Shown: positions 1 through 64,000 of the stretch, one piece after another
Numbering within the stretch: the stretch's first letter is position 1
Layout of the letters: each line of letters begins with the position of its first letter
Source: Phalacrocorax aristotelis
Taxonomy: Eukaryota; Chordata; Aves; Suliformes; Phalacrocoracidae
Assembly (NCBI RefSeq): GCF_949628215.1
Contig: NC_134279.1
Coordinates: 58,077,766 to 58,141,765, forward strand
Direction: 5' to 3'
Length of the DNA stretch: 64,000 nucleotides
The notes under the pieces: generated by a model
What the model saw: the letters and a program-made list of their open reading frames with translations, nothing else
Databases searched by the model: none
Told to the model about the DNA's origin: nothing
Made by a program: the position numbers and the translations under genes

Positions 1-3000
1 AAGTATACATATCTTAAAGTAGAAGAAGTCAAGGCGGCAAAAAAGACTTTAGGTACCCAAAAGGCACTTTGGGGATGTTTCAGGTAACAAATCAATGGAA
101 CCCCTCAATCTTTAAGGTCATCTTTTTCTAGCTACTTCCCATCCAGGTGCTGGAAGAAACAAAAAGTACAGGAGATGCAATTTTTTGCACTTGCAGATTG
201 TCTCAAAAAGTCTCCTCAGCACTTTTTATAGCACAAATAATTCTCTGTATAACCAGTAAAAAGAAAACCCTAAGAGGTTTAAAGGCATTTGTCTATTTAC
301 CCTTAGCTTTCTGGACTTGAGTCCTTGCTGTCAAAGGTCACCAAATGCTGCTTAGTAAGATTAGGAGGGGATGCTTTCATTCTACAAGCAAGAACTACTC
401 ATGGATCCTGGTGTGAAACATGACAAGTATCTGATTTAGTTACCTAATTCATTTTCAGTGGATATGGAAAGAAGCCATTTCTTGCAAATGTCATCCATTT
501 CAGGAACATGAACACTGAGGTACATTTTCAACAATGAAAGGTTTAGCTATGTAAGGACATACTACAATACTAAGTAATCAAGTATAAAGTGTAATTAATG
601 GGTAATATTATTTCTATCATTGTAAGGAATATGTATTTGATAAAAACATCACAATCGGAATAGAATCAAATGCCTACCAACCAGGTGTACAAAGAAAGGT
701 TTTTTTAAATAAAAAATACAACTAATCACCTTCCCTTTATTCTTGAAGAGTCTAATTACTTAAATTCAACAATTATAAATTGCAAGAGTTCAAGCTTCTA
801 CATGAATAATGATTCACCAGTATCTCCACATACAGTGAATTCCCACAGCAGACAGTGATCAGTAGTACATGAGCAATTTAGCTCTTTCTGGAGTCAGTAT
901 GCTTAGCCTTTCACCCTTAACATGATATAAGTGTGTGAAATCATTAATTAACACTGTAAGAAAGAATTGTGAGCCGAAATAATTTCCCATTTTGCTTTTT
1001 AAAGTAGATACCCTTCTTATATCCCCTTCTGCTTCTATTCAGGATCTTTGGCACAGCTAAATAGAAAAACCTTGCAAATTTGTTATAGAGATAGCCATTT
1101 GGGGATTCTGAGCTCATGAGATGTGAAACTCCTAACATGTAAGAGAAAACAGGTCTCATTTTCCTACTGTCTCAGTTTTATTTGCCACATATATACATAT
1201 GGATATAACTCTCCATGAAGAGAGACCTATAGCTCCAACAAGCACTGCATTTATAACCCTGTTACCTGAAAATATACCATCCTATTAAAAAAAAGCTAAT
1301 TACCTCTGTGATTGGCTTTTCCTTAAAAACAAATTTCTCTTATTCTCAATGCTGGGATCAGAACTCATAGAAGTTGATGATTATAGTTGATTCTTCGTCA
1401 CCTCTCAGGCTACTTCCTAGATTTTACTTCCACTTGGGTGGGGGGTACAAGACCAAAGTCTCTGGCTACAGCTACAGAAAGTACATAGAAATAGGAACAA
1501 AAGTAGTTCTCTCTTCTGCTTCATGTATCACTCAGACTTAGAAGTTACAGATAAGACAGACATCCATTTTCCCAGTGTTGTACAGCAATCGTGATCACAT
1601 TTATTTGCCAAATACTTACCTCTGAGCTTTAAAAACAGCACACATATTAAAGGTGCTAGCATTAATACAGCCATTTCTGTCTTACTAGAACATCCATTTA
1701 CACTCTAAAAAAAAAAATTGCAAGGCTTTCCTGTCTCCCCATTTGGGAAGCACAATTTATTGCTGAAATCAATTAAATGGGAGAGTCCAGACAGGGATTT
1801 AAATGGTCAGGCACATCCACTAAGCTGGTGTTGTATTGCATTCATTTTGCTACCTCCCAGGTCTGTAATGCTGGTGCAGCTAGTTTGACCCACTTGTATA
1901 GAGGGTTAAAGATAGTGAGATCACTTGATTACAGTCACAGTTAAAACAGACTCAACTTGGAAAAAATTAATTTATTGCCAGTTAAAATATTTGGGTACTG
2001 GGAAACAAAAATATGACCTGGGCAGCCCCTTACCTCTTCCCACAGAGGCCACCCCTTCAGTTCCCCCTCCCTCTGCTACCAAAACCATGCCACGTATAGC
2101 CAATACATAGACCTTTCACGGCACAGCAACAGTCAATACTAGAAGCTGGCATGCCTGAGTACACAAGCCAGCAAACAGACCCATCACATACACAGGGGAC
2201 AGCAAAGATACAAAGCTTCCAAAAAGCACAGAGTGTTCCTTTAGCAAGTACATGCTAAGTGTCTGCTCAGCCTAGCCAGCAGCAGCAGCTGCTGGGCACC
2301 TCAGAAGTTCCTGGACAGATGCTAGATTTGGTCACCTTAGCTGTTTACACATATAGATTTCATGCACAGAAACTACTATACCAACAAGCATTTCTAGTGA
2401 ACAAAGCCACGCAATGAAAAAGCCAGCTTTTAGCTTAACTGCAGTTAAAACAAAGATCTCTGATATGGTCATAACCATGGAAGCCTTGCTGCACTGTAGT
2501 TAATTCCCACAGTAAACACTGCCACACTTCTACTTAAGAGTAGGAGATTGGTGCTGCCCTACACACTGACAGGGTTAATTTCTACTAATCAAAAGCCTCA
2601 GAAATCATGGCTAATTATCCACATGGAGATCCAGACAGCATTAAGTTTCAGCTAGCTTCCCACACTTTTGTAACTCAGATTTGTTAGAAAAGGGCACAAG
2701 GCAGAGTAAGATACAAAGCTAGCCTTAGCAATAGTCCATGGTCCAGGTTTGGAGCAGCGACTGTAGTAAGGGTGATCAAAAGGCTTGCCCACCACAATTC
2801 TCTGCCAGGGGACTGACTCACCTACTCCCTTCCCAGTCCAGCCATATGGTGAAAAATATATTCTACCACATGCTACCGAAGTACTACAAATGCTATAATT
2901 ACAAAATTAGAGGTACTCGAGCCATTGCACTTTATGATTACGGTTGAAAACTCCTCAATTTTAATAACTAACTTAAAATTCAGGCAAAAAAAGGGCAGGT

Positions 3001-3517
3001 TGAATTAAGGATAGCAAGTATCACATCCTAAGGAAACCGCTAACTGTTAAGTGAACCATGTGCTATTTTTGTTATTTAAAATACTGATTAGGCTAATTAT
3101 GCTCAGAGGGAATTGGGTCTAGAAGAGTAAATGAAGTATTTTCAGAGGCAGAGTTTGCTGAATAGGAAAGCCACTGGCCCCCATTTAAACAGTACTAGAT
3201 ACCACTATGAGCATCTTATGAATACCAGTGTTTTAAAAAGCTCATCCTTTGGTGTCTGTTACTGGGCTAATAATATAGCTTATATTTCCCTTTTGACCTT
3301 AACAACATATGTTAGTGTTAAAAAGCGTACAGCTACACCAAGCAATATTACAATTTAACTACCTCCTGCTTTGCAATGATTACCTTAGAAGTCTCAAGAG
3401 TTTTCCTTCAAAACTTCAGTCTGTTGTTATTCATTGCTCTCAAAGCCAAAACTACAATTTCTTCTGTGTAGAGAGCAACAATATTACTAGACAGAGACTG
3501 TTTTTAAAAAGGAAACA
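1..3517. other. No gene recognised
   Basis: I see no open frame of recognisable family, no tRNA and no interspersed repeat here. Short frames exist (the longest are under 90 codons) but they lack splice context or any coding signature. The stretch lies 3' of the minus-strand recombinase-derived gene and is taken as intergenic. Confidence 0.5.
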
Positions 3518-3523
3518 TTTATT
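3518..3523 (-). terminator. Poly(A) signal AATAAA of the minus-strand recombinase-derived gene
   Basis: The plus strand reads tttatt, giving AATAAA on the minus strand, 284 nt past the stop codon of the gene at 3807-5533. It is the first canonical hexamer I found downstream of that stop. This would give a 3' UTR of roughly 0.3 kb. Inferred from position only. Confidence 0.45.
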
Positions 3524-3806
3524 AACTCACGCTATACAACATAAAACAATCTGCAGGCTTGCTCTGTCATGACAGACAGACAAGGTCCATGCACAGCAGG
3601 TTTAAGACTCCCCCACCCTCAACACTACAGACAGCATAAGCAGCAGCTATGCTTGAACTTCAGAGATCACCCCACTCTGAGGTAGAAAATTCATTACAGG
3701 TGTTAATACTAAATTACTGCCAAAGACTAGAAACTATACAGTTAAAAGCCAACTCTACAGAAAGAAGGTAATTCATCAGCGTCTATTTTCCCATTGGTCT
3801 CCATGG

Positions 3807-5533
3807 CTATAATCTCCCTGGGATCATACAGGGCCATCTTGCCAGGCGAGTGACGTCTTCCCCAGGATACCCACAGCGTGCAGCAGTAACAGCAGTCCCC
3901 AGCCAGAAGGAATGCACGCCATACTGCTCCGGACATAGCCCCAGCAGCCGCAAGGCCCGTCGGAGAATAGTCAGGAATTCCCTTTTTGTTACAGTCCTAT
4001 TATCTGAGTGCATAAAGAGTGGCCCTTCCAGCTGCGAACGAACTGCCACATAGCTCCGGAGGGCCAGAACAGGGCACACCCATGGCTCTCCAGACAGCCC
4101 AAGGCTGATGACAGGTCTCTCCTGACCCACAGAAGAGGTATGCAGACAAAACACCACTCTCCTCTCCATCAGCTGGAGGTCACTCAGGTACAGCAGCTCA
4201 GGCTGCAGTACATCATGGTGCTTCACCACCATCTCTCCTATTCGAAGTGCCCCAAAAAATGCTACAGTAAATAATGCACGAAACAGTAAGCATTCATAAT
4301 GAGTTACACATACAGACTCCAGAGCTCCCAAGAGAGATCGCAACACCTCAATTGTTATAGGTGAGTATTTATCCCTCAGGATGCCTGCTCGACGTTTCAA
4401 CCCTATCACCATACAACGGGTTATAGGATCTTCCAGAGGATCAGGGTTACCAGTCAGTTTTGATAAATAAGACAGTGCCGCCACATAGATCAGTATCTTT
4501 GAGGATGAATAAGATTCCACAGTCAAAAACCCTCTAACTTGCTCCTCTGGAATTGGCCAGGCTGCAGGCATTCCCATACTTTTCCTAAAGGCAAGGAATT
4601 TCTTCAGTCCTTCGAGGTAGGCTTGCCAAAGCCTACTATCCCCTGAGCACTCCAACAGTGACAAAGTCTTCAGAGGCTGAGGTCCCAAAGAATCTTTCCG
4701 AGGAGAACTAAACTCCCTTCCTATAAGAAAGGAGCCATGTTAGCACATGCTGACAACAGGCACAAGCATACCACTTAGGCAGCAATAAAGACAGTGTTCC
4801 TCAGTGCGATACACCCCTAGACAATGCTCTGCTAGTTTATCTGATTAGAGACAAGTCACACACAGCTACACTCAGAGCTGTTGAAGAGCTGAGATATTTT
4901 TCAAATGGGAAACTACAAGCAACATACCAGGCCCATTTCAGGCACTAGATCTGGTAACACTCTAGGTATTTACAAGTTTGTGGAGCAGTAACAGATCAGC
5001 AACAGATTAGTAATTGACAAGCAAGAAGCAGTTTTAAAACGAAGCCTTCCTGGTTTGGCTTACAGAAATTACAACTGCAAAGTGCACAGAGCACACTCCT
5101 GCCAGAAGGCAGCATATTTCACAGCCCAGCAAGAGGAACTCCCTCGAGGTCTCCCTCCAAAATCTCCAGCAAAACCAAGGACACGCTGCCCGGCAGAAGC
5201 CACGGCCGCCAGCGATCTGCTTGCCCCTCCACCCAGAGCCAGAAGCCAGCCCCCAGCCATGGGGTGGGGAGAGACGGGCAGCCCCGCCACAGAGCACTGT
5301 CCGCACTTACCAGCCACGGCCGCTCCGCGCTCCTCACACTGCCGGGAGCCACCGGGGTGCACCACCGCTACCGTCCTACACACTGCTCCTCTGCTGCCAT
5401 GCGAGAAGGTAGCTGCTTGCCCAGCAAGGCCCAGCTCCAGCCACTCCATGCCAGGCTCCTGGGCCAGCAGCGCCAGCATCTCCCAAAAGGGCGCAGCAGC
5501 AGTCCCAGACGGAGTGCGGGCACGGCAGGACAT
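3807..5533 (-). CDS. Tyrosine-recombinase-derived protein A (two exons; probably catalytically inactive)
   Basis: Two exons join in frame: exon 1 is 5533-5311 (ATG at 5533, G at -3) and exon 2 is 4720-3807. The donor is GCTG|GTAAGT, the acceptor TTATAG|GAAGG, and the intron is 590 nt in phase 1. The product is 378 aa. Exon 1 (residues 1-74) is Ala/Gly-rich with the motif APFWEMLALL and is unlike known recombinases. Exon 2 looks like the core-binding plus catalytic fold of transposon tyrosine recombinases. Residues 226-236 carry the box-A-like AFFGALRIGEM with the first catalytic Arg (R234) present. The HxxR motif reads HSFW (344-347), so the second Arg is Trp. The frame ends nine residues after ARW (368-370) with no catalytic Tyr. 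DNA cleavage is therefore unlikely; a retained fold may bind DNA or protein (inference). A paralogue lies divergently at 6978-8546. A Crypton, DIRS or Ngaro source cannot be separated by eye. Confidence 0.8.
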
Positions 5534-5569
5534 GGCAGGAGGACAAGCAGCGAACGCAGCCCCTGGACG

Positions 5570-5662
5570 ACACGACAGCTGGGGCAAGCGCGACCCGCGG
5601 GCCCTTTTATAGCCGCTGGCAAAGCCCTCCTCCGATTGGGTAACGGGAGCAGCCCCGCCCAG
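5570..5662 (-). promoter_or_regulatory. Core promoter of the minus-strand recombinase-derived gene
   Basis: Read on the minus strand: a GC box (GGGCGGGGC, about 5652-5660), a CCAAT box at 5635-5639, and a TATA box CTATAAAAG at 5604-5612. About 70 nt separate the TATA box from the ATG at 5533, implying a start site near 5575-5580 and a 5' UTR of about 45 nt. The order and the TATA flank (GGCTATAAAARGG) match the promoter of the divergent paralogue. Confidence 0.6.
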
Positions 5663-5820
5663 TCGGAGCGCTACTATTGGCTGCCCTCCCGGCGCGGCCC
5701 CTCCCCGGGAAGCGCGCGGCGGGGAGCGGCGGCGGGCGCGAAGCGGCCGTTATCGAGGGGCAGGGCCGCGGCGGCGGGCGGGGAGCGGGGCCGGCACGCT
5801 AGCCGGAAGGCGCTTTTTAG

Positions 5821-6072
5821 CTGCCCTTCTGCCGAGGCCCGAGGTGCGAATGGGTTTACTGATAAGGTTAAAAGAAGGGAGTAATTGTGTTACCCACCTG
5901 TTGTATCCTGGGCTCTTTAAGATGTGGTTTCCAGAAAGCTTCTTACCTGCCCTTCTGCCGAGGCCCGAGGTGCGAATGGGTTTACTAATAAGGATAAAAG
6001 AAGGGAGTAATTGTGTTACCCACCCGTTGTATCGTGGGCTCTTTAAGACGTTTCTAGAGAGCTTCCCACAGG
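5821..6072. repeat. 126-bp tandem duplication between the divergent genes
   Basis: Two near-identical copies begin at 5821 and 5947 (both start ctgcccttctgccgaggc). Copy 2 decays after about 6060. They differ by scattered substitutions (for example tactgataagg versus tactaataagg). The unit includes AT-rich GATA-like segments. It is not an interspersed-repeat family that I recognise and may be a duplicated regulatory element. Confidence 0.85.
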
Positions 6073-6855
6073 GAATAGGTTAGGGCAGCTGGCTCCGCCT
6101 GAATTACCGATTATCCTTCCCTGTTAATTACAGACAATGCACCTAGGTGCTTTACGCACAGTTCAACGAGATAACCACCCTTCTGTGGCAACTATCCCTG
6201 CTAAATCCCGAGAGAAAATAAAGCAAGCGGGCTCCGCCGCTGACAACCTGAGCTTTTGGGGTGGTATTTTCCTGTATGCCCTCATCTCCTTCGTGGTGTC
6301 TTTGCAGAGCCTGCTTGCTCTGAGGAGAGGGTAGCTGGAACCCCAAGGTACTGGGGTATCCCCGGAGGCTCCCGGCCGCAGAAGGTACCAGCTGGCCCTG
6401 CTTGCTGGCACCCTTGAGCCCCGGCCTGGTCTCCCTTTGCACAAAGCAGCGCAGGGACCCCAACAACCACCCTCCCCGGGAGCTTCCTCTCCCCCAAGGT
6501 TTGACCGTCACTCCTGGCCCTCATCCGGTCCTACACCGCCTTCGTACCTTTGACTGTTGCAGGGTGTCTCATTCAAGTAACAAAATGGCGCAGGTCTGAG
6601 GCGGGGGAGAACCAGGCCAAGAGGGGTAAGTCACATAGCGGAGGCGCACCCGCGGGCACACCCTCCATCACCGGCGGCTCCTTCCTTAGCTCCACTTGCA
6701 GCACAAGGAAGGCGACAACGATAATGGACCGTTTGGCTCCAGGCAGTGAAACCTCACCCCTGAGCGGCCCCGCCGCGGCTGCCCCGTTCCCTCCCTCAGG
6801 CACAGACTCCGCCTCCCTGCGGGGCGGAGCGCAAAGCCACGCGGCTTGCTCCGCC

Positions 6856-6952
6856 ATTGGGCAAGAGAGGGGCGGGGGCGGGAAAGGGGAGCTCCGATTG
6901 GTTGGACGTACAGACCGGCTATAAAAAGGCAGCGCGGCGGCCATTTTCGGCA
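6856..6952 (+). promoter_or_regulatory. Core promoter of the plus-strand recombinase-derived gene
   Basis: Inverted CCAAT boxes (attgg) lie at 6856-6860 and 6897-6901, a GC box (ggggcgggggcgg) at about 6869-6881, and a TATA box ctataaaaag at about 6919-6928. The predicted start site is about 6950, inside a ggccattttcgg motif resembling YY1-type initiators. The ATG follows at 6978, so the 5' UTR would be about 30 nt. The layout mirrors the minus-strand promoter at 5570-5662. Confidence 0.6.
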
Positions 6953-6977
6953 GTTGGTGGTTCGTGCTGGTGGTGGG

Positions 6978-8546
6978 ATGGATGGGAGTTTGATGGCGAC
7001 GCAGAGCGGTGGGCTTGAGCCGTCTGCCTCTCCTTCGCCCTTCTGGGTGCTGCTGGCGCTACTGCGGCGCGAGCCGGGTATGGGGTGGCTGCCGCCTGGT
7101 CCAGGTGGCTGTGCCGGATTGTGGGGTTCCAGTGTGGTGGAGGCTGGCAGCAGAAGAGGAGCTGGTGAGTGTGGTGGTGGCCCTAGGGGGTCGGCTGCAT
7201 GGTGGGGGAGGTTGGCAGAGGCTTGGTGGGTTCTTCTGTGGTGTCTGTCCTCTGTACTGGAAGACTTCTGGGACCTGTGTGCACTGCTGAATCTATTGTT
7301 CTTGTGTAGCTTTGTTACTATCAATCCCTTCTGCTCCTTGATGGAGGTCTGGTGGTGCAGAAATCTTGCTGTAGTTTGCTGGGTCTGTCACCAGGCTTGA
7401 GGTGTTGCTTTAAAGAGAAAAATCACTGGGGTTTTTGTGTTGGTTTTTTTTGAGAATTTAATTCTTTTGCTATGCTCTAGCTGTTGGAAGCTGTGCAAGT
7501 GAGACCTGTCAGAATGCAAGGGACAGACTTTTTTTGGAGATATTAAAGCAAAAGCTGGAGCATGCTGAAAGGGAGGAAACTTGTCTGTTTGTCCATGAGA
7601 CTACCTTGTTTGCCATTGCTAATGTGGATTTCTTTTAGCAGATGAACTCAGCCAGGAGGTCCCTGAGAAGCATCCCTTGGGCCCTTACCCACTGAGGGCT
7701 CTGCTCTTACTGGAGGACTCGGGAGATAGCTGCTTATGGAAGGTCTACCATGAAGGCCTGAAGAATTTCCTTGCCTTTAGAGAATGCATGGCTCTGCCTG
7801 CAGTCTGGCCAATTCCCGTGGATCAAGTGAGAGAGTTCTTGGTTGTCATGGATGCTCAGGATCTGCCTCCCACTAAAATAATAATGTACATGGAAGGACT
7901 GTCTTTCATTTCCAGAATGGTAGATCATCCTGATCCTCTTCAAGATCCTGTTATCTGTCACATGATATCAAGGCTGAAATGTAGGACTGGCCCTTTGAAT
8001 GATAAATACTTGCCTGTAACTGTTGAAGTGTTAAGATCTCTTCTGGGGACTTTGGCATCTGTGTGTAGATCTCCTTATGAGTGTATATTGTTCCGTGCCA
8101 TGTTTACTGTAGCTTTTTTTGGGGCACTCCATATAGAAGAGATGGTGGCAAATTGCCAAAATACAGCACAGCCAGAGCTCCTGTACTTGAGTGACCTCCA
8201 GCTGACTGAAGGGGGTGCAAACCTTTGTTTGCATACATCACACATGGGCCAGGAGCGGTTTCTGATCCAACTGAGATTATCTAAAGAGCTGTGGGTCTGT
8301 CCTGTTGAAGCTCTCCGTATCTATGTGGCAGCACGGCCACAAGGAGAGGGCCCTCTCTTTGTGCACTTGGACAGTACGGCTGTGACAAAACGGGAGTTCC
8401 TTACTGTCTTCCGTTGTGCTCTTGGGCTTGCTGGACTTCCTCCAAACCAGTTTGGTGTGCATTCTCTCTGGTTGGGGACTGTTGTAACAGCAGTATCTCA
8501 TGGGTATTCTCATGAAGCTATTAACAGAATAGCAAGGTGGTGGTGA
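6978..8546 (+). CDS. Tyrosine-recombinase-derived protein B (two exons; probably catalytically inactive)
   Basis: Exon 1 is 6978-7164, with an ATG in strong context (G at -3 and +4). Exon 2 is 7639-8546. The donor is GCTG|GTGAGT and the acceptor TTTTAG|CAG; the 474-nt intron is phase 1, as in the divergent paralogue. The product is 364 aa. Exon 1 carries SPFWVLLALLRREPGMGWL, matching APFWEMLALLAQEPGMEWL of the partner. Exon 2 aligns with the partner over its whole length, at rather over half identity by eye, including LWVCPVEALR, GPLF and TVTKREFLT-like blocks. The box-A segment reads FFGALHIEEM, so even the first catalytic Arg is replaced (H227). HxxR reads HSLW (337-340). The frame stops one residue after ARW (361-363), before any catalytic Tyr. 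This is a recombinase fold kept open without chemistry, so a structural, DNA-binding or regulatory role is more likely than recombination (inference). Confidence 0.8.
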
Positions 8547-8699
8547 AGATCCTGAAGAAGACAGTTTTGTTTCTTTGTTGGGCTTCCATAGTAAGGGGAA
8601 GTATCTTCTGCAATGCAGAAACTGTATACTTCATACAGACTAAAGTTGCAATGCTCTGTAAAGTTACAGAGAAGGGGAGTACAAGGTGATTTTTCCCAA

Positions 8700-8714
8700 C
8701 CCCCCCCCCCCCCC
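8700..8714 (+). repeat. Poly-C tract in 3' UTR
   Basis: A run of 15 C lies between the stop codon and the poly(A) signal of the plus-strand recombinase-derived gene. Such tracts can bind poly(C)-binding proteins, but this one may simply be slippage-prone DNA. Confidence 0.9.
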
Positions 8715-8831
8715 ACTTGGAATGATTTTGAGAATGGAGCGTCATGGTTTTAAAACTGCTTTGACTTGTGGGTCATTTTGCATGCTATTTGACATGCTTG
8801 TTCTAATTGTATTTTGGCCTTGCAATCTTAT

Positions 8832-8837
8832 ATTAAA
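8832..8837 (+). terminator. Poly(A) signal ATTAAA of the plus-strand recombinase-derived gene
   Basis: ATTAAA lies 286 nt past the stop at 8544-8546, followed by a T/C-rich stretch. It is the commonest variant hexamer and is spaced from its stop almost exactly like the AATAAA of the divergent paralogue. Confidence 0.5.
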
Positions 8838-11800
8838 CTGCATTTTCTTTCAAGACCTTTTCTAGTCTTTCTATTATGCCCTGGTCAAAGGCCATTCAGC
8901 ACAGTGGTCACAAGATAACTTGATACAAGAATGTGTTGTTTTTACTGTCTGATGGAATGAGAAGTAAAGCTAGCTGATGGTTGGTGATAGGGAAGCTGTG
9001 AGTGTGGAGGGGATTTAACTGCTAACTGAATGTGATAACAGTGGGGAAGCTGGTGCTGTTGTCCAAGTTGCAGTTCCATAGCAGCTGCGTCCAACTTCAG
9101 CTGTTGCAGTCTGTTTTTTTACCTACAGGAGAAGCCTTCTCCCTGATGGTTTTTAAGGCCCTTTGCTGATCCCTCTCCAAAAGATCTATCAAACCTAGAT
9201 ACTAACCAAAAGTAGCCTTTAGCTGAAATGTGGCTAACATCAAAGATGATGATGCTAAATTCAAAGAATTCTTTGTAGCAGAGAAGTTGAGATAGCCAAC
9301 ACAACCCTCGCTCTGTAACTGGAGCACTTAAAGACTCAATACAGATTAAATAACTAGTATCTGAGAAGCAGGATCATAAGAAGGTTGAGCGTCACGTTTC
9401 ATAACAAGACTGTTAGAAGTTATGGCATTACATCAGGGTCTTCAGGAGCTACCAAGTTGACAACCAGGTATACAGAACACAGGCAGCATCGTACTGCACT
9501 TTTCAATACCCAATCTAGTTTCCAAGAGGATCTTTAGTTACAGAAAGTTATTGCTCTGCTCTCCATGCAGTGCACGCTGCAAAGACAGAGCTATGATATT
9601 AGACAATCTGTTAATTCCCTGGTGTACATTTGGTAGCTCCCCTTCTACAGCTTTACTACAAGCTGTTGAAGAATCAGCACACTGTGGTGCTGATGCTGAG
9701 TCCCAGACGTCTTGCACACATTCATTGATGTGAAGTGGTATGACAGCGTGGCTAGAACTCTCTCTGTGACTGCAAAGTAATCGGTTTAGTGTGCCAGAGG
9801 AAGCAGAGGTCTTGGGCTGGATGATGAGACAGAAGGTAGAATTTGGCTCCCCATCCTTGGTTACTGAGGGAAGGCTGCCTTCCCGAAGACTTTGGTTTAC
9901 TGTGAGAATGCAGGGGGTCTTCTAGGTCACTATTAAATGTTTTACTCAAGAGAGAAGAGAAAAGGGATTTGTTACAGGAGAAGCAGAGCTCTGCGTTGTG
10001 CATGATGGTGGGGATGGAGCTGACTGCACCAGCCCAAGTGTGTGCGGGTATGCTGTGTGGCCTTATGCTGTGTGATCACTGTGGTGTTCTGGACTGCTCT
10101 TTCATCCTGAAACTTGGGTGTTGGCATGTAGCAATGGCAGGTTGGAGGAAAGTAGCTGGAGGACCTGTTTTACTGTCTCTTATGCTACCAGAAAAGCCCT
10201 AATTATATCAGAAAAGCGTAGCAGGCTGCAGTAACCAAGATAACATGGGGAACAGCAACCTTAAGGCTGTCCTCAGGTGTACACTTGAAAGTTCATTCCA
10301 CCCCTAACCAGTAGGTCTCTGTTAAAATCCAAGTATGAACTGATAATCTTTTCAAGGCTGTGAGAAGGGTGCTTTCAGTAAATATTATCATTCTACTGTT
10401 CCCTAATTTTCTGAGAGGGAAGGGGATGCTGGCCTGTCTGAGATAGAAACCAGGGTATTTGTAGTAGTAACAGTGATGGCTTCACACTAAGAATCAAAAA
10501 GATAAAAAATGTGCTGTCTCTCCATATTGATGTAATTACAGTTCACCTAAGAGATGGGTGGAGAAAGGCAATAGAGTTCACTGTAGCCAACGCAGAGTCA
10601 GGATAGCCTCTCTGGGTGTCTCCAGTGATGATCTCCATAGCATCAAGCGAGCAGGGAAGAAGGGTGTGGAGGAGGAACTCACAAAAATCAGATGAATGCC
10701 ACTGTGCAGAGCAGCTGCCCCACGATGGTTCCTCATCAGCTCTGTAAGCAGTTCCAAATGGCAATGGTTACTTTTCTCCCAACAGGGGAAAGAGCTCCTG
10801 AACAAATGCTTAAGGCTATGCTGCACCTACAGGTCCACAAGTGTTTTCCCAGCAGCAATACCAGCTTACCATAAGCCCTTTCTCATCCACTGCTGTGGAT
10901 TCCCTCCTTGTGTGATCTCCCTCAGCTAGTACACTTTGCTTAGCTAAACCCAAAGCAAATATAGAAACATAGATTAAAAATAATCAGATTAACTTTATCA
11001 TGTAGATCTACAAAAAGCTGTACTGACCCAGCTGAGGCCAAGTAAGAAAATGGCGTGGGCTGGTTTTCCTGCCAAAAAGTTTTCTCAAATTATGTCCTAA
11101 AAACACCTCTGTGAAGTAGTCTTCCTGGGGCACTATCTTCCTACAGTGCAACCACCCATAGTTTTAATTGCTGCATATCCCAAGGCTAAGTTACTGCAGC
11201 AACAACTCCTGGATAACAAAGCCAGGCAAGGGAAAGGAAATTACATCACTTTAACTGATGTGTTTTTAAAACTTCTGAGGAGTTTCCTGCTGGGTTACTA
11301 AGCATTGTGCACATCACAGGAGTGCAGCTTTGTACCACAGCATAAAAAATTCTGTAATCCATTGGGCACAGCAGCACTGAAAAGCAGGCCCTCCCTAATG
11401 AAGGGGAGTCAATTGACAGACAAACTGACTTTGTTTTACCCTAGCAATGTGACCAGATAGATGCAGATAGATACTTTACTGGTAGGTACTTGTTTCTTCT
11501 TTCCAGGTTCAGTCTGTAGTGGAGTGGGGCAAAATCATATGTAAACATGATCCTCAAAAAGTCAAAGTAAACTAATGTAAAGGCTGGAGGTAACATGCAA
11601 ACTCCTTACGGAGAGCAAGCCTTAGACACCATATCCTACAGGTTTGGACTTGGAGAGCTCAGACCTTAAAATTATTAAAGCTTTTTATGTTATGTCACAC
11701 ATGCATTTTGCGTAGGGTATTTATAAAGTTACCTAATACTCTTTAGCCACAAGTTCCAACAGCATTATGTAGGCTGGACCCAAATATCCAGTATGAGCCA

Positions 11801-12953
11801 CTCATTTAGATTTACTCAGTTCTTTACTTCCTGGCACGTTCCCCTCATTCCTTCAGAAACTCAGATTTACTTTAAGACTAGGCCAATTTGGAACCAAGTC
11901 TTGCATCTCAGCTTGGCTTTCACAACAGCACACTGTGGCATTAGCTGCCTGGTTGCTTCACGGCACACCCCATGCTCTCACCCCTGGTTGTTGGCGGCGC
12001 GAGCTCTCATGTCCTCGTGCTACAGGCAGGTTGTACAGTTTGTTTGCTACTAACCTTTGGGATGAAAGCCTTTAGGGGGCTAAACAGCAAAAATCATAGA
12101 GGATTTTTCTGATAATGCTCTGTTGTTGGTCATGCAATAGAAAAAACAGCACATGTAATATTAGTGACAGGTATACCCTGTGCGTGATGTCTGAGGGAAA
12201 TTTAATAATAAGGTGAACTTCCACAAGCATGGGAGGAACAGAGGCAATGCATGTCATCTGTAGAGCTCCAGCAACCCACTCGAGCATCTTGTTCCTATTA
12301 CAGTATCTTCTCCAATTCTGAATATATGGATGTGACTGTCTTTCTGCCACAGAAGTCATATTAGTGTCAGGGCATTTTCTGTTGGCCTTTTTGTTTGTTT
12401 TTTTTTTTAACAAAGGTATTCTTTATTCAATGGATATTTAAGTTTTAATCCTCAGCTGATCCCTGGTCTTTTCATGCCTGGACATGAGATGATTGCCAAA
12501 GGCTAGTTTTTCCACAAGAGTGTCTGGCCCTCACCACGTAGTTCACAAAGTGGCCTCTGCAAGTGCCCTGACTGCACCCTTTTGACATACTTTGGCAGCT
12601 TCATAAAAGCCAAAATGCTAGAAGACATTTAGGAGGCACAACCACTGTGTCCTGAGAGCTGCTCTGCACTGGGTGGTGCTCACAACAAGCTGCAGTGTGA
12701 GCCACTCAGGATATGGTAGCTTGTAAGCTGATGCCATCCGTCTGCCTCAAGTATGCTCAGCCCTCAGAGCCATCATTTTCTGCAAGACTTGCTAACTGCC
12801 ATCACCTGCACAGACACGTGAAGTGAAGGGAACTAGGGATGAGGCCAAGTGATAGTGTACAGCACTCCAGACCCTGCTGCAGCCACGCAGGTCACCTACT
12901 GCTTTTGTGGTCAGAGAGAAACCCATGGGCTCAGTGCACTGCAGATCAGTACC

Positions 12954-13030
12954 CATCTGTGCATCCATACATGTATTAATGCGCTCATTCATCTATGAAT
13001 TCATTCATCTATGTATCCATGCATCCACCC
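12954..13030. repeat. Degenerate CATC/CATT tetranucleotide repeat
   Basis: The segment is built of variants of atcc, attc and atct words (catccatacatg, cattcatctatg, catgcatccaccc). It is an old, degraded tetranucleotide microsatellite. Confidence 0.6.
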
Positions 13031-16000
13031 GGAGGTGTGGGTGAGAGATGACATTTGAAGGGTTAAGAGCTGTCAGACCCAGCTGGCCTTGCAAGACTCA
13101 AGGGATGGCTTTTATGGGCCACAGGTATTGTCCCCACCAGGGTCCCCAGCGCTAGAATTTAGACCTGCTTATTGAGCAAACAGTACACATGGGAAAATGT
13201 ACCAGATTTAGGCAGCTTGCCAAAAGCTGCCTGTGCTTTTGCTGGCCCATTTTAGAAAAGTTTAAAAGAGGCAGGATGACTTTTTCCCAGATCTTGACAT
13301 TTAAATGTGCCCCAGCTTGGCAAGCCTTCATTTTGTTGGAGGAGAAGAGCTGATGAGCAGGGCACAGGCAGTGAATCGTGCACAATGGGCAGCTGCCGAA
13401 AGCAGGAGGAGGAGGCAAAAACGTTTAACTGCTTGTCTGGTCAGGCATTACAGGCTGCCCCTCCTCTACGGGCTGCAGTTCGCTAGGTGCGGGTGCAGGG
13501 CTTGCATGTTCCTGTAGTTGGGCTTTGACCTGCCCTCGGCTTCTGTCATGCAAACCACATGTGAAAGAGTGCAGAGGGTACAAAAGCAGCCAACCGCTCC
13601 TCCTCATGAAGCACCACCAAGCTATCCCCTTCCATGGTGGTGGGTGCTCGGGGAAGAGCTGCTCGCCACATCGCATCGCCGGCCGGTTGGACCACAGCGC
13701 CGTGCCTCCACGCAGGGCCAGCAGCTCCACAGCCAGTGCCTTGTGGTATGGTGTATGAATCACACACAGTTGTTCTGTTGCAATTTATATTTTCGAAATT
13801 CTTTTTGGCCAGTAGGCGAAATGCACCTCCCTGTGAGCTGGCAGTGCACAGCCCGTTGCGAAAAATGCATTTCACAGAAGCCTGCCTCCCCGTGCCCCTA
13901 TCTTTGCCATGCACCTGGTGAAACGACACAGTGAGCTGCCTTGAATTTGAACTGGTGTACCGAATATCACCTCCTGACCTGTTGCTGTATGGCTGGAAGT
14001 TTCATTTGGGGCTTTTCTTTGTACAGCCCAAGTGAACACAGCCTTTTTGGCAGGTGTTTCCGGCACAGAAAAAAAAACAGGCCCCTGTGGTTAAGCCATG
14101 TAGTTTACTTCAGCTCGCTTGCCAATCGGCACTGAGCACAAGCGGCTCCCCCACCTTATCTGAGCCCCTGCAAAAAAACTCCAGAACCAGGAGAGTATTT
14201 TAACACCCAGCTCTAACCTCAGCATTTAATGTTACACAGAGAAGATTTTCTGCGACAGTGGCCGCAAAAGCTGGGCCAGGACAGCAGTGTGGTAGGTGCT
14301 GCCAGCGGCTCCTACACCCAGGAGAAGCTTCCCAGCCTCCCCCAGTCACTTGTGCACATCCCCATCACTGGATTTGCTCATCCCAACCTGAATGGAAGTG
14401 TGGCTACCTGCATCCTTTCCACCAGGGAGACTGAGGAAAAATAAAGATCTCTGAAGGCTCCTGAAGGAAAATTAAGGAGCAAAATAAAGCTGAAAAATCC
14501 AATGATGGAATATGTGGTAATACTCCCATGGGCAGAGCGCAGCCAAGACCAGCGTGAGTGCAGGAAGCAAGGAAAGGCTTCCTGGGCCAAAAATTCAGGA
14601 ACATGCCTATCTCTACACCTCCAACCATACAATAAGCATTGAAGCAAGTTCAGCTTTTTTCTTCCACAAAATTTCCCCACCTGGTCCTGCAGAAGCAGGA
14701 CAATAATATTTTTTCTTGTTTTTCTTTTTGTGGCAAAAACCCTGAAGAAGGGGTTTGGGCGCCTACTGATTTTTAATTGGGGTGTTGGCACCTGGGTTGA
14801 AGATGCCACACTGAACACTCCGGCTCCCATTTCTGCTAGTGGTCCCTTCCCCTTGCAGTTCTCCAGGGCAGACCCAGTGTGCTGCCTTTGAGTCAGCCTG
14901 AGACAGCCAGGACTGTGGTGAAGCCTGCAGGCACACGGATTGTGGCCCTAAGGTTTCTCAGCCACTTGATTTTCCTACTACATATGCTGAGAAGCAGCTT
15001 TGTTTTGACAGCGTATCTTCCTCGCACTTCTCCACACCCACCATCGAGAAACAGGGTGTTCCTCTGCCTAAGAGCATGGGCACATGAAGAAATTAATTGA
15101 CAGTGTGAATTTACAGCATGTCATTTATTCCATGGTAACTAGCCATGCATACACACTCCTACTCAGCAAAATGCAAGGTGAAAAGGTGCTAATGACTTCA
15201 CCACATTTCGTCAAAGAGCAGGAGCATTCACCCAGAGGTATTTTAACGAAGCAGTTTACTCCACCGTAAGCTTTGTCTTACTTCTGACCTCATCCAGCCA
15301 AGGAATGTGTTTCTTCTTTTCAGGTAATTAGCTCCCTGGCAAAGATAAAGCTTTCATGTGTCCTTTAATCAAATGATCTGTCCCTATTTTGGGATGTCAT
15401 ATTTGTGTTCTGTGGTATAGGACAGAGAAGACCTTAACTCCTTTTAAATGGGATCCTGGCCAGGCTGCCATTGAACAGGCCCTGTATCTTCCATTAAGTG
15501 GGAGATAAAAGGACCCAGTAGCCAAATGCTTGTAATTGCAGGACTCAGACTTTCACAGACTTATCTAGTGGTTTTATTTATATGATGGTATTTCTCCTCA
15601 TAGGTAGGAACCAGCATTGACAATTCAGAAGAGGAGTGAGATTACACGGGCAAGAGCTCTCGTCTTATCTTTAGACTTGGAGTTGTACGCTTGCAATTGA
15701 TCAGGCTGTTCAAGTCAAAAACTTGCCAGTCACTTTAATTTATGTGAAAAAGCCAATTATTGGCCACCTTGAGCCCGGTGACATCCTGCCAACTTCCCAG
15801 TGGCGTTTGTGAAGGGAGGTGACAAACCCTGGGAATGCCAGTTACAACCTTTTCAGTGAAATACTTTTTGTCCTGAAATCTCTATCCAAGGAATACTCCA
15901 GGTGAAGTTTTACCTAAGGACTAGTGAATGCTAAAGGGAGAAAATACTGTTTGTTCTATGAGGATCTGCTCCATCCCATCCCGACAGGGCTGAAGACCAC

Positions 16001-17025
16001 AGAACAGGGGAGGTGTCCAGCTTCTCTCTTTAGTTGCTTCTTGGTCTAGCTGATGAAGATACCAAAATTAAAATAATTTGTAACTGCATCCTGGAGATAC
16101 TTTATAATTAAAAGCATTCCCAAATCATTGTGGTGGTACAGTGCAGTTATCTACAGATGGACACAGTAAGGGAGAGGGAGATCTGTCTGATACTAAAGGA
16201 GACCCCATGCAGCTGAGGGCTTCTCCCTCTTCTCTCATTATATCATTCTGATAAAACAGAAGAGTGTGACCAAAATCTCACCAAAAATTTTATATAACAA
16301 ACATTGTCTGGCATGCCAATAGCAGAGGCCTCCTTATTTCTCTGCAGTCTCCTTGAACAGTTTCTTATGTGTGTGGACCTCAGAGGACAAGACCTAGTCC
16401 TTCCTGCATGCACCTCCCTTTTCTCCTCCATGAAGGGGATAAAAAGAATGGGTGGGAGAACTCAGCTCCTCCCTGAAGGCACTAAGGACTGAATTATTGC
16501 TTGAACTGTGGGTACAATGCCCACTGAAGCAGCTTTAGCTCTCCTCCCCCAGAACTTCAAGTAAAATTACCAAGTGCTTAGCCAGGTGGAAGGAATAGTA
16601 TTTCATCATGATAATTCAGCTGGCATACACTTCTGTAACAAGACCACATCAAAAAGTGAAACTGCAGTCTCATGCGGTTGTTTGCAGAGTAGATGAGTCA
16701 GAGCCTCTCTCTTTCCATGGTACAGCTTGCTAAACCTGCACCAAGTTTAATAATTTCCATTCCCTTCAGGAGAGGGGGCCACGTTCATGGTGGGTGATCT
16801 CCCAAACACTCTCCACCATGTAATGAAAGATTTTAAGGTCTTAACCTTAATGTGTAATTGATGAAGAATACTTCATTTAAATTGTTGGATTTAACACATC
16901 TGCTTTGGCAGAAAACCTCATGGCTAAAAATTCAAGAACAGACAAGTTTCAGTCTTAATCCAGTGTCAAAATGAACTCCGGATTCCCGTCTGGATTAATT
17001 CCAGCTGCAAAGTTGTTGGGGAACA

Positions 17026-17071
17026 TTTTATGAGTGAGGATGGCTCACTCATAAATGGCTCACTCATAAAA
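17026..17071. repeat. Hairpin with tandem 15-bp right arm
   Basis: The left arm ttttatgagtgag (17026-17038) is the exact reverse complement of ctcactcataaaa at 17059-17071. Twelve of its bases also pair with 17044-17055. The right side is a perfect 15-bp direct repeat (17041-17055 and 17056-17070), so two alternative stems with 5-nt or 20-nt loops are possible. Confidence 0.85.
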
Positions 17072-20000
17072 GGGAGGGCTCTACGCGTCACATTAGCATC
17101 AGGCCATGCGTTCATGCTGCACGTTCCTCACACCCCACCAGTGCCCATCCCTGTCTCAATAAATCCTAAGTCTGATATTAACTCATCACAGCTGACTTTA
17201 TACCCCGTCCAACGGGAAGCCTCTGAAGTGGCTGTCATGAGACTAAATGCCTTAAATCTACAGGGCAGAATAAGCCTGTCTTGATCTTGATGCAGAAGTT
17301 GAACTTCCAACATTTAGGCCTGTAGGCTTACCTTTGTCTCTAATTGCTCTGATTTTTATTTGATTCTACATCAAATATAGATGATCGTACCTTTACGCCA
17401 CTTTGTTGCACAAAGTCATTCCTGGCAGTTTCCAGTTCTGCCTCTGGTGTGACAGGTGGGGAAAAAACACCTTTAAAGTGCAATTAACTTCAGAAAGACA
17501 AACAATAGCTGTGACAAGTACCTCCATCCCTCTCAGTGGCATTGTAAGACAAAATAAGGTTTAAATGCAAGTACAAATCTGTTTTGTTATATCTCTGCCC
17601 ACAGTTTCAACAACAGTGTCTCAATCATGTGCATTATGTAGCTGAATATGCTGTTTGTTTGGAAAGATTTTTTCCCTAGGGATCAGACTAACTACAGGAA
17701 TAAGGTGATCACTCTAGTTGCCTGAATTCTTAAGAAAACAAGGATTATGTGATTGCTGTCCGCTTGTCTCTCCTCTCCAACTTGTTAATGCATTGGCAAA
17801 TTTCAATTAAATTCAATGGAGGAGCAAAAACCTCAGAGATACTCAGTTCTTAAAAATGTCATGGAAATATGCAAACAACTTAAAGTGAAAACACTGTGAT
17901 CTGAGCTGAACTCATCTACCCTTGAGACACCCATCCCTGGGAAAGACAGCTTCATCCATTCCACTGCAATGTACAGGCACCACAGTGGTGATACCTGCAG
18001 CAGGACTCCCCAGATCAGTATCAGAAAGGGCACGGAAGGGTCCCAGAAGCTGTGCTAACTGCAGTCTGTGCACAGCGTCTGTAGACAAGGGTGTAATGAA
18101 TCTCTGTCTCTTCAGATGTAACAGCGTAGACACCTGTGGCAGAGTGAGTTGTCTCAACCCTTTTTTACAGCTGAGAGAGAGAAACGTGCTTTTAGGGGGC
18201 ACAGTTCACCTTACCAACGTCTGGAATAGACAAAATGAATTGTATGTCAGAAGTACCTATTTATCTGTGCTACACTACTGGGCTTGTTTTTTGGGAGAGC
18301 GGGCGGGAGGCAGAAGCAGACTGCTGCCCACACTGTTGCACATCTGCAAATGGCTGGCACTGATGGAGCCTGTGAACAAGCTCTTGCAAGGCGAGGAGAG
18401 ACGCATACAGCTCAGGACTGTGTTACCTACGGCTGCTGATTACTAATCTTTTGTCTCTGTTCAATTCTGTGAATGTTCCTTTCCTGACAGTTCTTCTGAA
18501 GCGCTGTGCAGATGGGCATGTGGATCTGAAACACTTTGAAATAGCAGCTGTTGGGCCAGCAGCTCGGCTCAGAGTAGTTATGTTGTTCCAAAAGCAAACC
18601 CTGATAAGACCCACGAGTATGTAGAGCTCATATCCCAAGAGGATCATGCATCATCACAAGCCACCTGGTCTCTCAAGCATCTGCAGGGCTTCGCAGCACA
18701 GCACCAGTCCCACTGCACGTGTTCTGAAGGCTTTCTGTGTCACTTCATCTTAGGTAGGAGGTTATTTTTTTACCCTGATCACTCAACCAGCAAATGAGAC
18801 TGTGCAAACTGCTGCCTGCTTGGCAGGCTTCTCGCCAGCGGTCTGCAGCAAACCTGGGATGGATCAGTACCACGGCCTGTGTCCCAGCAGAGTGAAAAGC
18901 TCCTAAGTCAGATGCAAAAGTTGTTTAGAGTGAGGCAGTATCTTGGAAACCTTTTCTTCAGCAACCCGAGGCCACCAAGCTTTGGGTTTCCCTACAAGTT
19001 TCATGATGTTCATAGTAAGTATGCAGGCACTGAGCCACAAGGAAAATATCAGCCCTGGGTTTCAGAGCCACAAACAGTATTGCACCCTGGCTGCTACCAC
19101 TTGGTGTCACTGGGTGTCACTGATCTTGTGCCTCCCTGCACCCCAGGGCATTCACTGATGCTCTGTCCTCTTTCCATGGTCCCCCTGGCCCCAGCACCTC
19201 CAAAATAGCCACGCTGCTCGCTCCTGAGCTCAGATTTCTTCCTGTGGGTGCAGGACCAAGCTCCTGGCCCTGAGCAGAGCTGTGCTGACAGAGGGCAGCC
19301 TTCCCATCCACTGTGCTGCAGTCCCCTGAGCTGGGGACATGCACTCCAAGCCCTGAGCAAGGTTTTGGAGAGGATCAGGCACTGGGAAGGTGCGTGTGGA
19401 GCCACACACAAGTGTCACAGCCTGCTGTAGTGCACATATAAAGCAAATTTTTTTAAGGGAGTGCATTAGGCTTTGCCTCTAACTCTGTGCAAGAGCACTG
19501 GGCTGGGGTTGGCCTTAGCAACCCTTCCACGCTTTCCTACATAGCAGAGGCTGACCTCGCAGGAGAGCCTTTCTGTTTAACCAGAAAATGCAGGTCATTC
19601 CTCATGATGCCCTTTGATCAATGAAGTCCTAGTTTGGATGTCACATTTGTTGCTCTTCTGCCGTCAGAAGAATCAGAGTAAATTGTCCAAATACCTTCTT
19701 TTGCTGCAAACCACACCAAGTAAACAGCTTTTGAAAACAGGAGTGCAGAGCTGAGGAAAAGCTCCCTTCAGTCACATTGTCTCTTCTCTGATTTCTTCAG
19801 TTCTCAGTAACCTTTTTCACTTTTTACAGCCTCAGCTATTTCCTTTCACTACGCTTTTGCTCCTACCGTTCTGCTTACAGCAGCCCACCTCTCTCTCCTC
19901 CTTCCCCCTCCTACCTTCTTTCAAGACCTTCTCGACAGCAAACCACATCCTTACGTTCTTCTCATTGTTAGAGCCTCCACCACTGCTGCTGTTACGGTTC

Positions 20001-21740
20001 TTCACTACTTTTTGATCAAGTGGTCTAGCACAGCTCTGAACCTAAACTGCTCTTCAGTTGTTCCCACCTGCAGGTGTGCAGACCATCCCAGTAAGCTATA
20101 TTTTACACCTTTGAACTAAGCTGCCCTGAACTACACCACACACATACACCTCAAAACTATAAATTATTCCTTGCAATAAGTGCATGCTGTCTGTGAATTT
20201 GAAACTCAGGGAAGGTTTGTGGTCCTGTAAAAATAGTTCGCTAAACAAATGGTCTCTGAACACTTCAGAGTGTGAAGAAAGAAAGAAAGATTATTCTTGT
20301 CTGTGCCATTTACCATGGGCTCAATTTTGTGACCATTAATGCTAAAACTGTGCACTGTTGGATCATTCAGTGATTGACTCAAACTTGAGCTAACTGAATT
20401 CTCATTGCAGCCCTGGCAGTGTTTGTACTTACCCACAAAGATCATGGAGCAGTGATCACAAAATCCAGTTGGTGCCAGCTCTTGCAGACTGCATCATCTC
20501 CAACCCTCAGCTTATCAATATTTTTCATTCTGTGCCCCAACCCCCTTTGCACTGTAGAAATGTTTGGTTTTATATTTGTCTTAGGGGATTCGCCTTGCTA
20601 TGTCTAAGCAGCGCCTCTGTCACAGTCATTCAAGTGGCTTTGCAGCTTGATCAACATTTGCTACATCAAGAGGGAGCTTTCTTATTGATCCGGGACAATG
20701 TGCTGGGAGGAGGCACAAGATGCAGATCTGCTTCTCCGTGAGCTGTTACATGTATGCACTCAGCCTGTGAAAAGAAAATGGTTTTGCAAGGGTTATACAG
20801 TGGAGGCCTCTGGACTGAAAAAGATGGGAATCTGCTGTGCTAAACTGGCCAGATAGGGAGCAACGAGAGAGACACATTGCTCTTTTGACATCTGGCAGCT
20901 GGCAGCCCCTAATTCCTTCACTGTGTTGCCAATGGGTTCAAACATGAGAATGTGGTCACCACATCAGGAGGTGACATTTCCATTCCTGCAGGTCTTGTCC
21001 CAAACAATCTTCAGAAGATGGATGCAGAGGAATTCACAGGGGAGGTTTTCTCCCCAGGCATTTGGCATGGTCAATGGGAATCATACTCCTACAGGCTGGC
21101 TCCTTTACCAAGCTCAGTTCCTCATAGGGAAGCAGAAATATGACTGCATTGTCAAAGACCATAGATGCTTTACACCTCCAGTTGGTCTGACGAGGCACAT
21201 GACCATGGTACTTCCCACATTTGCTGCCTCTTTGATGAGTTCAAACATGTCTGGAGCTGGCCTTGGCCCCGGCCTCGACCCCTGATCCTCAATCCACAGA
21301 GAAAAATGGAGTCCCTGTACCACCTTCAAGAAGTGGCAGTCCTACCTACCTAGCTCATGTTTTGAAGCCATTACCAGATCCCTTCAACTACTTGTATATG
21401 GCCAGTGAATGTCCGTAAGAAGTGCTAACAGAAAACCTATTTTTGCAGACTTTAGTCTGACCCTGCTTGACTCTGATTCTCTCTCCTGTTTGCCCTCTGT
21501 GTCCTGCACAATATTTGTGAGATCAAGGAGGAGCAGACCTCAGTCCATCACCGTCACTGCCTGCTCCAGCTGTGGCTTCTTCACTCACATCCCACTGGGA
21601 GTACCACATCATGAGATGCTTGCAGGGATGCAAAGTCCCTCTCAGCTGCTTGCTGTCATGTAAAGCTGTGCACACACTGGAGGCACACAATGAACTTGTC
21701 ATTATTTTACTTTAATGTCTTTTTGCACCTCTTGCTCCTG

Positions 21741-21782
21741 ATTATCCTGGCAAGATTATCCTGGCTGTATTATCCTGGCAAG
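21741..21782 (+). repeat. Three copies of a 14-bp tandem repeat
   Basis: attatcctggcaag appears at 21741-21754 and 21769-21782, with a variant copy ending ctgt between. It is a short minisatellite-like expansion with no nearby gene. Confidence 0.85.
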
Positions 21783-24700
21783 ACTCTCCTGCAAATTTTA
21801 GTGCTCTCCAACCACTCTGTCTTGCAATCCCAGTCCTGAAGCCCATTGCACCCTGTTAAACCCAGGTCAAACTGGGACCTTGTGTGTGTTGTGGTGAACC
21901 TGTCTCTTAGTGCCACATCAACACAGACACATGGTTCCCACTTCAGGGACTAGTGGCTTTAGCTCAGGCACCTCTGCCTGCTGCTGCCCATGTGGGCTAT
22001 GGATGTCCCTCGGAGGCAAGTTTCCTACATCTCTCATCCCCATCCCAGCCAAGCCAGGGAATGGTGAGAGTTAGACTCAGCCTTGTCATTAGACATGGTC
22101 CTGCCACAGTCCCCAGGACATCCACGTGACCTTGCAGACCCATCACTGCCACCCTGGATATCGACATGGCTCCTCTCTATTGTTTTAGTTGTGGCTCAGC
22201 TTTCTCAGGCTGCTGCCTCTCAGAGACCTTTTCAGCAAACTGGCTGATTCATCGCCTCCTTCCCTTTGGGCTTCAGAGAACGCGTGGCTCATTTCTCTGT
22301 AATATATACCTGCCAGGGCGACACCAGCACAGGGTCACACTTCAGAGTCCCTGTTGTCCACGTTTCCCACCAGAAAAGCACAGCATCACCTTCACAAGCA
22401 GTAACAGCTTTGGGAGCCCCAGGTCCAATCAAAACTTTTATTTCCTTATCTTTTCATATACCTGCAAGTCCCCAGAGACCCTGGTAGAGCCTTTTTTCCA
22501 CAGCCCAGGGATTTTTTAAGTGTTACATAATTATCTTTAGCACTGCAGTTGCTTATGTACCTCTGCCCTGTACAGAAATGAATGTAATTTCCATTCACAT
22601 TCATGCTGACTTTGCCCATCTCCTGCTGCAGCTTTGCCCATTGCTATTGTGAAGAGCACCTTTGAGCTCCCAGGCTTTTGTGTTCACTTTCTGCCCTGGG
22701 TGTCTTCTCCCAGTGCTTGCAGACTCCTGTGACATGATGTTGTCCGTTCTGCTTCTCCATCTCACTCCTCATGCCTGGCACACTCATAACTTCTTTTGTT
22801 CAGCATAGCACACGCAGCTCAGCGAACTGATTTTGTGGAGTTAAAGGTAGGGTTTTTTCAAGCTACCCTGCCTCAGGTTTCTGTTTTCCTGCTGTTTTGG
22901 TTCTTCTGTTATACGCACAATGTCAGAGCGCTACCCTGCAGACATCTAAGCTCCTCTGCTCGGCAAATACCCTGTTAATTCTGGATAGTCCAGTAGCATC
23001 CCTGAGCGATTTGTCCCAGATCCCGATCACAAATCTGTCTCTTTTCCTGAACCTAGTTAACCAACCCCTTCTGCCTTAGATCTTTCCAGAACCCACCTCT
23101 GTTTTCATATGCTATTTGTAGTCTCTGCTTATAGCCCTGTCACTCATATTTAAAACACAATGCAATGATATCCCTCCAGTCTCTGCTGTGCTGTTTCAGA
23201 GCGTTAACTCCACCAGCATTGGCTGACACCTATTGCAAAGATCAAGTTGACCAGAACTAGCTATTCTCTGGGGGGGAAAAGCAACATCCCAACTAATTTT
23301 CTTTTTGCTAGGCAAGTTCATAGGATTTCTTTCATCTGTAAATTAAAAGTTAAATTGTGACAACTCAGTAGTGGAAGTCATAAGCATGTGTCAGCTATGA
23401 AAGCAGGAGGGGAATTTCTTGGGTAAAGATGCCTCATTTTCTTGAAATGCCTCTGAATAATCAGGGGAAAAGAGCAAAGCTCTGGCCCTGCACTTTAGAG
23501 AGTCAAAAACTTGAGGATGCTCAAGAGCAAGGGTAGTACATCAGTTTTCTTGGCAGCCAGGTGGAAAGTTGTCGAAGATGTGGAGCAGAGTCAGCAGCTC
23601 CTCTCCTTGAGTTAATCTCCTTGAGTTATATTTTGTACTGCATCAGGGGCCTGAGGCTCCATATGGGTACCTATGACTCTTCCCACTGCAGAAAAAGAAA
23701 ATCTTTCCCATCACAAAGGAACAATTTGGGGAGCATTGGTAATTTCTCCCCAGTATTTTATCATGGCAGGGTGAAATTCTAAGGGTAAAGAGACCATAGT
23801 TGCTCACCTCACAGCTACTCCCCCTGGTCATGCTAAACCTAAATTCTTGCTCAAGCTGTGCTCAGTCTCTTCTTTTCACCTGCAAAGGAAACAGGAACAT
23901 TTTCAAGGTGATGGCATTTCAGTGAGACCTGTCAATTGGGCACTAAATCCTTGCTGTAAGAATGTCCCTGTTGCACACATGGAGGTCGGTCCAGCCCAGA
24001 GTCCACTCACTACAGAGAATGCAAAAGCATGCTCCAGAAAGAGCAGGTAGGGTTAAGTATAGCTGGACCTTCCTTCTGCTTTACCCTCCCAGCACTCAGC
24101 ATAACTCCCTCAGGGAGAATTTTATTTCATTGTCACTGATCAATCAGATGTTAGTTCAGCCCATACCCAGGTATTGTACAATTAAAAAGGACATTATGTT
24201 GATAGCCGTGATTACGATCTGTTAAAGTAGTAAAGTAATTAATGCATTGTTATACTCTTTCTGTCACTTATGCTTACCTACTCCGTATGACTTCAGTGAA
24301 TTGAAATGCTGGAAAGCCCTTATCCCATGAAGTTGTGTTTCAAGTCCATTCAAAGCAAATTCTGCAGGTCAAACCCATCAGCAAAAACATTTCTCAGAAG
24401 AGGAGCTAGGACATGGCAAATTCAAAAGTACCCACCAGCACCATGATCTTTCATGATCAGTCTGAAAGTACTTTAAAAAAAGGTCACTGCCATCTCCCCA
24501 TTTCACATGGGGGGCAGGCTGAGCCGTGGCTTGCCTGGTGTCACCCAGCTGCAGCAACGGGGCCAGGAACAGCGGGGGTGTTGTGGAGCTGTGTTTCATG
24601 TCTGCAGTTCATCCTTCTGCCATTCACCAGCGAGCCACGGAGAGCAGGCTCAGGCAAGGTGAATCCGTTTGGGTCAAGCTGATCTTGTGCAGGTTGGTTA

Positions 24701-27469
24701 TACCAGCAGTCAGTTCGGACTTGTGTATCTAAAAGTCACTTGTGCAGGCTTACAGAGGCCTGGTTAAATTTAAGAGCTCCCAATTGACCTGACCTGGCTT
24801 TGGCCAAGCTCTGTGTGACGGGAGAGGGATTAAACAGCAACGTTCGCATCTAAGCCAATGTCCTAATCATGAGCCACAGCTGCAGCTCTGGTTTAGTTGG
24901 TTAATAATTCTATGATGGATCAGATACCAGCACAAATTCCACATAACAATTTAAAATATATGTACATATTTTAATGCCCAGGATCTATTAGAAGTCCTAA
25001 TCTAGTCTCTTATGAAATCCTATGACTTTCAATACTTACATGGGTGCGTATTGTGTTGAACACTGCATCGTTCACAGCAGGGTGCTGCTGACACTGGCTT
25101 TTAAGCAGCAGATCTGGTGTCATGGTGGCAGACAAATGCAAGCATTTAGTTAAGGTAATAGCCAGAAAGTCACTTAGCATTTTATGTATTAAAAAAAAAC
25201 AGTTTTCTGAGACAGAGAAAATTCAGCAGTTGCTTATGTGTCGTGAGAGGTTTGGTGTATAAGACACATAAGTCTTCCTCCAGTTGCTTCTACATGATTA
25301 ATTTATCTGCCAAGTTGAAAAGTGTAAGTCCTGGGTGTCTCCCCTCACATCCTGGGGCTGGCCACCCACCTTCAGCCACTGTGGCCCTGCCTGTGGCTAG
25401 CGGACACCCTCAGCCACCTCCGGGGGAGTCAGCATTTGCAAGGTATCTTGATTTTCAAAGCAAAGCCTGCTCTTTTGAAAATTTCACCCTTTTGTGGTAC
25501 CTGATCAGTGATAGAGCATTTTGGGGTGGGGGAGACACCCGGGTCTTGGCACAAGACCCACCCCGGGTCAGCTCACATCCTCCAAGTCATGGCCATGAGC
25601 TGCTGGGGTGCCCGTGGGAGCTGGCGCTTGCTGGAGGCTTCTTGGAAACGCTGCAGATGCCGGTGAGCAAACACCTCACGCCGTGCGGAGGCATTGGTTG
25701 TCGTTTCCTTCCTCTTTTCCAGAGACAGAAACAACCACCATACACAGGCTTGTGCTCTTCTACTCCGCCCCTGCATGAATCATATCGACGGCTGCCCAAG
25801 GTGAGAGGAGTAATGACAGAAATTCCCCTGGCCAGCCCTATGTAGGGCAGTTGTGAAAGACCTGAGATAGGCATGTCACTAACTCACTTCTTCATAACCA
25901 GAAAGGCAGCAATAGCTATTACTTTGCTTGCTAATAACTAATTCACAGCTTATGTGAGTCTGGAGGCCAGCTCCCCGTGCTCAGGAAGGGATGCAACACA
26001 GGGTTTGGCTCAGTGCTTTGAGATCCCCCCCTAAACCACGGTGGCTAGCGCCCAGCAAAGCTGAGACGCACCTTCCAGCCCGTGCTAACAGCGCAACAGT
26101 GCCTGCAGGAACCAAGCCTGGGTAATGACTTAAAAAGACATTGATTTTAGAAATGGCACACAAACTAAAACCTTACTTAAAACCCATCCCCCTTGGGCTG
26201 TGTGGCCAAGACTGTCTGGTGGCGATGCTCTCCTCCTGCCTCCCGAGCAACACGGACCACACGGACCACACAGCAGCTGCGTAGTCACGCTGCGATGGAG
26301 CAGGGGGGCCAGGGCAGGGGAAAGACCACCATAGCTATAGTTAAGCACTTACGACAATATAAACATCTAGTTATGCGCAAAGGTTGTTTTCTTCCTGAAC
26401 TTTGTTTTCCACAGCTGGCCGGTCAGGGCACGATGTGAAGGGCACGCAGGTCAGCTAGGACAGGTACACAGTGATAGCTGGTTGGGAGTTTCTGCACTTA
26501 GAGCTGCAAAGGAAGTCTCCAAGACATGAAATATGTTTCCTCACATCCAGAGACAAAAGCTCATTACTGTTGTTTCCAACAAGGGAGTTTGGCTAACCCA
26601 AGTGTGCTCATATGTGGCTTTTTTTCAGAGGCTGTACTGACTTTTAATTAAGTCTAGGTAGTTAACTTGCCCACAAAGGCAAGAACAGACAAGCCATTAT
26701 CATGTTCTGAAATGAAGCTTTTTATTCTTTGTATATTAACCTGAGCCCTGTATAGCAGAGGCATTAGGAGAAAGTGCTAAGGGACATGAATTGCCCCATT
26801 TATTTGAAATTATTTAAATGGCTGCATTCACTCAAATGCAATAGTAGTACAGAAAAGGCTGAGATGTCAGAGTGCCGACATTTCTTTTTCCTTTGTGTCT
26901 GACCCCTGTGGTGATTTATTTCATGGTGGTGGCATGTATAAAAAGACTGCTTTAAATGCATTTTCTTTATCAACACAAGCATTAACTGGTATTTGTTCAG
27001 ACATCGTAGCAGTCGAAGAGTACCCACAAAAATAGCACAAATATTTGCAAACTGTTAATTGCAAATATCAGGCAAAACAGTGTCGATTATATCTAACAAG
27101 ATAGATTAACTTCCCATATGAAAAATCTGGGGGGAAGATCTGAAATATGTTTTTATTATTTATTCTTAGAAAATATTTATATTTTATGTTACAGACCAAG
27201 TAAGTATTAAAAAGCTGGGAAATCTGTATTTAAAATAATGGAACATGTATTCACCACATTTGCAAATTACTAAAGGAAAATTCTTTTTTTTCTCCTTAAA
27301 GAATAGTTTACGATTTAAATCACAATTGCATATCTATTCAACTTTTTATGCAACTTGCAGAATTTAGTAAAACAATTAGTGATACAAAATTACTTTTTCC
27401 ATCAAAATGAGAAGTCAGATGCTGATGAAAATGTTATTGCTGTTCTCATTTTAAGTTCACAGTATTTTC

Positions 27470-27484
27470 TTTTTTTTTTTTTTT
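27470..27484. repeat. Poly-T tract
   Basis: An uninterrupted run of about 15 T in an AT-rich stretch. No retroposed body could be identified next to it. Confidence 0.85.
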
Positions 27485-30400
27485 AATTTTAACCTATTTT
27501 AATAGCAAATGAAAGCAAAATTAGCAACAGAGTAACAAGTTGAAAAGGACCGGTTTGAGAAGATAGAAAGGGAGCATTTGGGCAAGATCTCTTGCCTTAG
27601 CTGAACGGCCAGGCACGACTGAGGTGGGGCAGCACATTGTTTCAGTCTCCCCCAGCCTGCTGCTTTTCAGAGCAAAAGAAGTTGAAACTTAACATGTGTG
27701 CCCAGCTGTCATTTGAATGTATTTTGAATATTAGAGCCAGATTTTTACCACTGAACTGTACCCAGGGACCCTGTTGCCTAAGTAACACTAGCAAAACCAC
27801 GCTGGTAGGGTTTCATGGGCAACCTCAGCGGTCCCTCGCCGTTGACACCACGGGCAGCATGGCTGCAGAGGTGCAAGCCTCACCCCAATAATCCATTTGG
27901 CTGAATCTTCTGCCGAGTTCTGCTACATCCAGATTTCACTCTCTGCACTTCAGTTGCCACGCTTTTTGAGCACATCAGTTCTATAGCTCAGAGAAAGCTG
28001 CATAATTACAGACACTAGAATAATGTGCTTTGCAGTTTGTTCCCAGTGAAAAGTGCCTTTTAGCTTTGAGAGTCTGAAAATAACCAGGCTGTGAAAATTG
28101 GAATCGTTTTTTCACATAGCACCAAACCAAAATCCCTGTTACTTTATCCTCTCTCCAATTTCATTTTAAAAATCAGCCGGCTTTTGGTGGCCTCACACTT
28201 TGCACTGGCTCTAGGATGCACAATCAAGAGTACGTCAAGCCACCCCAAAATTCCCTATGCATCCCATATCATCAGCTCAAGCATCTCAGGGAAGCACTTT
28301 GCTTCGCTGAATTGCAAGCAAACCTTGAATTCTTCGTTTTGTAATACACCATAACAAGCCTTGTGAAGCAAACATGGATGAGAGATGAGTTATGATGTGA
28401 TTCTGGAGTGCATCCTCATCTGGCTCTGTCTGAAACAACAACTCTCTGGAGCCTTCTGGTCCCTGAATACTGGCATCCCGCAGCAGATACCACAACACAG
28501 CATCCTGGCCTAGCGGTTACTGTTCTTCAACACATAAAAACAGCAGCATGAACTGTTGTAAACAAAGCTTAACCCACAGAGAAAAAAAGACCATTTAAAA
28601 GAACGTGCTGGTAAAAATGTCTCAAAAAAAGTTGAAACCAGGTATTAAACCTGTTAGTGGAGTGGGGACCATAACAAAAATGTCCGCAGTTGTAAAAAAT
28701 TTGAAGATTCACAACGTGGCATTTTGCATGTCATCTTTAATGTTAAAACAGTAACAATGGCTAATTTTAAATTAGGGTTACAAAATCCAAGACTTTCAGT
28801 GAAGAGGCATTGCAAGAGTTGAGATGTAGACACCTATTTCTTCCAAAAGCCAAAAGGTTTTTAACCAAAGACTGCCTAGGCACTTGTGTAACTCTGCGTA
28901 AGTATCCTGCCGTTCAGGTTCTTTTGCAAACATGTCAGTTTTAGTGTTTCAAGGCACAGTGGATTTGCAATCAACACCTGAAGAGAAAGAGAAGCAGGAA
29001 AGAGAATAGTGGTTGTATGCTCGTGTGCAGAAGCTTGTAAAGATTTAAAGATTTTATGAAGCATTTATGAAAACCTCACATAAGACCAGTGTGTTTTTAT
29101 GACTAGAAGCCTCCCTTACAATCAGGTTGATGAGCTGCAAATACTCAACAGCCTGGGAGCTGGCAGGACAGTCCCAACAACGTGCTCCTGTGCACCGCTG
29201 CCATTCAGTGTGCTCACAACGCAAATACTTGCTCACCTACACCACACGTGAGACCATCTCTGGGATTCATAGGAGGGGAATGTTTTAATTTGGAATTTCT
29301 CTTTATGGAAAAGCTCAGCGGTAGAACAGAGCACGGAGAAGAGTACCCAACTAGTTTTTCAAGGACAAACTATAGATAGATAAGATCTGAGCTATAGCTT
29401 ATTTGCTTAGTAGGGTAACACCTGAAGTCCTACCTTGGATTTGAATCAGACAAGCCACTGCATCCAATCCTGTTGAAACACATAAGTAGGGGCTTGGTAA
29501 AAACAGACACAGGTCATTCTGTCAGGATCTATGTGGAGAGAGAATAGTCTTACTGTGCTGTGTGCCATCTTTTATGGCACCATGCTATAAGCCCTTCAAA
29601 GGTCAGTTCTGGGCTAGCTGAAGGACAGGGAAAGAGACAAGAAAAATCCTGCTGCACTAAGAAACCCCCCAGAAGATTTCCTCTATGGGCAGCAGAAACC
29701 TTGGGATGAGATGGCTCTGCAAGATCTGAGACGGTGCAGGGCAGATGGGACAGATAACCTAAGGAGGAGGGCAACCACAACTCAGTAGGAAAGTACAGCA
29801 GTGCGTGTTGACCCCACGCTGTCTTCCAGCAGAGTTTTCTTACACATCTGGAGTTTCCACTTCCTTAGCCTGGCTTTCTGTACAGGAGGGTAACTTGGCC
29901 CCAGTAGGTACGTCAGGATTTGACTCTTAGACTTGCCAGGCTCCCCAGGATGCAAAGCCTGTTTCAGTCTTATTTTGATACAACCCAGGCAGTTATACTT
30001 AGTATGCAAACTTAAAGAAAAAATGTTATTTAGCCATTCCAAACACACACATTCAACATTGCTGTGTACTTAATTTTTTACTCTAGTAGGTGACTGGTTT
30101 CACTAAAACCACTGTTTAGAAAAGAATTGTACTAAAAATACTTTCAGAATTTTAGTGCTTATGAAAAAATACCTTTCATCCCTGGAGACTGAAATCTTTT
30201 GCCTCCAGAATTATGGCAGGGACAACAGAGGTGATGATAGCACAGACTTGTCTCTGCCACCACAACCATATGTCTAAACCAGCCCTGACTGCAAACCAGC
30301 CCTCTGGGCTTGTAACGAGGTGAGGTCTAGGAAGAATCAGGTTACTTTCCTCCTGGTTCATCCCATCTTTGACCATATTGCTGAGGAACAAGCTAAGATA

Positions 30401-30537
30401 ACAAATCTCACAAAGCCACAGGACGGCTGTCAAATGTCACTAAGTTTTCATCACTCCTGTGTTTGACGTACTGGATTTGATTACTGTTATGCACTGACTC
30501 AGGCATGCCTAAGAAGTGCTAGGCTTGCTGCAGGCCA

Positions 30538-30543
30538 TTTATT
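30538..30543 (-). terminator. Candidate poly(A) signal of RHOH
   Basis: tttatt on the plus strand gives AATAAA on the minus strand, about 0.55 kb beyond the RHOH stop. It is the first canonical hexamer I see downstream. The assignment rests on position only. Confidence 0.4.
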
Positions 30544-31095
30544 CTATGGATAGGATGATTTGCTTCTGTGGTTAGCTAGAGGAAGAACTTCAAAAATATG
30601 AAAACAAACTGTCAGGATTTTACAACAACATATACAAGAGTCTTTTAAATAGAATACACAGCAGTCAGATTTTATACATGAAGTTCTTAAAGTAAAAAAA
30701 ACTCCACATGGACAGACGTGTCAAGAGGTGGGGGTTGACCTAGGCAGAAGTTTGTCATTAAATAAATGCAGACAAACCAGCAACTCAGGAACATCAACAA
30801 CAACAAAATCAGCACAGCTATTATCTGCAGATCTCCAGGCTAGGCCCGCTCCAGTCCAGGCTAGCGAAGTCCAAAGACAGACTTGTGAATAAGGACGTGT
30901 GTGTGCACCTTTCATTTTTCAAGATAGTGCCCATGCATACTGAGGGAGATAGAGAGTACATCTGTCTCACTTGGGACACCTGCACTGTGGTCCTGCCAGG
31001 AGTCCTCCTTTGATTTACCTCCCATTCTCTTTGCCGCAGTACCTTTGTGTGAAAACAGAAAGAACGAACGCAGGCAAAACCACCGCCGACAGTCC

Positions 31096-31671
31096 TCAAA
31101 AGATCTTGCACTCATTAATGGAGAAGAGCTTCCTCCTGTTCTGCCTTTTGGCTTGATTGACTGCTGTCCGCACGGCGTACTCAAACACCTGCTGCACTCC
31201 TCGGTTGCTGAGGGCAGAGCACTCCAAATAGCCTTTGGCTCGCACATCCTGGGCGAGCCGCTTCCCGTCTATCGGGCTGATGCAGGCGGAATGGTAGGGC
31301 CCCATGTCACGCTGGTCAGTCTGAGTAGCCACTACCAAAACGGGGGTGCGGGGCAAATGGCTGCGGACTTCACTGATCCATTTGTTCCTCAGGTTCAGAA
31401 AAGAATTGTGGTTTGCCACTGAGTAGCACATTAATACCACATCTGCCTGTTGGTAGGAGAGGGGGCGAATGTTTTTGAAGGCATCGCTGCCAGACGTGTC
31501 CCAAAGACCTAGGCTAATCTGTACACCATCCATGAAGACATCCACTCCGGTATTTTCATATACGGTGGGCCTGTAGTCATCTGGAAAAGTCTCGGAGGTG
31601 AAACGTACCAAAAGAGATGTTTTCCCCACCGCAGAGTCTCCTACCAAGACACACTTGATTGAATCCAGCAT
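31096..31671 (-). CDS. RHOH: RHOH, haematopoietic GTPase-deficient Rho family protein
   Basis: An intact 191-aa frame in one exon, the usual RHOH length and coding structure. The frame stays open 39 codons upstream, but [19 protein letters not shown] matches the family start. The P-loop is GDSAVGKTS (11-19), with Ser at the Rac Gly12 position. The switch II region reads WDTSGSD, so the Rac Gln61 position is Ser62 (Asn in human RHOH, as I recall) and the usual DTAG Ala is Ser60. Both changes fit a protein that binds GTP without hydrolysing it. Tyr73 and Tyr83 of the ITAM-like segment are present ([15 protein letters not shown]). TQTD (116-119) replaces the usual TKxD, and the C-terminus is the CAAX box CKIF. 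In mammals RHOH recruits ZAP70/LCK in T-cell receptor signalling and restrains Rac. It sits about 30 kb downstream of the N4BP2 end on the same strand, as in human. Confidence 0.97.
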
Positions 31672-31895
31672 TTTATTAACGTCCAGGGCCAAATGCACTG
31701 TCTTGGCGTAGCAAGAGTGGGATGGAGAGATGCAGTGGTCTTGGGTGGTCTCTAGATAACTTCCATTTGGTGAATGGAAGCCGTTCAAATCTCTTTACTT
31801 CAAGGCTTGATTGTGTCACTTGAGTATAATATCCCCTTTTCTCCCACACGGCTCTGTGGTGCTGTCAGTTTTAATTCTTCAGTGAGTTGATGTTT
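31672..31895 (-). other. RHOH: Probable 5' UTR part of the RHOH coding exon
   Basis: Upstream of the RHOH ATG the minus strand reads TTTTAGTTTTACTCTTCCAG|AAACATC, a strong pyrimidine-rich 3' splice site with its AG at 31897-31896. The coding exon would then begin at 31895 with 224 nt of 5' UTR. Known RHOH genes have non-coding 5' exons spliced to one coding exon, which fits. Not tested against transcripts. Confidence 0.5.
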
Positions 31896-33224
31896 CTGGA
31901 AGAGTAAAACTAAAATGTAACATTTATAACCCACAGAGAACATACCATTCTTCATCAAGATAAAGCCACCTGGTCGTGTCTTTGGACAGCCATGGGGAGT
32001 ACCCCACATCGAGGATGCTGAACCTTGCTGTTCCCTTCCAGCCAGCTGTGTATGTAGCAGCCATTCATGTAAATAAACTTCCTGCTGCTCCGTGGGGGCT
32101 AACAGTCCTATCGCTTCTGCCATTCTCCACTGGCACCAACTATTTTTTCCCTCCAATTGCCTAAAAAAACTGATGAAATCAATTTAACTTTGGTATAACT
32201 GCTACTAACCTGCTTTTAGTGAGACATTTCCTGCCTCTGACTTTCACCAAGACTGCCAAAATCCTGAATCCCTCTTAAATGATCAGTTCAGATTCCCTTG
32301 AAAAAGTACATGTGCTCTCTAGAGGTAGTCAAGAGAAAAGCCCTTCACTAAGTGATTTGACTATTTAAGCAATCCTATAATGAACAGTAACATAGAACCA
32401 CTTGTGACAATGAGAAAGCAAAGACTTCAGGTGTGAATCCTGAGCGACATGAACCTTAATGGTTTTCAAAAGCAACGAAGGGTTCACAGCAAAAGTACAA
32501 AAAAGTTCAATTTTTTTCTTACAAATCACTTTCAGCAAGTAAGAAGCACAAGCCGAAGAAAGCTGCACCACCAGTGCTTGCCCCAGTCAAAGAATTTCAT
32601 TTGAAGGTGATACAGCTGCCCTGACATTTACGCAGTTGTAAAACCGAACTGAGAGTACCTCTTCAGAGTATGTAATTGCTTTTGAGTTCTTGCCAGCATT
32701 CAGTCAAATTTTCCTATTTTGAAAGCATTTGCTTCTTCCCCACTAGCTGTGTGCAGGATTCACTGCTCACACAGGGCGACACACAAGATGCTACGAAAAT
32801 CAGTAACTGCAAAACTGAAGACAATTTAGTTCTGCTCAACAAAAGTAATTTTAAAAAGTATCACTGCATAATTTCAAAATGTCCTGTATATGTAACACAA
32901 ATAATATATTTCTGTGTCCTTCATGTATGAAGAGAGAAGTCACAGTTTAAGGTTATTTGCACAGAAAAGAATGATGGCCACAAAAAGCGTATACTCCACA
33001 TCACTGTAATGCTCTCCAGTTTCATTACCCTAGCCCCCGCTACTACCACCCCCACCACCCCCAATTTCTAGTACATTCAAAGCTTTGGCTTACTTCACAA
33101 ATGGGAAAAACAAAGGAAAAGAAGAGAAAAGTGCTAAATGATCTTGGAGAGAACATTTCACAGGCACTGACAGCTGCTACTGACAACTCCTCTGCTTTCG
33201 ATTTGTAGTGAGGCAGTGCCCTAC

Positions 33225-33480
33225 CTCGTCTCGTGCTGCGGGCACACCTGCATCTCTCCCACCCGACGCACTGGCCAAAATAAGATGTGCCAATGGCTTG
33301 GCTGGAGCACGTTGTTTTATAGAGGCGGCACCAAGCCCGTGGGGCAGTCCTCCTGCGTACACAAGTTACGGTTATCTAGAGGAGTCATTGCAACAGACAG
33401 CGCTTCCTGGTCTGTGAGCGCAACCGTGCTCTCGCCTTCTCAGCTCACTTCTAGGAAGTGTGATGGAGGCTGAGGCCGAA
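33225..33480 (-). promoter_or_regulatory. Possible upstream non-coding exon or promoter of RHOH
   Basis: A locally CpG-richer patch lies 1.3-1.6 kb upstream of the inferred RHOH coding exon, with a good minus-strand 5' splice site GACGAG|GTAGGG at 33225/33224. This is what a first non-coding RHOH exon would look like, but there is no independent support. It could equally be unrelated GC-rich DNA. Confidence 0.18.
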
Positions 33481-35081
33481 GCTGCTTCACGGCATTCCTG
33501 GCTGCCGGGAAATGAGCTGCTCCATGATTTGAGTTTTGTTGGCAGCAGATGGAAATTTGCTTTTAGAGATTCAGTAGGTCTAACTCCGCTGACTCTCCTT
33601 CTCCATTCCCCAAACCAGCTCTCAAGGGAATCAAACAAGACATTTACAAAATACATCTATGAAATATTTGAAAAGTGTATGTAGGATACACAGCCCAATT
33701 ACTTAAATGCATCATCATCTTTCCTTCAGGGTATTCTACTTCAAAATTGTGTCAGCAATACAGTTTTAAAACACCACAATTCACCACATGCCAGTAGCGT
33801 AGTATTCAGTCAAAACTGCATGCTCTCAGGAGAAAGTTAGGACGTATCAATTCTCCTTTTCAGAACAAACATTTCTTTGGCACAGGTAGACCTTAAGGCC
33901 TTCAGGCTTATTATTTTGTGTATATTTGAATGTGAGGGAAAATAAGGATGTCTAAAGCATGACTTTTGCTATTTCAGAAATGCTGGAACAAAGACAGACA
34001 GATAAAAGGATTGTTCTGCTACTCAGCTTGTTGATTACCAGGCCTGATTATGCTGGCTATTTTGAAAGAAATTATGTAAATTATTAAAGACCAAAAGAGG
34101 TATTAAGGACTAGTCAATGCGGCTAGTCGACACACACAGTAACAGAAGCTGAAATATTCCACCACGACAGTGCGGAATTGTTTTCAAAGCAAATCATATT
34201 GTTCTGCAATCCACTGATGAATAAAAATGAACAGTATATAACAAGGTCCATATTCTGGTCCTGTGGACAGATTGCCGTCAGTTGTCCTGATCTTGCTTTT
34301 GTTCACAGCCATTTGGAGTTCATGCGCCTCCATATATAGTTGGGACTACATATGTGCATATTGAAGATATATTTTTAGTTATGCACATAGCCTGTCCTTG
34401 ACGCAGCCTCAGGGTAAGAGCAGTATTAGTGTATTAAAATAATTACGCAAGTTCACCTCAATTAAGGGAAAACTGTTTAGATTAAACATCAGCAGAAAAC
34501 AATGTACTTTAAAGGACAGACCGGTACTGGGCACTTCCACAGATCAGTATACAACCAGTTGTGTAAATATTTGCAAAAGCTTTGGTTCCTTTCTCTCATA
34601 TTGTATACTATAGTCTTGGTCCGACGGTACAGCATGCTACACCCACTAAAAGACTGCACAAAATCTTCTGATCACAGGTGGTTGAGGCTGCTGACAGATT
34701 TGTTTTTTTCCCCCAACAATTTGGTTTCCCAAATTTTACTAACCTTATCAAGTTCATGTTGGATCTGGAATACCAGATATAAACCTGTATCTTCTTTTAC
34801 ACTACTTTGGTTTATGCTTTCATCGCTTGTAACAATAGAAGACTTTATGTGAATCATAAGGTGAGAACTTTTATAGTATTATTAAGAATATATGTCTAAT
34901 TCTGATGCAGGCATTCTGAATAGTGACCTTTAATAAACTTTAGGATTAACCTCAAAGAAAATTCTTGCACATTTTTAGATAAAGCACTGTTTTTTCAGCT
35001 GTAACGTATTGTCCATGTAACTAATGCAACATTTCTTTTCTTTGCTTTCCTACTTTTGTTCCCTCTGTCTTTTTAATACAG

Positions 35082-35248
35082 AGGCTTGGCGTTGGTGTGT
35101 GGTTATAGATCCCTTGGACTTCACTGACGATGTGAGCACTAGAAGCCATGCAACAGCTGCTCTCCGGGCACTGCCCATCCTGCACCTCAGCAATCTCATG
35201 CAAGCAAATGCCTCACACTTGATCACAGCTGAATATTATACAGAGAAG
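35082..35248 (+). other. Candidate spliced exon of unknown gene
   Basis: A 167-nt segment is flanked by an excellent 3' splice site (about 40 nt almost all pyrimidine, ending taatacag) and an excellent 5' splice site (GAAG|GTGAGC). Only one of its three sense frames is open throughout, encoding 55 full codons beginning AWRWCVVIDPLDFTDDVS and ending in phase 0. I do not recognise the peptide and found no partner exon. It may belong to a lncRNA or an unannotated gene antisense to the RHOH upstream region, or be chance. Confidence 0.25.
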
Positions 35249-38200
35249 GTGAGCAGTGTTATCAACCCATAACGCAATGGGATGGGAAGAGAAACACAGC
35301 AGCACCAAGCTCTTTGCAGGTGGAGGATTCAATTCCATGAAAAACTAATCTAAAATCCGTTGAAACAATTCTACCAACAAAGGAAAGCAGGACTGCTTGT
35401 GTCAGAAGGGGTAAGTTTATCAACTGACCAAATGGGATTTTCATTTGTGCCAGGAATGCCTCTGGCATCTACTATAAGATCATTGTGAGCATGGCTTACT
35501 ACAGCTAAACATCTGCAGGGGATGGACAATATCTTATGATAGGGGAAAATAAAAAGAGTCAGGAACTCCTAATTTCAAAACCTGTCGTGGATATTGATAG
35601 TGCATCCTTAGGTAGGCTGGGAGTTGGAAGGAATTAGCTCATACGTAAACAAACCACTCAGGCAAGCCAACAGACTTTTTAGATCAGGCAGTCACAAAAT
35701 GCTTCAGAGAGTTAAAGCAATTAACGTGCTGTCTATTATTGCCATTATCCGGTCCCTACCACAATTACATCTCAGTGCAGTTCCTGTTGATACCAGGATA
35801 AGAGCAGGCTAATTTTTCAGTTTGAGCACTGTGTACACTAGCTCTTGAAGAGAACTGACTTTGCAAGGAAATAAAAATATTTATACTAATAAAAAAAAAG
35901 TTGAAAACCACTGGAAAGAAATCCACTTGCTTGAATGCACGTTGTCCTTGCCTGCCCACATCACTCTGGTAAGTCCCACCTAATGCAGAGATGGGGTCTG
36001 CAAAACAGTGTCTACAGTTCTCTATCAAGTTGATTATAATCACTGCTCCTTCTAACTGCACAGCAGATACATAAAAACTCTCTTTGCATCTCTTAGAGGT
36101 TCTCAAGGAGAGGAAGGAGATATGGAGACGACCCTTTCCAACCAGAACAATGCATGGCTTTACATTTTCACCTGTATGGGTGCAGAGGGCACTGCAGGGT
36201 ACAGATGGGGCCTGAGAACAACTCCTGCAAGCAGAAGGAGAGGGAGGAGGAGGAGGGCTGTCAGAAATCAAGACAGGGCAGAGATATTGTTGCCTGGTTA
36301 GGGGCAGCACCCAGAAGATGCAGCAGGGATACGATTGGCCCTCGTGACAGAGACACCGCGGCCATTGTGGATCCAGCCTGGACTCTCAGCTAGATCACTA
36401 GGTTGCCAGGGTCAGGCTATCTTGTTTTCAACACTATGGGTGAGTTGTACTTGCTCCATTCAGATACAAACCTCCAGACTGCTGCACAGGACTTTGCTGC
36501 TATAGCACAGGGCTACTGTGGTCCATCTGGAGACTGCAGCTGGTCTGCAAGCAAATGGCCCCTTGCTGAGAAGTTTCCTGTCATGCAGTCATAAAGCTGA
36601 TGCTCTGACATTTGTGTTAGCTGTGTCCTGGTTTGTAAACTCATTTTAAGATGGTTTTGATTTATAGCACTAAGTGGCCCTGGTCTTTCCAGTCTAGTAA
36701 ATAGCCTCTCTCTGCCTCAGACAGTGTCAGCGTTTCAGTCCGTACTGGCATTCAGTGGTGGCACCACTGCCACGAAGGAGAACAGGTTCACAGCTCGTAC
36801 CTCTGCAAGGTGCTGCGTGTTTCCCCCAAACTACTCCACCAAAAAATCTGCATTCAATGCATTCACCTTCCAAGCAGGCTACCACAGGAGCCATCTTTAT
36901 TCTCTGGCCCAAGAGCAAGATGGCAGGTTATTTCACTGGCAGAATGCTTCAGCTGTCTGGTACATTTATGACACTGATGGATTAATTGCTAGGATATCTC
37001 TCAATGTGGCTTTATATTTTGAAGAATTGAGAAGATGCCTAGAAGCTTGGATAAGAGCTTTTATGCAAATATTTTATCCTTAAGTACAATCATACCTGCA
37101 ATGGCTTCCTAAAGTTAGAAGAGCAACCAACATGCAATGAACCCGTATTTTCAAAGCCAGGATGTCTTGTCATCTCAAAAACAATCTTCTTCCAGTATTA
37201 AAAAAAATGCAGACATAACAACTGAGAAATATTTCTTTCACTCCCTTATTCACAAAACTGTTCCTGTTTTCAAATTTCAGTGCTTTGTTTCAAAAAAATA
37301 CAAAACTAATTTTTTTTAATTTCTAATTTATGAAATTTAAATAAAATGGACAACCACTTTGCAAAGCCTTTGCAAAAAATCACTTCTGGATCTAGATAAC
37401 ACCTGAAAATTTAAACCTCAGTTTCTTTGGCACTTTTAACAACTGAAACTGAGGAAAAGGATTTATGATCAAATACTCAGTCATCTTACCAACTTTATTA
37501 TTAGCAAGGGAATGCAAGTCATCAGATTTAAAAGGAATTCCCTCATATTGAGACTGGGGAATCTTACTATAAAATAATGACAAATACAGAGCAATGTTGT
37601 TCAGAAGATGAAATCGGACATTAAGTCCTAGTAAAGGGAGGAAAGCTCTCCGTATAAGAAAATGTACTCATTTACACACACGCTTACACAGCGCATGTAC
37701 ATATAAAGCTGTATAATGAGATATCTTAAATTAAAAATTGCTAGTTCATTACTTTAGTAATAGTACCAATAATGAATATATATATATAAGCAATGGATAA
37801 TGACGTGTCTAAAGATCTATTCAATTTACTATAGTCTCTGAGAAAAATTATTTAACTCTCATTTTAGTTACCCAATTAGACAAAACAAATATTTATTTCA
37901 TCTTCAAGAACCCTTTAGCTGTGACTAATCACACCTCGATTCAGCTACTTACAAATTAAACATGAACACAAGTGATTAGAATCACTCCAAAAATTAACAA
38001 AAAGTCTGTACAACTCTCATGTATTGATCCGAGATCCTAAATTCAATAGAAGCCAATGAAATCTGGCAGTGCTAAGTAACTGCTTCAAAATCCAAGCCAT
38101 GAGTCTGAAGTAATTTTTCTCCACGTTTATGGCACGACATTGTAAATTACAGACTACGTGGTTTTCACAGCACTATAGGGCTTTTTCAAAAGTGACCCAT

Positions 38201-38609
38201 TTTCAGTATAAATGTTGCAACCTCTCCAAATTAAAATTTGGGTAAATCGAGTGTAGGAAAGTAACCCCTTCACAGAGGACCAGCTCATGTGCTGTTCCCA
38301 GTCTGAGCCGATATCCTCCAAAGTCAGCAAAAATGGAGCAGCATGTTGTGCCCAAAGCGTGGCACGTGCCCTTGCACTTACCTAGCATTTTCCTTCTGCA
38401 AAGCACTGGCTATGTCACCTTCCTTTCTCACCCTTCCCTGTGATAATTTTTCTTCTCTGCTCTTAAATAGAGAAGAGCTTCTTGAGTTTCACCACAGACA
38501 CAACCATACATGGAGCAGCTGGTGTGCAAATGTCACACGTGTGTATGTTCGAGCACAGACGTTTGCCAACCATCTGTCCGTCTGCATTCCCTCATAGTCT
38601 CTGTTTTTG

Positions 38610-38651
38610 TACACACACACACACATACACACATATATATGTGTATATATA
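38610..38651. repeat. (CA)n-(TA)n microsatellite
   Basis: A CA dinucleotide run passes into alternating ATATATAT and GTGTATATAT. Further loose TA/CA/TG-rich stretches occur at 37774-37790, 39338-39353 and 39440-39510. Confidence 0.9.
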
Positions 38652-39989
38652 TTCACTACTGACATAGAACTTTTAGGTACAGATGGGGATACAGATGCGC
38701 TTGCAGATGAATATGGATAAAGCGCTATGCGTTGACTGTAGCGCTGTCACACATATCTATGAAAAGTCACTATCAGAATGGACTCCCAGGTCAAAAGCAA
38801 ATTTCCACCCAAGTCTAACTGTGTTGTAGCCAAACCGAAGGACTGATATTATAAAACACATGCTATTTAAGTAATTTACTTCAATGAGACTACTGTGTGT
38901 GTAGAATTATTCACATGTGGAAATGTTTGCACCTTTGGGCCCCAAACCACTTCAAATTTTTTGTGCCACATCCTTTTTTAACACAGTTCATCTTTTTTGA
39001 ACTTTGGGACAAAACAAAAAAGCACAATATATTTTTGTAGATTTCTTTTTTGCAGGTTTAAGTATTAAAAATGTCCTGAAATTTTTTTGTTTCACAAAAT
39101 GTGAAGTCCTCTCTAATTTACAACCTCCAACAATGATTGTGTTCTCTTTCCAGAAAGCCTGGTCCTTTCCCTATTTCTGCTTGGGGATTTTTTGACTGAT
39201 GCCGTGACCATCTGCAAATACAGGCTTAATCATCATGAAGTATCCACTTCCCTTTCATACACAACTAGTATTTGTTAGTTTTAAATAAGTATGTGTAATT
39301 TCTTGCAGAATTATGCATTATTTGCTAGGCTGGATGCATATATATACACACAAACCAATATATCGAAAATTAATCACTGTGTATTTCAAAGCATAACTAT
39401 TGCAATAATGAATCTAAACATCTGTGTACAAAAAATATTACATCCATATGTACATGCATGTGTTTGTATGTCTATATACCTATAAAGAAATGTATATATC
39501 TACATGCACTGATATTCATTTGCAGAAGTCTTTGCTACAAATTGCTATACAAAACAGATGCATATTCAGTGTAAGATATCTTACCGTCATTTTAAAACCT
39601 GCATACATATTTTGGGTCAAAGAATGGATGCATTATTGAAATTACCATGGTCTTTAAATGACTTTATTTCTACATATAGGTATGCATGTGTATGTGCATA
39701 CGCATGAGCAGAAATGACTGCTGTGCTAAATCTGGATTTGCAATAACATAGGTATATAACTGATAGATAATAGTGTCTTACACATACACATAAATGACAT
39801 AGTCACACATTGTAAACCACTACATTTCTACTGTGTATGCAGCTGTTAAATTTTTTAGGTACACCTTTACAATATGTTACAATGATTTGTTTTTAAGGAG
39901 ATACCTGGATTTATATTAAATCCTGCAGAGGTGTAACTTAGCGAAATGTTTAAAGCAATAACCTGGCAACTCCACATACACGCTTGCAT

Positions 39990-40304
39990 TTACTGGCAAA
40001 AGGGCTTCCTCTCTTTCGGAGCCAATGTCAAGCCCACTGTAGTGGAGACGGCTGACTGCAGGGTGTTTCGGCTCTGATCCGGGGTAAGACTGCACTCCTC
40101 TCCCTTGTTTGCACAGTACCTGATCTTCTTGACTGGGTCCCTTAAACACTGACAAGTAATCAATATTAACAGTATAGGTAACATGAACAACACAAATGAT
40201 GTAATATCCTCCTCAATGTTAAAAACTTTTAAAAAATTGTCCTGCCATTTCTCCACTGTCCTCCACACACCCCTCGCAAGATCTCCAAGGTTACTTTCAG
40301 AGGT
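39990..40304 (-). other. Candidate exon with a transmembrane-like segment, family unknown
   Basis: The minus strand is open for about 105 codons without an ATG start. It passes from a charged, Trp-containing stretch (LARGVWRTVEKWQDNF) to a hydrophobic helix (about 18 residues, SFVLFMLPILLILITC) followed by basic KKIR, the order expected of a single-pass membrane protein. AG at 40306-40305 could be an acceptor but has a poor pyrimidine tract; AGATCAG|GTACTG could be a donor. From about 40155 a second frame is also open and holds two ITIM-like Tyr motifs (LHYSGL, SVYVEL). AT-rich DNA can mimic membrane helices, so confidence is low. I recognise no family. Confidence 0.22.
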
Positions 40305-40309
40305 CTGTT

Positions 40310-43300
40310 AAGTTTTAGTTTTGCTCCGGTTTTATTAAAGGCCTACCACAAAATAGTGGTAGGACTCTCAAGCCCAGATCTTCCCCCCAACCCCTAACCT
40401 CAGAGTGAGGAGAAGGGGGTTCTCCATATTCATTAAGTTATGTATTTGCATAAGTTTGATTTCAGTGGGAGGTAAAGGTGGAGGGGGAGATTGTTACTTA
40501 GAACAGAATTATCTACTTGATGGAAGATTTTTTTGCATATTTTGTGATAAGAATAAAATGTGTTGAATGTATAGGTGTTCTGAGCAGCAGATAATCATGC
40601 TTCAGTTGATCAAACAATTCAGAATAATGACTTCTTGCTAAAACATATTGATTTTTTTATTTGGGAAGAACGCATATTTACTGCATGTCACTTCAGTTTT
40701 ACTGTGATGAATGTTAAACTTCTCAACTTAATGAGCAAAGCTAGTAAAGTAAGCAACAATAATTTGGTTGGTTATTTATTTTATTACACTGAGAAACTGG
40801 CTGACAGTTTTAGCTTTTCCCCTTAGAATTGCCAGCAACAAAATCTTGTTCTTGTCTCTGTATATATTAGACTATTAAAATCATTGGCTAGATTTCAGCC
40901 AGAAGGAAACTGCCATCTTTTTAAGTTAATTCTTAAATTTTGTGTGTGCACATATGTACATTAAAATGTTAAAAATTTGGAGGGCTTGCTTGGAAATAAT
41001 TTAAACAATTTTGCAAGTAGAAGATTTAATATAAAACATACTGTTATCATAACTTTTCCTGCATTTGTTGATTTAAGGTCTTTATCTTTTCAATTTGTTT
41101 TATAAACTAAAAAGGGAGTTGCCTTCCACAATCTATCACACATCTCAGTATTCGTGCACTGTACCCAGCACAAAGATAAAATAAGTGTTAATATGTATTT
41201 ACAGGACAGGTAGGAAAATATTTTTTTCTCACTGTGTAGCCTCCCTAGAATTCTTTAATTGTAGTAAATTAAGTTAAGCACAATAAATGGCCGTGCCTAC
41301 TTGCGTACATGGAATTGCCTACATCCTATGTTTTGTTATGATTAAAGTCTAATTTCAAATTAACATGTTTTCAAGATATTTTTTTTTTTCTGGAATTAGC
41401 ACAAGTTATACCTGGTAGTTCAGATTTTACATTGATTTATATCTTACACCAACTGTACACCAGAGCAGAATATTTATTTCAAGGCCTGTTTTCCTTCACT
41501 TTTCTCCGATTCTGGTATAACCTTAATCTCTTGTGACTTTTATATAAAACAGATAATACCGCAGACAGTACTCGGTCATATGGAATAGGTTAGAGGAGAA
41601 AGGTTCTACTCTTTACCACCAAAAGTAATATATAAATCCTTCTCACTCATTCTTCAGTTCACTATTTTGACAAGCCATTTCAGATATTTAAAGCAGAAAT
41701 CTATTTGGCTTTCAGATGGTTTAAACATCATGCAGATCCCCACGATACAGTAAAACTTAATGCAGAGTTTCTGTTTTTCAGTGGGAAGCATTGTTTTCCT
41801 TGATTTTCTTGATTCTTACATGTTTTGCATGAAAACGATCACACATATGAAAAGAGAGATATTTTAGGAGAGCTACATTTGAACATTATGAGAACATTTC
41901 CCATGCTTTATTTTTGAATCCTGGCAGACTTGATTCAAACTCAGAGATATTTTACCCAACGGCTTTTCATCCAGAATTAAAACTCCACTGAAAGATACAT
42001 GAATTTTAAAACCTGCATTTAAATTGATAAAAACAAAATTAATTACATGAGGGATTTTTTAAGACAGATGTTTTATAACATATTTTTGTAAGGAGAAAAA
42101 CACAAGCACACAGATGAGGAGGGGAAGTTAATAGATAATTCAGTATGTCATTAATTCAATAACTTTGAACTCCAAAGCCTTTACCAGTTTTTAAGCACAG
42201 CCATTTATGAAAAAAGGAAAGTTGTAAACTTTTTCCACTGGTATGTCTATCAACAAAATGAAAGAATGGTTTTCTTGCTAGAGTGAAAGGTTTCATATTC
42301 TTTCAATGACCGTGTGCACAGGAGACAACCAAAACAGACCCCTAACTATGTAGGGGTCTTGGTCTCACACTTCTATATTAGGAGAGCCAGTCTTATCTGT
42401 CATTTGACATAAACCAGGATAACCTTCAAAAGAAACTCACTGTCACTCATGAGGAAAAGAGATGTTACCAGATGGTACAACCTCAAATCAGGCAAGTGTC
42501 AGTTATTGAGACTGGTACTTCACACTCACACTTGTGTGTGACAAGCAGCATCGTGCACAGTACATAACCACAGCCCTTCGTGCCGGCTTCTGCCAGGAGA
42601 AGTGCTCATTCCCTTTCCGGCACATGATGGGTCTTTCCTGTGTGATAGATCACCACAGCCCCCCATTGGGGAAACCCACACACAGTAGCAGAATCCATGT
42701 GTGGTTTCCAGCAGGCTCATATATTTCATCAGGTAAAGACAAGCATGCCAAGTTTAGCCCCACCCTCATCCCTTAGGAATTTACACTTCTTGGCTTCTGT
42801 AACCGGAGGCAAAATGCAATTCCTTGTGCAAAAGAAACACAACACAGACAGAGCAGCAAGTGATTGTGAGGGGTAGGAAAGACCAACAAATCTGCAACAA
42901 ACACAGGACACAGCCACGAGCAGGGCTAGGCACAATCAAATATTCCCATACCCACTGCGCGAGGAACACGCACACACAGTAAGTGTTCAGACTGTGTTCC
43001 CAGCTATCCTCCAGCGGCTGTGCCAGCAGTGGTGGCACAGCCTCCAGCAGAACATGACTGCTGGGACTATCGCTCCCTGCTACTTTGGCAGCTGCTCATT
43101 TTAAACCTGATACACCAAGGTTTTGTAGCCATGACTTCCACTCCTCACGCTCACTGCTGCATTACAGAGGTTTTGTTGGCTCCAAATGTCACCCCTTTCA
43201 CTGTAGACCGACGCTTTTGGTGGATTAGGAAGGTTTTTAAATTTCTTCACAGACATCAGAATTGAAGCACAACTAAATTCTGCTAAGCGCATATGAAACT

Positions 43301-46300
43301 GTTTTGTGGAGAAGAGCTAATGATAGGCTACAGCCCACAAATTTTGTTGTTACATCGCTTTGTTGTATTCGTGTAATCCTGTCCAGTATTTTAAAGCCAT
43401 AATGCTTTAATAGTGGGCTTGAGACAGCTGCAGCCAACTTCCTTTCTTAATTACTTTGCTCTGGGGTTATCCCAACATATTTTTCAGCTTTAAGTTGTGC
43501 TCATAGCATGGAACCATTTGAAAACTGCTGATTTAATAACACCACACACTGCTGGCCAAAAAGTGAGAACCTGCCTTGGAAATTATGTTAAGCTGTGTAG
43601 CATGATGCCTGAAATGTCACATTAAGACTTCAAAAAAGGCAGGTTTCACAGTTACTTCATTGACTTCTTTTCAAACCATGATCAAAAGCATTATAAAAAA
43701 TTCCGTAATTTTTCATTGTATGGTCAATGCCAAATCGAATTAATCACTTGAATGGTGCATTCGGTAACATTCGACTGTTTCTTAATGAAAACTATAGAAT
43801 CACAGCACCAACATTTTACAAAGAAATTTTTTTTTGTTTGCTCTAGTGAGAAAAGGCATTTTTCATTGAAAATCTTTTTCATGTAAAGCCACTTTCCATC
43901 TAGAGCTGCACTGTAAAAGCAAGAGGAGAAACAGCAGAACTTCATCTCTCTGCCTGGGTGCCCTCTCGGCTGGTTATCAGAAAGCATCACCAAGAAAAAC
44001 TCCCCAGGAGCTTCTGCTGGTGCAGCCCCGTTGCTCTACAAGATGGGCCAGAAGCGCAGTTTGCAAGGCCGCCACCGCAATTTCTGCTCGTTTCCTGTGT
44101 GCTCTGGGTATACTGCAAAGCATCCACTCACATCTTCAAGGATTTATATGGCTTGCCCGGCACTGTACAAGAGATTGCTTCCCTGATATCTCTGGCACTG
44201 GCAGCTGTTACTAGCTGATGTGACTTTAGCACCAGTCTCTTGGTTGCTGGGTTTATGCAGCAGGGAGAGTGCTTTCATTTCATCCCCAAATTCACACTCC
44301 CAATGGAGCGGCTGAGCCAGAATCTGTTAAATTTCTACATAAAAACATTTTCTTGAGAAAGCTGGTCACCGGGCTGGAGAAGTATTTTTAGTAACTTTCT
44401 GGAACTATAGCTCCAGCTCCCTGATTTTACTGTGTTTCATGTAGCTATAGGCACTGTCTTCTGATACAGGCGATAATATGAGGCCTGATTATCTTCTGCC
44501 ATGAGGCCATCTCACATGGCTTTGGCACAGTAAAATTCCCTTAAGGTGGGATTAAATGACAGTAATTTACAGCCACTTTGTCCTGCCAATGGAATATGAA
44601 TTTGTGCTTATACATGAGAACCAAGTCTATTTTTAAAATTTTAATTCTTTCCCCTGGAACTTAGATAGCAAGTACAGATTACTTATAAAAACACAGACTC
44701 TCTATAAACATAAAACTACTATTTTTCCTGGTTTGTAGCTCTTAATATAGTGAATATAAAGCTTTGTATCATGCCACACTAAGGCCTACTCTCTCAGTTT
44801 AGCAGGAAGCAAGTGCACGTGGGGCTTTTATGCCCTGCAGTTACCGTCCAAGTCTCAAACATGGTATTCACATCAACCCTGTAGACTCTTTCTCTGGTAA
44901 ATTGGACCTCACTTGTGTGACACATCTTCAGAACTGCCTTTGAAAAATGAGATTAAATCCTGTTCTAAAGTCGAGTAAGTGTACGTGTATGGTCTTTTCT
45001 ACTGGAACATTTGTAAACATCTGCTGATTCTAAATGGTGGGGTTTGGAAATGTGAACTACAAAGCAGCACAATGCATAATCCCACCTTATTCTGACAGCA
45101 GCATGTACTGACACCAAAAGAATGCTAACAGATCTGCTTGCTAACAACTGTCTAATCTCATTGATCGTACCTTCTTCCTCTGCAAGTATTTTCTTCAGGA
45201 TAAATCTTGAGTTAAAGCTGGCCTCCTCCAGATACCACAGCCCCACTCCCGCTCCATTGACAGGTGGAAACACGGCTGAAGGAAGAAGTTAGAAAATCTT
45301 AAAGCCACATTCAGGTTTTTTGTGGGGATCTGTGTCAGAGGGATGGTTCCGGCCTCTGTGTGCTTCCTCCTCATTCACCTTTTAGATTAGCTAACTCTCA
45401 TTGGCAATGTGACAAGACCATCCCACCACTGCTAGAACATTGTAAGATGCAGGTTTTGTAAGCAGAATCTAGAAATGGCTGTGCACAGATGTGCACACGT
45501 GCACGCATACATACTGTTCTCTAAGGGAGTCCCACACCATAAGTATGCCGTGGCTGGCTCAGAAAGCAGAGGAGAAGAAGCCGTGGGGGTGAGATGAAAG
45601 CAAAGAGTTACAGCCGCGGCCATTTAGACAGCAAACAAAGACTTTCCACCTCAGAAGGTGGCACAGGCACTTGTTAGACCCAGCGGGGCCAGGCAGCCGC
45701 TGGAACCAGAGCCAGTGACAGATATGTTGGCAAATTAAAAAGACTTTAAGTCTCACTTCAGTCCTAAGAACTTAAGTTTCACCTTTCTCAGATTCTCATA
45801 ATAAAATCTTCATCTAAATTTGCTAGGGAACATTTAAGACGAAGCAGAACGGTTTTCTCATAACCATGATGTACTTCACAAACGGGGAAGAAAGCAATCC
45901 TTTGAGGTGTTGCATATGCCTCTCTATCCTAGGTTCATAGTTCACACAATCAGACCCACCATTTTTAGAGTAATTTCCATTTTCTCTCTTTTTTTTTTTA
46001 CGTCAGAAGTGGAAATAAACTCTGGAACAAATAAAAATCCAGAAGATACACAACCTGGGGCAGATTAGTCCATTGTTTAACAGGATATCACAATACTTAG
46101 TATTTAACAGATTGTATTAAAAGTAAAACTGATTATGTGAATCAGCTTCACAAACTTATTAATAAAAATAAAGGTAAAGATACTGAATTTGATTCAGAAT
46201 ACCAATTCACATTAAGACATTTAGAAAAAAAAGAAAATACAAAGAACTCACCAGACGCAGGAAGCTTAAAGTGGCTGTCGGAAATAAACGTTACAGAAGT

Positions 46301-49300
46301 CTGCTACTCTAGACGAGATAGAGGAAAAAAAAAAGAGTGGCGTACTGTGCTCTTGCCTTTTTCAGATGGACTTCTACTTTACCAGATTAGAACAGTTATA
46401 TTATTGAGAGAGAGAAAAAAATAACCCTCAGGAGATAACCAGAGACCTCTGTACATACAGGCCAAGTTAGTCCTGGCAACTGGGTCTAGCTCATCCGGAG
46501 ACAGCAATGACAGCAGACCCAGATGTAGTGTGACGAGAAATTACAGAATGCTTTAGGGTAAGTCAGCTTCCTGGTGAGAGCTCCTCAGCTCTGCCTGTGT
46601 GGGTTTTGTTGTGGGTTGGTATATGAGGTTATATGTATTTCTCTGGTGACTATGGGAGCAGATGTAAGAACCTTGAAGATGGGGGAGGGAGGCAAAACCT
46701 CCAGGCTGCAGAAGGCTTTCTCTTTGCAGTCTGATGCTCCTACAGCCGCCTCCTCTCTGCCACAGCAGCTAATGGCATAGCACAGCCCAGCAGTTCCTAT
46801 GTGTGCTAGGAGAAAAGGAGCTGATTGACAACTGCCTGCCAGTGTTAAATGTGATTCACATTCTAGTAGCATGAACAAGACTTGGAATATTTTCATGCAA
46901 GCTGGAATATGGCCCCGCCTTTAAAAAAAAGGGTTTACATGTTTAGTTGACCTTGAGCAAAACCCAAGGCAGGCACTTTTGGGCTGATTTGAACTTGGGT
47001 TTGTCTTAGTTCAGTGAAGATTCCGCAGCAGAATTGGTTAGGATTGACCAGCACAAGGAGGCTGAGCACAAGGAGGGACCATGGGCATGGTGACCCCTGC
47101 TTTTCCCAGAATAGACAGCTTGAGCTGTCCAGACTCTTTTCACTTCCAGCTTAGCTACCAGAACACTGAAAGCAAAGGTCTGATGATAGTTTCAGGATTC
47201 CAAGTGCCAGGTCAATGGTCTATACTCCAGAAGCTGTGAATACAAGAGGTTGTCCACTTTGGATGATCAGGCAATCAGTCTCCAGCGAGCGCATTCCTGT
47301 CCCATACTCCTGAAGCAGCCCAAGAGCCCTGGCACAGCAGAAGAGCTGCCCCAGAGCTGAACATGAGGGCCCCAATGACCAGTGCAGCGGGCAGTCTGCT
47401 CTTCACTCAGAGGCATGAGCAGTGGGCTCCCCAGCAGCCTCAAAACCAGACCCAGAGACAGAGAAATGGAACCCAACTCTTCAGAAAATATTTTGGGCTA
47501 AGTGAAGCCGTTTCAGACCATCTCTAGCCACGAAGCAGTAGGAACAGGCTGCCCAATCCAGATCTAAGTCCATGCTTTTTGTGTTCCTTGCAGGATGACA
47601 ACTCTCTGAAGACAACTAATTAATTTGTCCACATTAACATTATGGCAGTACAATGCATTCCAAAATAAAGTCATATTGCTCCCAAGAATGATTAAAAACC
47701 AACAGAGTAAATTACAAGATAAAGCAAAAAGGAAACAGAAAGATAATATATGTGTAGGTGAAAGGGAGTTTGTGGCAAAAATATAAATAGCTTCGGAAAG
47801 AATATAACCTGTCTAAACATGCTGTAAACCTGCTGATACAAAGCTTGCAGAACAGTGTTGCACAGTTAGGCTGGGGAATCAATTTCTTTCTTTCCCTATG
47901 AAATGAAATTAATTCAGTTAATTATCAACAGGGATGAAGGTGAGGAAGGATGGCGCACAGAAGGCATTTTTTTGAATACTATCTTTTTAAAAGCTTCAAT
48001 CTTCCTTTTAGGTTGAGACAAGAGTTTAGATAACGGGCTTCAGTACATTATCAGTTTATGTGAGAACTTGTGTTGCTTAATTTTCACATTAAACACCTCT
48101 TTTTAACCGGGTTTGGGTTTCCCAATACCAGTGCATGCAATCAAGCAATAAGTTTCCATTGCGATCATGATAAAGAAAATCAGACACCCAAACATTCTGA
48201 AATGTTTCCACCAGAATGCTGCGGCTTGTCAGAAGTAGAGAAATAAATACCATTCACAAATTATATTGATATAAAAGTCTTCGGCAATCATCACCCATTT
48301 TAGGTCTGCTACAGATAGCAGCTGCTTAAAAATGCAACTACGCTTTTCTGTTTTGAGCTGCAGACTAATCCAGATGTGAGGCCATCTGGCTAAGCAGTTT
48401 GCATTTCGGATAAAGAGCGCATCCGTCTGTAAAATACTTCACAAACAATTTTTTAATTGAGTGATCTCAGAGAAAAGCCAAGAGTGTAGAATAAGAAACG
48501 TGTTCTAACGTGCGCTGATTTCCACCCATTTCCCTCCACTGCGCTTTCTGGCGCGTCTTGACCCAATATCTTGCTAAAAATAGTTGAATCTTAGATTTAT
48601 TTTTGCTTCTTCCATTCTTCAGGGGGTTTCTGAATAAAAAATTGGAGACCTTTCTTAGGCATGTACACGCTTCGTGCACTTACTCCATGACTTCACTTCC
48701 TAGTAACCTGGAACTCCACAAAGAGACCCTCAGCTCCACACCCTCTGCGCAACACATAGGCAATTCCAAAGTTAGGTGAGATATTGCAGCCTGACATGTT
48801 TCTCTTGATCCTTGCTTTTTTTCTTTTTTTAATTTCTTACTACAGTTTTTCTGCACCTTTTCACCTTTTCATGCTGTGTAATGAAGGGGAACATCTGGCT
48901 GTGAGAGAATATTGTTAATACATTCAAAAATACATTGCTTCTCCTTTTTTTTAAACTCAGTATGAGTCATTATCTGGGACTTTCAGAAACAAACATTTTG
49001 TTGTGGAAAATATTTATGGCTAGGAGTGGAGGGTTGCAAATTATCTTTGCATTGAAAAGTAAGTTGACAGCAAAAAATAGTCTTAAAACTCAAGTAACTA
49101 AGGGTTCATGACCAATTATGTAAAACAACATCATCCAGGATTTTGTCATGTAAAGACATGGGCCAGTTTACAATGAAGGGTCACATTTGTCTTTTAATCC
49201 TTTGATTTCTGTCTCACTTGGAGAAACCAGCAAGCTGCTGATGTTAGGAAGGGGTTTGAGATCAAGGAAAGAAGCTATTCCTGTCCCACCTGCCTGATTT

Positions 49301-52300
49301 CCTTTTGGTTCTCAGATTCACTCAGCTCTGATTTTGGTCTTCTTCAAATAGTATAGTATGTGCAATGCTCAGGAATTAAACCATGACACTCTTGACATTG
49401 TATTTAGCCCTACCAGCCTTTCTTCTGCCCTAGATGATCATTATATTATACAAAATAAAGCTAAGTGTTGCTTATGTCTAGGCACTGTACCAGAGATATA
49501 AACAGCACACAAGAAGCGTGCTTTTTTAGTTAAAAAAGAGCCTTCTTTTTTTTTGTTGTTAACATTTTCAAAGGGAGGCAGGAAAAATGTATGCGGTCAA
49601 GATGCCAGTTGTGCATTGGGAAAACTGGGATGTGGCTATTTGCTTTCCCTTGGGTTCCTGGGCAGTACAGGGGAAATCAGGCAGGTTGCCCAGACCCATT
49701 TCAACCTGAGGGTGAAAGCACTCCCTTCCCAGGAACAGGCACCTCAGAGAAAGGGCGTCTTCCTCACAGCAGGACAGAGAGCATTACCGAAGTCTCTAAA
49801 GTAGACCAGGCACAGCAACTTCTGCAGCATTACTCATTGTCAGAAAACTAAATCTGAAAGGGGAAGTGAAAACGCAGTTTCACAAGCACTTCCTACATGG
49901 ATTTTGGTAAAAAATCTCGTACTATTAATCACTTTGCCTTGATGAATTTAGGCTCTGGTTCCTCAGCAAGCTAACACAGTGGTTAGACACCCTCAGTTTT
50001 GGTATTGCAGTGGCACAAACTGAAGCATGTGGTGATAAAACAGAATCCAAAACTTAGTGTGAGGTGTGTTCCTGACACACAGTGTGTGGAGGACCAGAGG
50101 CCTTCAGAGGCTGAGCCAAAGCCCTCCAGCAGACTGAGGTTGGAGTGTGCCTGACAGAGAAACCTAAATGCAGGACCATGCCTGAAATGCCCACCAGCCT
50201 CACTCCTGAGTTACAGAGCAAGTCCAGCCCTCAACCCTTGAGCCCCTTCCCGAGGCACTGTCTCTTCCCTGCGGCATGCCAAAGCAGCCGACACAGCTCT
50301 GGTGCACAGAGAGAGGCAGTGCGCTGTCTGCGGGGACCCAGGGCCACAGCTGAGGCCCTCACGGTTGCGGGCATGACTCCACACCAGCTAGGTACCACCT
50401 CCGGCCACCTCCTCTGCTGGTGCCATCCTGTACCTGGCAGGCCCATGCGAGGGCTGTCAGGAGGCAGACGAGCAGCGTGGGGCAGCCACAGCACAGGTAC
50501 CACCAGCATACCTAGCGGGTAGAGATGGCTAAGGAGTGCCTCCATTTGCAAAAGCAGATCTGTCCCCCTGTAACATGGAAATGGAGCTGCCTTCAGTGAC
50601 AGGCTTGTCCTATGCTTCAGGTGTCTGCAGAGCAGCCCTCTAGCTACCACTGGTCCAGCAGATTTGGCCATAGGCCACCCAGTTTCTGGGTGCAAACAGT
50701 GCTGAGATGAGCGCAAGGCACTGAGCCACTTGGACACAGGCATGCCTGAGCAGCACAGACCTCTCAAGTCCAAAATAGAGAACTTTGAGTTGTGCAAACA
50801 ATGATCAAACTTGGGGTTGGTGCTAGCACTTGGGTGTGGGCACTTTTATTTATCCAGCCTCTTTTCAAGACTGATATAGCTCTATTCTATATATTAAACG
50901 CGTATGCTTGTGCAGCCAAGGCAGGCAGAGATTTCTCTGCTTTCTGAGACCACAGCCTTCTGCAGTCTTAACTACAGAACTACTCTTTACTACTTTTACA
51001 TCTTTTCCCCCAGTGTACAGGTTACTGATTACCTATTTCTCTGGAATGTTCCTCTTGAGATCACCTTATGCTGTGTGACAAAACTAACGTTTACACACTT
51101 TTTTTTCTTGGTATCTGATAAGCAGAAACCAGTGTGCTAACTTCCTAGCACAATTCCTCCCATGACGCCAGTGCAGAATAGGTGGTCAGGACAAGCTATG
51201 GGAAGTGCTTTCCTCCAGGGCAATATGAAAACCTACTTCTCCTTTCTTGAAAAGCAAGCATGTTTAGGAACCACTCTGAGGGTTACTTAACCCCCCTGTC
51301 TCTTGTTCTGAGAATATAAGCAGTCACACCACTGAGAATAAATTCAACCTTCTCCCCCCAAATCAGGCATTAAATCCCAAAATACCCATCTGCCCTATTC
51401 AGGGAACAAGATTTCTTCCACGTTTGCCTGCTGTTGGTTTTTTGTGTTTTTTTTTCTGGAGCTCGTAGGAGATATTTGCAGCCCTGAGGAGCACAGAGTG
51501 GCTGCGCAGCCCCGGAGCTGGCAGGGAGAGGGCAAAAGCGGCCAGGCAGGAGGCAGTGTCCAGGGCTGCAGGGGAGGCAGAGGAGAGCCCAGGCAGGGGC
51601 CAGCAAGACAGCAGGACCCACTCAGCAGCCCCGGGCTCTGATGCTTTCACGCACATAGCGTGCAAGCCCACACCTGTTTCTGTAAATTGTCTTGACTTGT
51701 GCAGTTTTCTCTCTCCCCAGGGACTTTCATACGTCCTTTCCCCATCGGGATTTAATGCAAAAATAATCCCAGTGGCTTTGCTAAAACCATGGAGGACGCT
51801 CCAGTGGTTTTCTCTGTGAAATCACACCCAACCTGAGGCTACTAGATGGCTTCAGGGCCAGGTTAGCTTCCTGCACTCACCCCCAGGGCTTGCCTAAGGG
51901 TCAGAGCAGCTGAGGTGTTCCCCAGCACTGCTGCTGGGGGAGAAAATGCTGACGGAGGCCAGCAGCGCTGAGGAAACGCTGGTTCCTCCTTTCATTCTGC
52001 CTAGGAGGGAGAAGAGCCAAGCCCTGTCACAGCAGGGAGGTGTCAGAGGAAGAAGCTCTTCTCACCAGCCCTGCTGTGAGGTGGCCCTAGCCCAGGCCCT
52101 GCCGCCTGCCTGCCCCAGGGCTCACCCCCTTCCCTGCCTCCCCAGCCGCCCCCCCGAGTGCAGCGGTGGCAGCACCGCACCCCAGGAAACCACAGCCGAG
52201 GGCAGCCTGGCTCCTGGGCCCTGGGAGCCACCAGCAGCCAGCAACGTTAACACCAAGCACACGGCTCCACCGGCCACCCACCCGCACCGAGAGGGACCAG

Positions 52301-55300
52301 ATGCTCCTCTCTCCCTTCTCCCCAGCAGCTCCTCCACTTGTGTACCTCCCCACCCCACAGCACTGCCCTGCCTCATTATTTCTGCAATCTGTACTTTGTC
52401 AGGAAAAGAGAAGCCAGCACAAATGAGGCCTCTTGCCCCAGCAAAGGCAGAAGACATAGGAGTTCCCCTTGGGACAATCAGCAAGGTGATGGCAGCAGCT
52501 GTTTTCATTTTGAATGTGCATTTCCCACTTTCTCCTGCTTTGAAGAAGGAGATGGGGATAGTCATACTGTGCAGTCTCAGGCTGACCACTTCACCAGCCA
52601 GTTTCTCCTTTCTAGTCTATGAACCTGGAGATGTTTCCCCAGGGGAAGGCTCAGACCAGGAGCCTGATATAGGTTCCCTGATCTGCTCCCAAAGCACTCT
52701 CTGGGGGAAGCCCCCCTGCCAGCCAGGGTGCATCATCCCTCCAAGGGCATTCTGTTCTCTCTGCAGCCACTCTGCATGGCTATCTTGATAAACACCAAAA
52801 AGCTGAAGCTCCAGTCACCCATGGTTTGCCTATATGGCACTGCACAGACAGTAAATGGAGATAATCTGGAAAGGCAAGAAGGACAAACAGGTGAGGACTA
52901 CTGTTACCCTGACTTACAGGTGGGAATCTGAGGCAATGCTTTGTGAGTTAGCCGACATAAAGCAAACACCATTATGCAGAGCTCCCACCGTCCGACCTGA
53001 CAGGACTAGGATTCCTCCATTTAAAGACCAAATTGATTGAATTCATGGTGCAGGCAGAGGATTTCCATTACTTTCTCTCCTGTCTAGTGTGTATGACCAT
53101 CCATGGAGGAGGGTCCTGTTTCTCAGGATAACACAAAAATAATAACGGCCCATATAGTTGGTTACCAAGATTACAATCTTGGAAAAAGCAATCATCATAG
53201 CAGCACTACCACACTCAGATGTCCTACTGCTCAAAGAAAGTTGCAGATATCACATCCTGATCACACTGAGGAAATGCATCAGCATTTAATATTTTTACTA
53301 TTATTGTAGCACTCCGTAAGTCATGTAAGATGTCTCCTGAGCCATATGAAAAAGCATTCCCTACTTACAAGGAGTACACAAATCTAGTTTTAGACCCAAC
53401 ATCATGATAAAGGACACAACACAGCTTAGGACAACAGGGAGGAAAGCAAGATGGTGGCTTTTATCCTGTAGTCCTCCTTTCTGTTTTCACAGTGTGAGTT
53501 AAAGATCACATAACACGACAGCCCCAGGGTCTCAGGCCATGGGGACCTCTGGTGGCACTGGGGATACATGGCTGCCTTTCTCAAACCCTGGAGAGGCAGG
53601 GATTGCCTAAATCTCCATCATGGAATGGATGCCAAAATCCCTCTGTTCACCAAAAAGCTACCAAAGCTGCAAGTCCTCCCCATCCCGACCCCAAAGTCTG
53701 CAACACAGTTTTTGTCTCAGTCAAGGCAAAGATCCGTAGCATCTAAAAAATGAAAGCTACATAAATAACACTAAAAGAAAACCCAAAACCTGAACACAGT
53801 ACAAAACAAGTTGTTCACAGGATGTTGCGCCCTATCTATTACATAAAATTCACCAAGACCTCTGAACGGTGTATCCCAGCAACTATCTGCTTTGAAATGC
53901 TGGTTTGGATACACCAGCGCTGCTTTGCTGGAGCTGAGGGAAATGGGCTGCCGAGCAGTAGTGCCCCATTCATGCATGGTACTCTACTACACAGTCCTGC
54001 AGCACCTCAGGGGCTCCTGGCCACCTCTGCACTGCCTATCTGCTGCATGACACCTTTCCCTATCAGCTTTTGCAGATCCCTTCTAGTATTTGCCATGTTC
54101 TCAATTCACTGGCGTACCCTTACTCCATGCCACCATCCATCCTCCCGCATGAAGCCCCTCATGCTACAACAGGCCTTTCTTCTTCATCACAGCAGTCTCT
54201 TGGTACTGGTTGACCTCTGCATCCAGTAGCCAACCTTTTCCACAGCTCTTTCAGGGCCTCTGCCTGCACCTGGTAACATGGCCCATCCACATGCCTCCAC
54301 ACATCTTCCCCGAAAGAGTCTTAGAGCTTACAGGGTATCTGGGTGAGCTGTAGTTTTGCTCGCCATCTCCCTGATGTATTTTCCATTGAGGTGTGGGAGA
54401 GAAAGACTGCAGGCCTGATTCAGCGTCTCAAGGGCTCTCCAGCACCCAAGGACACAGGGCAGGCCAGCCCATGGGGTGGTAAAGACTCCTAGATCTGGCA
54501 GAAGTGTGGAGAGGGAAAAGGGTCACCATGAGTCTGGTAAGGAAGGCCCTTCCTTACCAAGAGACAGCTGCTAAATGCCACACTCCTGGAAAGCCAAAGC
54601 TCCTGTCATTATGGATGAACACAAGCCCTGTTTTTGGGAAACGCTCTCTGAACTAATCCTCAAAAGACAGCACCTCCCAGTGCCATGTCATGTAGAAACC
54701 ACTCAGCCTGTAGGAAAAAAGGAACTTTATCTCCTGACCTATGCCACACAATGAATGATGGCAACTAATGAGAAGCCATTGCTAACCCAGCCAGGCCCCA
54801 TGATACAGAAAGTCAAACATCGAGAGGGTCCTTCCCCACGAGGGTTTTCCAGAAGACTCTGTGCCACCAGCAACAGCCACAGTGGTACCAGACTTCACCA
54901 AACAGCACAAAGTCTTTGCGTCAGTCTCTGAACAGACTGATCTGTCCAAGCATCCAGACAACTAACCTATAAAAAACAACCCAGGGTAGCTAAAGAAGCA
55001 GCCCCAACCTTGTCATCTTCAAACCCGAGTTCAAAAGGAACTTGTCTTGCCCATCTTCAACATAGAGCAGCAAGTATATTTTGAAAACAACTTCTGCCCC
55101 ACCCATCTGTAAAGAAGAAAGAAAAAAAGTCACCGAAACAATACTCCGAATACAGTATTCTCCCTCTGAGGAAGAAACAAACAGCACGTGATGTGTAATA
55201 ACATCCTTTAGTGCACGTCAGATGGAGAAACAGCAGCTTTGGTAAGGGCACAGAAAAAGCTGCTGCCACCATCGCTCTATGCCATTGGCAAGGGCACCAC

Positions 55301-56400
55301 CTATTGTCGAGCTACCCGATGCATTCCACCAGCAGACAAAACCTTTAATTATACTTTAATGATTTGAGCTGAAATTTTTCTGTTTGCCTCAAGCAATATT
55401 TCTATTTTACCACACTTCAATTTTCAGTCTTAAAGTTCAAATAATTTCCGTAAGTAAGGACAGACTAAAATATTCCACTTCTCATATTTAAATAGGGACA
55501 AAGACTCTCGGAAACCCCCAGAGTGCTGTCGAGGATAAAACTCCCACCTGCAAGCAAAGAGGAACTCAGAGCTAGCCCAGCACGCAGAGGAAATAAGGGC
55601 ATGAACTGAAACAGAAGCTGGTGAATCAGGATGGACAGTTTTAGCAAGAGGAGGAGTCAAACTGTGTGTCCACACTGAACTGCTGTCCCACCCCCAAAGA
55701 GGCAAGCCTAGTAGCAGTACCTCCACTTTAAAACAACTTGAGACACTTATCCCTAAGCTGGACCTTGAGCCACAGTGCCAGAGCAGGGAGTCCTCTATGA
55801 AGCACACAACCAACCAGTTCTGTGGTCTAGTAGCTGTGGCTCAGAATCAGCCATGTCAGATCTATGCCAGCATCTACCAAGCATGAAACATGAAAGTGTT
55901 CCCAAACCTGTTTTCCCTGCTCTCTTGAACAGCTTGTTAGTTTGGGCTCTGCTGTACAAATGCACAAACCTGGCTTGTTTCCGCAGTCTAAGCTACAAGG
56001 CAGTTAAGTCATTGGAATGACTCTCCAGGAGTTAAGTCAAAGCCAGTTGTCCTCAACCTGAGCTAATAAAATAGGCTGGACTCTAGGCAGCATTTTGCTC
56101 CCAGGTGTCTCTCCACACTTCCAAGAACACGACACAGGAATATATGCACAGAGCAGGCTTGGGAAGAGCCAGGCTTACTAGATCTGAATCCACAATGATA
56201 TATCGATTGCGCTTCTGCAGGATCTGATCTGTCACTGACGTTGACCTAAGGAGTCTTGCTAAATGAGGTCTATCCAGAACACTTCCCTCCCCCAAACTCT
56301 CATCTTTAAAGTGGTCATACCTGCCCCACCGCTTGACATACACCACTGCCCTCACTCTCCCACAAAATAAGCTAGGCCTGAACAGCACCTCTTCAGCTAC
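40310..56400. other. RHOH-N4BP2 intergenic interval, no gene recognised
   Basis: Mostly AT-rich non-coding DNA. GC-richer patches at about 50.1-50.8 and 51.4-52.8 kb contain long but low-complexity frames (see rejected list). No tRNA, retroviral LTR or intact LINE was found by eye. A fragment with cagtaggaacaggctgccca near 47540 and gaatcacag near 43797 faintly recall CR1 sequence but are too short to call. Confidence 0.4.
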
Positions 56401-56408
56401 CTCAGGCT

Positions 56409-56431
56409 AAAAAAAAAAAAAAAAAAAAAAA
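56409..56431 (+). repeat. Poly-A tract (23 A)
   Basis: An uninterrupted A run about 250 bp beyond the inferred N4BP2 cleavage site. No retrogene or SINE body is recognisable immediately 5' of it, so it is reported only as a homopolymer. Confidence 0.9.
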
Positions 56432-56682
56432 TCGAAAACTATGACCCTCATTTTCAGTAATGTGAGCATTCAGCTCCCCCTTGCAACACTTAAAATCAGG
56501 CCACAAATCTGTTCCTTTTTACGCCTGCAGATGGTTGCTTCATCTCCCTACAGATGGTATCCTGAAGTCAAGGCAAGTGGCTTTCATGCAGGACTCCAAG
56601 ACTACTATTTGACAAAATTTGATATAAGCTGAAATATAGTCTTCCAAGGAAAGACAGAAGGCTATACTTGTGGCAAAAATCC

Positions 56683-56688
56683 TTTATT
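56683..56688 (-). terminator. N4BP2: Candidate distal poly(A) signal of N4BP2
   Basis: Plus-strand tttatt within cctttattaaactag gives AATAAAGG on the minus strand. It is the last canonical hexamer before sequence character changes toward the GC-richer intergenic DNA. Confidence 0.4.
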
Positions 56689-57013
56689 AAACTAGATTTT
56701 GAAAATTCTTTTTCACATTAGAAATTCTAAATGCAAATTACAAAATTTTATTTCAGTAAAAAATGAACGTTATAGTTAACAACAAAATTACAACTTTATA
56801 CAAATAAAAAATCATTTTTATTTTAATTTAAAAATAGACATTTCTTCCAACGTACTGGTCCTAACAGCTTTTACAACTGGTAGCTGCAATACTCGGTCTT
56901 TTCACATGCATATGCACATATAAATCATTTCATCCTCTGCACATTTTATTTAGGTGAAAGCATGAACAGTTGCGCTTTGGCTGGATCTTGTGGGGGGTGG
57001 TTTTTCATTTGGG

Positions 57014-57060
57014 TTGTGTCCGTTGTGTCCGTGTCCCGTGTCCCGTCCCCCCCCCCCCCC
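57014..57060 (+). repeat. GTGTCC-like repeat running into poly-C
   Basis: Imperfect gtgtccgttgtgtcc and gtgtcccgtgtcccg units are followed by 14 C. On the N4BP2 sense strand this is a poly-G tract followed by GGACAC-type units in the 3' UTR, so it could form a G-rich RNA structure. Confidence 0.85.
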
Positions 57061-57660
57061 AAGAACATGAAACTTGGGAACAGTTGAAAGTCAACAAACT
57101 CCTCTTTGTTACAGTGTTCATACTCTCATCTCCTCAGCTCTGCAAAGAGGGCAATATTATTCTGGAAATGTGAATTGCATTTGAAGACACAAGCATCAGT
57201 AATGTGAAGTCTATGTATAATTTCTCATTACATTTATGGCAATCCTTTGCCATTATCAACAAGGAAATTATTCTCTTGTCTACCCACTATATTTTATGGC
57301 AAGATTAAATAACAAAGTGGTTACATTTCACCTCCTCAAGTAAAACCTTCTAGAATACATGTTTCTGCTAAGCTTGTGAAGATCTTCCCCACCACTGGAC
57401 ATATTCACAACAGTGATGATCCAGATGTTCTACGTTATGTCTAGAGCGCCTGGACATCGTTTAAATGGGCATTCCCAAGTCACAATGGTTTCCAACAGCC
57501 ACAAAAAAAAATGCCAGTTAAACTTTGCCTGAGGTGTCCTTCAACAGGCCTATAAAAACATTAAGTTTAGATAAAATTGTACCACATACTATTAAAAGCT
57601 AAAGCCAATGTCATTAAAGTATTATCAAGGTAACCTCAAATATTTTTGGAAGAAAAAAAA

Positions 57661-57760
57661 TCACTTTTGCCCTACTACTTTCACAATCAACTGAAATAAA
57701 AAAAAAAAAATCACTTTTGCCCTACTACTTTCACAATCAACCAAAATATATTTTTAAACT
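57661..57760. repeat. 50-bp tandem duplication in N4BP2 3' UTR
   Basis: tcacttttgccctactactt starts at 57661 and again at 57711, with near-perfect identity through tcacaatcaac. Each copy is preceded by an A tract, suggesting replication slippage between A runs. Confidence 0.9.
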
Positions 57761-59775
57761 CTCACATTACTTAGGAGAACAACTTTCCCTCCAGGCACCT
57801 CTGGGCCTTTTTTATTTCCTTTACTGTAAGATTACTCAGCAATGCTAGCACAAGCATTAAATTTTGTATTTAAAAAAGATAATTTTCCTAAATTAAAAAC
57901 TGGGATAAATGTTCAAATATTTTGTAAAAAAGAAACCAAAATTCACATATTAAAGACTACCAGTCATCACAACCACATGCTGTTGAAGAATAGAATAAAA
58001 AGTGGTATACAAAATAGGTACTTTAACAGTTGCACATTATTTCAGAGTGCTGGTGGCAATACTGCTAAGTGCTACTTTAATCAAAAGATCATAGAGAATT
58101 TACAGGATACTTCAGGATTATCACTGATGCAACTGCAAAAGACATTAGAAAAGCTGGAAGTTCTAAAATGTAACCTACTTTGAAATACCATTTTGAAACA
58201 ATTATATTTTATATAATTCATCGCACTATACATTATAAAAACAGTTAAAGAAATACAAGAAGTCCAGTGGGGTTTTTTTCTGGACAGTTTGGCAAGTAGC
58301 TGAAGGCATGGAGAGCCTTACTAATAAAAATCTGTTTTCTTTCTCTCTGTGCACTGATCTTCCGCTCCATTCTGTGTCCAGCTCAGCACAGCTTCTAAGC
58401 ACATGCTTAAGCTCCTACAGAAGAAAGGCCGAGCCGATCATATCTTCTCAAAGTTGGAAGTGCAGCACCTCACCCCGAGCTCCTGAAGCTGATGCAGGCT
58501 TTGTCACCAACTTCAGTAAAGGCAAGACTGGTTCTGCCCACGTTACAATTTTAAACCTTTGTCCTCCATCAAAGTTCAGCCTGTAATCAAACAATTTATA
58601 CTAGGCAAATGATCAGCTTATAACCAGACGTGGTATTCGGAGTACCCTTAGTGAACCTCAACCTGTACCCAAAGGGACAATGGAGAGTGAGAGAAGTACT
58701 TCAAATTGCTCTTAAGCTATCTACTCCTCTGCTGACTTTGACAGACTGGAGAAAACAAACTCTCCTACTAATGGGTGGAGCTGAGGTTTTGCCCTGAACA
58801 TTTTTCATGCATTTATCCAAACAGGACTAAGAGACAAAAAAGGTAATACGGAGGGACACTGAAGCTCAATGAGAACAGCTTCTTTTCTGAAGAGTCCTAG
58901 CCCTCTTCCAGAGACTATGCACTTTTTATTCTTTAATCTCTTTTGTCCCCTTGATCTTGCATTTTTAGCTTGCAGTGGTGATTTTGAAAGAGGCTCAGGA
59001 AGCGGCAACTTCAAGAATCCTCCTGAGCACACTGGTTAAGAGTATTTTCTGGGGAAGTGAGAGTCAAGTGTAATCGCCATCCCCTTGCTAGGACAGAAGA
59101 AGGTTAAAAAAAGCTATGTTTCTCATCTCTAGGGTAAACTTGTCAACAACTAGATTATGATGAACAGATGGGCAAGACAACAACTTTTTCTGCTCGTTTT
59201 TTGAACTGAAATCTAAGCTGTCTTTGTCCATGTCGGGAATGGTGTGAACATGCTGAGTGAATCAGGCCCCCTCCCAAAACAACTAGAAGTGTTGGCACTT
59301 CCCTGTTTACAAGAACACTGCTGTAGGGCTTGGGCACCAGCAGCTCAACACGTAACACTTCTGAGCGTACACTGGGACCTTTGCTGAGCAACTCAGCCAC
59401 CCAGGCCAGCCGACAGGGACTACACTTTAAAGAGCTGCCCCTCCATTCATTATAAACAGAAGCACGAAGGAAAACCTACGTAGGAGCAGAAGGAATTTCC
59501 TTGGTCCAAAAGAAAGATCCTAGCTCTGCTAAGGCAATTCTAGAATCTGCAACCCTGGACAGCTGATAGTCTGAACTGCTGTTCAGTCCATTTTAGGTAC
59601 TGTCACAGAGGATGGAGCATGGGCTTCACTGCACATGACATCGTGTGGTGGCAGAAACAGCTCTGCTAATGCTGTTTGGGGAGCACAGATCTTTTAGTTT
59701 CACTCACTAATTACCAGAGCAGCCCGGAGAGAAAGAAAAAGAGAAGGGACACAATCAGAGGAACCAAGTACCCAC

Positions 59776-59792
59776 AAAAAAAAAAAAAAAAA
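59776..59792 (+). repeat. Poly-A tract (17 A)
   Basis: Homopolymer inside the inferred N4BP2 3' UTR (poly-U in the sense transcript). No adjacent retroposed body is recognised. Confidence 0.85.
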
Positions 59793-61512
59793 TTAGTATG
59801 ACAGTCTATTATTCCAGTAAAAGTCCCTTTAAGTATATTCAAGCTATTCTTCCACTTGAAATCACCATTAAAAGACTATTGTATCTGTTGAAGCATGACA
59901 AACTCATTTTTAAGTCTACTGTACATTGCATTCACTGTGTATATATTACAGTAAATATGGACATTCAGGAAACATCACGTCTTTCAGTTTGTCAGCAACT
60001 TACCCAGACACATTTTCAACTGAAATCTATTTCTGTGCACAGCTTTTCTCACAGAAGTTCCTGCTTATTACTACCCGTGCACACAAATGGCAAAACTTGC
60101 ACACACATATGGATTCATACACAAATTCTATGTGCATGTAGTTCCTGGATAAAATTTACTGCAGAAGTGGTTTAAAATAAAAAACCCTCCTATTAATCCT
60201 TAACCTATTAATAATATTCCTAATACAGAACTCACACCTGTTCTGAAAAAGTCTCACAACAAAAATTAAATATTTTACAGTAAAAATTTGTATGTCTTTC
60301 AAGAGACAACGATATAATTAAAAGTAGTAACACATTCTAGAAGAGATTTCTATTTGAAAATATATTCTGATTGCTTACTGGAAACACTTCCCAAAGCACA
60401 GATGTTTACATTTGATTTTCGCGGGTTTGTTTGGGGCTTTTTTTGATGTTGTTTTGGTTTTTTACACAGGTATTTCTAGATGCTGATGCAACACCAACAA
60501 CAACAGAATCACTTTTGTACTCCCAGACTTTCCAGTTAGGCAATTACTACTGTAGTATTAGCATTCACTTTGATGTTAGAAATACATTTAAAATGTCTCA
60601 CAATCATATTTTCTACAAGGAAATCACGAAATTTAATATACACAGAATGAAGTCACGCCACTATTAGACACCTATAAAGTGAAACAGTACTCAATTTGCT
60701 CCATTTAAAAAGCCATAAAGGAAGAAACACTTTTAATCCAGTGGATGTTGAAAAAAGGGCATTTCCTGAAAAATTACAGTATTAGCTATGTGTAAGTAGG
60801 GACTGAACGTTGTATTTTTCCCTTTAACAGATCACAGTAAGTCTGCGAAATTACCAAATAAGCAGCTGGTGTTAATGGGCAGTCCTTTATATGCAATTTC
60901 CTTCAATATCAGGTGAAATTTAGAATGGAATAAGAACAATAGAACTGGTCAACCCATCACAAAGTACCGACTAGAAAGACTACATCAGACTTGAAGAAAC
61001 CTGGAAATATTTAGCACTCAGTTGTAACTGAGTTTGAAGAATCAGTAGTTGCTGAGTTCCCACCTCCCTCATGCTCTTCTGATGGGTTTAGCACAAAGTT
61101 CTGAATGACAAAAGAACTTCGTACAAGGTACTATTTTTAAAAGCACAGAATCCACAGCAATTAAAATGTGTGAGGGTCAAAAGACAGACTGGGTATACTG
61201 AGAAGACAGTTACATTTAAAAATTGTACCTTAACTTCCCTTTAAAACATCATATACTGCTCAGCAGAATTCTTAATCTGCGTTTCTGAGACTTCAAATCC
61301 TTTAAGTGTCTTCTTTTTGCAGGTTCAAAAAAGGATCCATTCCACACAAAAATTTTCTTGGAAACATACTTACAAAACCACTTGCTGTAAATTGAGACCA
61401 TTTCTAATAAAATATTGTCCTTTAAAACATATTACAAAATACTATTGCAGTCGTTCAAGAAGTTTTTAGCTGTAATCTGACACCTCAGTTTATTTCTCTT
61501 CTCGACAACCGT

Positions 61513-61558
61513 TCAATTCAGCATGACTTTCAGGCAGCCTGGTTTAATTTCTGTGAAC
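61513..61558 (-). CDS. N4BP2: N4BP2 terminal coding exon (end of Smr domain)
   Basis: The minus strand has acceptor TTTCACAG|G, then 46 nt encoding the end of the protein, FTEIKPGCLKVMLN and a TGA stop at 61515-61513. The first base completes an Arg codon begun in the exon at 62393-62516, so the two exons join in phase. The residues match the C-terminal strand of the N4BP2 Smr domain as I know it (human ends in nearly the same words). The 834-nt intron between them is 61559-62392. Confidence 0.93.
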
Positions 61559-61785
61559 CTGTGAAACAAGAAAAGATGAAGCTTCAACATGAAAGCTATG
61601 CGCAATGCCATCTCCTTCAGCCCTCATCAAACATATAGAAAGCTATAATGTTCTCAGTCAAGTATGTGTGCAGGTGAGAGTAAGGAAATCAGCATCATGT
61701 CTTCTGGATGTGACAGTGAAGGAGGATTTTACACGGTCTGGAGAGGTGAAAAGCTGGAAACAGCAGGAACTAAGAGGAAGACTTA

Positions 61786-61808
61786 ACAAAAACAAAACAA
61801 AACAAAAA
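61786..61808 (+). repeat. (AAAAC)n short repeat
   Basis: Four to five imperfect aaaac units lie in the N4BP2 intron between the last two coding exons. Confidence 0.8.
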
Positions 61809-62392
61809 GGAAGCTGCCCAGTATTCCTGTTTATATTCATTCTGCTCCTCTTTTCCTGCTCCCCTTTCACTCCCTCTTCTTTCAAAACAGATCTTCTCCC
61901 TTGAATTCTGTAGAAAGTAAGAGGGAAATGGGAAGGGAAGTCTTTGCTATTTCTGAGTTCCACCTTCACAGTCACTTTCATACAATCCTGTAAAGAAAAA
62001 GCAGCAAACACACTGATGCCAGCGCAGACTTGCTAAATTGCTGTCTCACATAAGAAGCTGAGAGCTAAAACAGGTATTGGAGACCAATGAAAAGCAGGAT
62101 TAACAACTTTTCACAGTAAAGCTAGCAACCTTGAATGGAAATACGTAATTAAACTATGTTAGATAAGTTTAATTTATAGCATTTTATCTGTCTCAGAGGA
62201 ACGGTTCTAACATTGAATAGGTGCCCCATATAAAATGGTTTTGTATCATACAATTGCACTGGATTTATGAAACAGCAGACCTGCCTTAATCTGTTCAGTA
62301 GTTAACAGTATTCAAAAATAACTTCAATTTTCAGTTAGTTAAATGTGGGTTAAGAAAAGAAAAATATATCAGTAACAAAAATCTAAACTCAC

Positions 62393-62516
62393 CTGAAGTT
62401 GTGGCTTGTGAGGTATCTGATAGCTGCTGGTCTGATGCGAGCAACTCCTCCCTGACTATGGCTTCCTCTTCCCGTGATAACAGAGAGATATGGTTTACCA
62501 CCAGTCTGCTGGTACT
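62393..62516 (-). CDS. N4BP2: N4BP2 penultimate coding exon (Smr domain core)
   Basis: A 124-nt exon on the minus strand with acceptor CTGTTACAG|AGTAC and donor CTTCAG|GTGAG. It encodes 40 full codons including GGKPYLSVITGRGSHSQGG, the nucleic-acid-binding heart of the Smr domain (TGRG motif), then GVARIRPAAIRYLTSHNF. N4BP2 (BCL3-binding protein) combines an N-terminal P-loop polynucleotide-kinase-like domain, a ubiquitin-binding CUE domain and this C-terminal Smr nuclease-type domain; only the last part lies in the window. An alternative acceptor 2 nt downstream is possible but would break the expected phase. Upstream exons lie beyond 64000. Confidence 0.95.
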
Positions 62517-64000
62517 CTGTAACAGCAGGCATTGTAACGGTTAAAATTGTCCCTCAGCAGAGACTTGGCGTTGAGTATAACCTTTCCATCCATTCTCCTA
62601 AAAACTCTCACTAGCAGTTTAGAACTTTGCTTTCCTATGCTGGCTATGCATCTTTTACATAAACACAGCCATTTTTCCCCTCTTCTGAAAAAAAAAAATC
62701 TGAAAAAATATGGCCAAGCTTTTTAAATCTAGATTGCTTGCAATATGCATGTTGTGATCGTCACAAAATCCTTCTGATTTCATAGTAGCTTTACTGTTTC
62801 TATCATCTAATCTTCGCTTGGAATTTACATCCTGTGATCTAAACTAAAATTGCAAAATTAAAAACGGTGGGTGTAATTTAATTAATTTTTAAGTGACGTG
62901 CCTCTCTATTGTTTCATATTTTATCATGAATAAAGAAATAATATTTTACTGGATAAAGAAAAGAAGGAAAATATAAATCCACACAGTTTTTGACATTCAA
63001 GTCACACTTATTTGGACTAACTTCCGCTACATTGGAGCACGTGAATCAACAGATCTACGCATCACATGAGCTTTATTAGGGCATCTAGACCTGATAACAA
63101 AAGAAATTGCTCCTCTCCCAGAGATCACAGCAACCTAAATTGATGAATAGATTAAAAAAGAGGAAAAAATATAAATTAAATTGGATTCTCACCACAAGCC
63201 GAGATCTGCCAGTTTGAGATTACCAGTTCACATGATATTTTTCATCAACTGTCCTCTCTCTCTGTTGCTTAAGTTTATTTGCGTTTTATATTAGTTTAGT
63301 GTTAATTCTGCTGGCGCTACGTGCCTGGTATTGATCCCTTTCCTATGTATGGATGCTGAAATGAACTTTTTTCTAGGTTTAGGTGAATGGACTGAACAGA
63401 GAGCCCCTACCATCATTCTAGGACCCCTGATGTAAGTGCAACTCAGGAAATTTAGCTCTAAAAAGCATTAGGTTACAGCTCGAAGTATACAAATGTCATT
63501 TTAGGAATAGCACAAGATAATGCAATTTACTTATCTCTGACAGATAATCCTTTTCTTTCAACACACAAGGCCTCACTGAACACTTGTTTCTACTGCATGG
63601 AGTAGCTGTTTCAAAAAATTATGTTTGTGCAGTGGTACCTTGCGTAAGAAGTATTTCTTATAAAAGCATTCCCAGTGTGCTTAAATTTATAGAGTAAAAT
63701 AATAACGCAGAAAATATATGTTTTTACAGCAAGAACACTCGTGAAGTACTTGAACACACCACTGGGAAAAAAAACAAGCTCTCAAGCAAAACTGCACAAA
63801 ATTACATTTATGGAAGCAACAGTATTCTGATCTCAAGAGATCCTGCTGACAAATCAATACGGAAGTTACTGAAAGAGAACTCAAATCACACACTTTTATT
63901 GTTAAAGTTGAAAACAATATAATCATTGTTGTTAGAATTCCAACATAATGATTTTTCTTTAAAGATTACAAAAGCAACATAGTTCTGACAAAGCAATGCA
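62517..64000 (-). other. N4BP2: N4BP2 intron (partial)
   Basis: The preceding Smr exon (with the LDLHG-type motif expected just upstream in the protein) is not found before the window ends, so this stretch is read as intron. It is AT-rich with no repeat or RNA gene recognised. Confidence 0.6.

Follow-up and report, generated by a model that had tools for sequence, protein, structure and literature searches.

A head-to-head pair of bird genes with the predicted fold of a catalytically dead tyrosine recombinase

We describe two divergent, two-exon predicted genes, A and B, in the shag genome and read them, with a probability of roughly nine in ten, as domesticated, dead tyrosine recombinases (YRs). 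We conclude that the A/B family represents an ancient capture, separate from the Crypton-derived genes, that occurs as a head-to-head pair in birds. Signs that selection has retained the sequence suggest that the host now uses the recombinase for something else. The family offers a concrete, testable case for the use of a retired recombinase fold in vertebrates, and both genes, should they be present in chicken, could be knocked out in the standard cell lines of this species.

Layout of the gene pair and its surroundings

The window, i.e., the whole 64-kb stretch of DNA analysed, contains gene A at 3807-5533 on the minus strand (378 aa) and gene B at 6978-8546 on the plus strand (364 aa), which confirms the original prediction of two divergent genes with phase-1 introns. 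The TATA boxes that it placed in front of the genes (at 5611 for A and 6920 for B, with a presumed promoter function) and the poly(A) signals that it placed about 285 nt past the stops were also found. The features are as follows:

3518..3523, minus strand: gene A poly(A) signal AATAAA, 284 nt past the stop
3807..4720, minus strand: gene A exon 2, tyrosine-recombinase-fold region; open frame, in which 304 codons, the stop among them, follow the split codon; homologues in other species; C-terminal end ...LARWPCMIPGRL-stop
4721..5310, minus strand: gene A intron, 590 nt, phase 1, GT donor (5310) and AG acceptor read from the sequence
5311..5533, minus strand: gene A exon 1 with ATG (5533); codes for the motif FWEMLALLAQEPGMEWL
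5604..5611, minus strand: gene A TATA box TATAAAAG, 78 nt upstream of the ATG; putative promoter
6920..6928, plus strand: gene B TATA box TATAAAAAG, 58 nt upstream of the ATG; putative promoter
6978..7164, plus strand: gene B exon 1 with ATG (6978); codes for the motif FWVLLALLRREPGMGWL
7165..7638, plus strand: gene B intron, 474 nt, phase 1, from splice signals
7639..8546, plus strand: gene B exon 2, tyrosine-recombinase-fold region, open frame; ends ...RIARWW-stop
8832..8837, plus strand: gene B poly(A) signal ATTAAA, 286 nt past the stop
31096..31794, minus strand: open frame containing a coding exon, presumably of RHOH (Ras family PF00071, E 2.2e-41); context only

Two observations underlie the predicted splicing: the splice-site signals and the agreement of exons 1 and 2 with the predicted proteins of other species, which, as in A and B, have the N-terminal motif and the YR region in one chain. 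The gene B acceptor is a NAGNAG, with exon 2 starting at 7639 or 7642, and in gene A, CCAAT boxes occur further upstream of TATAAAAG. The window gave no match in Rfam or tRNA scans.

The pair is flanked by CHRNA9 on one side and RHOH on the other. The placement next to RHOH can be refined: RHOH lies at a distance of about 22.5 kb from gene B, and on the opposite side, the end of gene A is separated from CHRNA9 exons by about 16 kb. In a search of the 1.28-Gb assembly in which the best candidates were scored, A and B were the only full copies; the many near-identical copies for which a check had been proposed were not among them. A further locus in the same genome (L005; 25% identity, three stops, E 0.05) was taken as a chance match.

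Recombinase fold and active site

Profile comparison and structure models indicate that the A/B family has a tyrosine-recombinase fold, which supports its earlier assignment to the transposon-type tyrosine recombinases. With hhalign, the family matched the canonical YRs of the P0085 set (alignment A3; TE-like YRs from mostly short metagenome and sequence-archive contigs, without an assigned element class such as DIRS, Ngaro, Crypton, or other) at 98.8% and an E value of 5e-17 over 283 columns. For two family proteins, AlphaFold2 models resemble Cre, Xer, and integrases and combine a helical core-binding domain with an alpha/beta catalytic domain of the Cre/Xer/integrase type, although the two alignments behind them overlap and include TE-like YR rows (1/43 and 5/29), so that the models do not count as evidence separate from the homology. 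Among the matches listed in the structure comparisons, 50/50 for each model were YRs, YR-fold repressors, or type IB topoisomerases, and Foldseek also gave YR matches. Pfam gave neither A nor B a match up to E 1, and a scan of 14 members up to E 10 yielded only two weak matches, both unrelated. An integrase match was obtained in PHROGs for one member (E 0.38), and a PDB sequence search returned nothing below E 0.06.

The family differs from the P0085 set in its active site. While the R-K-H-R-W-Y columns are invariant in 14/14 aligned rows of that set, the catalytic R-K-H-R-(H/W)-Y of an active enzyme is incomplete in the A/B family. The second Arg position is Trp in 74 of the 80 sequences with a letter there, the exceptions being Arg in one protein (gull P0001), Cys in four, and Gln in one; it is Arg in 6/6 TE-like YRs. 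Lys column 271, invariant in 14/14 TE-like YRs, contains neither Lys nor Arg in any of the 11 members listed, and the nearby Lys column 268 has Arg in five of these 11 and Lys in none. No helix with the Tyr was seen in any of 76 inspected tails; 12 of these belong to partial models that stop at the HxxW motif. From the sequences, we conclude that the family is a putatively dead recombinase. It is conceivable, with the first Arg kept in 58 and the His in 73 of the sequences with a letter there (84 and 81, respectively), that A and B are working recombinases with a non-canonical active site, but this is hardly credible given that the Tyr helix and two basic residues, the conserved Lys and the second Arg, are lost; in gene B of the window, His moreover occupies the first Arg position. 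Catalytic loss had not been part of the original prediction.

Relatives, selection, and origin of the family

Protein searches (64 and 84 matches) detected predicted relatives in many birds, Crocodylus, turtles, geckos, and Python, nearly all of them named uncharacterized or hypothetical at the source, while a Limosa protein of the A clade carries the label rho-related GTP-binding. No named mammal, amphibian, or fish occurred among the 64 and 84 matches; the searches were word-limited, with about 8000 candidates scored in each, and many matches are nameless, so that absence from these groups is not proven. Viral contigs yielded no relatives when queried with the gene family or with the TE-like YRs of A3, and searches of the open-access PMC literature brought up no description of the family. 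The pattern of the exon 1 motif was present in 31 of 86 sequences (many rows have no exon 1), including birds, the crocodile, two turtles, two geckos, and the python.

The protein tree follows the species, with bird A and bird B as separate clades (each with 100/100 support). Among the relatives found, the A/B pair is seen only in birds; this distribution, as well as the spread across sauropsids, goes beyond the original prediction. In the best tree, the duplication falls on the bird stem after the crocodiles (92/93), although AU tests, on groups picked after the tree, do not reject a grouping of the crocodile with A (p 0.26) or with B (p 0.09). Orthologues had been expected at the same locus in related species: relatives are present in many sauropsids, and a shared locus is hinted at by the consecutive LOC numbers of A and B in Chroicocephalus and by apparently shared contigs in Chroicocephalus, Willisornis, and Parus.

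The A and B proteins are 55% identical (202/364, exon 1 motif included), consistent with the earlier estimate by eye of rather over half, and exon 2 of gene B aligned to A at 60% in the genome search. DNA similarity between the two at E <0.01 is confined to the coding parts (816 columns in exon 2, 62 in exon 1). Over the 291 codons of exon 2, the differences at codon positions 1/2/3 are 96/60/127, and the pairwise dN/dS is 0.24 (bootstrap 0.16-0.35), far below the value near 1 that would have spoken against a host gene, this being a value between the paralogues A and B and not between the orthologues originally proposed. Constraint is weaker in exon 1 (A/B dN/dS 0.59 over 57 codons). For A and B alike, 10/10 bird pairs show stronger conservation in the YR region than in the linker of the same protein. 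In several oscine passerines, Numida (guineafowl), and Lathamus (parrot), the C-terminus of gene B diverges from the family and stops early, which suggests that B may be partly relaxed.

These data also bear on whether A and B are recent or dead transposon copies that stayed open by chance. Their homology to mobile-element-like YRs would fit such an origin, but the best-scored candidates in the genome included no other full copies, both frames are open at 55% identity with a dN/dS of 0.24, and predicted relatives occur in birds, crocodile, turtles, and squamates. Based on copy number, dN/dS, and phyletic spread, we consider this explanation very improbable and reject it. The low copy number, the relatives elsewhere, and the purifying selection between the paralogues are those of a domesticated host gene, in line with the selection on a host gene proposed originally.

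We therefore favor domestication and suggest the following scheme. A mobile-element YR would have been captured once, in the common ancestor of squamates, turtles, crocodiles, and birds, and its exon would have been joined to a short first exon supplying a helical hairpin. The enzyme would have died through replacement of the conserved Lys, a change of the second catalytic Arg to Trp, and loss of the C-terminal helix with the Tyr nucleophile, while keeping its two-domain clamp fold. In birds, the gene occurs as the head-to-head pair A and B, and the proteins may act in regulation as binding proteins, comparable to MrpR and the Crypton-derived regulators. We consider this explanation as a whole (one ancient capture, a dead YR with its clamp fold, the bird pair, and binding proteins) to be quite probable. 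The single capture, its age, and the job are inferred: squamates, turtles, and archosaurs have the truncation, the R-to-W change, and the motif of exon 1 in common, which points to one capture. If the squamate proteins are true orthologues, this capture is older than the divergence, about 280 million years ago, between squamates and the lineage of turtles and archosaurs.

Known systems and possible function

The vertebrate domesticated tyrosine recombinases in the surveyed literature are Crypton-derived (the DUF3504 genes and the YR in ATF7IP), the former including KCTD1, KIAA1958, ZMYM2/3/4, and QRICH1 (Kojima and Jurka 2011, PMC3212892). The original prediction had offered these genes as a precedent only, and in this sense the comparison stands: both groups are vertebrate host genes from a mobile-element YR in which most catalytic residues are lost. 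Since they are of the same general kind, A and B could themselves belong to the DUF3504 set, e.g., as relatives of KIAA1958L, but this is very improbable. PF12012 (DUF3504) matches 0/14 members at E up to 10, and its 15 matches in the shag genome all lie away from the A/B locus. With hhalign, the family reached 2% against two DUF3504 proteins, although the canonical YRs (A3) reached 0.2% against the same pair, so that this comparison separates subfamilies and not folds. Membership was thus rejected at the profile level (14 members scanned, and the genome search). Unlike in the DUF3504 genes, the YR fold makes up most of the A and B proteins, with no other Pfam domain, and the named matches are from sauropsids only. 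The A/B family appears to go back to a capture of its own, from another YR lineage, and persists as a dead, nearly stand-alone recombinase.

Two other systems are comparable in part. MrpR (YopR) of phage SPbeta is described, in passages of PMC10516654, as a dead-YR repressor that retains the catalytic Tyr and Lys; MrpR and SroF of phi3T differ from the A/B family in being phage proteins with 8-11% identity in structural alignments, and the exon 1 hairpin is, as far as examined, specific to the A/B family. LAP2alpha and ZNF451 contain DIRS-derived domains according to an excerpt of PMC5753468; they resemble A and B as protein sequence of YR retrotransposons co-opted in vertebrates, but are different host genes.

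One conceivable function is that of a dominant-negative restriction factor, in which dead YR subunits poison the synaptic complexes of live DIRS, Ngaro, or Crypton elements. A catalytically dead YR with a retained fold would suit this role, and DIRS-order retrotransposons are stated in part of PMC9210276 to be absent from birds and mammals. We consider it improbable, as the interaction with a live YR is without support and the C-terminal helix region is missing; moreover, the elements are described as lacking in mammals as well, where no named copy of the gene was found, and old DIRS and Ngaro fossils are reported in human by PMC9004415, which gives an ancient loss of activity as the explanation. 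Slightly more doubtful still is the broader proposal of a sauropsid-wide restriction factor that jams live YR retrotransposons in their synaptic complexes, its duplication in birds having contributed to the lack of the DIRS order there.

For the domesticated dead recombinase, a job in binding DNA and/or protein partners is likely. The net charge ranges from +8 to +19 in six TE-like YRs and from -5 to +11 in 14 family members; it is +3 to +11 in the A, gecko, and python proteins examined, and -5 to 0 in those of the crocodile, the turtles, and three B proteins, which weakens a DNA-binding reading. That A and B are DNA-binding regulators is thus a tentative possibility. We see it as equally tentative that the same domesticated gene now uses its YR fold only as a protein-protein scaffold (e.g., as an adaptor formed by the old synapsis surfaces and the exon 1 hairpin) and has lost DNA binding. 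Conserved Lys/Arg columns and net positive charge have indeed been lost, and exon 1 contributes a confidently predicted helical hairpin in both AlphaFold models; against this, the positive proteins named above remain so, and the core-binding and catalytic domains are both retained and conserved. The two genes may differ in this respect: gene A, with a YR region that is still positive, may encode a protein that touches DNA, while the neutral to acidic product of gene B is more likely a protein-binding partner.

The gene pair and its neighbours

Both A and B comprise two exons, separated, as claimed in the original prediction, by a phase-1 intron; the intron ends are GT...AG. The exons, read from the sequence, are as follows:

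5533-5311, minus strand, A exon 1
4720-3807, minus strand, A exon 2
6978-7164, plus strand, B exon 1
7639-8546, plus strand, B exon 2

The encoded proteins (A, 378 aa; B, 364 aa) are 55% identical, in line with the earlier estimate of rather over half. TATA boxes are located 78 nt (A) and 58 nt (B) 5' of the ATG within the common string GGCTATAAAA, with CCAAT boxes further 5', and the poly(A) signals, previously placed about 285 nt past the stop, were measured at 284 nt (A) and 286 nt (B). With exons, splice ends and signals located, the divergent pair of intron-containing paralogous genes is confirmed. Between the promoters, a 114-nt sequence is tandemly duplicated (window 5812-6051; copies 94% identical, starting 126 nt apart), a duplication that may be regulatory, and the 3' UTR of B holds a C run at 8700-8714.

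The proposed neighbour RHOH lies within a frame at 31096-31794 on the minus strand; Pfam assigns it to the Ras family, and we take it to be this gene. The other flank in the shag's own genome carries exons of CHRNA9, for which the alpha-9 receptor was the top PDB match (E 8.7e-72), thus placing the pair between CHRNA9 and RHOH. An RRM exon on the CHRNA9 side is presumably RBM47, and open-frame fragments on the left flank (L011, G000:C4:58031732; L015, 58074302-58075634) look by eye like relics of CR1-type reverse transcriptases.

Copy number, constraint and relatives

Protein A matched six places in its own 1.28-Gb genome (best eight candidates scored), four of them being the exons of the pair, with B exon 1 found only at E 0.65. 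The other two were L004 (1-3162; G000:C2:28711119-28714280), on another chromosome, where part of B survives in decayed form, and L005, a weak match at chance level. L004 is 77% identical to B over approximately the last 200 coding nt and the beginning of the 3' UTR and has an inner stop; as the match does not extend to the intron, it may be either a retrocopy or a DNA copy. DNA similarity between A and B at E < 0.01 was confined to coding sequence (exon 2, 816 columns, 69%; exon 1, 62 columns, 77%). Comparing the two paralogues, exon 2 (291 codons) gave a dS of 1.19, a dN of 0.28 and a dN/dS of 0.24 (bootstrap 0.16-0.35), and exon 1 (57 codons) a dN/dS of 0.59. We therefore reject A and B as transposon copies, and the earlier view that selection, rather than chance survival of dead copies, keeps these frames open is supported; the many near-identical copies that would have spoken against it were not found among the candidates scored.

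Searching with A returned 64 proteins and a 14-sequence profile 84, together 85 different proteins from many birds, Crocodylus, three turtles, two geckos and Python, plus many unnamed archive entries; no named mammal, amphibian or fish was among them. Two matches, P0015 and P0019, were already named tyrosine recombinase (YR). Identity to A was approximately 72-90% in A-like and 47-68% in B-like or partial bird proteins, 56% in Crocodylus, 38-39% in the geckos and 38% in Python. In a protein tree of 53 sequences (51 of the 85 matches, A and B), squamates branched first, turtles next and then the crocodile, ahead of separate clades of bird A and bird B proteins, each supported at 100/100. Since galliforms occur in both, the duplication predates their split from the other sampled birds. 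AU tests, with groups chosen after the tree, did not reject grouping the crocodile with A (p 0.26) or B (p 0.09).

Across ten bird pairs, one being a composite galliform (Lagopus for A, Numida for B), identity was 72-91% (A) and 68-89% (B) in the YR region, always above that of the linker of the same protein (A 35-72%, B 36-64%), and 71-92% (A) and 40-88% (B) in the exon 1 motif. In four models (P0005, P0014, P0015, P0032) the second half of this motif is missing, as would result from splicing at an earlier donor; exon 1 (window 5311-5533, 6978-7164) could thus possibly yield two isoforms, only one of them containing the second helix.

Active site and C-terminus

Residues were counted over 86 sequences (P0001-P0084, A and B), gaps excluded. 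The first catalytic Arg was present in 58/84 and the His in 73/81, while the second Arg position, R in all six canonical mobile-element-like (TE-like) YRs compared, held W in 74/80 (C in four, Q and R in one each). A Lys invariant in 14/14 TE-like sequences, its catalytic role inferred from position, was neither Lys nor Arg in any of the 11 listed family members; in five of these 11, Arg stood in another Lys column three residues N-terminal of it. The Tyr helix was absent from the family proteins reaching the RW motif, which end shortly beyond it (76 tails inspected, 12 of them from partial models that reach no further than the HxxW motif); a Tyr occurred in the scanned region of three tails, never at the TE-like position. 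Judged from these residues, the YR active site of the family is dead.

P0019 carries a long unrelated tail. Relative to window 8460-8546, several oscine passerines, Numida and Lathamus have a B protein with a divergent, shortened tail; these proteins (P0039, P0040-P0045, P0050, P0052, P0054) depart directly after HSFWLG and end variably, as if the B C-terminus were dispensable. Willisornis B (P0046) keeps the family C-terminus.

Possible function and origin

The pair combines a dead YR fold and constraint between paralogues with a new, predicted N-terminal hairpin, and by analogy A and B would be binding proteins. The phage repressor MrpR, a dead YR turned DNA-binding repressor as described in PMC10516654, is a precedent. 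DNA or protein binding has likewise been proposed for Crypton-derived domains by Kojima and Jurka (PMC3212892). Among six TE-like YRs, the net charge of the YR region ranged from +8 to +19. Within the family, five A-clade proteins carried +6 to +11 and three squamate proteins +3 to +8, and values of -5 to 0 were seen for the crocodile, two turtles and three proteins of the B clade. This pattern faintly suggests possible contact with DNA for A and mainly with protein for B.

Unlike the Crypton-derived vertebrate genes, which carry DUF3504 (PF12012), none of the 14 family members examined matched this domain, and its 15 matches in the own genome all lie away from the A/B locus; membership is therefore rejected. 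Profile comparison with two DUF3504 proteins gave 2% for the family and 0.2% for TE-like YRs; because the latter also fail, the comparison separates subfamilies and is silent on fold. DIRS and Ngaro YRs are stated to have no match at all to DUF3504 (Kojima and Jurka, PMC3212892), so that a DIRS/Ngaro-like donor fits, albeit unproven. One source states that birds and mammals are without DIRS-order elements (PMC9210276), and another reports old DIRS and Ngaro fossils in human (PMC9004415). We found no published description of the A/B family in the open-access PMC literature. Among the DUF3504 matches in the own genome, L020 (G000:C1:164163299) lies in a 521-aa open frame keeping an HSLR and a downstream Tyr, and another (G000:C35:30169199) in a 294-aa open frame.
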